Source: Occallatibacter sp. (GTDB lineage: Bacteria > Acidobacteriota > Terriglobia > Terriglobales > Acidobacteriaceae). Taken from it: 60,145 bases of DNA. A model generated the notes under the pieces. The model was not told the DNA's origin. It was given only the letters and a program-made list of their open reading frames with translations, and did not search any database. Shown one piece after another: positions 1 through 60,145 of the stretch (the stretch's first letter is position 1; every line of letters begins with the position of its first letter). Where the stretch lies: assembly GCA_017883405.1 (NCBI GenBank), contig JADGNO010000135.1, positions 1 through 60,145 on the forward strand, given 5' to 3'. The translations under genes and the position numbers were made by a program.

Positions 1-1050
1 CAACAAGCTAAGGCGTGCGCCAATCTCCAGTCCTCCCCGCCCCAGCACACAAGCCAATTGCGATCCATAGAGCCGGGCGGATTGCGGCATGATGGGAACA
101 CGCAAAAAGCCCCGGCTGTAGAAAACCTCTTTGCCACCGAACCTTGCCGCATTCGTTACAAACTCCGGCAAGTCGAGGCCAGTCCCGCGATAGCCCTTCA
201 CATAATCCGAAACGATTTGAAGATATGTCGCCATTCCCTCCCAGATGCCCGCGCTGATGGCCAATGACCGCAGTTGCTCGTAGTCAATGCCGCCGGCATC
301 CGCTACGGCCGCAGTATCTACGATGTCGCATAGCCTGAAATTGAAATGGCGGTACATGCGCTGCAGAGTCGAAATCATTAGACGATCTGAAATTGAAGAA
401 ATCTGAAATTGATAATTGCCGAAGCGTACCTGCCTGGCGCGATCTGCCAACGAGGAAGCGATGACGAGTTGCTCTCCTGTCTGCCCAAGCCGTCCCGCGT
501 GAACTTCGACCGGCTCAGGCAAGCCTGGTATCACGAAGTTCCACTTATTCGCCAAACGGTCTCCCCAGCTTCGGGGTGCAATGCTTGCGCTAAAGCTCGT
601 GCGAAAAAGCTTCGTCACATCTTCAACAGCAACGTTGGTGTACAAATCTAAATCGCTGCCCAGATCAGGCCAGTGGTCCAGCGATTTAATTACCGTGACA
701 TCATAGCGGCACTCTTGAAATCTGGCACAGATCTCGTGCAAAAAAAAGACAGCATTCTCAATGCGCGCACCCTCGCATGCCAGCGCGCCTCGTGCCCACG
801 CGGTCTGAGCGGCATCCCTCTCGTCGCGCGTCAAGCTGAGCACAACTTCAAGCCAGCGCACGTCCACATGGTGCGTATGGGCCAGCGCCAGTGCCTCTCT
901 GAACTCATCGGGACCAAGGCTCAGCAACTCGCGCTTCAGCGCGGCCCGCTCGAGCGAGGCTGTCGAATAGCCTCCATGCGGCTGCAGCAACATGCGAGAA
1001 ATCAGGGTAAGTGACTCTAACGACGGAAACTCTGTGGCTGGCTGAATCAT
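1..1050 (-). CDS. Nucleotidyltransferase-like protein (NTP_transf_5 type), C-terminus cut by window edge
   Basis: The frame stays open from an ATG at 1050 to base 1, giving 350 residues without a stop, so the gene runs off the left edge. A good ribosome site (AAGGGGAG) lies about 8 bases upstream of this ATG. Around residues 120-130 the protein reads DHWPDLGSDLDLYT, which resembles the G-S-D-x-D metal-binding core of uncharacterised nucleotidyltransferases found in polysaccharide and peptide gene clusters. I see no signal peptide or membrane segment. It starts 24 bases after the TPR lipoprotein gene, so the two are probably one operon. The family is inferred from one motif and overall layout; the substrate is unknown. 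Confidence 0.65.
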   Translation of the reverse strand, partial: MIQPATEFPSLESLTLISRMLLQPHGGYSTASLERAALKRELLSLGPDEFREALALAHTHHVDVRWLEVVLSLTRDERDAAQTAWARGALACEGARIENAVFFLHEICARFQECRYDVTVIKSLDHWPDLGSDLDLYTNVAVEDVTKLFRTSFSASIAPRSWGDRLANKWNFVIPGLPEPVEVHAGRLGQTGEQLVIASSLADRARQVRFGNYQFQISSISDRLMISTLQRMYRHFNFRLCDIVDTAAVADAGGIDYEQLRSLAISAGIWEGMATYLQIVSDYVKGYRGTGLDLPEFVTNAARFGGKEVFYSRGFLRVPIMPQSARLYGSQLACVLGRGGLEIGARLSLL

Positions 1051-1074
1051 CTGTTCTGCTCCCCTTAAGACAAC

Positions 1075-2253
1075 TCAGTTAGGTAGCTTGGGTGTTCTGG
1101 ATAGAGGAGGCGCCAAAGGCGCATTCTGAGAGGGTTTCTGCCCCGGCGAGGCGTTATCGCGAGGCGTCAATTCGATAGGAGACTGTTCCATGTGGCGCTG
1201 GCGGCTATAGACCCCCACCGCGCCGTCAACTTTTTGATCGCTCTCTGTGGCCACTTGAAACAGTGGCCTGCCCACCGCTGCCGAAGTTGTTGCGCGGCCC
1301 ACGGGAATGTTCGCGTCGACGGCCTTTCGCGCCTTCTCATAGAAGAATTGTGCCGACTCCAGATCGCCATCCTTCTCCGCAACGTAAGCGCGGTTATTCA
1401 GCGAAAACGCGCTGGTTGGATCGAGCGAATATGCCATCAGGAAATCTTGCCTTGCTGTAGCCCAGTCGCCTTGATTCTCCGCAGTCACTCCCCGCAGGTT
1501 CAGCACGTCGGCCCTTGATGTTGTGGAATCAGTCCCCGTCATCCGGCTCTGAAGGCGTTTTGCATTCGCCTCAGCCATCTCGCTCACCGGTTTTCCTCGC
1601 CATGCAGAGCTGTCGGTGAGGTCGATTGTGTCGGCAGAACTGGAGACTGCAGCCGCCGCGTAGTGTTTCAACGCGCTCGCATAATCTCCCATCGACTCTT
1701 CGGCCACGCCCAGATTATTCAGCGTGTACGCGTTTTGCGGATCCAGAGACCGCGCCTGCTCGAGAAGTGCTGCCGCTTCGTTGCCCCTGTTTTCCGACAG
1801 CAAGCCCATCGCCTCTACATTCATGCGATTCACCCGCATCGGCGTTTCCTTCAGTTCTGCGAATGCGGTATTCATGGGCTTTCCTTCAAGATCCTTCACG
1901 TTGCTCAAATCGATATTCGCGGTGGAGGCTTGTTCTGACGCCAACTTATAAAACTTTTTGGCCTCTTCAAGTTGCCCTTGCAACTCCGAAATGTAGCCAA
2001 GATTATTCAGCGTAAAGGGGTCAGCGGGGTCGTACAGATACGCCTTATAAAAGAGATCGGCGGCTTTTCCCAGGTTGTGCTTCCGAACTGCCGCCACTCC
2101 TTCTCGATTAAGACGCTGGACGTAAGTCAACTCGCTGCGTCTCGGGATAATGATGCTCACGGTATGGCTCGTTGACTGCGCACAAGCTCCAAGCGATCCC
2201 AAGCTCGCCATTACTGCAGTTACGCTTGTGAAGTGACGTAAACCCTTGCCCAT
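1075..2253 (-). CDS. TPR-repeat lipoprotein with three ~105-residue repeats
   Basis: 392 residues from the ATG at 2253, chosen because GGGAG sits just upstream and because it gives a clean lipoprotein signal ending LGSLGAC (Cys about residue 24). A frame extension to 2325 has no such support. The mature protein holds three similar blocks, each with two TPR-like helix pairs (a dP...lNNlGy...E..G motif) followed by a short linker containing G-(K/R)-P. The tail is Pro/Gln-rich. TPR lipoproteins often scaffold envelope polysaccharide export complexes; that role here is inferred from the neighbouring glycan genes. It is divergent from the next gene and 24 bases upstream of the nucleotidyltransferase-like gene. 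Confidence 0.8.
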   Translation of the reverse strand: MGKGLRHFTSVTAVMASLGSLGACAQSTSHTVSIIIPRRSELTYVQRLNREGVAAVRKHNLGKAADLFYKAYLYDPADPFTLNNLGYISELQGQLEEAKKFYKLASEQASTANIDLSNVKDLEGKPMNTAFAELKETPMRVNRMNVEAMGLLSENRGNEAAALLEQARSLDPQNAYTLNNLGVAEESMGDYASALKHYAAAAVSSSADTIDLTDSSAWRGKPVSEMAEANAKRLQSRMTGTDSTTSRADVLNLRGVTAENQGDWATARQDFLMAYSLDPTSAFSLNNRAYVAEKDGDLESAQFFYEKARKAVDANIPVGRATTSAAVGRPLFQVATESDQKVDGAVGVYSRQRHMEQSPIELTPRDNASPGQKPSQNAPLAPPLSRTPKLPN

Positions 2254-2475
2254 CGTGCTCCCTTGGCGTGACGCTGGATAGAGGTCCAAAACCCTGAAAG
2301 AGCCCGTATAAGAGGTCCAACCCACTGAAGAAGCCCTTCAGTACGGGGTACTGTGTAATTTGTTAGATGCGATGTGACGACCCTCGTTGCCTCTATTGCA
2401 CACCATAGACCACCCTTTATCTCAAGCCATCATCGAAACTATTGCCGTTCAATATCGCGGAGAGGTGTGTGCAGA

Positions 2476-3345
2476 ATGGTTCGATCTCTTCCAGTGGCCT
2501 TTATCCAATGTGTGCTGCTGGCTGTTCCACTCCTTGGCGCTCAGTCAGAACATCCAAACAACGCTAACGCGGCAGTAGAGACCATCAGGCCGTCGGGCGA
2601 TTTGGCCGCCCTGCCATCACTCCCCCACGGAATGACCACCATCGTGGGCGGCACAATACGAAACCTGGATTTCGTACGCGACCAATTCTCCCTGGCCCTC
2701 TACGGACAGCGGCCAATGAAGATTTTGTTTGATGAGCGGACCAAAGTTTATAGAGACGGAGTCAAGATTCCGCTGCGCGACTTGCGCGCCGACGAGCACG
2801 CTTCCGTTCAAACCGCCTTGGATAGAAGCGATGTATTCGCCGTGAGCATCCATGTCCTGTCGGCCTCTCCCGAAGGTGAATGCCGTGGCCAGGTACTGAA
2901 TTACAACCCTCGCACCGGGGAGTTGAGCATCCGTTCAGAACTGTCCTCTGGTCCGGTCAAGTTGTTGGTTCCGTTGGATGCGTCCATCGTTCGCCAGGGC
3001 CAAGCCGACTTTACTTCTCAGTCTTCAGGGCGAAGCGATCTCGTAGCAGGGGCGCTTGTTTTGGCGACATTCCGGCGCGGCCAAAACAGCAAGGATGTGG
3101 CCAGCCATATCGCAATTCTGGCCGTCTCTGGCTCGTCGTTCCGGTTTGCCGGGAAAATCTCTTACCTCGACCTTTCAAACGGGTTGCTCGATATGGTCGA
3201 TCCGCTGGACGGAAAACGCTACGAAATCCATTTTTCTTCCGCACGCATCCCGACGAGTGGAAATATTCATCTCGGCGAAAACGTCACCGTTGTGGCGTCT
3301 TACGACGGGTCCCAGTACCAGGCCACTGAAATTACGGCTTATTGA
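2476..3345 (+). CDS. Exported protein with DUF5666-like beta domains
   Basis: 289 residues from ATG 2476, preceded by GGAGAGG; the frame is open upstream to 2374 but that part is not signal-like. The N-terminus (MVRSLPVAFIQCVLLAVPLL, then GAQS) is a Sec signal peptide. The mature part contains two or three small beta modules of the pattern G.I..ld.....l.l......i.f...T.v...G....l.dL..G, which resembles the DUF5666 family. No catalytic residues are evident. Its stop overlaps the region of possible starts of the following deacetylase, so the two genes are probably co-transcribed. The function is unknown. Confidence 0.7.
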   Translation: MVRSLPVAFIQCVLLAVPLLGAQSEHPNNANAAVETIRPSGDLAALPSLPHGMTTIVGGTIRNLDFVRDQFSLALYGQRPMKILFDERTKVYRDGVKIPLRDLRADEHASVQTALDRSDVFAVSIHVLSASPEGECRGQVLNYNPRTGELSIRSELSSGPVKLLVPLDASIVRQGQADFTSQSSGRSDLVAGALVLATFRRGQNSKDVASHIAILAVSGSSFRFAGKISYLDLSNGLLDMVDPLDGKRYEIHFSSARIPTSGNIHLGENVTVVASYDGSQYQATEITAY

Positions 3346-3380
3346 AGATGAATGATGTAGTCGGTGTTCGCATCGAACCG

Positions 3381-4232
3381 ATGGCCCGCCTCATTGTCAA
3401 CGCTGACGATTTTGGCCAAACCCAGGGAATCAACCGCGCCGTCTTCGAGCTTCATCAGGCGGGTCTGCTCACCAGCGCCACACTCATGGCTCGCGCGGCT
3501 GCCACCGACCAGGCCATTGAATTTGCGCGCGCAATACCATCGCTCAGCATCGGCTGCCACATTGTCCTCACCGATGGCGAACCAGTACTCCCGGCCGCTC
3601 AAATCCCTTCACTGCTCGACCCATCTACCAGTCTCTTCTTTGCAAGCCTTAACGCGTTCCTCGGCCGGCTCTTCACAGGCCGTATTCGCGCCGATGAAAT
3701 CGAAGCCGAAACCATAGCCCAGATCAAATCCCTGCAGTCTCGCGGAATTCGAGTCACTCACATCGACAGTCATAAGCACACGCATATGTTCCCGAGCATT
3801 CTGCGTCCCATTCTTCGCGGAGCTCGCGCCTGTGGCATTCAATCAGTTCGCAATCCCTTCGAGCCGACATGGGCAATTCGCGCTACCGCCAACTGCAACT
3901 TCGTTCGCGCTGCGCAGGTCAGCGTTCTCCACGGCCTGCAGACCCGCTGGCGACGCATCCTCGCTGAAGAAGGCTTCTCTACCACTGGCGGTACCCTCGG
4001 CGTATCCTGCACCGGTGCACTCAGTAAGGGGACTCTTCATAGGCTTCTCGATCGGGTTCGGACCGGCACATGGGAACTGGTCACGCATCCCGGCTATTAC
4101 GATGCCGATCTGGCGCGCATTCAGACCACCCTCCGCGCGTCACGCGATATGGAGCGCGAGGCACTTCCTGTTCTGCATGAATTCCCCGCACTACACCTCA
4201 TCTCCTGGAGCCAACTCAAGCCCCGGCGATGA
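3381..4232 (+). CDS. ChbG/HpnK (YdjC) family carbohydrate deacetylase
   Basis: 283 residues, starting MARLIVNADDFG, the typical beginning of this family. ATG 3348 or TTG 3342 would add 11-13 residues; no start has a strong ribosome site. The metal-binding elements of the family are visible: DDFG at residues 9-12, a His in GCHIVLTDG, and the His cluster THIDSHKHTH near residue 130. Known members remove N-acetyl groups from chitooligosaccharides (ChbG) or act in hopanoid glycosylation (HpnK). The GLTSATLM and LTDGEPVLP stretches are closer to HpnK. The context is a glycosyltransferase locus without hopanoid cyclase genes, so an acetylated glycan intermediate is the likely substrate by inference. 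Confidence 0.8.
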   Translation: MARLIVNADDFGQTQGINRAVFELHQAGLLTSATLMARAAATDQAIEFARAIPSLSIGCHIVLTDGEPVLPAAQIPSLLDPSTSLFFASLNAFLGRLFTGRIRADEIEAETIAQIKSLQSRGIRVTHIDSHKHTHMFPSILRPILRGARACGIQSVRNPFEPTWAIRATANCNFVRAAQVSVLHGLQTRWRRILAEEGFSTTGGTLGVSCTGALSKGTLHRLLDRVRTGTWELVTHPGYYDADLARIQTTLRASRDMEREALPVLHEFPALHLISWSQLKPRR

Positions 4233-4276
4233 TGCAATAGCGCTGTCTCTGCACTCTGGAGACAAATTGGCCGAAC

Positions 4277-5131
4277 TCACGCTGCCACATCGTCGCGCGG
4301 TGAATTGCTGGGTACTTCCAGTGGCTCCGATGCTATGCTCTCTCGAAAAAGATTCGTGCTGAGTTTGACAGGTTCTTGAGAGGAAATAGGGGCTGGAAAT
4401 GGAGGTCCGTAAGATCCGCGAAAATCATTCCATCGAATCTCGAACAACTCCGACAACGTCGCACAACCGTCGGTGAGCGGCCGAAAATGAGAATTACGAT
4501 AATCGTGCACAAGGCGCAAATCGATTTCCGCCACTTGCAGACGGCGCAAAAGGGCAACGTGAATCAATTCGCTGTCGTATCCCCAACCATTCAGGCTCAG
4601 CAACGGAAATACGAGATTAGCCGCATTTAGCGTGAGCGATTTCAACCCGCACTGCGTATCTCTAAAAGGCAACGCTAAAACATGACTAGCCACAAAATTG
4701 AAGACACGGCTCGCGACGCGCCGATGCAGGGGCTCCCCACTATGAGAACTGAAAGGAGCAAGCCACCGAGATCCGATGGCGATGTCTGCTCCGTTCCTCA
4801 CGGCCGCAACAAGGCGTAGAACTTCGCGAACAGATTCCTGCAAATCCGCATCGCAAAGGATCACAATCTCACCGCTCGCGACCCTTACACCCTGACGGAT
4901 AGCGAATCCTTTTCCCCGGTGAGGAAAGGATAGGATCTCGACGCCACAGTGGGGTGCTTGAAAAGCACGAGCGATGTCTGCTGTAGAGTCCGTTGATCCA
5001 TCATCAACAACGATGATTTGGCATTCGCCGAGATGAGAAGCCGACAGTTCGGCGATCACACTTAGCGTAGGTGCAATTCGCTTTGCTTCGTTGTATGCGG
5101 GGATGACAAAGCTGAAACTATAAGTTGACAC
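4277..5131 (-). CDS. GT2 family glycosyltransferase, dolichyl/polyprenyl-phosphate glucosyltransferase-like
   Basis: 284 residues. The second GTG (5131) is chosen because AGGAG lies five bases upstream, while the first GTG (5137) overlaps that site. The GT2 signature is clear: FVIPAYNEA, IIVVDDGSTD, then CDADLQ as the DxD-type metal site, and RDTQCGLKSL as in ALG5-type enzymes. No membrane anchor is evident. Such enzymes load a sugar onto a polyprenyl phosphate as a donor for a GT-C enzyme, and one is encoded at 12504. It is convergent with the deacetylase and lies downstream of the two GT4 genes on the same strand. Confidence 0.85.
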   Translation of the reverse strand: MSTYSFSFVIPAYNEAKRIAPTLSVIAELSASHLGECQIIVVDDGSTDSTADIARAFQAPHCGVEILSFPHRGKGFAIRQGVRVASGEIVILCDADLQESVREVLRLVAAVRNGADIAIGSRWLAPFSSHSGEPLHRRVASRVFNFVASHVLALPFRDTQCGLKSLTLNAANLVFPLLSLNGWGYDSELIHVALLRRLQVAEIDLRLVHDYRNSHFRPLTDGCATLSELFEIRWNDFRGSYGPPFPAPISSQEPVKLSTNLFRESIASEPLEVPSNSPRDDVAA

Positions 5132-5232
5132 GGACACTCCTGGAAGTTGAGCTTGGCGGATATGAGGATTGGATGTTCGCCCATCTTACTTTCTGTATCC
5201 GCTCGTGAAGTGCCATTATGGAAACCCTCGCG

Positions 5233-6429
5233 CTACGCTGCTGTTGCCTCGCCTTGCGGCGCGGTGGGAAGTTGCTTTGACTTATTGAGCAAACGTTCAA
5301 ACTCCGCTAAGTATGATGCGACGATCCGCGGCATTGTCGACCGCAAAGCTTCCTGATAATTTTGCTCGGCCATGCGCGCCTGTCGTTCCGGATCATGGGC
5401 CAGTGCGATTAAGTGCGAGGCCAGATCGGCAGAATTACCCGTCTCATACGTATCAATCGCGAGACCCTCCTCTCCCGCTAAGCGAACAAAATCCTCGACG
5501 TCGGCCGCCACAATCGGCAGGCCGAAGCGAGCCGCAATATGCGCCACGCCGCTCGGTCCGCCAGATGAAAGATACGGCATGACCGCAACATGAGCCGCGC
5601 GAAAGACATCTTCGAGTTTGTCCTCATCCAGATAACCGAGAAACTTTATGTGAGGATTTGATCCCCATTTCTCTTTGAGTTGAGCCAGATAACCTGGGCG
5701 GTTCGGGTGATCGCATCCGGCAATAATCAGCGAAGCATTAGGTACTTTGGAAAGCACTGCGGAAAGCGCTTCGAGCGGCGTTTCCAGGCGCTTGTAGCGG
5801 CCCCACTTGCCGAAAGCGAGCATACGGAATTCGTTTGGTGGACGTAATGCCGCGTCGGGTGGGTGTGGTTGACCGAGTGTTCCGTGCGGACGAACGCCAA
5901 TGTTTTTGGCGCCATACTGCTGCTGAAGGATGTGTTTGTAACGCTCGAGCAGAACAGACACCGAGTCAGCGCGTAGAAGCGAGCGCGTCACGATGGAACC
6001 AGCAGAGCGATAAACACGAGGGAAGGCGATGTCCGCATGTTTCAAGTCGCAAAGGGCCATCAGGTGATGTAACGTGACATGCGTCCTGAAGCCGGCGGCG
6101 CGTACAAGCTCAGGTGTGCAGAGTCCTGCAAATGCAGCAATTGGGTTCGCGCCAAATGTCGAATACACGAGATTGAACCAAACGATGTCGGGCCGAATTT
6201 CCCGCACAGCATTCGTTATACGCAGAGCATTGCCCAGCGCACCCACCCGCCAACAACGACGGACCGTGAAGCCGGGCAATTCAGGCTGTTCGGGTTGCCC
6301 AGGCGCATAAACGTCACCAAGAATCGTGAAATCGATTTCCTGGCGACGGAGCCCCTCGGCAAGGTGAAAGCCGTATTCGCTTAGATGGTGTCGGCTAGGG
6401 GGAAACGTCGTGACGAGGCAAATCCGCAT
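5233..6429 (-). CDS. GT4 family glycosyltransferase (paralogue 1)
   Basis: 398 residues, starting MRICLVTTFPPSRHHLSEYG with AAGGGA upstream. This is a GT-B fold enzyme: an N-terminal acceptor domain, and a C-terminal donor domain with FGKWGRYKRLE (donor phosphate-binding loop) and the ...MPYLSSGGPSGVAHIAARFGLPIVA acidic/Gly region in degenerate form. The usual EX7E motif is not obvious because the second half reads PYLSSGGPSG, as in some GT4 subgroups. It is cytoplasmic. It resembles the upstream GT4 gene along its whole length, so the two look like a tandem duplication with divergence. Confidence 0.85.
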   Translation of the reverse strand: MRICLVTTFPPSRHHLSEYGFHLAEGLRRQEIDFTILGDVYAPGQPEQPELPGFTVRRCWRVGALGNALRITNAVREIRPDIVWFNLVYSTFGANPIAAFAGLCTPELVRAAGFRTHVTLHHLMALCDLKHADIAFPRVYRSAGSIVTRSLLRADSVSVLLERYKHILQQQYGAKNIGVRPHGTLGQPHPPDAALRPPNEFRMLAFGKWGRYKRLETPLEALSAVLSKVPNASLIIAGCDHPNRPGYLAQLKEKWGSNPHIKFLGYLDEDKLEDVFRAAHVAVMPYLSSGGPSGVAHIAARFGLPIVAADVEDFVRLAGEEGLAIDTYETGNSADLASHLIALAHDPERQARMAEQNYQEALRSTMPRIVASYLAEFERLLNKSKQLPTAPQGEATAA

Positions 6430-6671
6430 CTAGTTCCCTTCAAACGAAAGATCCTGATCCGCCGGTCACCCGGTCGAGCGCGCTCCAAAAGATCAAAAAT
6501 GTCAGTGGAATCTCAGTAGAACAAATACTCAACCGGCACAAAAGGCTTCACTTTTTGGTCTACGTCGTTAATTACGATGCCGTGGAAACTCAAGTGGGTT
6601 GTTCAGCGACGTACGATTCAGCTCGCTGATCCCGAAAGAAGATGCATACGCGCGGAATCGCCGCGCCGCGG
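6430..6671. other. Intergenic gap between the two GT4 genes
   Basis: This 242-base gap separates two same-strand paralogues. I find no convincing ORF, strong hairpin or RNA gene in it. A promoter for the downstream GT4 gene could lie here, but no clear -35/-10 pair was found. Confidence 0.4.
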
Positions 6672-7946
6672 TTAAACAGGGCTCCGCTCGCGCAGCGCGT
6701 CCAGCGACAATTCCGGTTGAAGAAACTGCTTGCCCTTGCGCAACAATTCCTTGCATTTGGTCAACTCGAACCAGCGAAGATAGTTGGATACAACGTACGT
6801 TATGTTCATTTCGACGCCCGCTGCGTAGTTCTGCATCGCCATCGCATGCTCGAGCTTGGGTGACTGCAGAACCGCAACAAGTTGCTCGGCAAGATCGTTG
6901 GTGTCACCTACTTTATAAAACCGAATCGCGAGATCTTCGTTCTCTGCCATTGTTCGAAAATCTGGAATGCCTGCGCATACGATGGGAACTCCGAACTCAC
7001 ACGCCTGATGAGCCGGCCCACTCGAACCGGTCGAGGAGTCGTAAGGTAGCACCACAATGGATGCGGTCTGAAACAGCTCCGCGACAGCTTCTTCGGCAAC
7101 GTATCCGCGAAATTCGACTGGCAACCCCGGCGGCAGAGACGCGCGAATCGATTCCCAGTACCCAGGCTTGGTGTAATGATTGGCACCGGCGACGATCAAT
7201 TTCGCGCGCGGCGCTTTCTTCAGAACCAGGGGGAAAGCTTCCATAAGAGTCTCGAGTCGTTTATAGGTTCCCCAATGCCCGAAGGCCAATATGCGTTGCT
7301 CGGGATTGCCGCGTTTCGAAAAGTCCGGCGCCGCAAGAACTGGCGAAAATGTTCCGTGAGTGCCCAGCAGCACATTTCGGGCTCCATACTTTGTCATCAA
7401 CGTCTGGTAATACCCGGGTAGCAGTACAGACACCGAATTCGCGCGCAGCAGCGCTTTGGTGGCCATCTCAGCACCAAGGCGGAAAAGACGCTCAAGGCGC
7501 ACTCCGGTCGCTGCAAAGTCCACATGCTCAATGATGTTGTGCAGGGTAACATGCGTGTAAAAGCCTGCGCTCCTGGTAAGCGCCGGAGCCGACAGGCCCG
7601 CAAATGCCGTAATAGGTGCCTGCGGAGTCGCGAACGTGGAGAAGACGAGGTGGTACCAGACGACATCGGGATTCAATTTGCGGATAGTGTTCAGCAGCCG
7701 AGCAGGATTCGACAAGCTCCCGAACTTCCAGCAGCGGACTACGTTAAATCCAGGAAGTTCCTGAAGCTCATTGGTCACGATCATCTTCCCATTCTCGTCA
7801 GTCGCGAAGTCATAACTCGTCAACTCGTCCGCCAGAATGGTCAGCTCCACGTTGGGATGACGCCGAAGTTCGTTTGCAATGTAAAACGCATATTCATTTA
7901 ACTGACGTCCGCTGGGCGGGAAGGTAGCCACTAAACAAATCTTCAT
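6672..7946 (-). CDS. GT4 family glycosyltransferase (paralogue 2)
   Basis: 424 residues, starting MKICLVATFPPSGRQLNEYA, with GAGGG about ten bases upstream. The domain layout matches the neighbouring paralogue: PGFNVVRCWKFGSLSNP, then a long shared FYTHVTLHNIIEHVD-type segment, FGHWGTYKRLE and PYDSSTGSSGPAHQACEFG. The C-terminus is about 25 residues longer. It starts 12 bases after the stop of the large TPR-porin gene on the same strand, so it is probably translated from the same message. The sugar donor and acceptor cannot be read from the sequence. Confidence 0.85.
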   Translation of the reverse strand: MKICLVATFPPSGRQLNEYAFYIANELRRHPNVELTILADELTSYDFATDENGKMIVTNELQELPGFNVVRCWKFGSLSNPARLLNTIRKLNPDVVWYHLVFSTFATPQAPITAFAGLSAPALTRSAGFYTHVTLHNIIEHVDFAATGVRLERLFRLGAEMATKALLRANSVSVLLPGYYQTLMTKYGARNVLLGTHGTFSPVLAAPDFSKRGNPEQRILAFGHWGTYKRLETLMEAFPLVLKKAPRAKLIVAGANHYTKPGYWESIRASLPPGLPVEFRGYVAEEAVAELFQTASIVVLPYDSSTGSSGPAHQACEFGVPIVCAGIPDFRTMAENEDLAIRFYKVGDTNDLAEQLVAVLQSPKLEHAMAMQNYAAGVEMNITYVVSNYLRWFELTKCKELLRKGKQFLQPELSLDALRERSPV

Positions 7947-7958
7947 CTCAAAAGCCCT

Positions 7959-10900
7959 CTAGAATACTGTGATTTCCGCATATGGTATGAACTTTTGATT
8001 CTGCGCGGTTGAAAAATTGAAAAACGTCTCCTGTCGCACGCCGGCTGAAAACCGGATCGGATACTTCAGGGCGAGCGGCGTCGAACCATCGTGGAACATG
8101 TGGCTAAGCGGCCGCGAATAGGAAACGGAAAAGCTATTTTGCGTTGCGTCGTAGACGTGGAATCCTCTGACGCTGGAGTAAGAGCTTGAAAACTGCAGAT
8201 CCCAGTTGCGCTTCGGGATGAAATCGATGCTTCCAGCTGGGCGCAAGCTCTGCGCTATGCCGGAGCGGTTTTGATAGATTCGCCATGAGCGCACAAATTC
8301 CGCAATTGCTTTCACATCGAGCCGCTGAGAAAACTTGTGTTCAAAACCGACGTAAGAGGATGTGAAGTAATACTCTATGTGCGCGCTCCTGAACCACAAA
8401 TCGTCGACTCCCCATCCGGTTAGCAGCGCCGTCTTCCCCCAAGGCGCGCCTACTCGAAAGTCAACCTTCGCTGCAAGTTCGTGCGAGTTCTGTCCACTCT
8501 GAGTGAACGGGCCTGTTTCATGCATCAGAAACCCGGTGCCTGAAATTACGTTGAAGAACGAACTCGTTGACACATAGCTATACAGGCGAAAGAGATTCTG
8601 ATTCATGTCGTACGGATCCTTGGTGTCGCGCCGTATTGTTTCCTGAGCTCCGGCATTGAACGTCATCGCGTTGCTGCCAAGGCGAATCGTTGGGTTCAGC
8701 GAAAAATTGAAAGTTGAGTCAGTGGTATTGCGGTCGATAACTGAGTTCCTTATCGGCACCGAAATGGAACCTCGGGCATTGCGCATTTGAAAGAATCCGC
8801 CCGGCGCCAGCGCGCTACCGACAGGTAAATGAAGATGGAATGCGTCGGTCCACATCGTCTGAAACGATGAGCGTGGTGGCGGCAATTGAGCCGTGTCGGA
8901 GCTTGGCACAGCAAGTGCCGCGAGCGTTTTGGAGTCAAGAACGTAAACCGTCGGATCTTCAAAGATGGGCGTGGCGGAGAGATCAGAGATGACACTTAAA
9001 TGATGATTTACTCTCAACCCCTCTTCCGACGCGGTTTCCAGCAATCCCTGTTCGGCGGTTTGATCTTCACCACCTCCGTTCGTCGCTTGAGCAAATGCCG
9101 TGAGTGCCTCCCGGCTCTGGTGTTCCTGTCGAGCGACATTGGCTTTGGCCAACAAATATTGATAATTCTGCGTGCCATCTCCTGGATCGATAGCCGCCAG
9201 CTCGGCCTTCGCCTTGACTGTCTCGCCCAAAGCGAGATCGTCATTGGCCAGAGCGATGCGCACGTCAGCGTCCGGCGCACCTGCGGCCTTCGCTCGTCCC
9301 AAATAAGCCTCTGACAAGTCGTAATGATGCATTGAACTAAACAGGTTTGCAGCCTGAAGGTATTGAAGTCCGTTCGGGGGCGCCGTTTCACCAGCCTCGG
9401 CTTCCATCCAACCCAGTGCAAGCTGGCGCTCTGCATCGCTTTCCTGGCCGCGCTGCGCCATGATCTCGCCAATCGCCAAACGCACACTGATGCGATCGCT
9501 GCCAGCCGCGACAAGTGCCTTCTGGAACCTGTCCATCGCTGCGTTCTGATCGCCTAGCGTACTGAGAGCCTGCCCTGTTGAGATCAGGATTTCACTCATA
9601 TCCGATCCAGAATCCTCCGTCTGCCCAACTCCGCGCTGGGGCACTTTCGACAGCTGCGATAGAGCATGCTCTTCCGCTAGCCTCACATTGAGATAAGCTT
9701 TCTCTCGATCCTGGAGACTTGCATAGGACTGTGCGAGCCACGCGTAGAGCTGCGGGTTATCAGGTGAGTACTTTTCCGCAACTTCCAATTCAAGAATTGC
9801 GTCGTGGTAGCGATGCTCCGCAAAATATGTGCCTCCCAAGCCAATGTGAAGAGCGCCGTCGTTTGGCGTAAACTTCAAAGCGGCTTGATATTCGCGGACG
9901 GCCGACGTGAGCATACCAATGCGGCCATAAGCTGTGGCGCGAATTACATGAAGTCCAAGGGAGTCTCCGGACGCTCGTTCTGCCAAGTTTGCTTCTCTGA
10001 TAGCTTCGTCAGGCTTGCGCAATCCTAAATCGGCATAGGCCAGTCCCATGTGCGCCTCACCGTTGTTCGGCTCTCGTTTGAGAGCAGCCTCAAAGTCTGC
10101 AGCAGCCAGCTGGGATCGACGAAGATCGTTCAAAACAAATCCGCGATTGACGTAAGCCGTCACCGCATTGGAGTTCCGATTAATGGCCTCAGTAAAGTCC
10201 GCAACCGCCCGTTCGTTTTCTCCCCGACTCTTATGAACGTAGCCGGCGAGAAGAGGAATATCCACCTCCTTGGGCAATACATCCCAGTACTTGGAGGTAA
10301 GTGCGAGAAGATCATTTTCTCTTCTGAGAAGAAGAAGATCGTAGCCCAAATAGACAACTACTTCGCGATCGTCAGGTAGCACTTTGATAGCTTTTTGAGC
10401 TACTTCTTCTGATTCCTGGTATTTGCCTGTAAGCCGGAGATACCTTTCGGTCTCGCGCAGAATTTTAGGCTTGTCTTCCATCGATTCAGACACGCGGCTC
10501 TGCCATTGCCCGGCCAGAGTGAGGTTATGCGCCTCAATTCCAGCGTTAATACCTCCAGCTACAATGAGCGCATTTTGCGGGTATAACTCATAGCCTTTGC
10601 TATAACTGGCCTGAGCTTTGCTGTATTGGTGTAACGCCGTGAAGAGATCGCCCAGCGCAAGATACGGCACGTGCGACGAAGGGTCTACCTTTTCTAAATG
10701 CTCGAAATACTTCTGCGCATCCTGGCCATGGCCAACCTCGCGCGACGCATACCCAAGGGAGGTCAGAGCTAATCGATTATCCGGATCGCTTGCGAGAACC
10801 TGCTTATACACAACAATGGCCTCGTCTGTATGGCCAAGTTTCATCAGGATGTCGCCGTTAAGCTGCAAATTCTGCCGATCATGGCTCATTCTGAGAGCCT

Positions 10901-12206
10901 CATGTACGTCGGCAAGCGCTCCCTCGGGATCGCCCGCGGCGAGTTTGATTGACGATCGAAGGTGCAGGAATTGTTCTCGTTCGGGTCCCGAGCCGTCCAA
11001 GGCATTGATTTCGGCCTGCGCAGTCGCTACCTGCTGCTTCGCCGCTGCGTCGTCTTCCAGGCTTTGTTCGAGAGCTGCCAGGTCCATGTGCAATTGGATG
11101 CCATACAACGGGCCCTCAGCTGGATGGTCAGGCAAGACCTTCAAGGCCGCAGTAAACTCCTTGACGGCATCGCCACCGCGGTCCTCCAACTCTGCAATTT
11201 CGCCCTTGATTGCGTGCAGCCGATAATAGTTGGCATCAAGTGTTGAGGCGCGCTTAAGAAATGGACTAGCCTCGTCAATGGAGCCCGCGGCAACTTCCGC
11301 CTGCGCTGCGGAAAGCTGCAGCGTCATGTCTTTCGGCTCCTCATTGGCTGCGCGCGCAAAGAGCCGCGCTGACTCAGCAAGCTCCCCGGCAATCTGGTAA
11401 GTGTATGCCAGTTCGGCCGTCACGTCAGGCTTGGGATTGCGAATCGATTTAAGCACCGCGATCGCCTGGGCATAATTTCCTGTGTCGCGGTAGTAGCCCG
11501 CTACCGCTCGCTGAATTTCAGGGCTATTTGGTGCGCGTCGCTCGGCGAGTTCGAGAAAGTGGTTCGCCAAGTCAATCTGGTTCGTTTGGTGGTAGGAGAG
11601 CGACAGCAACAGTTCCGCGCGCGCATCGGGATTAACTTTCTCCGCGCGGTTTAGCCAATCGATCGCGTCAGAGTAGTTCTTCGACCGCATGGAAATCTCC
11701 CCAAGCATCGTGAGATCGCCAGTGCGGTTCGGGTTGGACGCAACCGCCTGCTTGAGAATGCGCTCGGCTTCATCAGTCCGCCCCATCAAGTTGTAAACCT
11801 GAGCAAGGCCCGATTGCGCGTCGAGGTCCGAAGGATTCAGACGAAGACCGTGTGCATAGGCATCCACCGATTGCTGGTACTTGCCGTCAAGCCGCGCCGC
11901 GTAGCCGAGCATAAACCATATCTGCGGATCGTTGGGCGCGGCTTGCGCAGCTCGCTGCGCGTAGTCAAGCGCGCGCGCGTAATCCCTTTGCTTGAGAGCA
12001 GTCTCTGCCGCACGACCTAGCCGCGCATTTTCGATATTCGATCCCCATCCCAAAGATTGTCCCTGCTTCTTTGCACTGCCAGAAGGAGCTTGAGAACCTT
12101 GCGAAGCGTCAGGTCCCACTTGGTAGACTTGCGCGCGAACAATACACGCTACCAAAGCGAACACGCATACCATCGCGACCTTCAAGAAACCGTGTCTAGC
12201 AATCAA
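7959..12206 (-). CDS. Giant TPR protein with C-terminal outer-membrane beta barrel (BcsC/PelB/PgaA-like)
   Basis: 1415 residues. The TTG start at 12206 has GGTGA upstream and gives a complete signal peptide (basic n-region, cleavage near CIVRA-Q); an internal ATG at 12173 would lose the charges. From about residue 50 to 1040 there are tandem TPR units in quick succession. The last ~300 residues are rich in alternating aromatic/polar strands and end in ...YAEITVF, with the terminal Phe typical of Bam-inserted barrels. The same layout occurs in BcsC, PelB and PgaA, which guide a polysaccharide through the periplasm and outer membrane. No matching synthase is next to it. Sequence similarity to any one of these families cannot be judged by eye. 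Confidence 0.8.
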   Translation of the reverse strand: MIARHGFLKVAMVCVFALVACIVRAQVYQVGPDASQGSQAPSGSAKKQGQSLGWGSNIENARLGRAAETALKQRDYARALDYAQRAAQAAPNDPQIWFMLGYAARLDGKYQQSVDAYAHGLRLNPSDLDAQSGLAQVYNLMGRTDEAERILKQAVASNPNRTGDLTMLGEISMRSKNYSDAIDWLNRAEKVNPDARAELLLSLSYHQTNQIDLANHFLELAERRAPNSPEIQRAVAGYYRDTGNYAQAIAVLKSIRNPKPDVTAELAYTYQIAGELAESARLFARAANEEPKDMTLQLSAAQAEVAAGSIDEASPFLKRASTLDANYYRLHAIKGEIAELEDRGGDAVKEFTAALKVLPDHPAEGPLYGIQLHMDLAALEQSLEDDAAAKQQVATAQAEINALDGSGPEREQFLHLRSSIKLAAGDPEGALADVHEALRMSHDRQNLQLNGDILMKLGHTDEAIVVYKQVLASDPDNRLALTSLGYASREVGHGQDAQKYFEHLEKVDPSSHVPYLALGDLFTALHQYSKAQASYSKGYELYPQNALIVAGGINAGIEAHNLTLAGQWQSRVSESMEDKPKILRETERYLRLTGKYQESEEVAQKAIKVLPDDREVVVYLGYDLLLLRRENDLLALTSKYWDVLPKEVDIPLLAGYVHKSRGENERAVADFTEAINRNSNAVTAYVNRGFVLNDLRRSQLAAADFEAALKREPNNGEAHMGLAYADLGLRKPDEAIREANLAERASGDSLGLHVIRATAYGRIGMLTSAVREYQAALKFTPNDGALHIGLGGTYFAEHRYHDAILELEVAEKYSPDNPQLYAWLAQSYASLQDREKAYLNVRLAEEHALSQLSKVPQRGVGQTEDSGSDMSEILISTGQALSTLGDQNAAMDRFQKALVAAGSDRISVRLAIGEIMAQRGQESDAERQLALGWMEAEAGETAPPNGLQYLQAANLFSSMHHYDLSEAYLGRAKAAGAPDADVRIALANDDLALGETVKAKAELAAIDPGDGTQNYQYLLAKANVARQEHQSREALTAFAQATNGGGEDQTAEQGLLETASEEGLRVNHHLSVISDLSATPIFEDPTVYVLDSKTLAALAVPSSDTAQLPPPRSSFQTMWTDAFHLHLPVGSALAPGGFFQMRNARGSISVPIRNSVIDRNTTDSTFNFSLNPTIRLGSNAMTFNAGAQETIRRDTKDPYDMNQNLFRLYSYVSTSSFFNVISGTGFLMHETGPFTQSGQNSHELAAKVDFRVGAPWGKTALLTGWGVDDLWFRSAHIEYYFTSSYVGFEHKFSQRLDVKAIAEFVRSWRIYQNRSGIAQSLRPAGSIDFIPKRNWDLQFSSSYSSVRGFHVYDATQNSFSVSYSRPLSHMFHDGSTPLALKYPIRFSAGVRQETFFNFSTAQNQKFIPYAEITVF

Positions 12207-12503
12207 GTCAAGTCACCGAGCTTCGAATTCTAGTTATAGGGTGGGATGCCCACAGCATTAACTCTGTTGTATGTTGCGGGTACAACGGTGCAAACTCGAA
12301 CTTAGAGCGAATAAATCAGACTTGCATCTATAAAGAATTGCTTTCTAGGCAACCCTAAAGGACATTGGTTAATCGAATGAATGGTGCAAGGTCAGAACTT
12401 GGACCCCGCAAGTACAGGTAGTAACGCGGTTGCCAACCAGCGCTGCGCCACCATTAATCCAACATTCAAATTCTGAATACTACGGTTTTTTCGAGAGGCA
12501 AGC
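12207..12503. promoter_or_regulatory. Divergent intergenic region, likely containing both promoters
   Basis: These 297 bases separate the minus-strand TPR-porin operon from the plus-strand GT-C operon, so both promoters should lie here. The only palindrome I noticed is GTGGGATGCCCAC (12241-12253), 35 bases before the TPR-porin start, a possible operator. I could not assign a well-spaced -35/-10 pair for either direction. Confidence 0.4.
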
Positions 12504-14252
12504 GTGAAGAAATCCGAGCCCCTTGAATCTTGGGAGCGGCCGATACCCCTCAGCCTGCTGTTCATGGTTGCGTTGGCGGTTCATCTTCCTCTTCTCCTGA
12601 TGAAGTTGCCGCTGCAGTCCTACGACACGAACTTCCACATCTTCTTCTCATCGCATTATGTCGACCACTGGTTCGATCCGTGGAATACGAAATGGTTTGC
12701 AGGCTTTAGCCAAGCCACGTATCCGCCGATGCCGCATTACTGGATCGCAGTACTTTCGCGGATCATGGGATTGGACCTGGCCTACATGGCTGTCCAGATG
12801 ATTGCCATTTTGCTTCTCGTGGTGGGCGTTTATCGGTTTTCGCTGCTATGGGTCAGACCGCGCGCAGCGTCGATTGCGGCCTTGGCAAGTATCTTCCTTG
12901 GCTCTGAGAGCTTTCTCATCTATAACGCCGGGCAGTTACCAACCACCACTGCTGCGCCGCTCTATCTCATCGCGCTTCCGTTTCTATACGAGTGGCTGAG
13001 GCATGGTCATGGACGGCCATTCATCAAAGCCACTGTGCTTTTTATTGCCGCCGCTGCAGGCCACCATCTGACGCTTCTCTTCGGATCTTTCATCTTCGCG
13101 CTTCCAGTTGTGGGACTTGCTTTGCTTGATCGCCGCGATGGCGAGAGTACTTCAGCGTCGCTTATCCTCGGCCGCGCAATCGCGATCGTGTCAGCAGTCA
13201 GTGTGATCATCGGCGTCGTACTGCTTCCGTTCTGGCTCTCGCTTCTTCATCATCCGATCGACCAGACTACGATTCCCCATGCCAGCCGCGCGAATTTCAT
13301 TCTCAGTCCCGAGTGGGGCCTCAATTACTTCATCCTTCCCTACGGCGCCCTGATTCTTGCCGTCCCGTTCATCTTCATCCGCGGTTCGAGCGAAACCCGG
13401 CTCCGCCCTTTGTTGTTTGGCTTCTGGGTGACATTCATCCTCGGCCTGGGTGGGACCACGCCTTTGGGTCATTGGCTGCTGGGGCATGCGTTTGAAGTGC
13501 TCACCATGGAGCGATTCAGTTACTGGGCGGGCCTGCTCGCGCTACCGTTTGTCGGATTGCTGAGCGTGAAACTCATCGACAGGTTTCGCTTTTGGGCGGT
13601 CGGTAGCCTGGCGGTCATGGCTGTCTGGACCTGCGCAATGGGAGTTGCGTGGGGCACTTATCGCATCACGAATGCGCGTGACGTCAACGTCAATGTAGTT
13701 GCAGATTGGCTCAATCGGGGCGGCCATGATCAATACCGGTACTTCACCCTTGGATTCGGCAACAGCATTTCGCGTCTCGCCGTGATGACAGATGCAAGCA
13801 GCGTGGACGGCGAATGGTATACCGGACGCCTGCTGCCAGAACTTACTCGCTACGGCGGCGCTTCACTTACTCAGGCAAAGTACTTTGGCACTGCGGGTCT
13901 GGAATCGCTGCGCGCCATCATGATGCACGCTGACAAGTACGGCTTGAAGTGGATCTTCTCGAACGATCCTTACTATGATCCGCTCCTATCCTTGGCAGGA
14001 TGGCGCCCGGTCGATTACCTGGATAACAAAACAATCACAGTGTGGGCCAAAGACGGCGTGCCGCCGGCCATGCCTGTAAATGTGGCGCAAAGACCTCCAA
14101 GATGGCAAGGCCTTATCTGGGGTACATTGCCATTCGGTAGCAGCATTTTGGCCATCCTTGTCTTCCTGATCCCAGAAAGAAGACGGAAGCAAACGCGTGC
14201 TGAATATCCCATGTCCGAAGATGAAGTAGAAACTCAGAGGGTGGCATCGTGA
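12504..14252 (+). CDS. GT-C fold membrane glycosyltransferase-like protein
   Basis: 582 residues with about 11-12 hydrophobic segments. The first membrane helix is followed by a loop with YDTNFH and a long WFDPWNTKWFAGF stretch, where GT-C enzymes carry their catalytic Asp. The family resembles the membrane proteins labelled 6-pyruvoyl-tetrahydropterin-synthase-related in databases, which belong to the GT39/GT-C fold group. Its donor would be a polyprenyl-phosphate sugar made by one of the GT2 enzymes. The C-terminal part after about residue 400 is soluble and probably periplasmic. It overlaps the next gene by a GTGA, implying translational coupling. Confidence 0.7.
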   Translation: MKKSEPLESWERPIPLSLLFMVALAVHLPLLLMKLPLQSYDTNFHIFFSSHYVDHWFDPWNTKWFAGFSQATYPPMPHYWIAVLSRIMGLDLAYMAVQMIAILLLVVGVYRFSLLWVRPRAASIAALASIFLGSESFLIYNAGQLPTTTAAPLYLIALPFLYEWLRHGHGRPFIKATVLFIAAAAGHHLTLLFGSFIFALPVVGLALLDRRDGESTSASLILGRAIAIVSAVSVIIGVVLLPFWLSLLHHPIDQTTIPHASRANFILSPEWGLNYFILPYGALILAVPFIFIRGSSETRLRPLLFGFWVTFILGLGGTTPLGHWLLGHAFEVLTMERFSYWAGLLALPFVGLLSVKLIDRFRFWAVGSLAVMAVWTCAMGVAWGTYRITNARDVNVNVVADWLNRGGHDQYRYFTLGFGNSISRLAVMTDASSVDGEWYTGRLLPELTRYGGASLTQAKYFGTAGLESLRAIMMHADKYGLKWIFSNDPYYDPLLSLAGWRPVDYLDNKTITVWAKDGVPPAMPVNVAQRPPRWQGLIWGTLPFGSSILAILVFLIPERRRKQTRAEYPMSEDEVETQRVAS

Positions 14253-15376
14253 AGAAGGGTGGATTACTCGCGCTTTCACTGGCCATTGCAACTGTGGCCC
14301 TGATCGTAATCGGGTGTGTGTGGCCTGTGCAGGCCGCGCTCCCTTTCATTATCCAGAAGCCCCTCCTCACCTCATCTTCAACTCCGGAAGCCGCAGTTCA
14401 GGTTCTGGGACAGGAAATCCAGGCCCACAACTGGGCGAAAGCCTATGAGGCCTTCGCCAACAAAGCTCAATTTACTGAGCCGGAGTTCGAGCTGGATCTT
14501 ACCGGATACACCACTAACCTGCGAACTTATTCGACGCTGGATCATTTCAAGGCTTGGCCGCTTCATGCCTCGGCTGACGAAGCCGATATCCGCTTGGAAC
14601 TGGATTGGGCCACGGTAGTTGGCACATCGGTGATGACGCGCGATTTGCATGTCGTGAGAACCGGCGATCATTGGAACGTCAATTGGCCGCTTACCAAGCA
14701 GCCCATAGTTCCCCCGCAAGTGATTCCCGTGAATTATCTTCGCTGGGATGTGATCTACCGCGGGGCCGGAGACGACTGGGGAGCGCAGGATGTGAATGCG
14801 CCATCGGTTCGCATTATCGACATGCATCCCGTGCAGCGAGCAGACGGCGTTGTCGTGATGGGTGAATTACTGAACGACGACGTTGTGCCGGCGTATGTGT
14901 CGATGTCAGCTATTTTGCAGGCAAAAGATAAATCACCAATTGCGAAGGAAGAAGCCTTCGACAAAATCTCCCACGTTCTGCTGCCCAAGCAAATAACTCC
15001 ATTTCTCATTCAGTTTCCCGACGTTCGGCTGTCTCAGGTAGACAGCATCGACATGAAACCCTTCTCCATCTTGGTGCCGGCGTCAGCGGATCCCGTTATC
15101 GCGATTGATAACGAAAAGTTCAACCCTTCACCGAATGCCTCCTTGACCGGCCAACTCATCAATCAGAGCGGACAAGTGGTGAATGTCGCACATGTTCTTG
15201 GGACGCTCTATGACAAGAGTGGGCAGTTGGTGTGGGTCGTGGACCAATACGTCGACAGCGCCCTTTTACCGCAAACTCCCGTTGCATTCAACATCCAGAT
15301 TCCCGACGATATCGCGAAGAAAGTCAGCACCGAACGCACGGTTGTTGCAACTTTCAGCTTCGGAGGATTGCTGTGA
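14249..15376 (+). CDS. Membrane-anchored/exported protein, NTF2-like plus FxLYD-like domains, function unknown
   Basis: 375 residues from a GTG that overlaps the preceding stop. The N-terminus has one hydrophobic helix (residues 8-30). Residues 45-145 (TPEAAVQVLGQEIQAHNW...) look like an NTF2-like or DUF4878-type domain. After about residue 190 come two beta modules of the type G.l.N......v.v.a.l.D..g, resembling FxLYD/DUF3426. None of these has known catalysis; such domains usually sit in periplasmic accessory proteins. It is the first of three exported proteins joined by GTGA overlaps and lies between a GT-C and a GT2 enzyme, so a role in assembling the same glycan is inferred. Confidence 0.65.
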   Translation: MKKGGLLALSLAIATVALIVIGCVWPVQAALPFIIQKPLLTSSSTPEAAVQVLGQEIQAHNWAKAYEAFANKAQFTEPEFELDLTGYTTNLRTYSTLDHFKAWPLHASADEADIRLELDWATVVGTSVMTRDLHVVRTGDHWNVNWPLTKQPIVPPQVIPVNYLRWDVIYRGAGDDWGAQDVNAPSVRIIDMHPVQRADGVVVMGELLNDDVVPAYVSMSAILQAKDKSPIAKEEAFDKISHVLLPKQITPFLIQFPDVRLSQVDSIDMKPFSILVPASADPVIAIDNEKFNPSPNASLTGQLINQSGQVVNVAHVLGTLYDKSGQLVWVVDQYVDSALLPQTPVAFNIQIPDDIAKKVSTERTVVATFSFGGLL

Positions 15377-16242
15377 AGGCAATACTCACATTGTTGGCAG
15401 CAAGCCTCCTCCTGGCAAAGTTACAAGCGGCCTGGGCGCAGGAAGAAACCCTTAGGCTACCAAAGAGCATCGAAGCAGGGAGCGCCTTTTTAATCGAGCA
15501 CTCTGGAGGCGGAGAGGGCACTTTGTACATCGTCGGTCCAAGCCAGGTGCTGAAACGTGATGTAAAGGCGGAAGGTGCTGTGTACTTTCCGGCCAGGTCC
15601 CTCTATGACGCCGGCCACTATAACGTCATCTTTACTCAAGCATCGGGAACAAAGTCGGGCTCGTTTGACGTGGCGCCGATCAGTGCGCCGGACAAGCTGA
15701 GCTTTTTTGCCAACCCCTCGCGGCTTCCTATCGGGGTCAAACATGGCATTACCGGAGCAGTTTATGTCTTTGACGCGTACGGCAACTTGATTACTGCTCC
15801 CACCCCTGTGTCCTTTGAGTTGTCCAGTCCGTCAGGCGGGATACAGAAGGATCGTGCGACGACCAGCATTGGAAGAGCCTGGACAGAGATGGACTCAACG
15901 AGTCAGCAAGGAAGCGGAAAATTTGTGGCCCAGGTTGGTGAACTCAAAAGCGAGAGAATCATCCGGCAGGTTCCGGGCGATCCCTGCACCTTGAAAATGA
16001 ATGCGCAGCAAGCGGGGCAGCAGGTGCAACTGCAAACTGAGCCCGTGCGCGACTGCAGCGGCAATGCTATTCCAGATGGGACGATCGTAACGTTCACTGA
16101 GACATATGCCGGCGGCCAGTCCACGGTCGATGTCCCTCTCAAGCGAGACGTCGCCGAGGTAAAACTGCCTCTCCATAGCGGCGCAAAGTTTACGGTCGCG
16201 AGCGGAGTTGTTTTGGGAAACCAGATTGGCTGGCAAAAGTGA
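15373..16242 (+). CDS. Exported Ig-like (invasin Big_1-type) repeat protein
   Basis: 289 residues from the GTG at 15373, which overlaps the stop of the upstream gene; the frame is open further upstream but that is coding shadow. A signal peptide (MKAILTLLAASLLLAKLQAA, then WAQ) precedes two or three Ig-like beta domains. One reads ITGAVYVFDAYGNLITAPTP and another DCSGNAIPDGTIVTFTE, both typical of Big_1/bacterial Ig-like folds in which a D.yGN..p.g.v.f pattern recurs. It probably binds or bridges in the periplasm or at the cell surface. Second gene of the GTGA chain. Confidence 0.7.
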   Translation: MKAILTLLAASLLLAKLQAAWAQEETLRLPKSIEAGSAFLIEHSGGGEGTLYIVGPSQVLKRDVKAEGAVYFPARSLYDAGHYNVIFTQASGTKSGSFDVAPISAPDKLSFFANPSRLPIGVKHGITGAVYVFDAYGNLITAPTPVSFELSSPSGGIQKDRATTSIGRAWTEMDSTSQQGSGKFVAQVGELKSERIIRQVPGDPCTLKMNAQQAGQQVQLQTEPVRDCSGNAIPDGTIVTFTETYAGGQSTVDVPLKRDVAEVKLPLHSGAKFTVASGVVLGNQIGWQK

Positions 16243-16763
16243 AAATGCTCGGGCGTTCTGCAATCGCCGGCGTATGGTTCGCGTTGGCCTCAGGTCTGGT
16301 GGCCGCACAGCCCGCAGTGCAGGTTGATGCTTCTCAAGTTCAAGGCCCGCGGCCACTGGAAGAGCAGACGAAGACCGCGGCGATACGCGGCTATCTCAAG
16401 TCCTGGCAAAGCATGAGCGGCGCGTTCGAGCAAAACCGCATTGACCTTCTCGATGCCGACTTCGTTGGTGCCGCGAAAGAAAAGATGGCCGATACCATCG
16501 GTGAACAGATCAAGCTCGGCATTCAAACGCGCTACCAGGATCGCTCTCACCATATTCAATTCGTTTTCTACTCACCTGAGGGATTATCGATCGAGCTGAT
16601 AGATCAGGTGGAATACGATGTGCAAGTTATCGATCATGGCAAGCCGATTTCAACCGTGCCAACCAGCGCGCGCTACATCGTAGTGATGACGCCCTCTGAA
16701 ACTCAATGGAGTGTGCGTGTCATGCAGGCAGATTCCCAGGGCAATCGTTCACCGGGGACCTGA
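16239..16763 (+). CDS. Small exported protein, unknown function
   Basis: 174 residues from a GTG that overlaps the preceding stop. A Sec signal peptide ends near ALASGLVAA-QP. The mature part begins with a Gln/Pro-rich stretch, then residues 40-165 form an alpha+beta domain (IRGYLKSWQSMSGAFEQNR ... RYIVVMTPSETQWSVRVMQ) that could be NTF2/SnoaL-like. No catalytic residues are recognisable. Third exported protein in the GTGA-coupled chain; its small size suggests an accessory partner of the two proteins before it. Confidence 0.65.
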   Translation: MKMLGRSAIAGVWFALASGLVAAQPAVQVDASQVQGPRPLEEQTKTAAIRGYLKSWQSMSGAFEQNRIDLLDADFVGAAKEKMADTIGEQIKLGIQTRYQDRSHHIQFVFYSPEGLSIELIDQVEYDVQVIDHGKPISTVPTSARYIVVMTPSETQWSVRVMQADSQGNRSPGT

Positions 16764-16844
16764 GCAAGTGCCGGACAGCAAGCCAACGGACGACAGCAAG
16801 AATGAACTCAAATCAAACTAGGCGCCAGATCGCGGCCGATGTCT

Positions 16845-16850
16845 AAGGAG
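16845..16850 (+). promoter_or_regulatory. Ribosome binding site deciding the GT2 start
   Basis: AAGGAG lies six bases before ATG 16857. It falls inside the longer reading frame that begins at 16839, so the downstream ATG is the likely start. Confidence 0.6.
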
Positions 16851-16856
16851 TTGACG

Positions 16857-17870
16857 ATGGTTTCAGTTGTCGTCCCCATCTATAACGAAGAAGATCTCAT
16901 CGTGCAATTTCACGCAGCGGTGGCCCACTCTCTGCAGAGTGTCACCGATGATTGGGAAGTTGTTTATGTGAATGATGGCTCAACAGATTCGTCGCTCGAA
17001 CTGTTAAAGGGGCTGCAGTCTCTTGATCCGCATGTGGTAGTGGCAGAGCTTTCACGTAATTGGGGTCATCCAGGAGCAGTTGCTGCCGGCCTCCGCACAG
17101 CGAGCGGTCGGGCAGTCATCCTCATGGATGGCGACTTCCAGGATCCGCCGGAGGTCTTGCCGCAATTCATTGAAGCCTGGCGGAATGGCGCCGAAGTTGT
17201 GGTCGGAGTGCGTCGAAGCCGTCAGGAACGGCGTAAAGTTCTCGCCAAGCTTTTTCCACTCTTCTATCGGTTGCTGGGGTTGCTCTCCGATTACCCTCTG
17301 CGTCTCAATGCAGGACTTTTCTGCCTCATGGACCGGAAGGCCGTTGATGCCGTCCTCGCCCTGCGCGAAAAGAACCAGTACTTTCCCGGCCTGCGGGCAT
17401 GGATCGGATATCGCAACAGCATCGTCTACTACGACCGGCAGGATCGGTTTGCAGGCGAAGGCAAACTGTCGTTCATGAGCCGGATTAAGTTTGCCGCGGA
17501 TGCGATCTTGAGCTTCAGTTACAAGCCCATACGGCTCAGCTTTGGCTTATGCGGTCTCTCATTTGGCATGGCTTTCATTCTCGGCGCAAGCATGCTTCTC
17601 ACAGCGGACCCATTGAAGACAGCAGCATTCGGCATCGCATGCGCAGTCTTCTTCATGGGCGGATTCTTGCTTCTGTCAGTCGCCATGCTTGGCGAATATG
17701 TCGGGCGAATTTACGACGAAGTGCGAGACCGTCCACTCTCCATTGTTAGTCAAGTTCATCGCCCGCACGTGCAGTACGCTACTCAATCTAACTCGATCTC
17801 TCTGGAGAATGGGAGTTACGCGGTTGAACCCGACGGCTTTGCAGGTACGAAAGCGGGCCGCGCAGCCTAA
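16857..17870 (+). CDS. GT2 family membrane glycosyltransferase (GtrB/DPM-like)
   Basis: 337 residues starting MVSVVVPIYNEEDL, the usual start of this family. Motifs: VYVNDGSTDSS, RNWGHPGAVAAGL and MDGDFQDPPE (the DxD-type site with the conserved D-x-Q-D-P-P-E). Two membrane helices near residues 230-290 match the C-terminal anchor of GtrB/ArnC-type polyprenyl-phosphate glycosyltransferases. It lies 93 bases downstream of the exported trio. It would supply a lipid-linked sugar on the cytoplasmic face, fitting the GT-C enzyme at the head of the operon. Confidence 0.88.
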   Translation: MVSVVVPIYNEEDLIVQFHAAVAHSLQSVTDDWEVVYVNDGSTDSSLELLKGLQSLDPHVVVAELSRNWGHPGAVAAGLRTASGRAVILMDGDFQDPPEVLPQFIEAWRNGAEVVVGVRRSRQERRKVLAKLFPLFYRLLGLLSDYPLRLNAGLFCLMDRKAVDAVLALREKNQYFPGLRAWIGYRNSIVYYDRQDRFAGEGKLSFMSRIKFAADAILSFSYKPIRLSFGLCGLSFGMAFILGASMLLTADPLKTAAFGIACAVFFMGGFLLLSVAMLGEYVGRIYDEVRDRPLSIVSQVHRPHVQYATQSNSISLENGSYAVEPDGFAGTKAGRAA

Positions 17871-18003
17871 GTTCGATCCCGCTCAACTTACGTCAATAAC
17901 TCTGGAATCTATTTCGACGTTTGCGAGCACTACTTTGGCCGGCGCATCAGCAGCATGCGAAAGCTGCTATCCAAAAGAATTTTCACGCTCAGTAGAGCGG
18001 ATC

Positions 18004-18020
18004 GGTCACATAGTGTGACC
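18004..18020 (-). terminator. Candidate hairpin between convergent genes
   Basis: A perfect inverted repeat, GGTCAC-ATAGT-GTGACC, lies one base past the stop of the GH99-like gene. There is no T run after it on either strand, so intrinsic termination is uncertain. Confidence 0.35.
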
Positions 18021-18021
18021 A

Positions 18022-19017
18022 CTAATTCTTCGCGCCCTGAGCTGAATCGGAGGCGCTGGCTGTAGCACTCGCAGGTGCGGCGGGACTACAAGTCGGAATC
18101 CCTCGCTCCACCGCAGAGCCCTCTTCGTAGTCGTTCCACGTCTCAATCATGATAAAAGGAATCGGCTGGTCTGCAGGAAAGTCCCTGCGCCAGAAATTGA
18201 AAGTGTCTTTGAATGTCTGACCGCAGCGCGCGGCGATATGACGATTGAGTCCCCACGACGCTTTCTCATCGTTGAATGCTGCCCACGCGCCTCCCACAAT
18301 GATTTTGTCCGGATGTTTATCGCGCATGGTCTCGTAGAAATTGCTCAGAGATTGTTCACCCCAACTGCTTCCATCCTGCGCCCCGTTCTTACTTCCTGGA
18401 TCGATCCATGCATAATAGCCGTCGAACGAATTCACATCCGCTCCGGGCGGCCCTTCATTGATCAGCAATGGCGCGGGGTTCCACGAGCTGACGGCAGCCT
18501 GCACTTTGCTCCAGTCAGTGTGCAATCCCTTTGGGAAGATGAAGATTACGGGCCGACCCTGGTAGGTAAGATACGCTTCGCGGCCAGGCGAATTCGCAGC
18601 AAGGTAGGCGTCGTGAAACATGGTGAAGTCCGCGATCGCCCCATCAGTCGCGCCGACTTCTCTATCTGTTTCGTCGTACATCATCGCTACACGAAATTTG
18701 TTTTTCGCGGCAATCTTCTGCATTGCCGCATAGCTCTGATCTATAAACGGCTCGCGGTCTCCGTACCAGTCCACTACAAATGCTGAAATTCCCATCGCCT
18801 GGGCATGGCGAATCTGGTCCTTGATCACCGCCGGATCGTGCGAGTTGTAACCAACGGAAAGGTGCTGTGGATGGCCGAACCATGCCTCATAGACAGCAAT
18901 CACCTCTGGCGAGCTTCCCGCTGCTTTGAATTTCAACGGCGACACTTGCGGCGCTCCGATCTGGGAACACCCATGCATGACAAGGATCAGAAACGAGGCG
19001 CAGATGTGACGCAACAT
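18022..19017 (-). CDS. GH99/GH71-like (endo-mannosidase fold) lipoprotein
   Basis: 331 residues with a short lipoprotein signal (ILVMHGC, Cys about residue 17). The mature domain begins VIAVYEAWFGHP and carries HAQAMGISAFVVDWYG, then near the C-terminus FIMIETWNDYEEGSAVERG. The W-N-D/E-x-x-E ending is characteristic of GH99/WbsX-like domains, which adopt the endo-alpha-mannosidase TIM barrel. The C-terminal tail is Ala/Ser-rich. It is likely a periplasmic or outer-membrane enzyme that trims the glycan made by this locus. It is divergent from the flippase gene. Confidence 0.75.
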   Translation of the reverse strand: MLRHICASFLILVMHGCSQIGAPQVSPLKFKAAGSSPEVIAVYEAWFGHPQHLSVGYNSHDPAVIKDQIRHAQAMGISAFVVDWYGDREPFIDQSYAAMQKIAAKNKFRVAMMYDETDREVGATDGAIADFTMFHDAYLAANSPGREAYLTYQGRPVIFIFPKGLHTDWSKVQAAVSSWNPAPLLINEGPPGADVNSFDGYYAWIDPGSKNGAQDGSSWGEQSLSNFYETMRDKHPDKIIVGGAWAAFNDEKASWGLNRHIAARCGQTFKDTFNFWRRDFPADQPIPFIMIETWNDYEEGSAVERGIPTCSPAAPASATASASDSAQGAKN

Positions 19018-19221
19018 AGGCTACTAGGTTAGAAGCGCTTGCGGAGCCGCGGGTTGTCACAAGTTAGTAATGAAGTTCCTTCGCGATCGAAGTTACCTCG
19101 CTATCTAGAGCAGCCAGAACACATTTATGGGCATCGTACTGATTACTGCGGTTGCGCCTCAAACATACCCTTCTGACGCGGTGAACGAAAGCGCACAGGA
19201 GCGCGGGGACGGGCTTTCCAG

Positions 19222-21261
19222 ATGGCAAGAACACTACAGTCCCGAATTGTCTCGGGAACCATGGTATTGCTGAGCGGCTCAACCCTCGCGACTATCCTAA
19301 GCCTCGCCTATAACGTGGTCATCGGCTGGTATCTAGGCCCCAGGAGCTTTGGGCATGCCACGGTCGTTTATTCACTCCTCGTCCTTCTTTCCGCTATCTC
19401 GTTTGCATTTCAAATCGTGGCCGCGAAAGTGGTGGCGCAGCAGTCATCCGCAGAGGCAAAGGCAGCTGTCTACCTAAGCTTCCATCGCAGTGCGCTCGGA
19501 TGCGGGATATTCGTCGCGTCTGCGCTGTTCCTTTTTAGACAAGTAATCGCTGATTATCTAAATCTTCCAGATCCCCTGCTGATCGCCATGCTGGCGATTG
19601 CAGCTGGCTTCTATATCCCATTGGGAGCGCGCCGCGGTTACGATCTGGGCAGCTACAGATTCCATCGCCTGGCCATGAGTCTTGTAATCGAAGGCGCTAT
19701 CCGGCTCGGCGGATCATACATCCTTGTTCGGACCGGCTTTGAGGTGCGAGGAGTTGTAGCAGCAAATGCTTTGGCGATGGCCGTCTCCTATTTCGCCATG
19801 ACGCCCCGCCTGCCTGCGCGGGTCAAGAATCCTCTTCCCCTTGCGGACGCAATTCGTGAATTGGCCCAGGCGCTGCTTTTCTATTCCGGCCAGATGATCA
19901 TCAACAATTGCGACCTCGTGGTGGTCAAGCACATTTTCCCGGCGAAAGAGGCTGGCCTTTACGCGGCCGTCGGGCTCGTCGGTCGCGTGATCTTCGTTCT
20001 TTCCGCCGCCGTCGTCAATTCCACATTCCCAATTGTTGCCGGCACCCATGCCGAAGCGCGCAAGGATCTGCGCGTAATCGCCACATCTCTTTCGCTGGTC
20101 TTGGGCATTGGATCTGTCGCCGCCCTGGCTATGTGGATTGCCCCCGCTGGTCTGTGGACAACACTCCTCGGTCCCGGATTCCAGATCGCAGGAAAATACA
20201 ACATCCCTCACCTTTCAGCGCTCTACGCGCTTAAAACTGCCATCTATTCAATCAGCGCAGTCGTCATCACGTTCGAGATGTCTTACAAGATCGCGAACAC
20301 CAGCTGGTTTCAACTTATCTTCAGCGGCGCGTTGATTGCGGGAATCTACCAATTTCACTCATCCCTGCAGCAGGTCATCATGGTTCAATTGGCAGTTCTG
20401 TCGGCACTTTTCGTTGTCGTTGCGATACCGTTCTTGGTTGACGCCCTGGCCACACCGGAAACTCCGCGTCTGTTGCCAGATTGCTGTCCAGTCAGCCTGC
20501 TTCGGCCAGTGACGGAAAATGATGTAATCACCGAATTCCTGAATAGCGACTTGAGCCATCCCGCGTTTCGCGAATCGGTAAAGTCTAAGGGACTCGAATC
20601 CGAGCTCAATCCGCACATCGCGGACGCAACTGCAAAACGCCACGCTCTTCTGCTCGCGAAGCGCCATTCACTCTGGCAGGAACTCCCCAGCCAGACCGAA
20701 TGGCATGAGGTGAAAGTCAACGAAGAAGCTCTTGACCTCATCAGAGTATTTCCACGATCCCATTGGAGAAAACTCGCGCGGGGCAATTATTCAGTCGTCC
20801 AGGTAGGCGAGGCCTTACGCGCCGGACCACCAACTCTTGACGAGCGGTTCCTGACGAAGATGGCTGCCCTGAGAGAGCAGCTATCGCAAGCAGATGGAAA
20901 ATTTGGCACGGTGATTCTTCTCGGCATTGACGAGCATGGGCCACTCACAGTTCTCGATGGCAACCACAGGCTGGTCGCAGCATTGCTTTCGTCGCAAGCC
21001 GGCCTTTCGAAACTTCGATTCATGTGCGGATTTTCGCCGCGAATGGCGGAATGCTGTTGGTATAAGACATCCCCTGCAACCTTGTTGCGCTATGGAAAGC
21101 ACATCTTGGTTCGCGCGATCCGCAATCCCGGCGCGGAACTGGAACGCATCTTTGGCGATTACAGTGAACCCGCACAAAACTCCGCCGAACTGCCCCAGAT
21201 AGAAGATGTGCGGGCACGCCCGCTGGCCGGCTTAGCTGAATCCAATGAGGTCCAGCCGTAA
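19222..21261 (+). CDS. Wzx-type polysaccharide flippase fused to a ParB/sulfiredoxin-like domain
   Basis: 679 residues. Residues 1-430 hold about 12 hydrophobic segments in the pattern of MOP-superfamily lipid-linked oligosaccharide flippases (STLATILSLAYNVVIGWYLG; long GLYAAVGLVGRVIF region). Residues 431-679 are soluble and contain TVLDGNHRLVAALL at about residue 575. The D-G-N-H-R core is typical of the ParB/Srx nucleotide-binding fold, which includes free-serine kinase. Flippases normally end after about 430-480 residues, so the extra 250 form a true fusion: there is no stop or frame break between the parts. The C-terminal half could bind nucleotide or act as a kinase in the cytoplasm. 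Its pairing with a flippase is unusual. Confidence 0.8.
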   Translation: MARTLQSRIVSGTMVLLSGSTLATILSLAYNVVIGWYLGPRSFGHATVVYSLLVLLSAISFAFQIVAAKVVAQQSSAEAKAAVYLSFHRSALGCGIFVASALFLFRQVIADYLNLPDPLLIAMLAIAAGFYIPLGARRGYDLGSYRFHRLAMSLVIEGAIRLGGSYILVRTGFEVRGVVAANALAMAVSYFAMTPRLPARVKNPLPLADAIRELAQALLFYSGQMIINNCDLVVVKHIFPAKEAGLYAAVGLVGRVIFVLSAAVVNSTFPIVAGTHAEARKDLRVIATSLSLVLGIGSVAALAMWIAPAGLWTTLLGPGFQIAGKYNIPHLSALYALKTAIYSISAVVITFEMSYKIANTSWFQLIFSGALIAGIYQFHSSLQQVIMVQLAVLSALFVVVAIPFLVDALATPETPRLLPDCCPVSLLRPVTENDVITEFLNSDLSHPAFRESVKSKGLESELNPHIADATAKRHALLLAKRHSLWQELPSQTEWHEVKVNEEALDLIRVFPRSHWRKLARGNYSVVQVGEALRAGPPTLDERFLTKMAALREQLSQADGKFGTVILLGIDEHGPLTVLDGNHRLVAALLSSQAGLSKLRFMCGFSPRMAECCWYKTSPATLLRYGKHILVRAIRNPGAELERIFGDYSEPAQNSAELPQIEDVRARPLAGLAESNEVQP

Positions 21262-21296
21262 GGGTAAGTGAGCAATAAAAAGCACGAGTCAAATCA

Positions 21297-21302
21297 GGAG
21301 GC
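21297..21302 (+). promoter_or_regulatory. Ribosome binding site deciding the STAS gene start
   Basis: A perfect AGGAGG lies ten bases before ATG 21313, favouring this over the GTG at 21268 in the same frame. Confidence 0.65.
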
Positions 21303-21312
21303 AATCATAAAT

Positions 21313-21708
21313 ATGGCGATGAGACGATCAGTAACCGTCGAACGACTGACAGAAATAACCAGCGAGGCACAAGGACGCAGCTTCCTAACCATGGTACTGG
21401 ATCGCATGAGCGACAGGCGCCCAGGCCTCGTCCTTGACTGCTCCGCGCTAAGTCAATTGGACAAGCCAGTACTTCAGTTGCTTCTGTCCTGCCTGGAAGA
21501 AGCTATGAAACGTAATGGGGACGCCAGGCTCGCCGCAGTATCTCCATCGGCCCAGGCAATGCTCAAAGTGATCGGGGCGGATCGCCTGTTTCAGATCTTC
21601 CCATCGGATGCTGACGCGATAAACAGCTTTCATCAGAGCTCCGTCGCCTTGGCTTCGATCGAATACTCACAGAACGAGAATGATCAGATTTCTGAAAATG
21701 CGGCCTGA
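21313..21708 (+). CDS. STAS-domain protein with degenerate phosphorylation site
   Basis: 131 residues. The fold follows anti-sigma-factor antagonists: a beta strand LVLDCSALSQLD, helix, then LAAVSPSAQAMLKVIGADRLF. In active antagonists such as SpoIIAA the strand is followed by D-S-S/G with a phosphorylated Ser; here the residues are D-K-P, so the normal phospho-switch is absent. It is soluble and cytoplasmic. It follows the flippase by about 50 bases and is likely co-transcribed. A structural or constitutively binding role in control of the glycan locus is inferred. Confidence 0.75.
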   Translation: MAMRRSVTVERLTEITSEAQGRSFLTMVLDRMSDRRPGLVLDCSALSQLDKPVLQLLLSCLEEAMKRNGDARLAAVSPSAQAMLKVIGADRLFQIFPSDADAINSFHQSSVALASIEYSQNENDQISENAA

Positions 21709-21743
21709 AGCATGAAAATCGTGATGCCTAAGGCAGAAAGTGT

Positions 21744-22280
21744 GTGTGGTTTCGGAAGATGAGCAAGAAGATCGGTGGATGGCTGACAGAGAGAGTCATC
21801 GGGGGTTGTCTGGTGTTGATGATGGCTGCGCCATCTGTCAAAGCTGCGGCAATGCCCCGGCAAGACGAAGCAGCCGCTCTGCAAGAACAAAATGCGCCGT
21901 ATAGTGGTGCGCAGAAAATTGGGGCCGACACTGGGAGCGCGAAAGTGACTGTGGATTCCGCGCAGTCCAGCGCAACCCTCCCCGACGCGCCGGAGGTTGC
22001 ACAAGCACAACGCCCGAGTTCGAATGGACAGGACGGTACTCCTCAACCACCTCAGGATCAGCAACAGAATGGTGCCACGCAACCTGTGGGTACGGCCGCC
22101 GCCCCCAGTGTTACCAGGACGGGTGTGACGGCGGCGAAGCCGGCGGGCGCAGCTATTGCGCCGGCAAAGCAGCGGCGCGTGCGTGTCATCCTCATCAGCC
22201 TTGTGGTCGTCGCGGCCGCTGGCGTCGCCGTCGGAACGGTCGTGGGTCTTTCACATTCCAGTCCGAGCCAACCAAAATGA
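21744..22280 (+). CDS. Exported single-pass protein with an LPDAPE motif, unknown function
   Basis: 178 residues from GTG 21744 (AAGG about ten bases upstream); ATG 21759 is the alternative start. The N-terminus is a signal peptide ending near APSVKA. The middle is a low-complexity Gln/Ala/Pro stretch with SSATLPDAPEVAQAQ; similar LPDAP motifs are common near the N-termini of exported acidobacterial proteins (from general recall). The C-terminus carries basic residues and one membrane helix (residues 147-170). The design suggests a tethered disordered linker. No enzymatic domain is visible. Confidence 0.6.
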   Translation: MWFRKMSKKIGGWLTERVIGGCLVLMMAAPSVKAAAMPRQDEAAALQEQNAPYSGAQKIGADTGSAKVTVDSAQSSATLPDAPEVAQAQRPSSNGQDGTPQPPQDQQQNGATQPVGTAAAPSVTRTGVTAAKPAGAAIAPAKQRRVRVILISLVVVAAAGVAVGTVVGLSHSSPSQPK

Positions 22281-22319
22281 GTGAGTGTTGATGCGCCCGG
22301 CCTACAGTGGAGAAGAATA

Positions 22320-23057
22320 ATGTGCCCGCGGATTCAAAGAGAATACGCAAAATTCGTCAGCTTTTCCGGTATCGATGGTGCCGGGAAAAGTACCCAGATT
22401 AATAACCTCCGTGCTCACCTGGAGGACTTGGGCCTGAGCGTTTGCGTGTTTCAGTTCTGGGATGATGTGGCGACCCTCACTCGGCTCAGGGAATCAGGCG
22501 CCCGTGCTCTGTTCAAGGGAGACAGCGGCGTTGGCAGTCCTTCCGCGCCAATCAACCGTCGGGACAAGAATGTCCAATCTTGGCCGATGACCTGCGTGCG
22601 CATGTGCATCTATCTCGCAGACTCGGTTTCGACAACCATCTTCGTCAAACGGGCGCTGCGCTCCCGCGTGGATGTGATCATCTTCGATCGATATATCTTT
22701 GACGAACTCGCCAACCTCAATCTGCAAAACCCTGTCATGCAAGCTTTTGCGAGACTGATAACTACCCTCGTTCCTATGCCTGACGTTGCTTGCATTCTGG
22801 ACGCAGACCCTGCCGCGGCCCGTGCGCGCAAGCCGGAGTACCCGCTCGACTTTCTCACTACATGCCGCCAGTCCTATTTGAGCTTAAGTGATTTGGTCGG
22901 CGGCATGACAGTCGTTCCGCCGATGTCGAAACAGGAGGTAGAAAGCGAGATTCTCAGGCTAGCCACAATGGCTTTACCGTTTAGGGCTGATCCGTTGAAG
23001 ACTTCAGGCATCGTTCCCCCCATTCGCCCATCTGACGTTGATCCAATCGCTTTATAA
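22320..23057 (+). CDS. Thymidylate-kinase-like P-loop kinase
   Basis: 245 residues from ATG 22320, chosen over GTG 22281 because GGAGAAG lies just upstream. The Walker A loop is GIDGAGKST at residues 17-25. IIFDRYIFDELANL corresponds to the DR(Y/W) catalytic region, and RARKPEYP is in the LID position. Housekeeping dTMP kinases are about 205-215 residues, so this is longer and has an insert near residue 70. Similar kinases occur in polysaccharide clusters with nucleotidyltransferase-like proteins such as the one at 1-1050. A role in glycan-precursor phosphorylation is inferred; ordinary dTMP kinase activity is not excluded. Confidence 0.75.
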   Translation: MCPRIQREYAKFVSFSGIDGAGKSTQINNLRAHLEDLGLSVCVFQFWDDVATLTRLRESGARALFKGDSGVGSPSAPINRRDKNVQSWPMTCVRMCIYLADSVSTTIFVKRALRSRVDVIIFDRYIFDELANLNLQNPVMQAFARLITTLVPMPDVACILDADPAAARARKPEYPLDFLTTCRQSYLSLSDLVGGMTVVPPMSKQEVESEILRLATMALPFRADPLKTSGIVPPIRPSDVDPIAL

Positions 23058-23140
23058 GCTCCCGCCGCATCTTACTTTTGTAGTGGTGGCGCAGAAAACT
23101 CAGGACTAGGCGGGCAGTTCCGATCCGGAAAGGCTGTAAC

Positions 23141-24193
23141 ATGCTGGTGAAGTTGAGCGCTAAACGATTTGCTTTTTGGTTTTCGATCTTGGCTTGCGGA
23201 GTCCTTCCCAACCCGCATGCCCACGCAGCATCGTGCACAACCCAATCGCAAATGACGCCAGCGCTGCGCGATTCTTTGTCGACCCTGTCGAAAAACGCGC
23301 TGACGCAGATACAGAGTGGAAACGTACAGGCACTCCAGCAGCTCACTCTACCTTCCGTCGCCGCAAATCCCAGCGGCTTAATGAGTACGGTGCATCATTT
23401 GCAGCCGCTTGTTCAGACCGCATCGATAACCATTGAGAACCTTTACTTGCTCGACGCAACGGACATTCCTGCAGGCGCACCCCAAGCCGATTTCTTTTGC
23501 GGCTCGCCGGTTGTGGTTTTCAATATTCCCAACCTTCCACCGGGAATGTATGCAATTGCCATTCTTCATGCCACTGGCGTGCCCCAGCCGCAACAGGTCT
23601 CTTTCATCTTGGCGAAAACGCCAGTTGACCGGTGGGCACTGGCTGGCTTATTCGATAAACCAATGATGGCCGCGGATCATGATGGGCTATGGTATTGGCA
23701 ATTCGCCCGCAAATACGCGCAGCAGAAGTGGGATTGGAATGCCTGGTTCTACTACCGCACAGCCGCCGCACTTCTTAATCCCCTAGATATCCTGACCAGT
23801 CCCAATCTCGACAAGCTGCATCATGAGGCGGACGCGATTCGTCCCCCGGATCTTCCTGGGGCATCGCCCATAACCATCGCTGCGCAGGGCGCTATCATCA
23901 CGCTCACCAACGTGGATACAACAACGGCGCTGGGAGGACTGGACCTCGATGTCAACTACGCTCCTGACTCGACGCAGGCCGCGCAATTGCGCGATCCGGC
24001 TTCCGCACGGAGGCAGGTCACCGCAGTGATGTCGGAACTGTTGAGGCTGCACCCTGAGCTGCGCTCGGCCTTTCATGGCATCTGGGTGCACGCAGATCAG
24101 GGGACATCTTCGCTCTTCGCGTTGGAATTGCCTATGGACCAGATTGTCGTCGGGGCATCATCAACCGCAGTTTCCAATCCCGCGTCGCGCTGA
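23141..24193 (+). CDS. Exported protein of unknown function
   Basis: 350 residues with a signal peptide ending near NPHAHA-AS. The mature part begins with an alpha-helical segment (MTPALRDSLSTLSKNALTQI), followed by a beta domain with GSPVVVFNIPNLPPGMYAIA and an aromatic-rich middle, DHDGLWYWQFARKYAQQKWDWNAW. The C-terminal ~100 residues form a beta domain. I do not recognise the family. It lies last in the flippase-STAS-kinase gene series, 83 bases after the kinase gene, so it may belong to the same transcript. Confidence 0.65.
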   Translation: MLVKLSAKRFAFWFSILACGVLPNPHAHAASCTTQSQMTPALRDSLSTLSKNALTQIQSGNVQALQQLTLPSVAANPSGLMSTVHHLQPLVQTASITIENLYLLDATDIPAGAPQADFFCGSPVVVFNIPNLPPGMYAIAILHATGVPQPQQVSFILAKTPVDRWALAGLFDKPMMAADHDGLWYWQFARKYAQQKWDWNAWFYYRTAAALLNPLDILTSPNLDKLHHEADAIRPPDLPGASPITIAAQGAIITLTNVDTTTALGGLDLDVNYAPDSTQAAQLRDPASARRQVTAVMSELLRLHPELRSAFHGIWVHADQGTSSLFALELPMDQIVVGASSTAVSNPASR

Positions 24194-24608
24194 CTCGCAA
24201 CTTGACCAGCTTCCGAAACCAGGCACGACGGCGCAAACCGATGAAATTGCCGCAAACCTGCGTTTAAGAAATGTAGGTTGCAGCCGCGCGTCAAAAACCC
24301 TGGTTCCCTGCCCAACTCTGCGGATTCTCTCTTCGTGAGCGGGGACCTTGCCTTCGCAACTGATGCGCTCCTCAGTTGTGCGCTCCATATAAGATGGTTT
24401 GTTGCTGTAGTAACAATAGCCGCAATCCGGAGAAAAGCCGATCTAAACGTTTTTGTCTCAGGGGCTTGTGTATGCGAACCATCATCCACGGCAGCAGCTT
24501 TCCGTGGGTATCTTTTGGAATATTGCGCTGGGGCTATTGAGCACATAGACTAACGCTCAAGCATTCAGATTTCCTCGAAACACTATCTAGTCGCGCATAC
24601 GAGGCACA
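24194..24608. other. Gene-free stretch
   Basis: 415 bases. Short open frames exist (for example 24278-24553) but lack ribosome sites and plausible composition. I see no RNA gene or strong hairpin. The promoter of the acyltransferase gene probably lies near its right end; GAGG sits just before the ATG at 24609. Confidence 0.4.
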
Positions 24609-25753
24609 ATGAGATCATCAACCGGAGCCCACTTTATCGCTCTTGACCACGTGAGAGCATTTGCGGCTTTCCTGGTCCTCGTATGGCACTTCTGTCATGG
24701 GCCTGTTGGCTATCCAGCCTCCCCGGGCTACTCCATTCCGTACAGCTACTCTCCCAGCTTTTTTCCGTTTTCCATTCTCGATGAGGGACATACCGGCGTT
24801 GCTCTGTTCATGGTGCTTAGCGGATACTTGTTTGCCAAACTGCTCTCCGGCAAATCAATCAACTATCGCGCCTTCATCTGGAATCGCGTTTTGCGTCTTC
24901 TGCCGCTGCTTGCCGTCGTCATTCTCATCTATGGCGTTGTGAGCGTTTGGCGCGGTGGAAGTCTACTTCAATACTCTTACGACACCGCGCTCGGTCTCAT
25001 CTTTCCCTATCTTCCCGGCGGCGGCTGGTCTATCACGGTAGAGTTCCACTACTACTTGCTGCTTCCACTGTTCCTCTGGCTTTTATCAAAATCCAAATGG
25101 TGGCCGTTCTCGTTCATCATCGTTGCAATTGCGCTGCGTGCATTTCTCTTTCATCGATTCGGCACAGTTGAATACCTGGCGTACTGGACAATCATCGGGC
25201 GCATCGATCAGTTCGCTCTCGGAATGCTCGTCTACCAGTTCCGCTCGCACTTCGCCAAAAAACACGTCATCGCTGCTGCAACGTTCGTTGCTTTCACGCT
25301 GTTCTATTGGTATTTCGATCTTCGCGGCGGCTTTTATCGCAATCCATCATTCCCGTCGACAAACCCGATCTGGATCTACCTACCCACCATCGAGGGAGCG
25401 GCCTACGCGATCATGATTGCCTGGTACGACAACTCATTTGCCCCGCAGTCACCGGTTTTTCAAAGTTCGTTGGCCGCATGGGAGAGTACTCGTACTCCAT
25501 CTATCTACTCCATAGCTTCTTTATCTTTCGCGCCGCCGTCTTTGTGGATGCGCACATCATGCGCCTTAGCAACTTCTATATAGCTTGTGTCTGGTCACTT
25601 CTCTTTTACTTGCTGATGTACGTTCCTGGATACCTGAGTTACCGATTTATTGAATCGCCGTTCTTGAAACTGAGGAAGCGCTATATCAAGCAAGCTCAAG
25701 AAATTCCCGCGATACCTGGGGGCGATCCAGAGCCCGCGCGCGTAGAAGCCTGA
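24609..25753 (+). pseudogene. Acyltransferase 3 family membrane protein, single-base frameshift
   Basis: The first frame (24609-25583) begins FIALDHVRAFAAFLVLVWHF, with the catalytic His of acyltransferase 3 proteins, and continues through about nine membrane segments to APQSPVF. The frame then turns into junk (QSSLAAWESTRTPSIYS), while the -1 frame continues the family's ending (SKFVGRMGEYSYSIYLLHSF ... RFIESPFLKLRKR). The switch is at a run of five T at 25456-25460; one more T would restore a 381-residue protein of normal length. Such enzymes O-acetylate surface glycans. It is either a real inactivating mutation, a sequencing error or, less likely, slippage. Confidence 0.8.
25456..25460 (+). 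other. T5 tract where the acyltransferase frame breaks
   Basis: Reading CCG GTT TTT and slipping back by one base joins both halves of the acyltransferase gene without losing a conserved residue. The run is short for polymerase slippage. Confidence 0.6.
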
Positions 25754-25903
25754 GCTGCTCAATCGACCAATCATCGCCCCCTATAATCCACCACAAGTGT
25801 CTGCCGACACATGCAGCACGCTGGCTCTGCTGGCAAGCTATGGCCAACACTGACGCCCGATGATCTGGGTGCCGCGAGTAACCTTGTTGTGAAAGGAGTG
25901 GCC

Positions 25904-28510
25904 ATGCGCGCAATGACTCGGCGTAATTTTTTAAAGCAGGCAGGAACCAGCCTCGCTGTTGGGATCTCGAGCAAGACACTTGTGGCAGGCAGTTCCCACG
26001 CCACCATTGGTTTTAAGCAAAAAGAACTAGCGGAAGGCTGGCGAGTGAAATCGATATCACCACGCGCATCTCTTGACCCATCGCTTCTGACTGAAGCTGC
26101 CTCAGGCCGTGGAGAGGGATGGTTTGGCGTAGCTCAAATGCCGGCGATGGTGCATGATGTGCTCCTTGCGCAAGGCCGGATTGAAGAGCCGTGGCTGCCA
26201 GGCCGCGCTGAAAAATGCCAGTGGGTCGCTGAGCAGGACTGGCTCTACGCAACCACGTTCAGCGCCGATGCAAAAAACCATGAGGCCCGACTGCGGTTCC
26301 TCGGACTCGACACGATTGTGGACGTCTACCTTAACGGCAAGAAAATCGCCGGCCACTCGAATATGTATTGGCCGCTCGAAGTGGACGTCAGCAACATGCT
26401 GCTTGCGCTGAATACGCTCGTGCTTCACTTCCACACCGTCTTCGATCGCTCCGGCGGCAAATCCGTCCCGATCGAATATTTAGACGGCGACAGGTCGCGC
26501 CCCGTGCGCCGGCCGGCCCAGAACTACGGTAACTATCTCGGACCGTTTCCGTCATTCTCGCGGGTTGGCGCATATGACCGAGTGCTTTTGGAGACAAGCG
26601 ATGAAGCTCGCATGACCGAGATCGTCACTGGCGCCTCACTTGACGAATCGCTGATACAAGGCGCGGTCAAGATCGATGTCGCCGGCGTTGGTCATGTCTC
26701 CAGCCTGGATGTCCACGTGCGTCTCATCGATCCGGACGGACACTCAGTCGGTGAAGAATCCAAATCTGTAAAACTGCAAAACGAAACGTTCACCACGAGC
26801 GTGCTGATAAAAACAGATCACCCCAAACTTTGGTGGCCGCGTGGCTATGGCAGCCAGCCGCTCTACCAAGCCGAAATTTCTCTACTAGCTGCAGGACGCC
26901 CCCTGCACACTGAACGCCGAACCATCGGCTTTCGCCGCATCACGATGCCGGAACATCTTCACTTTGTGGTCAACGGAGTTCCGGTAAAGCTTTGGGGCTC
27001 CGACTGGGTCACGCCCGATTGGAAAACTGAAGTGTGGGATCAGTCTCGAGTCGAGAAGCTGATAGCACTTGCTGAAAACGCCAACATCAACACCATCCGC
27101 GTGTGGGGCGAGGTCGTCTCCCCACGTGATAATTTCTACGACCTCGCCGATGCTCACGGTTTTCTGTTATGGCAGGACTTCACCGATCTGCCACTGGCTC
27201 CCGATGAAGAAAGCCGAGCTGTGTGCAGGCGCGAGTCGGAACTGTTCCTCAAGCGGCTCAAACATCATCCTTCCATTCTTTGCTGGTGCGGCAAAAACGA
27301 AGCTGCCATGTGGTTCTATAAGGACTACAACAACGACTTCAAAGATCACGGCCCCTGGCCTGGATTGGCGGCGGCCGAGGAAGTGGGCGCAATCTGCAAG
27401 CGTCTTGACCTGGATCGGTATTACCAGCCAAGCACACCATACAATGGCGCATTTCCAAACGATCCCCAAAAAGGCAACACGCACGGCTACACGAACATCT
27501 GGTTCGTGCCTGGATACGATTTCGTAAACTTCGCCTCAGAAGATACGCGCATTACCGCGCCCACTCTTGAGAGCCTGAAGAAATTTATGACGCCAGAGGA
27601 TCGTTGGCCCGCAGGCTACTCCACCATGATGCTGGCCAATAATCACATCCCCTACCCGAAAACCTGGCTCAAATACACCACCTCAGAAAGCTGGAAGAAG
27701 ACCGGGCCGGTAGAACAGTTCTACGACGCAACTGACGAGGCAGGGCTGGTCTATCGTCTCGGCATGTCGGCCTCACTTTATTATCGCGACACAATTGAGC
27801 GCCAACGCCGTGGCCGCGACGCCACCGACACCACCAGTCAACGCAGGTGCGGCGGTTACCTCGCTTGGAAATTCCATGATTCGTGGCCACAGATCTACAG
27901 CGCAAAAGTGGACTATTTTCTCGAGCCTTACCATGTCTACTATGCACTGCGACGTGCCTATGCGCCGGTGCTGCTGTCTTTCGACATCGGCACATATATC
28001 TACGCATGGGTCGTAAACGATAGCACTGAACCGGTCAGCGGAAATGTCAAAATCCAGTTGCTGCATCTGGATCGCAACGAGTTTACGAGGGAGATCACGC
28101 GCGAAGTAACTGTGCCTCCCGGTGAGTCAGCCGTAGTGGTTCGGCTAGACCAGGCCGGCATCGCTTCATTCCGCCGAGAACATATTCTCTTCGGCACATT
28201 CACTGCGAACTCCGGCCGCGTGCTCGCGCGCTCCAGCGCATTGGCCGACATCGAGCGCCGCATCTCATTCCCCGATGCGCGGCTGGATGTACAGGCAAAA
28301 GGCAAAACGCTCACGATTGCCACCGACAAGTTTGCGCGTTGCGTCACGCTGGAAGGCGAAGGTGGCGGCTGGCTCTTCGATGACAACTACTTCGACATCG
28401 TACCGGGAGAAGAAAAAACCGTGCACATCCTCGGTGAAAAGTCGCAAGGACGCATTCGCATTAAGCCGTGGTACTCAACAGAGGGCGCGTCGCTCGACTG
28501 GAAGACGTAA
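25904..28510 (+). CDS. Tat-exported GH2 glycoside hydrolase, beta-mannosidase/exo-glucosaminidase-like
   Basis: 868 residues from ATG 25904, with AAGGAG five bases upstream; the frame reaches back to 25811 without support. A twin-arginine signal (MTRRNFLKQAGTSLAVG) shows export folded. The GH2 order is present: N-terminal sugar-binding domain (LRFLGLDTIVDVYLNGKKIA), Ig-like domain (LWWPRGYGSQPLY), TIM barrel with acid/base Glu in LCWCGKNEAAMW (about residue 460) and probable nucleophile Glu in FASEDTRI (about 545). The W-x-G-x-N-E form and YLNGKKI are typical of GH2 mannosidases and CsxA-like glucosaminidases rather than galactosidases. The exact substrate is open. Confidence 0.85.
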   Translation: MRAMTRRNFLKQAGTSLAVGISSKTLVAGSSHATIGFKQKELAEGWRVKSISPRASLDPSLLTEAASGRGEGWFGVAQMPAMVHDVLLAQGRIEEPWLPGRAEKCQWVAEQDWLYATTFSADAKNHEARLRFLGLDTIVDVYLNGKKIAGHSNMYWPLEVDVSNMLLALNTLVLHFHTVFDRSGGKSVPIEYLDGDRSRPVRRPAQNYGNYLGPFPSFSRVGAYDRVLLETSDEARMTEIVTGASLDESLIQGAVKIDVAGVGHVSSLDVHVRLIDPDGHSVGEESKSVKLQNETFTTSVLIKTDHPKLWWPRGYGSQPLYQAEISLLAAGRPLHTERRTIGFRRITMPEHLHFVVNGVPVKLWGSDWVTPDWKTEVWDQSRVEKLIALAENANINTIRVWGEVVSPRDNFYDLADAHGFLLWQDFTDLPLAPDEESRAVCRRESELFLKRLKHHPSILCWCGKNEAAMWFYKDYNNDFKDHGPWPGLAAAEEVGAICKRLDLDRYYQPSTPYNGAFPNDPQKGNTHGYTNIWFVPGYDFVNFASEDTRITAPTLESLKKFMTPEDRWPAGYSTMMLANNHIPYPKTWLKYTTSESWKKTGPVEQFYDATDEAGLVYRLGMSASLYYRDTIERQRRGRDATDTTSQRRCGGYLAWKFHDSWPQIYSAKVDYFLEPYHVYYALRRAYAPVLLSFDIGTYIYAWVVNDSTEPVSGNVKIQLLHLDRNEFTREITREVTVPPGESAVVVRLDQAGIASFRREHILFGTFTANSGRVLARSSALADIERRISFPDARLDVQAKGKTLTIATDKFARCVTLEGEGGGWLFDDNYFDIVPGEEKTVHILGEKSQGRIRIKPWYSTEGASLDWKT

Positions 28511-28537
28511 GGAATTCGGGTCGAGGAAACCGGCCTG

Positions 28538-29419
28538 CTATTTCCCGACCAGTTGATCCGCCTGAATAGTGGCAACGGCCGTGCGCGGCGGCAGCTTGCG
28601 CGCCCGCGGCCTGGCAACATTCAGCTTCGCCACACTCAGCTCCGCCGTAGCGGCCTCCGGTTTTGCACTTGCATTCGCGTCCGGCTTGCTGCCGTTCTTG
28701 TTCGCTTTTGTATAGCGCAACAAATGCGCCTGCAGGTGCGCCTGCATGGCCTTGCGCGCGGTATCAGGATCGTGGCGCTCAATGGCTTCGAAAATAGCGC
28801 AATGCTCTTTGTACGTGGCCGGCAACGCATGCGGCACCACCAGCACTTTGTGCAGGGCTTTTAACAGCTGGCCTCGAACCAGTGCAATCAAGTCAGACAC
28901 CAGTACATTGCCTGAGGCCTCCGCGATAGCTACGTGAAACTCAAGATCGAGCGCCGCAAACGCCTTCTCGTCCTTGATCGCCGCCTGCATTTTTGCTACA
29001 AGCTTGCGGAGTTTTTCAACTTGCTCGGCTGTTGCGTGCCGCGCAGTATTGGCAGCCGACACCCCTTCGAGAGCCATGCGTACTTCAAGCAGGTTCTCCA
29101 TATCGTGCGCCTCGGTAATCAAGCGCCACTCGATAATCTTGCGGAGAAACTTTTCTCCGTCTTCCGCGACTGAAGTGCCCTCGCCAACCCGCGCGTTCAA
29201 CACGCCCACAATCGAAAGGCAGCGGAGAGCTTCGCGCAGTGAAGATCGGCTGGCGCCAAAGTCCTTGCACAACTCGCGCTCCGACGGCAGATGGTCGCCG
29301 GGTTTAAGCTCGCCCCGGGAGATCAGGTCCATAATCTGCTTGGCAATCTCTTCGCTGATCGATATCTTTGTGACCCGCTTGATCTTGGATTCCACGGGGG
29401 ATCGATGTGGCATTTTCAT
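28538..29419 (-). CDS. GntR-family transcriptional regulator, FadR subfamily
   Basis: 293 residues. Residues 18-85 form the winged helix (EEIAKQIMDLISRGELKPGD then LPSERELCKDFGASRSSLRE). Residues 95-225 are the all-helical FCD ligand domain, with the metal-binding pattern D.EFH...A.AS.N and H..I..AI..HD. A Lys/Ala-rich tail of about 60 residues follows, longer than usual. ATG at 29413 is an alternative start. It is divergent from the dehydrogenase gene, and its own promoter spacer contains a perfect FadR-type operator, so it probably represses itself and the neighbour. The ligand is likely a sugar acid, by family habit. Confidence 0.9.
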   Translation of the reverse strand: MKMPHRSPVESKIKRVTKISISEEIAKQIMDLISRGELKPGDHLPSERELCKDFGASRSSLREALRCLSIVGVLNARVGEGTSVAEDGEKFLRKIIEWRLITEAHDMENLLEVRMALEGVSAANTARHATAEQVEKLRKLVAKMQAAIKDEKAFAALDLEFHVAIAEASGNVLVSDLIALVRGQLLKALHKVLVVPHALPATYKEHCAIFEAIERHDPDTARKAMQAHLQAHLLRYTKANKNGSKPDANASAKPEAATAELSVAKLNVARPRARKLPPRTAVATIQADQLVGK

Positions 29420-29480
29420 AGGAGAACCGCTTGCCTTTCATGTAACTCGCAGGTCTATCCTCTAAATCGTCATGCAGAAG

Positions 29481-29509
29481 AGTAGACTAAATGGTCATAC
29501 CATCGTCAA
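29481..29509 (-). promoter_or_regulatory. Promoter of the GntR regulator gene
   Basis: On the minus strand TTGACG (29504-29509) and TCTACT (29481-29486) are spaced by exactly 17 bases, a 5/6 and a 4/6 match to the sigma-70 consensus. The start of transcription would be about 60 bases before the regulator's ATG. Confidence 0.5.
29491..29503. promoter_or_regulatory. FadR/GntR-family operator in the promoter spacer
   Basis: ATGGT-CAT-ACCAT is a perfect palindrome containing the TGGTnnnACCA core bound by FadR-subfamily GntR regulators. It fills most of the 17-base spacer of the regulator's promoter and lies about 105 bases before the dehydrogenase start. Binding would block the promoter. Confidence 0.6.
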
Positions 29510-29607
29510 GTATGTTGTGCAAGTCCCGATTAATCTGTCACTAGAGTACAGCCCACCGCAGACGAATGCATTATGGTTCTTGTCAGGAATGAAAGGTCAC
29601 CTTGCAT

Positions 29608-30513
29608 ATGAGCAAAATCGGATTCATAGGACTCGGAATCATGGGCAAGCCGATGAGCAGAAATCTGCTCAAGGCCGGCCATCAACTGGTTGTCTATGAC
29701 ATTGATCAGTCCGCGATCCATGAACTGGCAAGCGTGGGAGCCCAGCCAGGCGCCTCTCCCAGTGACGTTGCCGCAAAGAGCGAAGTCATCATCACCATGC
29801 TGCCCAACTCGGCAATTGTAAAAACCGTCATCATGGGAAAAGACGGTGTAATCGAAGGCGCGCGGAGTGGCTCGATCGTGATTGACATGAGTTCCATTTC
29901 GCCGCAGGTAAGCCGGGAAATTGCTGCATCCCTTTCGCAAAAGGGTATCCACATGATCGACGCGCCCGTGAGCGGCGGCGAGCCCAAGGCGATCGATGGC
30001 ACCCTCTCCATCATGGCCGGCGGCAGCCAGGCGGATTTCGACGAGGTGCTGCCCATCTTCAAGGCGATGGGTTCGTCAGCCGTGCTCACCGGGGCTAACG
30101 GAGCCGGAAGCGTGACCAAGCTTGCCAACCAGATTATTGTTCAACTGAACATCGCAGCCGTTTCTGAGGCACTGGTGCTTGCCACTAAAGCCGGTGTCGA
30201 TCCCGAACTTGTGTTCAACGCCATTCGAGGCGGGCTTGCCGGCAGCGCCGTAATGGAAGCCAAGGCGCCGATGATGCTCGACCGGAATTTCAAGCCGGGA
30301 GGAACGCTTCGCATCAATATCAAAGACATTGGCAACGTTCTTGAAACCAGTCACGAGCTGGGAGTACCGCTGCCCCTGACGGCGAGCGTCATGGAAATTC
30401 TGCAGTCGCTCAAGGCTGACGCCATGCTTGAAATGGATCACTCTGCAATCGTTCGCTATTACGAAAAGCTGGCCAACGTTGAGGTGGCGCGCAAGCCCGC
30501 CGGTGGCCAGTAG
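29608..30513 (+). CDS. 2-hydroxy-3-oxopropionate (tartronate semialdehyde) reductase-like dehydrogenase
   Basis: 301 residues starting MSKIGFIGLGIMGKPM; a TTG six bases earlier is less likely. The NAD(P)-binding loop is GLGIMG at residues 8-13. The substrate-binding motif is DAPVSGGEPKAIDGTLSIM near residue 117, and the catalytic Lys is in GAGSVTKLANQ near residue 170. These features define the 3-hydroxyisobutyrate/tartronate-semialdehyde reductase family; the D-A-P-V-S-G-G-E form favours GarR/GlxR. It is probably under the divergent GntR regulator. It could also reduce malonate semialdehyde, which the nearby pyrimidine pathway would produce; that is inference. Confidence 0.85.
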   Translation: MSKIGFIGLGIMGKPMSRNLLKAGHQLVVYDIDQSAIHELASVGAQPGASPSDVAAKSEVIITMLPNSAIVKTVIMGKDGVIEGARSGSIVIDMSSISPQVSREIAASLSQKGIHMIDAPVSGGEPKAIDGTLSIMAGGSQADFDEVLPIFKAMGSSAVLTGANGAGSVTKLANQIIVQLNIAAVSEALVLATKAGVDPELVFNAIRGGLAGSAVMEAKAPMMLDRNFKPGGTLRINIKDIGNVLETSHELGVPLPLTASVMEILQSLKADAMLEMDHSAIVRYYEKLANVEVARKPAGGQ

Positions 30514-30567
30514 AGCCATCGAAACTGGTAGTATTATCCGGTCGAAAAAGACCTTGCGAGGAACGAA

Positions 30568-33528
30568 ATGAAAACCTTTTCACGTCGGGATATGTTAAAG
30601 ACCAGCCTGCTGGCGCCGGCTGCGGTCGCGGCAAACGGGCTCGCTCCACTGACTGCCAGCGCTGAAGCTCTTGCAGAAGAAATACATCCGCAGATATCCG
30701 GTGCTTCGCCCGCAACCATGCTGCCGGGTGCAGGGCGCGAGCGGCTGCTGCTCGACTTCGGCTGGCGCTTCCATCTGGGCCATGCCAGCGATCCGGTCAA
30801 GGATTTTTCCTACGGCTCAGGACGCACAGGGACATATCAAAAGACAGGAAACTTCCTTCCTGCAGGCAATCTCGCATTCGACGATGGCGACTGGAAGCCC
30901 GTGGACCTGCCTCACGACTGGGCCATTGAACTGCCCTTCCAGAACGATCCCGCGCTTAACAGCAAAGGCTACTATCCGCTCGGTCGAAATTACCCGGCCA
31001 CCAGCGTGGGCTGGTACCGGCGCGTGTTCGAGCTTTCTAAAGAAGATGCCGGCAAGCGCATCACTATTGAGTTCGACGGCTCGTACCGCGAGACAATGAT
31101 CGTCTTCAATGGCTACTACATCACCTGGCACAGCGGCGGTTACGATCCGTTCACCGTCGATGTGACTGACTTCTCCAACCCCGGCGGAAAGAACGTTTTG
31201 CTTGCCCGCGTCGACGCCACTTCAAGTGACGGCTGGTTCTACGAGGGCGCAGGAATCTATCGCCACGTCTGGCTCGTCAAAACGAACCCAGTCCACGTTA
31301 AGCAGTGGGGCACATTTGTCTCGTCTGAAGTGAAGCCCGGACAGGCAACTCTGACTATCAAAACCGAGCTGACGAACGATGCCACCGCCGCAGCCAACGC
31401 CCGCGTCATCTCCACGGTGCTTGATCCGGCCGGCAAGGAAGTGGGCAAAGCCGTTTCGCCGCTTGCAGCCATCGCCGGTGAGGCAGAGCAAACCTACTCG
31501 CAGCAAATCGTAGTAAAGCAGCCGCAGATCTGGTCGCTTGAAAAACGCAATCTTTATCGACTGATCACTGAAGTTCGCGCCGGCAATGACATCGTCGACC
31601 GTTACGAAACGCCGTTCGGCATCCGCAGCATTCGCTTTGACGCGGAGAAGGGCCTCTTCGTGAATGACAAGCCCGTCAAGGTGAAAGGAACCTGCAATCA
31701 CCAGGATCACGCCGGCGTGGGCGCCGCTGTTCCTGACTCAGTGCAGTACTACCGCATTCGCAAGCTGCAGGAGATGGGTTGCAATGGCCTACGCACATCG
31801 CACAATCCGCCCACGCCGGAATTGCTAAACGTTTGTGATGAGCTCGGCATGCTGGTGTTCGATGAAACGCGCATGATGTCGTCGAATCCAGAGGGCATCA
31901 ACCAGTTTGAGAATCTCGTCCGCCGCGATCGCAATCACCCCAGCGTTTTCATGTGGTCCATGGGCAACGAGGAAGCAACCGCAAACACGCCAGTGGGCTT
32001 GCACATCCTTACCGCCATGAAAGCCACCGCGATGAAACACGACGGCACGCGGCCCGTTTCTATCGCTCCCATTCACGCCATCGGCGTCGGCGGCCTGGTG
32101 GAGTGCGATGTGATGGGCTACAACTACATGGACCCCGGGGCCGAGGCCTACCACAAGGAGCATCCGGACAAGCCGGTGATCGGCACAGAAACCGTCAGCG
32201 CCGTTTGCACGCGCGGCATCTACATAACCGATTTCGAAAAAGGCTACGTTAGCTCCTACGATCCCTACACCACCACCGGCCGCGCTTCCGCTGAAGGTTG
32301 GTGGAGCTTCTGCAATTCCCGCCCGTGGCTTGCCGGCGGTTTTGTGTGGACCGGTTTTGATTATCGCGGCGAACCGTCACCCAACGGCTGGCCAAACATC
32401 AGCTCGCAATACGGCGTTATCGATATGTGCGGGTTTCCAAAAGACACTTTCTACTACTACCAGTCATGGTGGACTGGCAAGCAAGTCCTTCATCTGTTCC
32501 CGCACTGGAACTGGCCCGGCTACGAAGGCAAGGAAATCGCCGTCTGGGTGCACTCGAATCTCGATAAGGTTGAGCTGTTCCTGGACGGCGAAAGCCTCGG
32601 CGCCAAAGAGATGAAGAAGGACGGGCATCTGGCATGGAATGTGAAGTACGCTGCCGGCGCCATTGAAGCGCGCGGATACAAAGATGGCAAGCAGGTCGCC
32701 ACCACCAAGCGCGAGACCACAGGCAAGGCCGCAAACCTGGTTATGACCGCCGACCGTCCTGCCATCTCCGCCGACGGCGAAGACGTAGCCATGTTTGCCA
32801 TTGAAGTTCATGACGCGCAGGGCCGCGTCGTTCCCATCACCGACAACGACGTCACGTTCAAAGTCTCCGGCGCGGGAAAACTCATCGGCACCGGCAATGG
32901 CGATCCGACAAACCAGCAGCCCGACAAAGGATCGTCACGCAAAGCCTTCAGCGGTTATTGCATGGCCCTCGTGCAGTCGGCCAAGAGCGGCGGCGGCATT
33001 ACTGTCGAAGCAACTTCTCCAGGTCTTGAGTCAGCCAGCGTATCCATCACAGCAAAGCAGATCACGCTTCGCCCGCAGGTTGCAGTCTGGGAGCGCGAAG
33101 CACCTTCAGGAGGCGGCATCACCGGCCTTTGGCGCCCAGTGCCTGCAACCGATCCTGCCGGGGCGCGACTCGCACCCGACAACAACACGCTCATCACTCT
33201 GCGTCAGAATGGCAGCGAGTTAACCGGCGCAATGGAAGTTGCGGGTGGCGGCTCATTCGGAGGAGCAGACGGAGGGACACCAATCGAAACAGGAAAAGTT
33301 GACGGCAGCAGCGTTTCCTTCAAAATTGGCAACAGTAATTACACCGGAACGATCAAGGGTGATCGCATCGAGCTTGAACGCAAGATGCCGCCCCCGCAAG
33401 ACAATCCCCCCGCGACATCTTCTGGTCCAGCCATCGGCCCCGCACCTGATGGTTCTGATCCTTCGCGCGGACCATCACGGCCGATGCCGGCAAGCATTCC
33501 CGTAGTTCTGCGTCGCGTCACCCGCTAA
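30568..33528 (+). CDS. Tat-exported GH2 beta-galactosidase-like enzyme with extra C-terminal domains
   Basis: 986 residues; GAGGAACGAA precedes the ATG. The Tat signal has SRRDMLKTSLLAPAA. The sugar-binding domain (WKPVDLPHDWAIELPFQND), Ig domain and TIM barrel (NGLRTSHNPPTPELLNVCDE) are in order. Acid/base Glu is in WSMGNEEATAN (about residue 466); the nucleophile is in VIGTETVSA (about 539). Next come DUF4982-like and Big-type domains. Last is a beta domain beginning ITGLWRPVPA, of a type I recall at the ends of acidobacterial secreted proteins, interrupted by a Pro/Ser-rich stretch before the final PVVLRRVTR. It starts 54 bases after the reductase gene. Confidence 0.88.
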   Translation: MKTFSRRDMLKTSLLAPAAVAANGLAPLTASAEALAEEIHPQISGASPATMLPGAGRERLLLDFGWRFHLGHASDPVKDFSYGSGRTGTYQKTGNFLPAGNLAFDDGDWKPVDLPHDWAIELPFQNDPALNSKGYYPLGRNYPATSVGWYRRVFELSKEDAGKRITIEFDGSYRETMIVFNGYYITWHSGGYDPFTVDVTDFSNPGGKNVLLARVDATSSDGWFYEGAGIYRHVWLVKTNPVHVKQWGTFVSSEVKPGQATLTIKTELTNDATAAANARVISTVLDPAGKEVGKAVSPLAAIAGEAEQTYSQQIVVKQPQIWSLEKRNLYRLITEVRAGNDIVDRYETPFGIRSIRFDAEKGLFVNDKPVKVKGTCNHQDHAGVGAAVPDSVQYYRIRKLQEMGCNGLRTSHNPPTPELLNVCDELGMLVFDETRMMSSNPEGINQFENLVRRDRNHPSVFMWSMGNEEATANTPVGLHILTAMKATAMKHDGTRPVSIAPIHAIGVGGLVECDVMGYNYMDPGAEAYHKEHPDKPVIGTETVSAVCTRGIYITDFEKGYVSSYDPYTTTGRASAEGWWSFCNSRPWLAGGFVWTGFDYRGEPSPNGWPNISSQYGVIDMCGFPKDTFYYYQSWWTGKQVLHLFPHWNWPGYEGKEIAVWVHSNLDKVELFLDGESLGAKEMKKDGHLAWNVKYAAGAIEARGYKDGKQVATTKRETTGKAANLVMTADRPAISADGEDVAMFAIEVHDAQGRVVPITDNDVTFKVSGAGKLIGTGNGDPTNQQPDKGSSRKAFSGYCMALVQSAKSGGGITVEATSPGLESASVSITAKQITLRPQVAVWEREAPSGGGITGLWRPVPATDPAGARLAPDNNTLITLRQNGSELTGAMEVAGGGSFGGADGGTPIETGKVDGSSVSFKIGNSNYTGTIKGDRIELERKMPPPQDNPPATSSGPAIGPAPDGSDPSRGPSRPMPASIPVVLRRVTR

Positions 33529-33541
33529 ACCAGCCACAAAA

Positions 33542-33583
33542 CGTGCAATCCCAGGTCCGGATCTTCGGAACTGGGATTGCACG
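33542..33583. repeat. Palindromic repeat family I, copy A (variant flanks), possible terminator
   Basis: A 42-base inverted repeat with about 17 paired positions and one mismatch, loop GATCTT. The core CCCAGGTCCG is shared with the other family I copies, but the outer arms (CGTGCAAT/ATTGCACG) differ. It lies 13 bases after the beta-galactosidase stop and could end its transcript, though no T run follows. Confidence 0.75.
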
Positions 33584-33633
33584 AGCATCCATATCCGCCC
33601 CCGGCAGACCGCAGCTCTCCATGCCCGTACGAA

Positions 33634-33670
33634 TAAGCTGACACCTAATAGCTAACGGCTGGGAGCTGCT
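33634..33670. repeat. Degenerate AGCTGA-type short repeat
   Basis: The stretch contains AAGCTGACA, TAGCTAACGGCTG and GGAGCTGC, resembling the tandem AGCTGA tracts at 51518 and 58164. It lies between the beta-galactosidase and aminotransferase genes. Confidence 0.4.
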
Positions 33671-33739
33671 GGATGCCCAATCTGTGACAACACCCGTCCC
33701 CTTTCGCTGTCGCTTCGCAGTGGTAGCATTTGTAGCATC

Positions 33740-35098
33740 ATGAGCGACCATTCCCCCGCAGACAAGCTGACCACTGAGCAAGTCTCCAACATCACGCGGC
33801 AAACCAACTACGGCACCTGGCGCTACCAGAAGGGCTGGAAGCCTCTCCACATCGCCGACGCCGAAGGCTGCTGGATTACAGACGGCTCAGGCAAACGCTA
33901 TCTCGATTTCTCCGCTCAGCTCATGTGTGTCAATCTTGGCCACAAGAACGCGCGCGTAATCGAAGCCATCGCCCAGCAGGCCAGAGAACTCTGCTACGTG
34001 ACACCAGGCTACGCAACCACGGCCCGCGCACGACTGAGTGAAAAGCTGCTCGAGGTGCTGCCTGAGGGGATTAGTAAATTCTTCTTCGCTACCAGCGGAA
34101 CTGAAGCCAACGAGGCAGCATTCAAAATTGCGCGCATGGTCACGGGCAAAAATAAAATCATCTCGCGCTATCGCTCTTATCACGGATCCACTGCAGGCTC
34201 TCTCGCAGCCACCGGCGATCCGCGACGCTGGGCCATGGAGCCGGCCGGAAAAATGCCCGGCATCTTCGCGCCAGAAGTAAATTGCTACGACTGCCCCATC
34301 AAGCACACATATCCCTCATGCAACATTGCATGCGCCGACTACCTCGAGCACATGATCCGCAACGAGAGTGATGTCGCCGCTGTCATCGTTGAACCCGTCG
34401 TCGGCACCAACGGCGTGCTCGTTCCGCCGCCCGAATACTTTCCGCGGCTGCGCGAAATATGCGACCGTCACGGCGTGCTCCTCATTGCGGATGAAGTGAT
34501 GGCTGGCTGGGGCCGCACCGGCAAATGGTTCTCCGTCAACCACTGGAACCTCAAACCCGACATCCTCGTCACGGCCAAGGGAATTACTACGGCATACATT
34601 CCGCTAGGCCTGTGTGCCACCACTACCAGGATTGCCGAGTATTTTGAAGATCACTATTTCGCGCACGGGCACACGTACGAAGCGCATCCTCTAACGCTCG
34701 GCCCAGCGGTTGCAACCATTGAAGAGATGCAACGCCTGAAAGTTGTCGAACGCGCTGCCGAACTTGAGCCATATGTGCGTGCCAAGCTCGAAGTGTTGAA
34801 AGCCAAGCACCCTTCCGTCGGCGATGTGCGCGGCCTCGGACTCTTCTTCGCCGTTGAGATCGTGAAGAATCGCAAAACGAAACAGCTCTTCAACACCATG
34901 CGCGATAAAGTCGAAGGCAAGCCGCTCGTCGTCGATCAGATCGCCGGCAAGATGATGGCAAGCGGTGTCTCCATCCAGGCATGGGTAAGCCACTTCATCA
35001 TTGCGCCACCGCTGATTGTCACCAAAGAAGAACTGGACCTCGGCATCGCAGCACTCGACGAGCATCTCGCCATCGCCGATGCGTTGGTCGAAGCTTAG
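33740..35098 (+). CDS. Class III aminotransferase, probably beta-alanine:pyruvate/2-oxoglutarate type
   Basis: 452 residues. PLP fold type I class III marks are clear: FATSGTEANEAAFKIAR, YRSYHGSTAGS, IADEVMAGWGRTGKW with the PLP-ring Asp, and ILVTAKGITTAYIPLG with the Schiff-base Lys (about residue 285). The cluster YDCPIKHTYPSCNIACADYL is a Cys-rich insertion seen in some omega-aminotransferases. It is convergent with the pyrimidine degradation operon whose product is beta-alanine, so conversion of beta-alanine to malonate semialdehyde is the likely job. The substrate is inferred from context; taurine or another omega-amino acid is possible. Confidence 0.85.
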   Translation: MSDHSPADKLTTEQVSNITRQTNYGTWRYQKGWKPLHIADAEGCWITDGSGKRYLDFSAQLMCVNLGHKNARVIEAIAQQARELCYVTPGYATTARARLSEKLLEVLPEGISKFFFATSGTEANEAAFKIARMVTGKNKIISRYRSYHGSTAGSLAATGDPRRWAMEPAGKMPGIFAPEVNCYDCPIKHTYPSCNIACADYLEHMIRNESDVAAVIVEPVVGTNGVLVPPPEYFPRLREICDRHGVLLIADEVMAGWGRTGKWFSVNHWNLKPDILVTAKGITTAYIPLGLCATTTRIAEYFEDHYFAHGHTYEAHPLTLGPAVATIEEMQRLKVVERAAELEPYVRAKLEVLKAKHPSVGDVRGLGLFFAVEIVKNRKTKQLFNTMRDKVEGKPLVVDQIAGKMMASGVSIQAWVSHFIIAPPLIVTKEELDLGIAALDEHLAIADALVEA

Positions 35099-35173
35099 AC
35101 TCCATGTTTGGATTGCAGCCTTAAAGCTGCACGGCCTGACTGCCCCCAAAACATCCATCGGTAGTGTCGTTTT

Positions 35174-35214
35174 TAAAGGGTGCGAGCGTTTGCCGAAGGG
35201 TAAGGGCTTTAGCT
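35174..35214. repeat. Decayed half-units of repeat family II
   Basis: Two imperfect copies of the GAAGGGTACGGGCTTTAG half-unit stand in tandem just before a full family II element, as if successive partial duplications had eroded. Confidence 0.5.
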
Positions 35215-35285
35215 GAAGGGTACGGGCTTTAGCCCGTACATGACTCCCGCAAAATGAGAAGGACTTTAGCCCCCGAGGGAATGCG
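35215..35285. repeat. Bipartite palindromic repeat family II, copy 1
   Basis: The left hairpin GTACGGGCTTTAGCCCGTAC is separated by about 28 variable bases from a right element, ACTTTAGCCCCCGAGGGAAT. The same order and spacing recur at 51328 and 58012. It lies between the convergent aminotransferase and NCS1 genes. Confidence 0.75.
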
Positions 35286-35326
35286 GCCTCGACTTTCCAG
35301 CACATTCGACTTCGATCACCCCCTGT

Positions 35327-36751
35327 TTATGCCACTTCTTCCCCATTCTCTTCGGGCTGTGCAAGGACGGCGCTTGCCGTCGCCCTCATCATCACCAGAT
35401 AAAGGCCGCCCGCGACAAAGAACCCAACAAACCACGCATAGTCGTAAAGGAAGTGCAGCGTGGGCACAAATACGCCGATGAGCGCGATCGCAACACCTAG
35501 AACCAGCGCGATCATCGCGGTCGGATTCACGCCCTTCGTGTAGTAGTAAATGCCATCGCGATGATAAAGGGAGTTCACGTCAAGCTCCGTTTTGCGGATT
35601 AGAAAATAATCCACAACCATGATGCCGGCCACCGGTCCAAGCAGGCCGGAGTAGCCCACCAGCCATCCAAAGATGTAAGCATCCGGCGTGGCCAGCAGCT
35701 TCCATGGACACATCGCCAACCCCAGAAAACCCGTAATCAGCCCGCCGGTGCGGAAACTGATCAGTCGCGGATAGAGGTTCGAGAAATCATTCGAAGGCGA
35801 AACCACATTCGCGCCAATGTTCACGTTGAGCGTGGCAATCAGAATTGCGATCAACGCCACAAACGCGACAACTGGCTGATGAAATGCGCCAATCAACTCA
35901 ATAGGATTCCAGATCGGCCGACCAAAAAGCACCACTGAGGCCGACGTTACGGCAATGCCTACAAATGTGTAGATCACCATCGCCACCGGCAACCCGAATG
36001 CCTGTCCCCACGACTGCGCGCTTTGCGATTTCGAGTAGCGCGTAAAGTCGGGGATGTTAAGCGCAAGCGTTGCCCAGTAGCCGACCATTGCCGTCAGCGA
36101 CGGAAAGAACACGGCAAGAAACTCGCTTGTTGAATGAAAGCCGCTCGGCGTGGACAACATTTCGCCAAAGCTGCCCGCCTTCATCCGCACCCAGATCAAC
36201 AGCGCGGCCGCCATCACAAACATAAATGGCGCGCCGAAGGCCTGCAGGCGCCGAATCGAATCAACGCCTCGCCACACCACCACCATATTCAGCAACCAGA
36301 AGCCGAGAAAACAAGCCCACAATATTCCCTGATTGCTCGCTGCGCCAGGCCAGATCACTGCAAGCATGGCGTGAATAGCCGTGCCGCCAATCCACGACTG
36401 AATACCGAACCAGCCGCAAGCCACAACAGCTCGAAGCAGCGCCGCAATGTTTGCCCCGCGCACTCCAAACGGCGCGCGAATAAACACAGGAAACGGAATG
36501 CCGTACTTGGCGCCAGCATGTGCGTTCAGCAACATGGGAACCAGCACAATCAAATTGCCCAACAGCACAGTGCCAAGCGCCTGCTTCCAATCCATGCCCT
36601 TGGCAATCAGCGAGGAAGCAAGCTGATATGTCGTGATCTCCATGCACATTGAAAACCAAAGCGCCGTGTAGTTATAAAAGCCCCACTTCCGCTGCTCCAG
36701 CGTAGTTGGCGCCAAGTCTGGATTTGAAAGTGACGGGTCGTGAACGCTCAC
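35327..36751 (-). CDS. NCS1-family nucleobase/hydantoin:cation symporter
   Basis: 474 residues; GTG start with AGGAGG five bases upstream. Twelve hydrophobic segments are visible. TTLEQRKWGFYNYTALWFSM and FPVFIRAPFGVRGANIAALL match conserved regions of NCS1 transporters (PucI, CodB, Mhp1). SSNDFSNLYPRLISFRTGG-like motifs in the second half also fit. It is last in the minus-strand operon after dihydropyrimidinase, with a half repeat in the 53-base gap. The likely substrate is uracil, thymine or a dihydropyrimidine/hydantoin, imported with a cation for the catabolic enzymes upstream. Confidence 0.9.
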   Translation of the reverse strand: MSVHDPSLSNPDLAPTTLEQRKWGFYNYTALWFSMCMEITTYQLASSLIAKGMDWKQALGTVLLGNLIVLVPMLLNAHAGAKYGIPFPVFIRAPFGVRGANIAALLRAVVACGWFGIQSWIGGTAIHAMLAVIWPGAASNQGILWACFLGFWLLNMVVVWRGVDSIRRLQAFGAPFMFVMAAALLIWVRMKAGSFGEMLSTPSGFHSTSEFLAVFFPSLTAMVGYWATLALNIPDFTRYSKSQSAQSWGQAFGLPVAMVIYTFVGIAVTSASVVLFGRPIWNPIELIGAFHQPVVAFVALIAILIATLNVNIGANVVSPSNDFSNLYPRLISFRTGGLITGFLGLAMCPWKLLATPDAYIFGWLVGYSGLLGPVAGIMVVDYFLIRKTELDVNSLYHRDGIYYYTKGVNPTAMIALVLGVAIALIGVFVPTLHFLYDYAWFVGFFVAGGLYLVMMRATASAVLAQPEENGEEVA

Positions 36752-36761
36752 GGAGCCTCCT

Positions 36762-36786
36762 GAAGGGTGCGGGCTTCAGCCCGTAC
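36762..36786. repeat. Repeat family II, lone left hairpin
   Basis: GTGCGGGCTTCAGCCCGTAC stands without the right half in the 53-base gap inside the pyrimidine operon. A hairpin here could adjust the ratio of transporter to dihydropyrimidinase message. Confidence 0.65.
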
Positions 36787-36804
36787 TTCCAAACTTCCGC
36801 CGAC

Positions 36805-38199
36805 CTATGTCCAGGCTCCTCCGCGCGCATCGCGACGCAGGTAATTCCCACGACCTGGCTTGCCGATAAATTCTCCCTTTGAAACGATCAGTTCGCCGCG
36901 AGAGTAAACATCGCGCGCATTGCCGCGCACGCGAAAACCCTCAAACATCGAGTAGTCCACGCGCATATGGTGCGTTGCCGCCGAAATCGTGTAGTCCTCA
37001 GCCGGATCCCACAACACCAGATCGGCATCGCTGCCCTCGGCCAGCACGCCCTTCTTGGGATACATGCCGAAGATGCGCGCCGGCGCAGTCGAAACCAGCT
37101 CAACAAACCGGTTGATTGAGAAATTTCCCTGCCCCACGCCGTGATGATGCAACAGCTGTAATCGATTTTCGATACCAGGGCCGCCATTTGGAATTTTCGT
37201 GAAGTCATCTTTCCCAAGCGCCTTCTGGTCAGCAAAACAGAATGGACAATGATCCGTCGAAACTACCTGCAAATGATCGGCGCGCAAACCGTCCCAAAGC
37301 TTGGCCTGATTGCGCCGCTCGCGCAGAGGAGGTGTGAACACATACTTCGCACCCTCCCAGCCAATATCGGCAACGTCCTCCAGCGAGAGCAAAAGGTATT
37401 GCGGACAGGTTTCAGCAAACGCAGGCAAGCCACGATCGCGAGCCTCGCGCACCTGGTTCAATGCGTCTTCACTCGAAAGGTGAACAATATAAATCGGCAC
37501 GCCTGCAATTTCTGCCATCGCAATGGCGCGATGCACTGCCTCTGCTTCAGCCACCGTCGGCCGCGTAAGCGAGTGATAGATGGGCGCGGTCTTGCCTTCT
37601 GCCAAAGCCTGCTGCACGATTACATCAATGACAGAGCCGTTTTCAGCGTGCATGCAAATCAGCGCGCCATTTTTCGCAGTCTGCCGAAGCGCCTTGAAAA
37701 TCGTGGCATCGTCCACCATCAGCACATTCGGATAGGCCATGAACAACTTGAAACTCGCCACTCCCTCGCGCACCATCTCGTCCATATCTTCAAGACCGGC
37801 GTCAGGAAGATCCGTCACAATCATGTGCAGACCGTAATCAATACATGCTTTGCCTTCAGCCTTCTTCCACCACGTATCCAGCGCTGTGCGCATCTTTGTG
37901 CCGCGTGCCTGTATGGCAAAATCCACAATCGTTGTTGTGCCGCCGATCGCCGCCGCGCGCGTGCCCGTTTCGAAATCGTCAGCAGACTTCGATCCGCCAA
38001 ACGGCATATCAAGATGCGTGTGTGCATCGATACCACCAGGCAGCAGCAATAATCCGCGCGCGTCCACCACTGTTTGCGCGGCGCTCGCAGGAATACCGGC
38101 GCGAATTTCTTTGATCGTCGCACCGTCAATCAGCAGATCTGCATGCACTGTTGAATCAGCGTTAACGATGGATCCGTTCTGAATGAGCACACTCGCCAT
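36805..38199 (-). CDS. hydA: Dihydropyrimidinase (D-hydantoinase)
   Basis: 464 residues from the ATG at 38199 (MASVLIQNGSIVNAD), with GGGAG upstream; a TTG/ATG extension to 38220 is less likely. All metal-site elements of the family are present: GGIDAHTHLDM (HxH), ASFKLFMAYPN (carboxylated Lys), MHAENG, YIVHLSS and STDHCPF (metal Asp). It hydrolyses dihydrouracil and dihydrothymine to N-carbamoyl-beta-amino acids, the second step of reductive pyrimidine breakdown. It lies after PreA, separated by 97 bases that carry a repeat. Confidence 0.92.
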   Translation of the reverse strand: MASVLIQNGSIVNADSTVHADLLIDGATIKEIRAGIPASAAQTVVDARGLLLLPGGIDAHTHLDMPFGGSKSADDFETGTRAAAIGGTTTIVDFAIQARGTKMRTALDTWWKKAEGKACIDYGLHMIVTDLPDAGLEDMDEMVREGVASFKLFMAYPNVLMVDDATIFKALRQTAKNGALICMHAENGSVIDVIVQQALAEGKTAPIYHSLTRPTVAEAEAVHRAIAMAEIAGVPIYIVHLSSEDALNQVREARDRGLPAFAETCPQYLLLSLEDVADIGWEGAKYVFTPPLRERRNQAKLWDGLRADHLQVVSTDHCPFCFADQKALGKDDFTKIPNGGPGIENRLQLLHHHGVGQGNFSINRFVELVSTAPARIFGMYPKKGVLAEGSDADLVLWDPAEDYTISAATHHMRVDYSMFEGFRVRGNARDVYSRGELIVSKGEFIGKPGRGNYLRRDARGGAWT

Positions 38200-38243
38200 A
38201 GTTTTAACTCGCTCCCACAAGGGGTCAGATCAGGATTGAAGCT

Positions 38244-38283
38244 GGGTGTCCCAGGTCCGGACTTTCGGACCTGGAATACCACG
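38244..38283. repeat. Palindromic repeat family I, copy B
   Basis: GGGTG-TCCCAGGTCCG, loop GACTTT, CGGACCTGG-AATACCAC. Nine paired bases in the stem. It lies between preA and hydA within the operon. Confidence 0.8.
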
Positions 38284-38296
38284 AACCTCAACGGGG

Positions 38297-39709
38297 TCAA
38301 GTCCTCTGCACTCGTGTCTCGCGCGCGTCGTTCGCCCGCTCAGCCCACGTATCCGCCTGCAACCCGTTCTCAACCCGCACCATCGTGATGCACTCATCCA
38401 CAGGGCACACCAGCGAGCAGAGATTGCAGCCTACGCACTCGGTTTCATCCACGCGCGGAATGCGGCTGAGCGGCGTCGCATCCGATCCCAAACCCGCTGT
38501 CGCCCGCTCTTTGCGCGACACCGGCGTCTCCGTAATCGCGGCGCGACTCTGCATTTCACTCATCGCAGGAATAGGATGCATTTCTATATGTCCATCAACT
38601 GGCCCCGATTCACGATCAAGATGAATGCATTGATGGGCTCCGTCCCAGCAGGCGATGTGGCATAGATCGCAGCCAATGCATTTCTGTTCGCTGATGCGCG
38701 CAACAATTTTGTAATTCAAATTCAGGTGCTTCCACTCAGTCACCTTTGGCAATGACCGGCCGCGAAAATCCTCAATCGTCTTGAAGTCTTTTTCATCCAT
38801 CCAGCTATCTAGACCTTCAATCATGTCTTCGACAATGCGATAGCCGTAGTGCATCACCGCCGTGCAAACCTGCACCGTGCCACAGCCCAGCAGAATGAAC
38901 TCCGCCGCATCCCGCCACGTGGCAACGCCGCCAATGCCTGAGAACGGAAGCGCCGCATCCGGATCGGACATCACCTGCTGAACCATGTTCAACGCAATCG
39001 GCTTGACCGCCGGCCCGCAGTATCCGCCATGCGAACTCTTGCCGTCCACATTCGGTCGCGGCGTCAGTGTATCCAGATCAATCCCCGTAATCGAATTGAT
39101 GGTGTTGATCGCCGACAATCCGTCAGCCCCGCCACGCTTGGCCGCGCGCGCAACCGCGCGAATGTCCGTAATGTTCGGCGTGAGCTTTACCAGCACAGGC
39201 GTGCGCGCTTTCTCCTTCACCCATTCGGTAATCATCTGCGCATACTCCGGCACCTGACCTACGGCCGACCCCATGCCACGCTCGCTCATGCCATGCGGGC
39301 ATCCGAAATTCAGCTCCAAACCATCCGCGCCCGCATCTTCTGTCCGCGCCACAATGTCGTGCCATGCCTCGCGATTCGAAGCCACCATCAGCGACGCAAT
39401 CACTGCATGCTGCGGATAACGCTTCTTCACTTCCATCATCTCGCGCAGATTTATTTCAATGCTGCGGTCACTGATCAGCTCGATATTGTTGAAGCCCATC
39501 ATGCGCAGGCCGTTCCAGTCCGTTGCCGAGTAGCGCGAACTCACATTCGTAATCGGCTCGCCGATGGTTTTCCAAACGGCACCGCCCCAGCCCGCATCGA
39601 ACGCCCGCATGATCATCTCGCCCGTATTTGTTGGAGGAGCCGAAGCAAGCCAGAATGGATTAGGCGAATTGATGCCTCCTGCAAATCCACGAATTCGAAT
39701 GTCAGGCAT
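38297..39709 (-). CDS. preA: NAD-dependent dihydropyrimidine dehydrogenase, FMN/Fe-S subunit PreA
   Basis: 470 residues, longer than E. coli PreA (about 411) mainly through linker residues before the second Fe-S motif. An FMN TIM barrel covers residues 1-310 (ADGLELNFGCPHGMSERGMG, PVLVKLTPNITDI, GIGGVATWRDAAEF). Two ferredoxin clusters follow: CIGCDLCHIACWDGAHQC and CVGCNLCSLVCPVDEC. It reduces uracil/thymine with electrons passed from PreT. It overlaps preT by eight bases, so the two subunits are translationally coupled. Confidence 0.93.
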   Translation of the reverse strand: MPDIRIRGFAGGINSPNPFWLASAPPTNTGEMIMRAFDAGWGGAVWKTIGEPITNVSSRYSATDWNGLRMMGFNNIELISDRSIEINLREMMEVKKRYPQHAVIASLMVASNREAWHDIVARTEDAGADGLELNFGCPHGMSERGMGSAVGQVPEYAQMITEWVKEKARTPVLVKLTPNITDIRAVARAAKRGGADGLSAINTINSITGIDLDTLTPRPNVDGKSSHGGYCGPAVKPIALNMVQQVMSDPDAALPFSGIGGVATWRDAAEFILLGCGTVQVCTAVMHYGYRIVEDMIEGLDSWMDEKDFKTIEDFRGRSLPKVTEWKHLNLNYKIVARISEQKCIGCDLCHIACWDGAHQCIHLDRESGPVDGHIEMHPIPAMSEMQSRAAITETPVSRKERATAGLGSDATPLSRIPRVDETECVGCNLCSLVCPVDECITMVRVENGLQADTWAERANDARETRVQRT

Positions 39710-41030
39710 ATGTCACCCCCGCAGACTGCAGAATCGCGCGCGCCGAGCGCTGCCCGCCGGCCACCGCATCCACAACTTCTCGCCCTCCGTTCACGCAATC
39801 ACCGGCCGCAAAGTAACGCGGATTTCCAGTCTTCCCCGTCGCGCGATCTGCAACAATGCGCCCATCGCGCACTTCCACGCCGCGCAAGTCCTGAACCAGT
39901 TGCGCAAGCGGCGACTGACCAATCGCCGGCACTACCATGTCGCAGTCAATCGTTGTTTGCGAATTGGGAACCGGCACAAGGCTTCCATTCATCGTCTGCA
40001 TCTGCACAGTTTCAAGTTGAAGACGCCCATGTGCGTCCGGCTTGATGGCCAGCGGCTGCATTCGCCATAGGAACTGCACCCCTTCCTGCTTCGCATGTTC
40101 GTATTCGAAAATGAAGGCCGACATGTCGATTTCGCTACGACGATAAACCATGTACACCTTCTGCGCACCGAGCCGTCGCGCGGCATTCGCAGCATCAATC
40201 GCCGTGTTGCCTGCGCCCACAACAACAACCGTCCCGTGGACCTGGCGAATGTGCCCGATCTTGTAGCCCGCAATCAATTCAAGCGCGTTGACGACGCCCT
40301 CCAAATCTTCGCCGGGAATTCCCAGCCGCTGCATTGCGCCCAGGCCCAGCCCAAGAAAGATGTAATCGAATTCCGCTTCAAGCTCCCGCAACACACTCGC
40401 CGAATCGACGCTCACACCGAACCGAAATTCGACGCCCATCTTCTGGATCATCTCCACTTCACGCAGGCTATCGGCAGCACGCAGTTTGTACTCGGCCACT
40501 CCGTAGGTATTCAGTCCACCGGGCAGCGGTCGGCGTTCGATGATCGTGGCCTGCGCACCGCGCCGGCAAAGCTCCGCAGCACATGCGAGCGACGCCGGTC
40601 CGCCGCCGATACACGCAACACGCGGACCATTTTGAATGCGCGGCACAGCGGGTATCTTCCGGCTCGACGCGTGAAAATTGTCCATAGCATGACGTTGCAG
40701 TAGCGCAATCTGGATCGGCTTATGATTCTGCCGATGCAGCACGCAGGACCCTTCGCAGAGCACATCCACCGGGCAAACACGTGCACAACTGGCGCCAAGA
40801 ATATTTGCATCAAGAATACGCATCGCTGATCCGCGCAAATTTCCTGATGCAATGCGCTTGATGAATCCGGGAACGTCGATATGCGTGGGGCACGCGGCAG
40901 TGCATGGCGCGTCAAAACAGTTCAGGCAACGATTGGCCTCAATCACTGCGGCCTGCGCCGTGAGCGGCGGCTTTAATTCGCCAAAACGCTCCCGCAGTTG
41001 CGGATCGTCGGGTAGAATCGCAATGCTCAT
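39702..41030 (-). CDS. preT: NAD-dependent dihydropyrimidine dehydrogenase, flavin subunit PreT
   Basis: 442 residues. The N-terminal Fe-S region has CLNCFDAPCTAACPTHIDVP and CARVCPVDVLCEGSC. FAD binding uses CIGGGPASLACAAELCRRG and NAD(P)H binding uses VVVVGAGNTAIDAANAARRLG-type residues; the C-terminal YFAAGDCVNGGREVVDAV closes the FAD site. This is the GltD-like electron-input half of the dehydrogenase, oxidising NADH and passing electrons to PreA. It lies 35 bases after the beta-ureidopropionase gene and overlaps preA. Confidence 0.93.
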   Translation of the reverse strand: MSIAILPDDPQLRERFGELKPPLTAQAAVIEANRCLNCFDAPCTAACPTHIDVPGFIKRIASGNLRGSAMRILDANILGASCARVCPVDVLCEGSCVLHRQNHKPIQIALLQRHAMDNFHASSRKIPAVPRIQNGPRVACIGGGPASLACAAELCRRGAQATIIERRPLPGGLNTYGVAEYKLRAADSLREVEMIQKMGVEFRFGVSVDSASVLRELEAEFDYIFLGLGLGAMQRLGIPGEDLEGVVNALELIAGYKIGHIRQVHGTVVVVGAGNTAIDAANAARRLGAQKVYMVYRRSEIDMSAFIFEYEHAKQEGVQFLWRMQPLAIKPDAHGRLQLETVQMQTMNGSLVPVPNSQTTIDCDMVVPAIGQSPLAQLVQDLRGVEVRDGRIVADRATGKTGNPRYFAAGDCVNGGREVVDAVAGGQRSARAILQSAGVTYA

Positions 41031-41065
41031 ATCGACCTCAGGGGACTAACCAACTACATCGCCCG

Positions 41066-41935
41066 CTACGACGCCACGATAGGCCCATACAAATCTGGTC
41101 GCCTGTCGCGATAAAACTGCCAGGTGCGCCGCACGTCTGCAATTTCATCCAGATTCAAATCCGTCGTCAGCACTTCGTCTTTATCGCGCGACGCCTGCGC
41201 AACAATCTGCCCGCGCGGATTTGCAAAATAACTTGAACCGTAAAACTCGCCAATATTCCACGGCGCCTCGGTTCCCACGCGATTGATGGCCGCAATAAAA
41301 TAGCCGTTGGCAGCGGCATGTGCAGGCTGCTCCAGCTTCCACAGGTACTCACTCAAGCCCGCAACGGTTGCAGAAGGATTGAACACAATCTCCGCGCCAT
41401 TCAGCCCCAGGCAGCGTGCGCCTTCAGGAAAGTGCCGGTCATAGCAGATATACACACCAATCTTTGCAAAGCCCAGATCGAATACCGGATAGCCCAGATT
41501 GCCGGGCCGAAAATAAAATTTCTCCCAAAAGCCCGGCGCAACGTGCGGAATATGAGTCTTGCGATATTTGCCCAGATACGTGCCGTCGTTCTGAATGACC
41601 GCGGCGGTGTTATAAAAAATCCCTTCCTGCTCCACCTCATAAACAGGAACAACCATGGCGATATGCAGTTCCTTTGCGAGAGCTTGCATCTGCGTCACAG
41701 TCGGCCCGGAGGGAACGGCTTCCGTTGTTTCATACCACTTGACCGACTGCTCCGCGCAAAAATACGGCCCGTTGAATATCTCCTGCAGGCAAACGATCTG
41801 CGCACCGTCTGATGCAGCTTTGCGTATCAAGCCAAGGTGTTTTTCAATCATGGCCTTCTTCTGTACGGCCAGCGGCTCTGTCGCCGCCACAGCGTTGGAA
41901 GCCTGAATGATAGAGCAACGTACAATCCGGGGCAT
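41066..41935 (-). CDS. Beta-ureidopropionase / N-carbamoyl-beta-alanine amidohydrolase (nitrilase superfamily)
   Basis: 289 residues; GGAGG precedes the ATG. The nitrilase triad is intact: Glu52 (CLQEIFNGPYF), Lys126 (KYRKTHIPH) and Cys164 (YICYDRHFPEG). The family resembles bacterial beta-ureidopropionases and N-carbamoylputrescine amidases. The first position in the PreT-PreA-HydA operon points to hydrolysis of N-carbamoyl-beta-alanine to beta-alanine, CO2 and ammonia, the third pathway step. It is divergent from the ABC ATPase gene. Confidence 0.9.
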   Translation of the reverse strand: MPRIVRCSIIQASNAVAATEPLAVQKKAMIEKHLGLIRKAASDGAQIVCLQEIFNGPYFCAEQSVKWYETTEAVPSGPTVTQMQALAKELHIAMVVPVYEVEQEGIFYNTAAVIQNDGTYLGKYRKTHIPHVAPGFWEKFYFRPGNLGYPVFDLGFAKIGVYICYDRHFPEGARCLGLNGAEIVFNPSATVAGLSEYLWKLEQPAHAAANGYFIAAINRVGTEAPWNIGEFYGSSYFANPRGQIVAQASRDKDEVLTTDLNLDEIADVRRTWQFYRDRRPDLYGPIVAS

Positions 41936-42159
41936 CGGTTTTGCCTCCAGGGAAAAAGTCGATTGGTATTTGAAGTTAATTCAAACCCGTGCCAAGGGCA
42001 ATGGCTTTATTGGAAATGTGTGCCGCCTAGTCCCTTGCAGGTCAGCGGTTTGCCCATCAACTTCCGGCCATCTAACGACGGAGCCCCGCGATGCCGGCCG
42101 AGGTTCACCCGTGCTGTTTCCCTGCCATTTCCGCACTGCCGGTGCTCTACGATAACTGC

Positions 42160-43011
42160 ATGGGCACTCTTCTCCAGATTCGCGATCTGTGCGTCAGTTT
42201 CGGCGCAATGGATGCGGTGCGCCGCATCAGCCTGAGCATCGACGAAGGAGAAGTGCTCGGACTGGTCGGTGAATCGGGGTCGGGAAAAAGCGCAACGGCG
42301 CTCGCCATCCTTGGACTGCTGGGCCCCGCCGCAAAAGTCTCCGGCGAGATTTTGTGGCGCGGCAACAACCTGCTGCAGCTGCAGGCGAAGCAGTGGCGCC
42401 AGATCCGCGGGCGGGAGATCGCCATGATCTTTCAGGAGCCGATGACGGCGCTCAATCCTGTCATGTCCATCGGTCGCCAGGTGGCTGAGGCAGCCGCGGC
42501 GCATTATCCATCGTGGTCCGGGCGCGAAGCCAAAAAGAAAGCTATCGCTGCGCTTGAGGCCGTCGACCTGCCCGATGCTGCATTGCGCTACGGTGATTTT
42601 CCCCACCAGTTTTCAGGCGGCCAGCGGCAACGAATCCTCATCGCGATGGCGCTCATCAACAATCCCAAATTGCTCATTGCCGATGAGCCCACCACCGCAC
42701 TGGATGTCACCGTGCAGGCGCAGGTGCTGGATCTGTTGCGCAACCTTCAGCAGCAGTATGGATTGGCGATGCTGTTCATTTCGCACGATCTTGCGGTCGT
42801 GGGCCAGGTGGCAAGCCGCGTCGCGGTTATGCGCGCCGGAGAAGTGGTTGAGTCGGGCTCCTGCACCCAAGTGCTCAGCGCGCCGGCGCACGCCTACACG
42901 CGAGGCCTGCTGGCTGCGGTACCTACGTTACGTACCAACCGGAACCAGCCGCTAGCGATTGTGAATGATTCCGCTCCTGCTTCAGGGTTATACTCAGCCC
43001 ACACCGAATAA
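42160..43011 (+). CDS. Oligopeptide/dipeptide-type ABC transporter ATP-binding protein (DppD/OppD-like)
   Basis: 283 residues from ATG 42160, which matches the usual family start (MGTLLQIRDLCVSFG) but has a weak ribosome site. ATG 42091 has GGAG and would add 23 residues. The protein has Walker A GESGSGKS, Q-loop FQEPMTALNP, signature FSGGQRQR, Walker B LLIADEPTTALD and the switch His in FISHDLAVV. The C-terminal HAYTRGLLAAVP motif is the Opp/Dpp hallmark, but the tail is shorter than in typical DppD. No permease, binding protein or DppF partner is adjacent, so it is an orphan ATPase. Confidence 0.85.
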   Translation: MGTLLQIRDLCVSFGAMDAVRRISLSIDEGEVLGLVGESGSGKSATALAILGLLGPAAKVSGEILWRGNNLLQLQAKQWRQIRGREIAMIFQEPMTALNPVMSIGRQVAEAAAAHYPSWSGREAKKKAIAALEAVDLPDAALRYGDFPHQFSGGQRQRILIAMALINNPKLLIADEPTTALDVTVQAQVLDLLRNLQQQYGLAMLFISHDLAVVGQVASRVAVMRAGEVVESGSCTQVLSAPAHAYTRGLLAAVPTLRTNRNQPLAIVNDSAPASGLYSAHTE

Positions 43012-43042
43012 AAACCGTGCAAGAGAAAGGAGCAGCTTACTC

Positions 43043-43591
43043 ATGAGGCAAATGGCACGCATCTGCGCCGCGGCGTTGATCTCAGTTCTCCCCGCGTGCA
43101 CTGCACAAACTCCTGCGCACCAACCCAGGCCCGAACCCAAGACCGAGGCCGCTGCTCCTGAGCTGTTTGAATATGTTCGCAGCGCGCTGCTTTTGCTCAC
43201 CCCAGAGGATGGCGTCAACGACAACGTCGAAGTCACGTTCAACTGGAGCACCAACGTGATGACCATCGCGCAGCCCGGCGGCCATTGTGATCTGTTTATG
43301 AATGCGTTGAACTCGAACGATGTCGCATGGGATGTCTTCGACCCGAGCGACACACACGAGACGCGTGAAAAGCTTCTTCGCCTGACACTGGTCTCCGTCA
43401 GCGGCACGCGGGCGCGAACCTGCTACGACAAATCCGGCCGAGTAGACGAAAGCGTTCCCGCCAACAGGATCAGGTTTCTCTTTTCCCAACAGAAGGCCGA
43501 TCAGTGGCCAGGCTTCCAGGCCAAACTTACCAAAACATTAAAGAGGCTCATCGTCCTGAGCGGCGGCACTGGAGAGGTAAAGCTCTTCTAA
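43043..43591 (+). CDS. Lipoprotein of unknown function
   Basis: 182 residues from ATG 43043, with AAAGGAG about 13 bases upstream; the upstream overlap with the ATPase gene is thereby avoided. A lipoprotein signal ends LISVLPAC (Cys about residue 19). A Pro/Glu linker follows, then a domain with GVNDNVEVTFNWSTNVMTIA and CDLFMNALNSNDVAWDVFDPS. I do not recognise the family and see no catalytic motif. It starts 31 bases after the ATPase stop, so the two may be co-transcribed. Confidence 0.65.
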   Translation: MRQMARICAAALISVLPACTAQTPAHQPRPEPKTEAAAPELFEYVRSALLLLTPEDGVNDNVEVTFNWSTNVMTIAQPGGHCDLFMNALNSNDVAWDVFDPSDTHETREKLLRLTLVSVSGTRARTCYDKSGRVDESVPANRIRFLFSQQKADQWPGFQAKLTKTLKRLIVLSGGTGEVKLF

Positions 43592-43614
43592 AAATTGCGC
43601 TCTGTACTAAGCGC

Positions 43615-43658
43615 AAAAAAACACGCGCCGCTTCTCGCAATGAGCGAGATGCGGCGCG
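43615..43658 (-). terminator. Intrinsic terminator of the ribosomal block
   Basis: On the minus strand a strong hairpin (CGCGCCGC and TCTCGC arms, one mismatch) is followed by seven T. A second, weaker hairpin (TTGCGC/GCGCAA) and T5 come just after. This closes the prs-to-rplI gene series. Confidence 0.85.
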
Positions 43659-43678
43659 GCCATCCGTTCGGTTGTAAA

Positions 43679-44173
43679 CTATTCGACTGCGGCTTCTGCC
43701 TTCGGTGCTCCGGCCGTCTCGTCTTCCTGAGCTTCAGCCAAAACCGTTACTTTGATGTGCGCGGTTACTTCGCGGTGCAGGCGAATGCCCACCGTGATGT
43801 CTCCCACAGTCTTCAAAGGATCGGTGAGCTGAATCTTGCGGCGATCGATGTCGAAGCCCTTCGCTGCCAGTTCGGCGGCAATGTCCGCCGAAGTAACGGA
43901 GCCGAACAGGTGGCCCGCTTCGCCCGACTTGCGCGTGAAGCTGAGCTCCACCGGCGCCAGCTTTGAGGCCAGCTCTTCAGCCTGCGACTTCTCGCTTGCT
44001 GAGCGGCGCGCTGCGGCATCTTTCATCTGCTCAATCACTGCCTTGTTGGCCTCAGTAGCCTGCATGGCCATTTTGCGGGGCAGCAGGTAGTTGCGTCCGT
44101 AACCCTCTGCGACCTTCACCACGTCTCCGCGGAGTCCCAGGTTGGGTACGTCTTCCTTCAGAATTACTTCCAT
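43679..44173 (-). CDS. rplI: 50S ribosomal protein L9
   Basis: 164 residues from ATG 44173 (MEVILKEDVPNLGLRGDVVK), with GGAGAG upstream; a frame extension to 44224 is not supported. GYGRNYLLPRKMAMQAT is the conserved N-domain rRNA-binding stretch, then a long helix and the C-domain with HLFGSVTSADIAAEL. A Glu/Ala-rich tail of about 15 residues is extra. It binds 23S rRNA at the base of the L1 stalk. Last gene of the ribosomal block, before a strong terminator. Confidence 0.97.
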   Translation of the reverse strand: MEVILKEDVPNLGLRGDVVKVAEGYGRNYLLPRKMAMQATEANKAVIEQMKDAAARRSASEKSQAEELASKLAPVELSFTRKSGEAGHLFGSVTSADIAAELAAKGFDIDRRKIQLTDPLKTVGDITVGIRLHREVTAHIKVTVLAEAQEDETAGAPKAEAAVE

Positions 44174-44342
44174 GTGAATCTCTCCAATTTGTGCGGGCGG
44201 CGTCGGGGCCGATTTCCTCCCCACGGCTCAGAAGCTCACAGCCTCGCATCCGTGCGGTGTTCCGTTTGCCCTGCGGTACATTCAGCGACCGATCATCCGG
44301 CTGCCGCGCGATATTCAAATCTGGCCGCAAGCGGCCAACATT

Positions 44343-44699
44343 CTAGTGCCGTGTAGCAAACGGCAGCAGGGCGATGTTCCGGGCCTGCTTGATGGCACGG
44401 GTCAGGCGGCGCTGGTGCGTGGTGCAAACGCCGGTAAGCCGACGAGGCACAATCTTGCCGCGCTCAGCCACAAACCCCTGCAGCAACCGAACATCGCGGT
44501 AAGGGATCGCATCAATCTTCTCGGTGCAGAACTTGCAGACCTTCTTGCGCCGGAAAAACTTTCCGCGTCCGCCAGGTCCGCCGCTGGGACGACCGCCCTG
44601 CGGACGACCGCCACCACCAGATCGCGCCGGTGGTCCGTCGTTGCCACCTTGTGGTGCTGCGCCCGTCTCAGGCGCCTTGCCTACTGTTTCATCAGCCAT
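44343..44699 (-). CDS. rpsR: 30S ribosomal protein S18
   Basis: 118 residues from ATG 44699, with AGAGGAAA upstream. The S18 core is [20 protein letters not shown] then [20 protein letters not shown]. The core is normally about 75 residues; here a Gly/Pro/Arg-rich, probably disordered N-terminal extension of about 45 residues is added. Three Cys are kept in the core (KFCTEK type), so a zinc-binding C+ form is possible. It lies between rpsF and rplI, the usual order. Confidence 0.97.
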
Positions 44700-44817
44700 G
44701 TTGTTTCCTCTTCTACTCTCTCGCGTTGCAACTCGCACAAGGGCGCCGCAACGCAAATGGATCGGGCCGTGCCTTTTTAAATCTCAACCGGCAGCGGCAA
44801 TTAACAAGAACTCAGAA

Positions 44818-45255
44818 CTACGCGTTTGCCTGCACAGGCTCCACAACTTCAGCCGGAGCAGCTGCAACAGGTGCGGGTGCAGCGGGAGCATGCGCAGCCG
44901 CCGGCTCGGCGCTCAGCTTGCGACGAGTTCCGCGCAGTGCCTTCACCTTCGCCAACCGCTTTTCTTCTTCATCCATACGAACAGTGATGAACTTGATCAC
45001 CTGTTCGGTCACGCGCAGACGACGCTCCAGTTCGAGCACTCCGGCGCCATCCGCCTCAATGGTCAGCAGAACGTAGTTGCCGTCGTTGAATTTGCGCACC
45101 ATGTAGGCAAGCTTGCGGCGGCCCATCTTCTCAACCGTCTTGACCGCGCCGCCACCCGTGGTGATTGTTGTTGTGAAGCCGGCCACCAGCTTGTCGACTT
45201 CCTCATCGGCCACATCTGGCCGAACGATAAACATAACCTCATACAAACGGGACAT
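44818..45255 (-). CDS. rpsF: 30S ribosomal protein S6
   Basis: 145 residues; AAAGGA precedes the ATG. The fold begins MSRLYEVMFIVRPDVADEEV and continues with MGRRKLAYMVRKFNDGNYVL and VIKFITVRMDEEE, all typical of S6. The final 40 residues are an Ala/Pro-rich extension replacing the Glu-rich tail of E. coli S6. S6 pairs with S18 on the 30S platform, in keeping with the gene order. Confidence 0.97.
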   Translation of the reverse strand: MSRLYEVMFIVRPDVADEEVDKLVAGFTTTITTGGGAVKTVEKMGRRKLAYMVRKFNDGNYVLLTIEADGAGVLELERRLRVTEQVIKFITVRMDEEEKRLAKVKALRGTRRKLSAEPAAAHAPAAPAPVAAAPAEVVEPVQANA

Positions 45256-45350
45256 CTTTTTGATTCCTTTTCCGCCGAAGCCTCACTCCGCTTCAGCCCT
45301 CAACTCTCAGTTCGCAGTCGCCGGTTCCTGGATCACAACTCGTTTTGTCG

Positions 45351-46019
45351 CTAATCCTGATCCTTGTTCCCTGGCCCCTGGTCCCTGTCTTCCTTCCGGT
45401 TAAACTCATTCATCGCGGCTGCCGGCCCTGCTTCAAGGGTGCGCCGCGTAGCCGTTGCCACCCGGTCAAGCACCTCGTCCAGAATCGTCAAATCCGCTTT
45501 GCGCATCGGCGAGAGCAAGTATTCCTTGCCTCCCCGCCTTCCGCCACCAGCGGCTACGGCCTCAGGCGGTAGGTCCAGTCCCACGCCAATGCGCAGTCGC
45601 AACCACTCCTGAGTCCCCAGGGCGCCGGTGACGCTGCGGGCTCCGTTGTGCCCGGCAGGCGATCCGCGCTCCCTGATCTTGAAGGTGCCCAGCGTCAGGT
45701 CAAGCTCGTCGTAAATTACGAGCATGTCCCTGCCTGGATCAACTTCAAATTCCCGAACCAGAGCGGCCACTGAAAGCCCGCTCAGGTTCATGAAAGTTTC
45801 CGGCTTGGCCAGAACCACTTCGCGACCCGCCATGCGGCAGGTTGCTGTTACGGCCCGGCAGCGCCGGTTCTGCACCACAACGCCCTCTTGCTGGGCGATG
45901 CGGTCAATTGCCATGAACCCTGCGTTATGCGGAGTCCACTGGTACTCGGGACCGGGATTACCGAGCCCCACCACAAGAAACGGGGTTCGCCGATCCATAC
46001 TTGCGGTCGCGTCAGCCAA
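45351..46019 (-). CDS. pth: Peptidyl-tRNA hydrolase
   Basis: 222 residues from TTG 46019, three bases after the rplY stop; ATG 45998 is an alternative that starts MDRRTPFLVVGLGNPG. Asn21 (GLGNPGPEY), His31 (WTPHNAGF) and the YDELDL Asp near residue 104 are the conserved active-site residues. KPETFMNLSG and GSPAGHNGARSV are further family marks. The C-terminal NRKEDRDQGPGNKDQD is not typical and is encoded by a low-complexity stretch of CCCTGG units like those seen in intergenic DNA. It releases tRNA from stalled peptidyl-tRNA. Confidence 0.95.
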   Translation of the reverse strand: MADATASMDRRTPFLVVGLGNPGPEYQWTPHNAGFMAIDRIAQQEGVVVQNRRCRAVTATCRMAGREVVLAKPETFMNLSGLSVAALVREFEVDPGRDMLVIYDELDLTLGTFKIRERGSPAGHNGARSVTGALGTQEWLRLRIGVGLDLPPEAVAAGGGRRGGKEYLLSPMRKADLTILDEVLDRVATATRRTLEAGPAAAMNEFNRKEDRDQGPGNKDQD

Positions 46020-46022
46020 GGC

Positions 46023-46706
46023 TTACTTCTTCGCCGGAGCCTCGGCGTCGGGCTTGCCCTTCTTCGCCACTTCCGGCTCTGCCGGCGTAGCCCCTGTTGC
46101 CGCGACCACTGCAGCCTCAGCGCCTTCAACCACCGGAGCAACTTCTTCGCGAATCGAAACAACGTGCGCCACAGTAGCGTCTTCTGAGTTCAGGTACTTG
46201 ATCTTGTCGGAGTGCGGCAGACCGCTCACGCGCACCACCTGGTGCATCTTAAGCTCGCTCACATCCACATCGATGTGGCTCGGAATGTCGGCCGGCAAGC
46301 ACTCGATTTCAACTTCGCGCAATACCTGGTCAAGAATTCCACCCTCGGCCTTCACGCCCACCGGGATACCAAGCAGCTTGACGCGCACCTTCACGCGCAG
46401 CGCCTTATCCAGAGCAATACGCTTCAGGTCGATGTGGATCAGCTGATCCTTGATCGGCTCGCGCTGAAAATCAACAATCATGGCCTTGGCAGTGGCATGG
46501 CCGGGAATCTCAACGTCGAAGATCGTGTTGTGACCCGTTTCGGAAAAGAGAATCCGAGAAATCTGCTTCGGGTCGACTTCTACGGCAACCGGTTCTGAGC
46601 CCGGGCCATAAATAACTGCGGGGATTTTGCCGGCAACACGTACGCGACGCGCGGCATTCTTGTTGAACTTGCCCACTCGGGGCTTTGCTGCGACTACTTC
46701 AGGCAT
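46023..46706 (-). CDS. rplY: 50S ribosomal protein L25, long CTC form
   Basis: 227 residues, with GAGAG before the ATG. The 5S rRNA-binding N-domain (KFNKNAARRVRVAGKIPAVIYG) is followed by the TL5/CTC C-domain (VEIECLPADIPSHIDVDVSEL). An Ala/Pro/Lys-rich tail of about 40 residues ends the protein. It lies between prs and pth, a conserved order in many bacteria. Confidence 0.95.
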   Translation of the reverse strand: MPEVVAAKPRVGKFNKNAARRVRVAGKIPAVIYGPGSEPVAVEVDPKQISRILFSETGHNTIFDVEIPGHATAKAMIVDFQREPIKDQLIHIDLKRIALDKALRVKVRVKLLGIPVGVKAEGGILDQVLREVEIECLPADIPSHIDVDVSELKMHQVVRVSGLPHSDKIKYLNSEDATVAHVVSIREEVAPVVEGAEAAVVAATGATPAEPEVAKKGKPDAEAPAKK

Positions 46707-46754
46707 TTCGTCTCTCGTTTCTTTTCTCGGGCACGGGCCTTAAGGCATCCGCTC

Positions 46755-46887
46755 CCTTTGTTAAGCCGGCGTTCAGTGAACAGTGGTCAGTGGTCAGTGA
46801 AAAGGTTCAATTACTGAGCACTGCGCCTTACGCCAGCCGAATTGTTATTACGAGCAGGAACACTGTTCACTGTCCACTGCTCACTTA
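46755..46887. repeat. Clustered CAGTGAACAGT/ACTGTTCACTG inverted short repeats
   Basis: Two clusters of the same short unit face each other: GTTCAGTGAACAGTGGTCAG with TTCAATTA on the left, and CACTGTTCACTGTCCACTG with TTAATTGAAC on the right, ending at the prs stop. They can pair over about 20 bases and may act as a processing hairpin between prs and rplY. Confidence 0.6.
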
Positions 46888-47988
46888 ATTGAACAACGTA
46901 CTAACACTCGTCTCCATGTGAATGCTCTCTATCGCCGCGCCCAGCAGGCCGGCAATGGAAAGCACCTTGATCTTGGGCAACTTCTGTGCCGCTTCGCGCA
47001 AGGGGACAGTGTCTGTAACCACCACCTGCTCCAGCCGCGAATTGGCAATACGATCGATGGCCGGTCCTGAAAGCAAAGCATGACTCGCGCAGGCATACAC
47101 TGCCGTGGCGCCTGCATTCAAAAGTGCATCAACAGTTTTTACAAGCGTTCCAGCCGTGTCGATAATGTCGTCGATGATCAAGCAGGTTCTGCCCTTCACA
47201 TCGCCGACCACGTTCATCACTTCGGCCACGTTCATGTCCGTGCGGCGCTTGTCCACAATCGCCAATGGAGCGCCCATCTTCTGCGCAAAGAATCGCGCTC
47301 GCTCCACTCCGCCTGGGTCAGGCGAAATCACCATCAGGTTGGGCAGATTTAATTCGCGGAAGTAGCTCACCAACACCGGGCTCGCATAAAGGTGATCCAC
47401 GGGAATATTAAAGAAGCCCTGAATCTGCGCGGCATGCAGATCCACAAACAGCGCGCGATTGGCGCCCGCCGTCGTCAACAGATCGGCAATCAGCTTGGCG
47501 CTTATCGCCACGCGCGGCTTGTCTTTGCGATCCTGGCGCGCATAACCGTAATAGGGCATCACCACCGTGATCCTCGCTGCTGATGCGCGCTTGAGCGCAT
47601 CAATCATCACCAGCAACTCCACCAGGTGCTGATCCACGGGATAGCAGGTCGGCTGCACGACAAAGACATCGACTCCGCGCACGTTCTCAAGCAACTGGAA
47701 GAAGACTTCGCCATCAGCAAAGCGCTGCAGCTTGGTCTCGCCTACTTTCACCCCGATGTGCTCGCCAATCTTGCGAGCCAACTCAGGATTAGCAGTTCCA
47801 GAAAACAGCCTGAAGCGCTTGTCCTCGCTCAAATTGCGAGCACGCTTGCGCTCCGTGGCCGGCTTGCCGTCCTTGGCCCCGTCCTTGGCCTTTGACCCGT
47901 CCTGCGACGCATCTTTCGCCGCCAAGTCCTTCGTCGCGGCTTCGGGTTGCTTGTCTTCCGTCGTGACCGTCACTGTTCCCGCTTCCAT
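46885..47988 (-). CDS. prs: Ribose-phosphate pyrophosphokinase with N-terminal extension
   Basis: 367 residues against about 315 in the family; GGAGGT precedes the ATG. The catalytic part begins near residue 57 (RFRLFSGTANPELARKIG). It contains PYYGYARQDRK (ATP loop), SPDPGGVERARFFAQ and the PRPP loop LIIDDIIDTAGTL. The first 55 residues are a Lys/Asp/Ala-rich extension with near-repeats of AKDG/SKAKDGAKDG and have no internal Met near the domain, so they are translated unless a rare start is used. It makes PRPP for nucleotide synthesis, including the pyrimidine genes at the right of the window. Confidence 0.95.
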   Translation of the reverse strand: MEAGTVTVTTEDKQPEAATKDLAAKDASQDGSKAKDGAKDGKPATERKRARNLSEDKRFRLFSGTANPELARKIGEHIGVKVGETKLQRFADGEVFFQLLENVRGVDVFVVQPTCYPVDQHLVELLVMIDALKRASAARITVVMPYYGYARQDRKDKPRVAISAKLIADLLTTAGANRALFVDLHAAQIQGFFNIPVDHLYASPVLVSYFRELNLPNLMVISPDPGGVERARFFAQKMGAPLAIVDKRRTDMNVAEVMNVVGDVKGRTCLIIDDIIDTAGTLVKTVDALLNAGATAVYACASHALLSGPAIDRIANSRLEQVVVTDTVPLREAAQKLPKIKVLSIAGLLGAAIESIHMETSVSTLFN

Positions 47989-48041
47989 TTCCGACTACCT
48001 CCATGCTGGTTGGCTATGGCTGTTTCTCGGCTACAAAATCT

Positions 48042-48115
48042 TGGCTGGGCGACTAGGATTCGAACCTAGACAAGTGCCTCCAAAGGGCACTGTCCTACCA
48101 TTAGACGATCGCCCA
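48042..48115 (-). tRNA. tRNA-Gln (UUG)
   Basis: On the minus strand a full cloverleaf can be drawn: acceptor TGGGCGA/TCGCCCA, D arm GTCT-AATGGTA-GGAC, anticodon arm GTGCC-CTTTGGA-GGCAC with anticodon TTG, and T arm CTAGG-TTCGAAT-CCTAG. Discriminator G is followed by an encoded CCA. It lies between ispE and prs on the same strand. Confidence 0.95.
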
Positions 48116-48160
48116 GCATGAGCAGCCGTTCGCGAGTTTCTCCCGCACAACGGACTACTG

Positions 48161-49243
48161 TCAATGCGAAAGCATGTCACGCCAGTAGGCTGCGCGCGAC
48201 AGAGTGCGAGTCAGGTAACTCTTCACTCCTGCCGGCCGCAAACGTTCGCAAGCCGCTTCCGCATCTCCGCGGGTCAGGTACAACCCGAAGAGCGCCGAAC
48301 CGGACCCCGACAGCATGGCAACAAGGGACGAGGCTGCCTCCGGAACGTCGGCACCCGCAAGTAAACGCTTGATCTCTGCAAGGGAAGGATGCTGGGGAAA
48401 AACAACTCGTTCAAAGTCGTTCTGGATCCAGCTACTGATCCCGGTGCGGACAAGCGCGGACTCTTGAGGTCCCGCAAGGTCCTCGCGGCCATTGTCGTTA
48501 CTGGCGAGGACACCGGAGGAGCCTGCTCCCTGCCCTCCCTCGGGGATTACTCCCGCAAAGGCGCTGGCATAGGCGCGGCTCAACTCATTCAGTTTACCGG
48601 CACTTGCCTCCGGGGTCAAACCTTCCTTTGCGCACAACGCATCCCAGTCGCGGAAAGCCTGCGGCGTTGAAACCCCCACCTCCGGCGTGGCAATCACGCA
48701 CCACGTAGGTTCAACATCCGGCAGGGGATACACCTCCTGCCCCCGATCCAGCCCCAGCACCGTGCCGCCAATCAAGAAAAGCGGCACGTCCGACCCCACC
48801 CGCGCCGCAATCTCCAACCGCCCAGCAAGCCAAGGATCTTGGGTGCCCCAGGTCCCGCTCTTGGGACCTGGGATACCACGAACCCCGAGTTCCACATCCA
48901 ACCCCACCAAAGCCGCCACCGCATTGGCCGACCCGGCTCCCAAACCACCCTGAACCGGCAGCCGCTTTTCAATATGAATCTCGACCTCGGCCGTCAACCC
49001 CAGCATCTCGAGCGCCAGCTCAACCATCTTCCACGCCGTGTTCCGCCCATCGGTCGGCACGCGCGCGTCATTCGAGGTCAGTCGCAAAGCCGTCACCGCA
49101 GCCGGCCGTGCCGTCACCGTGACCACGTCGTGCAACTCGATCGTCTGGTAAACCGTGGCCAGCGCATGAAAACCATCAGCTCGCGGCGCACCAATGCCGA
49201 GACCCAGGTTGATCTTTGCGTGCGAACGAACGCTTGTGGGCAT
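48161..49243 (-). CDS. ispE: 4-diphosphocytidyl-2-C-methyl-D-erythritol kinase with in-frame repeat insertion
   Basis: 360 residues; the family usually has about 285-310. GHMP-kinase motifs are present: SHAKINLGLGIGAPRADGFH, LPVQGGLGAGSANAVAALVG, VGSDVPLFLIGG and AMLSGSGSALFGLY. Two stretches make it long. The first, VRGIPGPKSGTWGTQDPW at about residue 122-139, is encoded by a copy of palindromic repeat family I (48841-48880). The second is a Gly/Ser-rich segment near residues 235-270. Catalytic Lys and Asp are retained, so the enzyme is probably active in the MEP isoprenoid pathway. Confidence 0.93.
   Translation of the reverse strand: MPTSVRSHAKINLGLGIGAPRADGFHALATVYQTIELHDVVTVTARPAAVTALRLTSNDARVPTDGRNTAWKMVELALEMLGLTAEVEIHIEKRLPVQGGLGAGSANAVAALVGLDVELGVRGIPGPKSGTWGTQDPWLAGRLEIAARVGSDVPLFLIGGTVLGLDRGQEVYPLPDVEPTWCVIATPEVGVSTPQAFRDWDALCAKEGLTPEASAGKLNELSRAYASAFAGVIPEGGQGAGSSGVLASNDNGREDLAGPQESALVRTGISSWIQNDFERVVFPQHPSLAEIKRLLAGADVPEAASSLVAMLSGSGSALFGLYLTRGDAEAACERLRPAGVKSYLTRTLSRAAYWRDMLSH
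48841..48880. repeat. Palindromic repeat family I, copy C, inside ispE
   Basis: GGGTGCC-CCAGGTCCC, loop GCTCTT, GGGACCTGG-GATACCACG. Ten paired bases, 40 bases in all. The copy is in frame and without a stop in the ispE reading direction; it falls between two conserved segments of the protein. Confidence 0.85.
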
Positions 49244-49337
49244 ACCGGTTCATTCTAGAACCAGAATCCACATTCAACCGCGGAACAACCGGAGTAAACT
49301 CTGCGTAATAACGGAGGACGACCACCCAGGAGCGACC

Positions 49338-49535
49338 ATGCACTTCCTGCTCTTTGCCCTCGCACTCTACTTCGCGCCAGCCATCATCGCCGCCGCGCGC
49401 AACACGCATAACGCCACCGCAATCCTCCTGCTCAACGTCTTCCTTGGCTGGACGATGATCGGATGGTTCGTCGCGTTGCTGATGGCCATCTGCTCCGCCC
49501 CCTGCTGGGCCTACTACTACCGTCGCGGATGCTGA
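49338..49535 (+). CDS. Small membrane protein of the superinfection immunity family
   Basis: 65 residues from ATG 49338, with AGGAG seven bases upstream; an upstream frame to 49194 is antisense to ispE. Two membrane helices flank a short loop with ARNTHNATAILLLNVFLGWT, then MIGWFVALLMAICS. The R-x-H-x-x-x-x-I-x-x-x-N-x-x-x-G-W-T pattern is that of the superinfection-immunity family (PF14373), known from phage T4 Imm and common in bacterial chromosomes. It overlaps the start of the next gene. No phage genes are near, so an immunity role is unproven. Confidence 0.8.
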   Translation: MHFLLFALALYFAPAIIAAARNTHNATAILLLNVFLGWTMIGWFVALLMAICSAPCWAYYYRRGC

Positions 49536-51292
49536 AGGCCCCGGCGCGCTGGGGGCTGCGTGATTGGCTTGCCGCCATCGGCATCTTTGCCGCCACGGCA
49601 GCCGTGGTCCTCTGGCAGAACGCACACGTTGCCGTACTTTGGGACCTGAGCTACGTGCTCGACTCCGCCGCGCGCATCGCCCAGGGACAGCTTCCCTATC
49701 GCGATTTCCCATTGGCTCACGCGCCGCTCACATTCCTCATCCAGGCAGCCATCATCCGGCTCACCGGCCGCGTCTTTTTCCATCACGTGCTGTACGCAGC
49801 CATTGTGGGCGGCCTCGGCACTGCTCTCACATGGCGCATCGCGCTGCATTCGCTGTTAAGCCGCGTCAACAATTCTTGGCTCGTCTCGCTCATTCTTGCC
49901 GCGCCGCTCACGGTACTCGGCATCTACTGCATTCTGCCGCTCCCGTCCTACGACTGCGATTGCGCCTTCTCAATCCTCGTAGCCATCTATCTGCTGCAGC
50001 GCCTCAGCCAAACTTCGTCATGGCTCTATGGAATCATCACGGGCGCGGCCCTTTGCCTGCCGGTCTTTTTCAAGCAGAACATTGGCCTCCCATTTCTGGC
50101 CGCCACCTGCGGCATCCTCGCCGTCGCGCTTGCCGCCGAATTGTCCGGGCTTCTCAAGCCGCCAGCACCCGATTCGCCCGCCCGCGCATTGTCGACGAAG
50201 CCACTATTCGCCGTGCTTACCGGCATCGCGGCCACTCTTTCGGCAGCTCTGCTCGTACTGCATTTCACCGTCGGCCTCGGCAATTATTATCATTGGACCA
50301 TCCAGTTCGCAGCCCAGCGTCGGCTGCCCGGTCCGCAGCAAATGCTCAGTGTCTACAGTGATCCGCAATTGCTCTGGAAGCTGCCGTGCATCATCGCCGC
50401 GCTCGCGCTTCTTCGCCGCGCCAAAGCACAATGGGCCAAGCTCGTCGCGCTCTTTCTCTTCGCCGCACCGTTCGTATACACACTCTGCACGCTGTTTATC
50501 TACAACGATGCAGACGAGCGCGGCGACAGCCTGCTCGCCCTGTGGCCAATGCTGTTGATTCTCGCCGCTGCATTGGCTCTGTGGAACCTGCGCAGTCTCC
50601 GCATCGAGCGGCGCCTGCATTTCCATATCGCGCCGCTCCTGCCGATTCTCATCCTGATCGCCATCCACGGCACGCTCATGTCGCAGCAACTCTGGGGATC
50701 GACCTACGCAATCTGGCCGCTGCTCATCCTGCTCATCGCCGACATAACAGCGTTCCTGGCGGAATTCAAATCACCAGCAATAGACTTCGGCAAGATCACG
50801 CCAGCCATTGCGGCAGGCATTTCAGTCACTCTACTCATCTGCGGCGCCCTCTACACCACCAGCGAAGAGCGGCTGTCCTACGCGCAGCTTCCCGCCGACC
50901 CAGTGCAGCACTCAACATTCCCGCAGCTCAAAGGCCTGTCCACTCCAGGCCCGTTTCTGCAGGACTTCGACGAACTGCTTCGCTACGCCAACGCCAACAT
51001 CCCACAAACCGACGGCATCACTCTCATCCCCGGCGAAGATCCGTTCTACTTCGCCACCGGCCGCACGCCGCAGTTTCCGGTGCTGCTCTTCGATCGCGCC
51101 GCCGACCCGCTCTCGCCCGCACAAGTCGCGGAAGCAGCAAGCCAACACAACATCCGCTGGCTCATCGTAAAACGCAATCTGCAACTGACCGCCGACCCCA
51201 CTCCGCAACGCGAAGCAACAATCACTCAACTGCAAGAGAGATTCAAACTAGCAGCAAGCCTCCACGCCTACGACATCTATAAAATCCGCTAG
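49529..51292 (+). CDS. GT39-like (ArnT/PMT-type) membrane glycosyltransferase
   Basis: 587 residues from ATG 49529, which overlaps the previous gene by seven bases; a longer frame from 49463 is unlikely. About 11 hydrophobic segments are present. After the first helix the loop carries LWDLSYVLDSAARIAQGQLP then YRDFPLAHAPLTFLIQA, where PMT_2 enzymes carry catalytic acids. The last ~100 residues are soluble. It would move a sugar from a polyprenyl phosphate to an unknown acceptor. Coupling to a tiny membrane protein is odd and may indicate a complex. Confidence 0.8.
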   Translation: MLKAPARWGLRDWLAAIGIFAATAAVVLWQNAHVAVLWDLSYVLDSAARIAQGQLPYRDFPLAHAPLTFLIQAAIIRLTGRVFFHHVLYAAIVGGLGTALTWRIALHSLLSRVNNSWLVSLILAAPLTVLGIYCILPLPSYDCDCAFSILVAIYLLQRLSQTSSWLYGIITGAALCLPVFFKQNIGLPFLAATCGILAVALAAELSGLLKPPAPDSPARALSTKPLFAVLTGIAATLSAALLVLHFTVGLGNYYHWTIQFAAQRRLPGPQQMLSVYSDPQLLWKLPCIIAALALLRRAKAQWAKLVALFLFAAPFVYTLCTLFIYNDADERGDSLLALWPMLLILAAALALWNLRSLRIERRLHFHIAPLLPILILIAIHGTLMSQQLWGSTYAIWPLLILLIADITAFLAEFKSPAIDFGKITPAIAAGISVTLLICGALYTTSEERLSYAQLPADPVQHSTFPQLKGLSTPGPFLQDFDELLRYANANIPQTDGITLIPGEDPFYFATGRTPQFPVLLFDRAADPLSPAQVAEAASQHNIRWLIVKRNLQLTADPTPQREATITQLQERFKLAASLHAYDIYKIR

Positions 51293-51327
51293 CGCCCCGC
51301 TGAAAACTCGATGAGAGCTTTCTTGTT

Positions 51328-51395
51328 GAAGGGTACGGGCTTCAGCCCGTACATGGAGCCATGCAAAGTAATAGGGGCTTTAGCCCCCGAGGGGC
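51328..51395. repeat. Bipartite palindromic repeat family II, copy 2
   Basis: Left hairpin GTACGGGCTTCAGCCCGTAC, variable spacer of about 24 bases, right hairpin GGGGCTTTAGCCCCCGAGGG. The element lies after the GT39-like gene. Confidence 0.8.
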
Positions 51396-51423
51396 GGTTT
51401 TCATCTACACCGAGCAAAAGCGG

Positions 51424-51447
51424 TCGGGTGACCCATCCATCTCACAG
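51424..51447. repeat. Family I left half-element
   Basis: CGGGTGACCCATCCATCTCA matches the left arm of the element at 57054 but has no right arm. It stands directly before a complete family I copy. Confidence 0.5.
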
Positions 51448-51457
51448 CCGTATCGCC

Positions 51458-51495
51458 GGGTGCCCCATGTCCCGATTTTGGGACATGGGATAACA
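51458..51495. repeat. Palindromic repeat family I, copy D
   Basis: GGGTGCC-CCATGTCCC, loop GATTTT, GGGACATGG-GATAACA. The third stem position differs from the other copies on both arms (compensated A/T). Confidence 0.8.
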
Positions 51496-51517
51496 AGCCC
51501 CCCAGATCACCACAATC

Positions 51518-51553
51518 AAGCTGATAGTTGATAGCTGAAAGCTGGTAGCTAGC
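51518..51553. repeat. Tandem AGCTGATAGTTG/TAGCTGAAAGCTGGT short repeats
   Basis: About five units of a 7-8 base AGCTGAT/AGCTGAA motif lie in tandem and run up to the stop of the DUF2252 gene (51549). Confidence 0.65.
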
Positions 51554-52877
51554 TCTTCCGCTTCCTCTTCAGCTCCTCCCAATCCTTCACCGTCTGATCC
51601 GCATACTCTGATCCGAACTCGGCCAGCGCGTCAGCAAATCCCCCACCCGCCCCCAGATAGCCCGCAATCATCAATGGATCACCGGACCGCGCATGACCGC
51701 GCGCAAGCAGTTCGCCGCAGACCACGGCGCACGCTTCCAATCCGCCGTTCCTCAGATCCTCTACATCGATTGCGCCTTTGTGATCGTTCAACTGGCGCAC
51801 CAGAAACTGCCGCCCGCCAATATGCGTCCAGCCCAGAAAAGGATCGGACTGCATCTGCATGGCGCGCTGCCCCATCGCTGCGCGCTCGCCGTTATGCTGC
51901 GCCGGGTGCGCGTCCGGAAGATAGGGCGCGTACGCCGATGCCGTTTCTTCCTTGATCTGCAAAAACAGCGGATCGCCTTCTCCGTTGCCCTCGAAATAAA
52001 TGCAGTAGTCGCGCAGACCCACCGAGCCAGTCCCCACAACTTTGAACGCCACATCCACTGGCTTGTAGAGCGAGAGCAAATGCTGCCGTTGCGGCTCCAG
52101 CATTTCGCCATACGGACCGAGCGATCGCACCACCGCCGCGGCCTGCGCCCCGGTTACGCGGCTCAGCAATGGCTTGACCTCTCTGAAGTGCCGTTCCTCA
52201 CCATCGCCTGAACGTTTTTGTTTCATTGGCGCCGTCAACTGCTCCAGCGCATGTTGCGCCGTCGCGCGCTCAGCTTTCATCAGCGCCGCGTGCACCGGCT
52301 CCACACTGTTCAGCCGATGCACCTGGTAGCGGGTCACATCCAGCATCGGCAATTTCGAGAAGGTGCGCATCAGTGCGCAGTAACGCTCAATGCATTTCAC
52401 CACCGCTTCGCGCGCCAACGATTCCTTGTGCCCCGACTCACGACCGGCCACCACCAGCGATGCGGCCATGCGCTTCAAATCCCATTCGAACGGCGCGCGA
52501 ATCGTTTCGTCAAAGTCGTTGATGTCGAAAACCAGTCGCCCATCCGGTGCAGCAAATGCGCCCAGGTTGCGTACGTGCGCATCGCCGCAAATCTGCGCAA
52601 TAATGCCGGTCGAAGGCAACGCCGCAAGATCCGCCGCCATCACCGGCACTGCGCCGCGAAAGTAGCCAAAAGGCGATTGCGCCATCAGCTCATACTTCAA
52701 CTTCACCAGCGCAGGCACTCTGCCTTTCATCGACCGCTCTACCAGCGCAAGCGCACCAACGTTTCTCGACTTTGACTTCAACTCGCCATGGTCGCCGCGG
52801 CCCATCTGCTTGCGCCGTGACTGGCCCATCTGCCGTCGCTCTTCAGGCGTCATGTAATGCATAGCCGGAACATACAC
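51549..52877 (-). CDS. DUF2252 family protein (kinase-like fold)
   Basis: 442 residues from GTG 52877, which has GGAGG five bases upstream; a TTG seven codons earlier overlaps that site. Characteristic motifs are GYFRGAVPVMAADLA, ICGDAHVRNLGAFAAPDGRL, FDINDFDETIRAPFEWDLKR and VGTGSVGLRDYCIYFEGN. GDAHxxN and NDFDE resemble the catalytic loop and metal site of aminoglycoside-phosphotransferase-like kinases. The C-terminus is Lys/Arg-rich. The natural substrate of DUF2252 proteins is not known to me. It is divergent from the DPP IV gene. Confidence 0.85.
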   Translation of the reverse strand: MYVPAMHYMTPEERRQMGQSRRKQMGRGDHGELKSKSRNVGALALVERSMKGRVPALVKLKYELMAQSPFGYFRGAVPVMAADLAALPSTGIIAQICGDAHVRNLGAFAAPDGRLVFDINDFDETIRAPFEWDLKRMAASLVVAGRESGHKESLAREAVVKCIERYCALMRTFSKLPMLDVTRYQVHRLNSVEPVHAALMKAERATAQHALEQLTAPMKQKRSGDGEERHFREVKPLLSRVTGAQAAAVVRSLGPYGEMLEPQRQHLLSLYKPVDVAFKVVGTGSVGLRDYCIYFEGNGEGDPLFLQIKEETASAYAPYLPDAHPAQHNGERAAMGQRAMQMQSDPFLGWTHIGGRQFLVRQLNDHKGAIDVEDLRNGGLEACAVVCGELLARGHARSGDPLMIAGYLGAGGGFADALAEFGSEYADQTVKDWEELKRKRKS

Positions 52878-52957
52878 CCCTTCCTCCGCGCCCTGCAATA
52901 CGAAGCACCCTGCCTTCCGCTATCATCCATAGAAACTCCTTTCATGGAGGAACGTCC

Positions 52958-55165
52958 TTGCCTACGGCATCATTCCGTTTTGTCCTCGCCATCATCTCCG
53001 TCAGTTCAGTGGCTCTCCTCGCGCAGTCCGCGCAAAAGCCCCTCACCGTCGACGCCATCTACGGCCACGGCTCCATCACCGGCACTGCGCCGGAGCAGCT
53101 TACCTGGTCACTCGACGGCAAACACCTTACCTACCTCGACAGCGGACAGTTGATCGATCTCGATCCCGCCTCAGGCCATCCTCATGTATTGATCAGCCGC
53201 GCCAAACTCGCTCCGCTTACCCGCGATGACGCCTCAGAGAAAGATCGCGACCATCGCCAGCGCTACAAAATGGCGGGCTATATCTGGGCGCCCGACTCGC
53301 AACATCTGCTGTTCGACGCCGACGGCCATCTGTGGATCTACGACCTCGCCAACAGCACCGGCATTGAGATCGGATACACAGGCGCGGGCTCCGGCGACGA
53401 TCCAAAATTCTCGCCCGACGGCAAATCAGTCTCATTCCTTCGCGACAACAGCCTCACCGTTGTGCGGCTGCGCGAAACTGGTACGCCCGCAGTCGTCGTG
53501 GCTCCATCCGATAGCCGCGACATTCTCAACGGCAAAGTGGATTGGGTTTACGACGAAGAGCTTGAAACGCGCAGCAATTATTTCTGGTCACCCGATTCAA
53601 CCCATCTCGCGTTTCTGCAGATGAACGAAAAAGAAGTGCCGCGCTATCCCATTGAAGATTGGCTTCCGGCGCACGCAACGCTTGACTTCGAGCGTTATCC
53701 GCAACCCGGCGACCCCAATCCCGATGTGCGCGTCGGAGTAGTCGGCAGCGGTGGCGGTAAACCAGTCTGGATCAAGCTGCCCATTAAAGAAGGGCAGGAT
53801 TACATTCCGCGTTTCGGCTGGGCCGACCGGCGCACCCTGTGGATTGAAACCATCACCCGCGATCACAAGCATCGCGACATTTACCTCGCCGATCCTGAAA
53901 GCGGCCAGGCGCGGTCCGTGCTCCAGATCAGCGACGACAAATTCGTCGACGACAACTACGGCGTTTGGATTGAAGACGGCGCAATCGTGCTCAGCAATTG
54001 GACCGACAGCAACAACCATCTCTACCTCTACAGCTTCGATAAGCAGAGCCCCGGTACCGCCACCGCCAAACTGGTACGGCAATTGACAAGCGGCAACTTC
54101 GACGTAGGAGATATCTACAACGTCGATTTCTCGCGCAAGCAAATTGAGTACGCCTCGAACGAAGGCAATCCCCTCGAACAACAGCTGTGGCGCGTGGATT
54201 TTGACGGGAAGAAAACACAGCTAAGCCACGGCGCAGGCTTCCACAGCGGCAACTTCTCGCCTGAGGGCAGCGGCTTTGTCGATCGCGCATCCTCGCGCAT
54301 CGCCGCGCCCGTTCTTCGCTTGTGCCAGACGGCGGGCAAATGCAACGTGTTCTGGCAAACCCGAGCACTCGAGACCTACCACCTCCGCGCACCAGAACAA
54401 TTTGAAGTCTCAGCCCGCGATGGCAGCAAACTCTACGCCACTCTGCTGTTGCCTGAGGGCGCTGCCAATCCCGCCTCAGTACCGCTCATCGTCAATCCCT
54501 ATGGCGGCCCCGGTTCCCAGATTGTCGGCAACAAGTGGAGCGAGAGTTTGTTCTTCGACGAACTGCTCGCACAACACGGTTTCGCCGTTCTCCATGCCGA
54601 CAATCGCGGTTCGCCCAACCGCGGGCGCGCCTTTGCGCAGGCGGCCTGGCACAACTTTGGCCCCGTGCAGCTTGAAGATCAGTTGACCGTGGTCGATGCT
54701 GCGCTCACAAAATATCCGCAGCTCGATGGCAAACGCCTGGGCTGGTGGGGCTGGAGCTGGGGAGGCACCTTCACGCTCTATGCCATGACGCACTCCGACC
54801 GCTTCCGCGCCGGAGTAGCCGTCGCTCCCGTAACGTCATGGCAGGACTACGACTCCATCTACACCGAGCGTTACATGAACCAACCGGCCGACTTTCCCTC
54901 CGGCTACAAAGACTTCTCTGTCGTCAACTCCGCAGCCAATTTGAAAGGCCGTCTGCTGCTGGTGCACGGCACCGGCGACGACAACGTACACCTCGGCAAT
55001 ACCGTGCAGTTTATCCAGGCGCTCATTCAAGCCGGCATTCCCTACGACCTGCAGATCTATCCCCGCAAAACGCATTCCATCGCAGGCCCGGATGTCCGCA
55101 CGCACTTGTACAACCGCATCCTGGCGCAGTTTGAGCAATACCTCAAATCTCTGCCGGTGCAATAG
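52958..55165 (+). CDS. Exported S9 family peptidase, dipeptidyl peptidase IV-like
   Basis: 735 residues from a TTG start supported by GGAGG seven bases upstream. A signal peptide ends near VALLAQSA. Residues 40-480 form the eight-bladed propeller (LTWSLDGKHLTYLDSGQL; FWSPDSTHLAFLQMNE with the DPP IV-type DEELETR helix). The alpha/beta hydrolase domain has Ser in GWWGWSWGGTF (about residue 600), Asp in GTGDDNVHLGN (about 672) and His in RKTHSI (about 707). GWSWGG replaces the usual GWSYGG. It removes X-Pro/X-Ala dipeptides from peptides in the periplasm or medium. Confidence 0.92.
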   Translation: MPTASFRFVLAIISVSSVALLAQSAQKPLTVDAIYGHGSITGTAPEQLTWSLDGKHLTYLDSGQLIDLDPASGHPHVLISRAKLAPLTRDDASEKDRDHRQRYKMAGYIWAPDSQHLLFDADGHLWIYDLANSTGIEIGYTGAGSGDDPKFSPDGKSVSFLRDNSLTVVRLRETGTPAVVVAPSDSRDILNGKVDWVYDEELETRSNYFWSPDSTHLAFLQMNEKEVPRYPIEDWLPAHATLDFERYPQPGDPNPDVRVGVVGSGGGKPVWIKLPIKEGQDYIPRFGWADRRTLWIETITRDHKHRDIYLADPESGQARSVLQISDDKFVDDNYGVWIEDGAIVLSNWTDSNNHLYLYSFDKQSPGTATAKLVRQLTSGNFDVGDIYNVDFSRKQIEYASNEGNPLEQQLWRVDFDGKKTQLSHGAGFHSGNFSPEGSGFVDRASSRIAAPVLRLCQTAGKCNVFWQTRALETYHLRAPEQFEVSARDGSKLYATLLLPEGAANPASVPLIVNPYGGPGSQIVGNKWSESLFFDELLAQHGFAVLHADNRGSPNRGRAFAQAAWHNFGPVQLEDQLTVVDAALTKYPQLDGKRLGWWGWSWGGTFTLYAMTHSDRFRAGVAVAPVTSWQDYDSIYTERYMNQPADFPSGYKDFSVVNSAANLKGRLLLVHGTGDDNVHLGNTVQFIQALIQAGIPYDLQIYPRKTHSIAGPDVRTHLYNRILAQFEQYLKSLPVQ

Positions 55166-55560
55166 TCACATTCAGTTGTGGCGTTGGGAACAAAAAGGCA
55201 TACCTGCGATCTCAGAGACGAGCCGCCTCAATTACTCAGGCAAATTCGCTAAACTTCGTGGCGTTTGAACAGGTCGTCCTTATCGACTTTGGAACAGTCG
55301 CTGCACTCCAGGCAGCAAATCAGGAGTACGGCCACACCAACAGTGACAAGGACGGCGAGGACACTCGCGTTGACCTCTAGCCAATGAAAAAGTCCCATCA
55401 TAAGTGTTCGGCCTTCTAGCTCCAGATCGGGGCTCCCGGATTGGAGACGCGCCGGGGCTATCTATTTAGACGTAATCTGCGTGCTGTTGAGTTGATTATG
55501 GACTATCTTTCCGCGTTTTAAATTGTATTTTGGGGAATAAAAGGCGAACATAGAGTAACA
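55166..55560. other. Intergenic region with a candidate small gene
   Basis: 395 bases between the peptidase and polymerase genes. Apart from the 50-residue minus-strand ORF described separately I see no RNA gene or repeat. The right end (about 55490-55560) is AT-rich, with TTTTAAATTGTATTTTGGGG, and probably holds the polymerase promoter. Confidence 0.45.
55249..55401 (-). CDS. Candidate 50-residue single-pass membrane protein
   Basis: The ORF reads MMGLFHWLEVNASVLAVLVT, then a continuous hydrophobic stretch, then CCLECSDCSKVDKDD and a basic end. One membrane helix (residues 12-30) is followed by a cluster of four Cys within eight residues and a charged tail: a protein-like arrangement rather than random translation. 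A weak AAGG lies about ten bases upstream of the first ATG. The family is unknown. The Cys cluster might bind metal or be redox-active. It lies alone, convergent with the peptidase gene and divergent from the polymerase gene. Confidence 0.4.
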   Translation of the reverse strand: MMGLFHWLEVNASVLAVLVTVGVAVLLICCLECSDCSKVDKDDLFKRHEV

Positions 55561-57021
55561 ATGGTAATGAATCCCAAATCGGAACCGAACATCCGGCCCA
55601 ATCTCACGCCGGATGATCCCGACATTCAGGACGATTTACCTCAAGAAAATAAAACTGTTGAATCAGCCGACTTCGACGAATCCGATTCTCATGAACTGCT
55701 CCGGGACCTGGCTCCCACCGTTGCCCCAACTCGCTCTGAAGCCCTCCCAGGTCCGTACGTCAACTGGCTCTTCGTCGATCTCAACTCCTACTTTGCTTCG
55801 GTCGAGCAGCAGGTCCGCCCCGAGTTGCGCGGCAAGCCCGTCGGCGTGGTCCCCATGATGGCCGATACCACCGTCTGCATCGCCGCCAGCTATGAGGCCA
55901 AGGCTTTCGGCGTGCGCACCGGAACCGTAGTTGCCGACGCCAAACGCCTCTGCCCCGACATCGTCTTCGTCGAAGGCCGTCACGAGCTCTACACAGAATT
56001 CCATCACCGCATCGTCGAAGCCGTTGAAAGTTGCGTGCCCGTCACCGCCGTCCTGTCCATCGACGAAATGGCCTGCCGCCTCATCGGGCGCGAACGTCCG
56101 CTGCTGGCTGCCATGGACCTTGGCCGCCGCGTTAAAGCGCGCATTACTGAAGCCGTTGGCCCCATGATGCGTAGCTCGGTCGGACTGGCCACCAATCGCT
56201 ACCTGGCAAAAATCGCCAGCGACATGGAAAAGCCCAACGGCCTCGTCGCCCTTCCGCTCGACATTCTGCCTGAGGCTCTCAGCCGCCTCACACTGCGCGA
56301 TCTGCCCGGTATCGGCACCCGCACTGAGAAGCGCCTGAACGATAAAGGCATCACCACCATGCCCCAGTTGCTCGCGCTCAACTGCGAGCAGACCGGCGAG
56401 CTGTGGGGCTCCGTCTGGGGTCAGCGGCTCTGGCACTGGCTGCAGGGCGAGGACTTTGACATGGCCGAGCACGACCATCTCAAGTCCATCAGCCACTCTC
56501 ATGTGCTGGCCCCGGAAATGCGCACGGCAGAGAAAGCCTGGGCCGTCGCGCATAAGCTCCTGCACAAAGCAGCCATGCGCCTGCGTGCAGCCAATCTTTG
56601 GGCGCCAAGCATAGGCCTCGCCATTGGCTTCGCCGTTCCGCGCGGAGAAAAAGCCCCGGTCAGCCGTTTCGGCGTGCCCACCCGTGGCTGGCACAACGAA
56701 ATCCGCCTCAGCGAATGCCAGGACAATCCCACCCTCATCGCAGCCCTCAGCCGACTGTGGGCCAGCTGCCCCGCCGGCGCTGAATACGACCAACCTTACT
56801 TCGTCGGCGTGCAGCTCAACGGCCTGGTTCCTGACCACCTCCACTCGCTCAACCTCTTCGACGCGCTCGATGGCGAGCAGAGCCGCTCCCGCCTGCTCAA
56901 AGCCATGGATGAGCTCAACAACAAATACGGCCTCAGCACTCTTGCCCCCGCCACCATGCTCACGGCCTATAAAGCCGCCCCCACCCGCATCGCCTTCCAC
57001 AACATTCCCGATCTGTTCTGA
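55561..57021 (+). CDS. Y-family DNA polymerase (DinB/Pol IV-like)
   Basis: 486 residues, against about 350-420 for DinB. The first 65 residues are an acidic Asp/Glu/Pro-rich extension. The polymerase core follows: FVDLNSYFASVEQQVRPEL (metal Asp about residue 72), YEAKAFGVRTG, and AVLSIDEMACRL (catalytic D-E about residue 166). RSSVGLATNRYLAKIASDME and LPGIGTRTEKRLNDKGI are the palm and helix-hairpin-helix. All catalytic acids are present, so it should be active in translesion synthesis. The end, HNIPDLF, could serve as a clamp-binding peptide. No imuA or dnaE2 is adjacent. Confidence 0.9.
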   Translation: MVMNPKSEPNIRPNLTPDDPDIQDDLPQENKTVESADFDESDSHELLRDLAPTVAPTRSEALPGPYVNWLFVDLNSYFASVEQQVRPELRGKPVGVVPMMADTTVCIAASYEAKAFGVRTGTVVADAKRLCPDIVFVEGRHELYTEFHHRIVEAVESCVPVTAVLSIDEMACRLIGRERPLLAAMDLGRRVKARITEAVGPMMRSSVGLATNRYLAKIASDMEKPNGLVALPLDILPEALSRLTLRDLPGIGTRTEKRLNDKGITTMPQLLALNCEQTGELWGSVWGQRLWHWLQGEDFDMAEHDHLKSISHSHVLAPEMRTAEKAWAVAHKLLHKAAMRLRAANLWAPSIGLAIGFAVPRGEKAPVSRFGVPTRGWHNEIRLSECQDNPTLIAALSRLWASCPAGAEYDQPYFVGVQLNGLVPDHLHSLNLFDALDGEQSRSRLLKAMDELNNKYGLSTLAPATMLTAYKAAPTRIAFHNIPDLF

Positions 57022-57053
57022 AGCATTTTCAATTCGAGTATCAGCTAAATTCC

Positions 57054-57104
57054 GGGCGCCCCATCCATCTCGTAGTTTCATCACGAGATGGGTGGGATAT
57101 CACA
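57054..57104. repeat. Palindromic repeat family I, long-stem copy F
   Basis: GGGCGCC-CCATCCATCTCGT, loop, ACGAGATGGGTGG-GATATCAC. Same flanks as family I but a different 14-base stem with one G-T wobble. Confidence 0.75.
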
Positions 57105-57110
57105 AACGCC

Positions 57111-57150
57111 GGGTGCCCCAGGTCCGGATTTTCGGACCTGGGATACCACA
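57111..57150. repeat. Palindromic repeat family I, copy E
   Basis: GGGTGCC-CCAGGTCCG, loop GATTTT, CGGACCTGG-GATACCAC. This copy is the closest to the family consensus, with a perfect ten-base stem. It stands seven bases after copy F. Confidence 0.85.
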
Positions 57151-57333
57151 GACCCAAATACAACGAGCTCCAGCTAACTTGCGATATCGCCGCGCAGCGG
57201 CGTGCTGACTCGCTAATTTGCTGGCGATTCGAACAACACCCCCGCCATGATTTATCCTTGCATCTCCACAACTTGCCCTGAACCGGCAAACCCTCGTATC
57301 ATCCGTCGAGAGAAAAGCCAAGAGAGTGCAACT

Positions 57334-57909
57334 ATGAGCGAATCCCAAGACAACCCCAATCTGCGTCTGAAGGGCAGGCTGATGTCCGCCTCGGAGATCG
57401 AGCGTACTCTGGTGCGCCTGGCCCACGAAATCGTCGAAAAAAGTAACGGCAGTGAAGACCTTGCCCTGGTCGGCATCAAGCGCCGCGGCATTCCGCTGGC
57501 CGAACGGCTCGGAAAGCTCATCTCCGGCATTGAGAAGCGGCCAGTCGATACCGGATTTCTAGACATTCAGTTTTATCGCGACGATCTGACCACCGCAGGC
57601 ATTCGTCCCGTAGTCACGCCCGGAGCTATCGGATTCGATATCGAGGGCCGCGACATCGTGCTCTGCGACGACGTGCTCTACACGGGCCGCACCGTGCGCG
57701 CCGCACTCGACGCCCTTTTTGACCACGGCCGTCCTCGCCGCGTTCAGCTCGCCGTGCTCATCGATCGCGGCCATCGCGAATTGCCAATCGAGGCCACCTA
57801 CGTCGGCAAAGCTGTGCCTACCAGCAGCCGCGAAATTATCGAAGTCAAGTTCCACGAGATCGACCAGAACGACCAGGTGCTGCTGGTCGAGTTAGTTCCA
57901 CAAGGCTAA
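57334..57909 (+). CDS. pyrR: Bifunctional pyrimidine regulator / uracil phosphoribosyltransferase PyrR
   Basis: 191 residues from ATG 57334 (MSESQDNPNLRLKGRLMSAS), with AGAGAG upstream; the frame is open to 57247 without support. LVGIKRRGIPLAERL, the DIQFYRDDLT region and the PRPP loop VLCDDVLYTGRTVRAALDAL are typical of PyrR. In Firmicutes PyrR binds mRNA leaders when UMP is high. Its position before pyrB and pyrC suggests similar control, but I found no matching leader hairpin. UPRT activity is also expected from the family. Confidence 0.93.
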   Translation: MSESQDNPNLRLKGRLMSASEIERTLVRLAHEIVEKSNGSEDLALVGIKRRGIPLAERLGKLISGIEKRPVDTGFLDIQFYRDDLTTAGIRPVVTPGAIGFDIEGRDIVLCDDVLYTGRTVRAALDALFDHGRPRRVQLAVLIDRGHRELPIEATYVGKAVPTSSREIIEVKFHEIDQNDQVLLVELVPQG

Positions 57910-57930
57910 GTGAAAAGTACAGGCTGATAA

Positions 57931-58011
57931 GAAGCGAAGGGTTCAGAATTAAGTGAAGAATTCAGTCTGAAGTGAAGGGTACGGGCTTTAGTGAAGAGCA
58001 CGGGCTGAAAT
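57931..58011. repeat. Decayed tandem half-units of repeat family II
   Basis: Four to five imperfect GAAGGGTACGGGCTTTAG-like units stand in tandem, increasingly well kept toward the full element at 58012. The same arrangement occurs at 35174. Confidence 0.55.
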
Positions 58012-58081
58012 GAAGGGTACGGGCTTTAGCCCGTACATCAGCCTTGTCAAAATCAACTGGGCTTTAGCCCCCGAGGGAATG
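58012..58081. repeat. Bipartite palindromic repeat family II, copy 3
   Basis: Left hairpin GTACGGGCTTTAGCCCGTAC, about 25 variable bases, then GGGCTTTAGCCCCCGAGGGA. It lies between pyrR and pyrB. Confidence 0.8.
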
Positions 58082-58163
58082 CGAATCAGAATTCGATTCC
58101 TGCATTCGAGTTCTCGCCGGGAGTCAACGCATGGCAAAGCAAGCCACCAAATTCACCACCAAC

Positions 58164-58200
58164 AAGCTGAAGGCTGAGAGTTGAAATCCGAAAGCTGAAA
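58164..58200. repeat. AGCTGA-type short tandem repeats before pyrB
   Basis: AAGCTGAAGGCTGAGAGTTG and GAAAGCTGAAA lie directly before the pyrB ATG, with no ordinary ribosome site between. Confidence 0.55.
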
Positions 58201-58202
58201 AA

Positions 58203-59225
58203 ATGAATCCCGCCACCGCTGTTCGACGCCCGCTTCACCCACCTCCAGTTCCTGCATCGCCGTTCCCTTATCATCCGGGTTCATTGCTCTCTGTCATGGA
58301 CCTGAACGTTGAAGGCGTCGGCCGCATCCTTGAACGCGCCACCGCCCTTGAAAAGGAAGACCCGCTCAAGCGCGATCACATTCTCGCCAAGCGCCGCATC
58401 GCTCTTCTCTTCTACGAGTCATCCACGCGCACGCGCACCAGCTTCGAACTGGCGGCAAAATCTCTCGGCGCAGACACCACGCTGGTTTCCAATCTCAGCT
58501 CCAGCATTGAAAAAGGCGAAACACTCAAAGACACTGGCCTCACGCTGCGCGCGCTCGGCGCTGAAGCCATCATCCTTCGCCACAACTCATCAGGCGCGGC
58601 GTGGCTGCTTGAGGAATCCACTCGCCTGCCGGTCGTCAATGCGGGCGATGGCATGCACGAGCATCCCACCCAGGCGCTGCTTGATCTGCGCACCATCCTC
58701 GCGCATCTGCGCCAAGGCGCCACCAACGTCACTCCCGAAACTCTCTCCGGCGTCACCATTACCATCGCGGGTGACATCCTTCACAGCCGCGTAGCGCGCT
58801 CCAACATGCTGCTGCTGCCGCGTCTGGGTGCAAAGGTTGTCCTCTGCGGTCCAAAAGAACTGTTGCCCGAAATCGCAACCGGCGCAGGACCCGGCATTGA
58901 GATTGAACGCGACTTTGAAGCCGCCATGCGCCGCTCGCAGGTCATCATGATGCTGCGCATACAGGCCGAACGGCTCGCCGGTCTGCAACTCGACCTGCAG
59001 GAATACAAGGCCAGTTATCAGCTCACCGGCCAACGGCTGGCCGCACTCGCGCCCACTGCACTTGTCTTGCATCCCGGCCCCATCATTCGCGGCATGGAGA
59101 TTACCGCCGGCGTTGCCGACGGCTCGCAGTCGTGCATCCTCGAGCAAGTCACCAACGGCGTTGCCATCCGCATGGCCGTCATGGAGCGGGCGCTTCTGTC
59201 TACTCCGCAAGGAGCACGCGTATGA
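58203..59225 (+). CDS. pyrB: Aspartate carbamoyltransferase catalytic chain
   Basis: 340 residues. The carbamoyl-phosphate loop YESSTRTRTSFELAAKSLG is near residue 75; HPTQALLDL near residue 155 and the C-terminal HPGPIIRGMEI complete the active site. The first 25 residues are Pro-rich and not part of the fold; ATG 58296 inside the domain is too late. The start has no clear ribosome site because an AGCTGA repeat borders it. It catalyses the committed step of pyrimidine synthesis. It overlaps pyrC by ATGA; no pyrI regulatory chain is present. Confidence 0.95.
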   Translation: MNPATAVRRPLHPPPVPASPFPYHPGSLLSVMDLNVEGVGRILERATALEKEDPLKRDHILAKRRIALLFYESSTRTRTSFELAAKSLGADTTLVSNLSSSIEKGETLKDTGLTLRALGAEAIILRHNSSGAAWLLEESTRLPVVNAGDGMHEHPTQALLDLRTILAHLRQGATNVTPETLSGVTITIAGDILHSRVARSNMLLLPRLGAKVVLCGPKELLPEIATGAGPGIEIERDFEAAMRRSQVIMMLRIQAERLAGLQLDLQEYKASYQLTGQRLAALAPTALVLHPGPIIRGMEITAGVADGSQSCILEQVTNGVAIRMAVMERALLSTPQGARV

Positions 59226-60145
59226 ACGCGATTGCCATTCGCAACGGACATCTTATCGATCCAGCCGCCGGCGTCGATGCCGCAAAAGACATCCTGCTCA
59301 AAGACGGTCGCGTTGCAGAAATCGCCGGCCCCGGAAAGTTGAAGACCGCCAACGGCGCCGACGTTCTCGATGCAACAGGACTCACCATCGCTCCCGGCCT
59401 CATCGACATCCACGTTCATCTGCGCGAGCCCGGCCAGGAATACAAAGAGACCATCGCCACCGGCACCGCCGCGGCAGCCGCGGGCGGATTCACCTCCGTC
59501 GCCGCCATGCCCAACACCGTGCCGGTCAACGATTCGCCGGAAATCACTCGCTGGATGCAGGCGCCGGAGCGCTTCGCATTAGCACGCGTCTTTCCCATCG
59601 CCGCCGCCACGCGCGGATCAAAAGGCGAATCCATCAATGATTTTGCCGCTCTCAAATCTGCCGGCGCGGTCGCCGTCACTGACGATGGCCGCCCCATCCT
59701 CAAAGACAGCGTCATGCGCGAAGTTCTCTCCGCCGCCGCGCGCATGGGCCTCTGCGTCATTCAGCACGCTGAAGACACGCGCATGACGCAGGGCGCCAGC
59801 ATGAACCTCGGCCCCGTGTCGTTCAAACTCGGCCTGCGCGGAATGCCCACTGAAGCAGAATCGCAAATCGTTGAGCGCGACATTCGCCTCGTCACCGAAC
59901 TGCGCGACACGCGCGCCCACCTGCACGTCGCACACACCTCAACAGCAGCCGCCGTGGCCGCAGTCCGCCAGGCTCGCCGCAATGGCCTGCGCGTCACCTG
60001 CGAAGTGGCTCCGCATCACTTCCTGCTTACTGAAGAGCACGTCGGCTTCTACAACACGCACGCCAAAATGAATCCGCCGCTGCGTTCAGCCGCAGATCGC
60101 GACGCCATGATTGAAGGCATCCTCGACGGTGTCGTCGACGCTATC
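59222..60145 (+). CDS. pyrC: Dihydroorotase, C-terminus cut by window edge
   Basis: 308 residues are visible from an ATG overlapping the pyrB stop. Metal ligands are present: IDIHVHLREPGQE (HxH near residue 65), AVTDDGRPI, IQHAEDTR (His) and VAHTST (His), with CEVAPHHFLL following. The L-R-E-P-G motif places it with class I, PyrC/CAD-type dihydroorotases. The metal Asp and last ~110 residues are beyond the edge. It follows pyrR-pyrB in the order typical of pyr operons. Confidence 0.95.
   Translation, partial: MNAIAIRNGHLIDPAAGVDAAKDILLKDGRVAEIAGPGKLKTANGADVLDATGLTIAPGLIDIHVHLREPGQEYKETIATGTAAAAAGGFTSVAAMPNTVPVNDSPEITRWMQAPERFALARVFPIAAATRGSKGESINDFAALKSAGAVAVTDDGRPILKDSVMREVLSAAARMGLCVIQHAEDTRMTQGASMNLGPVSFKLGLRGMPTEAESQIVERDIRLVTELRDTRAHLHVAHTSTAAAVAAVRQARRNGLRVTCEVAPHHFLLTEEHVGFYNTHAKMNPPLRSAADRDAMIEGILDGVVDAI

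Follow-up and report, generated by a model that had tools for sequence, protein, structure and literature searches.

REP-like palindromic elements in the reading frame of an IspE loop in Acidobacteriota

The ispE gene of Occallatibacter sp. carries, in its reading frame, a copy of a dispersed palindromic repeat family, and this insertion is one case among repeated colonisations of the same protein loops. The repeats form a hairpin, accompany RAYT transposase genes and are enriched, in related genes, in the same loop of IspE, where their distribution reflects several events. We consider it quite probable that they are REP-like elements of Acidobacteriota, presumably moved in trans by a RAYT, one of which was inserted in frame in the IspE loop between two helices.

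The element in the reading frame of ispE

The window analysed here is the whole 60,145-nucleotide stretch of contig JADGNO010000135.1 (assembly GCA_017883405.1). Its ispE gene (48161–49243, minus strand) encodes a 4-(cytidine 5'-diphospho)-2-C-methyl-D-erythritol kinase of 360 aa, which scores 144.3 bits against TIGR00154, above the curated cut-off of 138.7, and is the single match in the genome (assembly 78% complete). The host presumably needs this gene: the account of cultivated Acidobacteria in PMC5462960 gives (almost) all MEP pathway genes, ispE included, as present in those examined, which supports such a need without proving it. A search of plasmids for IspE yielded 51 records, every one below 60% identity. 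Directly past the end of ispE lies a tRNA-Gln gene (anticodon ttg; 48042–48115, minus strand).

The element (48842–48877, plus strand) is a 36-nt unit, GGTGCCCCAGGTCCCGCTCTTGGGACCTGGGATACC, with the outer ends GGTGCCCC...TGGGATACC; it is supported by the exact ends, the model R1 and the comparison of loops. On the ispE coding strand it begins at a codon boundary, contains no stop and constitutes codons 123–134, which specify the peptide GIPGPKSGTWGT. This bears out the sequence-only reading, which had placed a palindrome inside ispE without a stop or a change of frame. The core of the unit (48847–48872, plus strand) is the palindrome CCCAGGTCCCGCTCTTGGGACCTGGG, a hairpin with perfect arms of 10 bp and a loop of 6 nt. 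Folded as DNA, the 36-nt unit reaches −12.7 kcal/mol (z −4.48), and none of 200 shuffled sequences folded as well. R1, a covariance model built from 21 family I copies from which the ispE copy had been left out, recognised it at 48837–48882 (a 46-position match; 63.8 bits, E 3.6e-16).

The element falls in the loop that the motifs GAGSANAVAA and GSDVP bound on either side. The window's IspE has a loop of 38 aa; for the solved IspE 8ckh the count is 24 aa, made on the sequence alignment on which the link between the two proteins rests. The difference of 14 aa agrees with the earlier estimate of an insert of about 14 residues, and the excess over a loop of 26 aa, the shortest in the window's clade, is 12 aa, the size of the unit. 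In an AlphaFold2 model of the window's IspE (27 sequences, mean pLDDT 79.5, pTM 0.80), a coil (residues 120–136) is predicted between helices 103–119 and 137–149, with a mean pLDDT of 56 for residues 121–130 and values below 50 for residues 129–131. The segment had been expected to lie in a surface loop; the model gives the coil between helices, and from it the insert would be placed at the protein surface. The added peptide is presumably translated, and most likely it is neutral or carries a slight cost. IspE has a second variable stretch, milder than this one, at residues 231–273, where the pLDDT is below 50; the SSGV segment in it appears repeatedly in the family alignment and has no aligned counterpart in the three solved proteins shown.

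The repeat family and its transposase

In the 3.8-Mb genome the family pattern, with up to two mismatches, occurs at 23 distinct places, against none for its reversed control; together with the R1 score of the ispE copy, these places sustain the earlier proposal that repeat-family DNA adds an in-frame segment to IspE. A 26-nt consensus of the family, with up to three mismatches allowed, matched three times in the window and never in 100 shuffles; the ispE copy, four mismatches away, is outside those three. When both exact ends were required and the interior left free, 14 genome places were obtained (control, 0), six of family I and eight of family II. The latter has the same ends as family I and a longer and different stem, and elements of the two families are 36–47 nt long.

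Other copies in the window are all on the plus strand. A family I copy at 57107–57152 (R1, 68.1 bits), whose longest spanning ORF matched nothing in Pfam, is preceded at a distance of 5 bases by a family II copy at 57054–57101 (R2, 66.6 bits). Another family I copy follows the end of the neighbouring membrane-protein gene (51454–51499; 64.7 bits, no spanning ORF), a third lies at 38240–38285 (61.5 bits, ORFs across it all below 80 aa), and a more diverged one at 33540–33585 (51.7 bits, ORFs across it of at most 60 aa). Copies in this genome are mostly extragenic. ORFs were read at 32 of 33 places, the C338 copy having received no locus, and among these 32 ispE is the only Pfam-recognised gene with a copy; nine of the ten other spanning ORFs of at least 120 aa were run against Pfam, and none matched.

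The family I stem is maintained through compensatory changes: across the 21 family I copies, ispE not included, 24 cells were changed on both sides, against 9.4 ± 1.8 after shuffling (0 of 500 as high). The family II stem has double changes at 6 of 13 pairs (14 copies). An additional outer stem, GGTG/TACC, was judged weak: in 14 of the 21 copies, one of the four base pairs is not formed. The conserved foot in the element alignments A1 and A3 is GGGTGC, the opposite end being variable. Family I was present in 58 of 59 genomes of the genus and in 38 of the 150 genomes of a wider family sample, a sample that includes five from the genus.

Two Y1_Tnp genes occur in the genome, and both exceed the NF047646 (REP-associated tyrosine transposase) cut-off of 80, with 98 and 116.5 bits. 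Three copies surround the RAYT gene that scores 98 bits (locus L244), two on the plus strand upstream and one on the minus strand downstream; at E 0.01, no family I or II copy adjoins the second REP_Tyr_transpos gene (L243, contig 329 of the same genome, G000). RAYT genes of the L244 type were matched in 54 of 59 genus genomes. Among the 30 best-matching loci, one per genome, an element lies within 300 bp in 29 and an inverted pair in 20, and L270 alone has no copy. These loci hold 79 copies in 92 kb, versus 23 in the 439 kb flanking ispE. The five genus genomes without a RAYT match include G159, which has 68 family I matches (both strands counted; the assemblies are incomplete).

Judged from sequence, the arrangement of elements around RAYT is the layout of a REPtron, but with the foot GGGTGC, not GTAG. 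RAYT is the likely mobilising enzyme of these elements, and it is probably the enzyme of locus L244 that transposes them: it would recognise the hairpin of the element as single-stranded DNA and then paste it elsewhere.

A second palindromic repeat, TGAAGGGTACGGGCTTTAGCCCGTACATG, is found in the window at 35214–35242, 36761–36789, 51327–51355, 57973–58001 and 58011–58039, and in three places it is followed by a block with CTTTAGCCCCCGAGGG (35250, 51364 and 58048).

The IspE loop among relatives

IspE was matched in 55 of 59 genus genomes and in 143 of 150 family genomes. One of 160 sampled loci, L095, was unreadable, its halves being read in separate frames on either side of N letters in the loop; the remaining 159 represent 107 distinct genes, 17 of which, from other genera, stood outside the model search. 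Both models (R1 and R2) were applied at E up to 0.01 to 90 distinct ispE loci. Only genes with the two flanking motifs in a single open frame were retained, and 'in frame' therefore holds for all 90 partly by selection. The loop contains 20 copies in 10.9 kb, the rest of ispE 0 in 86.2 kb and the flanks 23 in 439 kb. At least one loop copy is held by 18 of the 90 distinct genes; 14 of these carriers belong to the window's genus, the other four being L109, L112, L129 (of which L131 is a duplicate) and L138. Both stem types and both orientations are represented among the loop copies of relatives.

Loop length is 24–28 aa in nine far outgroup genes and 27–49 aa (median 29) in ten near ones, and it extends from 26 to 96 aa (median 39) in the clade of 71 genes to which the window's ispE belongs, most of them from the window's genus (L168, from G002, is of another genus). 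Over these 71 genes the standard deviation of the loop is 15.5 aa, versus at most 2.0 aa in other stretches of IspE, and the loop sequence varies from species to species. Even so, 53 of the 71 genes have no recognised element, yet their median loop is 38 aa; the elements thus explain only part of the growth of the loop. In five ispE loops (L073, L074, L086, L088 and L089), runs of units resembling GGGATCAG or GGGAACAG, with DQGSGI-type peptides, are a further source of loop sequence.

Other repeats occupy the site in some species. The pattern CCGCTCAGGATGACAG occurs 7, 4 and 12 times in G159, G197 and G183, respectively, and GTCAGCAAGTCAGC 10 times in G166, the ispE copies included in each case; the reversed controls gave 0. 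Neither pattern occurs in the window's genome, and exact GTCAGCAAGTCAGC was likewise missing from G199 and G181, despite their similar-looking loops. In L096 and L118, a family I element is interrupted by another palindrome, present as a tandem pair, and the frame is preserved; the nested copies exceed the E limit of 0.01 (0.094 in L118 and 0.024 in L096) and were not counted.

A tree was computed from the 90 IspE proteins with the loop removed; on it, the distribution of elements requires 14 changes of presence and 16 changes of type (12–16 and 14–18, respectively, over 300 of 1000 bootstrap trees). The 18 carriers need about 14 gains or losses, which these counts do not tell apart; the quick tree has 87 inner branches, of which 32 are weak. 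A single ancient insertion, inherited and diverged, would fit the shared reading frame by common descent, and all 18 carriers do fall inside the 71-gene clade. We nevertheless regard it as very unlikely, since the carriers as one clade were rejected (p-AU 4.4e-7), both stem types and both orientations occur, and unrelated repeats occupy the site in some species. Distant IspE proteins were also inspected for the same segment encoded by unrelated DNA; their loops proved shorter and different, and an ancestral loop finds no support in these shorter outgroup loops or in the AU test. The sequence-only reading had suggested that relatives without the insertion would date the event. Outgroup loops are indeed shorter, but the nearest gene found (88% identical without the loop) has a different insert and gives no date, and no clean empty site matching the ispE insertion was found among the relatives compared.

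That the inserts are products of assembly or binning is extremely improbable: all 14 of the 18 carriers that have a named record are MAGs, but different in-frame inserts are seen in independent genomes, and G158, possibly a cultured strain, has copies in uvrC and in an Fe-S protein.

In the reading that we prefer, insertion by RAYT, a pliable loop would tolerate the elements, which would therefore gather there, nesting, decaying and being replaced, while insertions elsewhere in ispE or out of frame would be lost because the gene is needed. The elements may survive more easily inside a gene because few of their reading frames contain stops: 20 of the 21 model copies of the window's genome were counted (L020 left out), and five of the six frames are free of stops in all 20 of them, and all six in 11, versus 16% of dinucleotide shuffles. 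One codon phase (GxPG..TWxT or FPPF..GWGT) nevertheless accounts for 17 of the 20 ispE loop copies, the exceptions being L145, L109 and one of the two copies in L138. Plain tolerance of the loop does not predict this bias, nor does avoidance of stops alone explain it, since own-genome copies are open in most frames.

Copies in other genes and comparison with known elements

The element family is not confined to ispE, and the idea of ispE as its sole hot spot was dropped once copies had been found in the neighbour gene and in uvrC. The neighbour, divergent from ispE (49463–51292, plus strand), encodes a membrane-protein-like product with a weak PMT_2 match (E 0.0018; 18.9 bits, below the cut-off of 26.1), and no element was found in the window's copy of it. 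In relatives, six in-frame family II copies occur in this gene in 5 of the 90 loci (L117, L143, L144 twice, L158 and L108), and a seventh match, to the family I model in L142, overlaps the gene near the end of the locus. Four of the six stand before a WxRIAGF/WxRIAAF-like segment of the PMT_2-like protein, in Arg-rich frames.

Family I copies were sampled from G153, G154 and G158, 20 in each genome, and at least five of these 60 fall within Pfam-domain proteins, with domains on both sides or across the copy: an Fe-S/CCG protein, UvrC, a class I tRNA synthetase, a GntP permease and a RecG-like helicase. This is a lower bound, as 12 ORFs passed the composition filter and 10 went to Pfam (neither L330 nor the antisense ORF of L318); 33 of the 60 copies have no spanning ORF of at least 110 aa. 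UvrC was matched in 59 of 59 genomes. In the 30 best-matching uvrC loci (L335–L364), one per genome, a choice in which genes split by larger inserts are mostly absent, 16 copies occur in 11 genes (62.4 kb), and 4 in the 74.2 kb of flanks; without L335, the gene through which uvrC was found, 14 copies remain in 10 of 29. The 16 copies all have the same orientation and 15 of them the same frame, the match in L355 being partial. They apparently occupy two recurrent sites, with a double insertion in L357 and a triple one in L356.

These regularities could reflect a preference for the loop DNA as a real target, a resident hairpin attracting RAYT or recombination so that elements are swapped at the same place and codon phase. 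Such insertion or replacement would suit the single phase of 17 of 20 ispE copies across both orientations, the common orientation and frame in uvrC, and the tandem and nested copies (L356 and L357 in uvrC, L096 in ispE). On the other hand, species differ in how far the element lies from the conserved ELG codons, the neighbour gene uses other frames, and insertion followed by selection on frame or peptide would give the same picture; we think site-preferred insertion or replacement rather unlikely. Retention of the segments for a changed activity, stability or partner of IspE could also account for the prevailing frame in ispE and uvrC and for the Arg-rich frame of four of six neighbour-gene copies. 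It appears quite unlikely, given that related species differ in the sequence and length of the loop (26–96 aa) and that the low AlphaFold2 confidence suggests disorder. A broader view, in which RAYT–REP activity is a continuing insertion of peptides directed at a small number of loops in core proteins such as IspE and UvrC, with hairpins exchanged in register and loops turning over while the enzymes stay functional, is one that we put forward tentatively and hold to be doubtful.

Under the preferred reading, of REP-like elements inserted in frame, part of the picture is already known. REPs within proteins have been described, and Rickettsia repeats in proteins earlier still. PMC3733652 describes REPs inside ORFs of several species, many of them in repair genes, different REPs at about the same recB site in two Xanthomonas species, in-frame Rickettsia elements, and acidobacterial transposases with inverted repeats. 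RAYT classes and their canonical GT[AG]G feet are set out in PMC6006769, and the REP table of PMC12306157 includes three Acidobacteriota genomes. What is new is the GGGTGC-ended acidobacterial family and the repeated colonisation of the same loops; among the titles and abstracts listed by searches of open PMC papers, none dealt with repeats in IspE or with this element family.

Like the REP/RAYT REPtrons described in PMC3733652 and PMC6006769, the present elements combine a short hairpin, a conserved foot, many mostly intergenic copies and a flanking REP_Tyr_transpos gene. They differ from the REPtrons of those accounts in their foot, GGGTGC instead of GTAG (or GT[AG]G) or CGTC, and in their acidobacterial host, and also in that elements of both stem types occupy a single loop, across 18 of the 90 distinct genes. 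With the acidobacterial TIRYT genes of PMC3733652 they share the phylum and the transposase superfamily, and one Koribacter TIR there is likewise a repeated family; the motif named in that text, GGGGWSAS, is unlike GGGTGCCCC here.

The sequence-only reading had likened the insertion to Rickettsia elements (RPE). The likeness holds for palindromic repeats in frame inside conserved proteins, here ispE, uvrC and at least 5 of 60 sampled copies, and PMC2229807 describes a gmk product with an RPE insert that stays active with changed substrate affinity. It does not extend to length or host: RPE measure 105–146 bp and belong to Rickettsia (PMC2229807), unlike the 36–47 nt elements of Acidobacteriota, which have a visible transposase partner. 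A canonical Rickettsia element was rejected on these grounds, and because copies flank RAYT genes, the REP element is the closer known kind.

In one clade, a single loop of a metabolic enzyme has thus undergone about a dozen or more separate steps of gain, loss or replacement. This is a natural experiment on the lengthening of working proteins by selfish DNA, with the likely mobilising enzyme at hand, and it opens direct tests of the neutrality of the insertions, of the choice of site and frame by transposase versus selection, and of gain in protein length. For annotators, it is a warning that long variable loops in such proteins can be repeat DNA.

Two further copies were seen near the N termini of predicted proteins. 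At L208, family I, apparently in two copies, lies near the N terminus of an Rce1-like protease ORF, and at L198 a family I copy lies near that of a GH67 ORF, each possibly before the true start.
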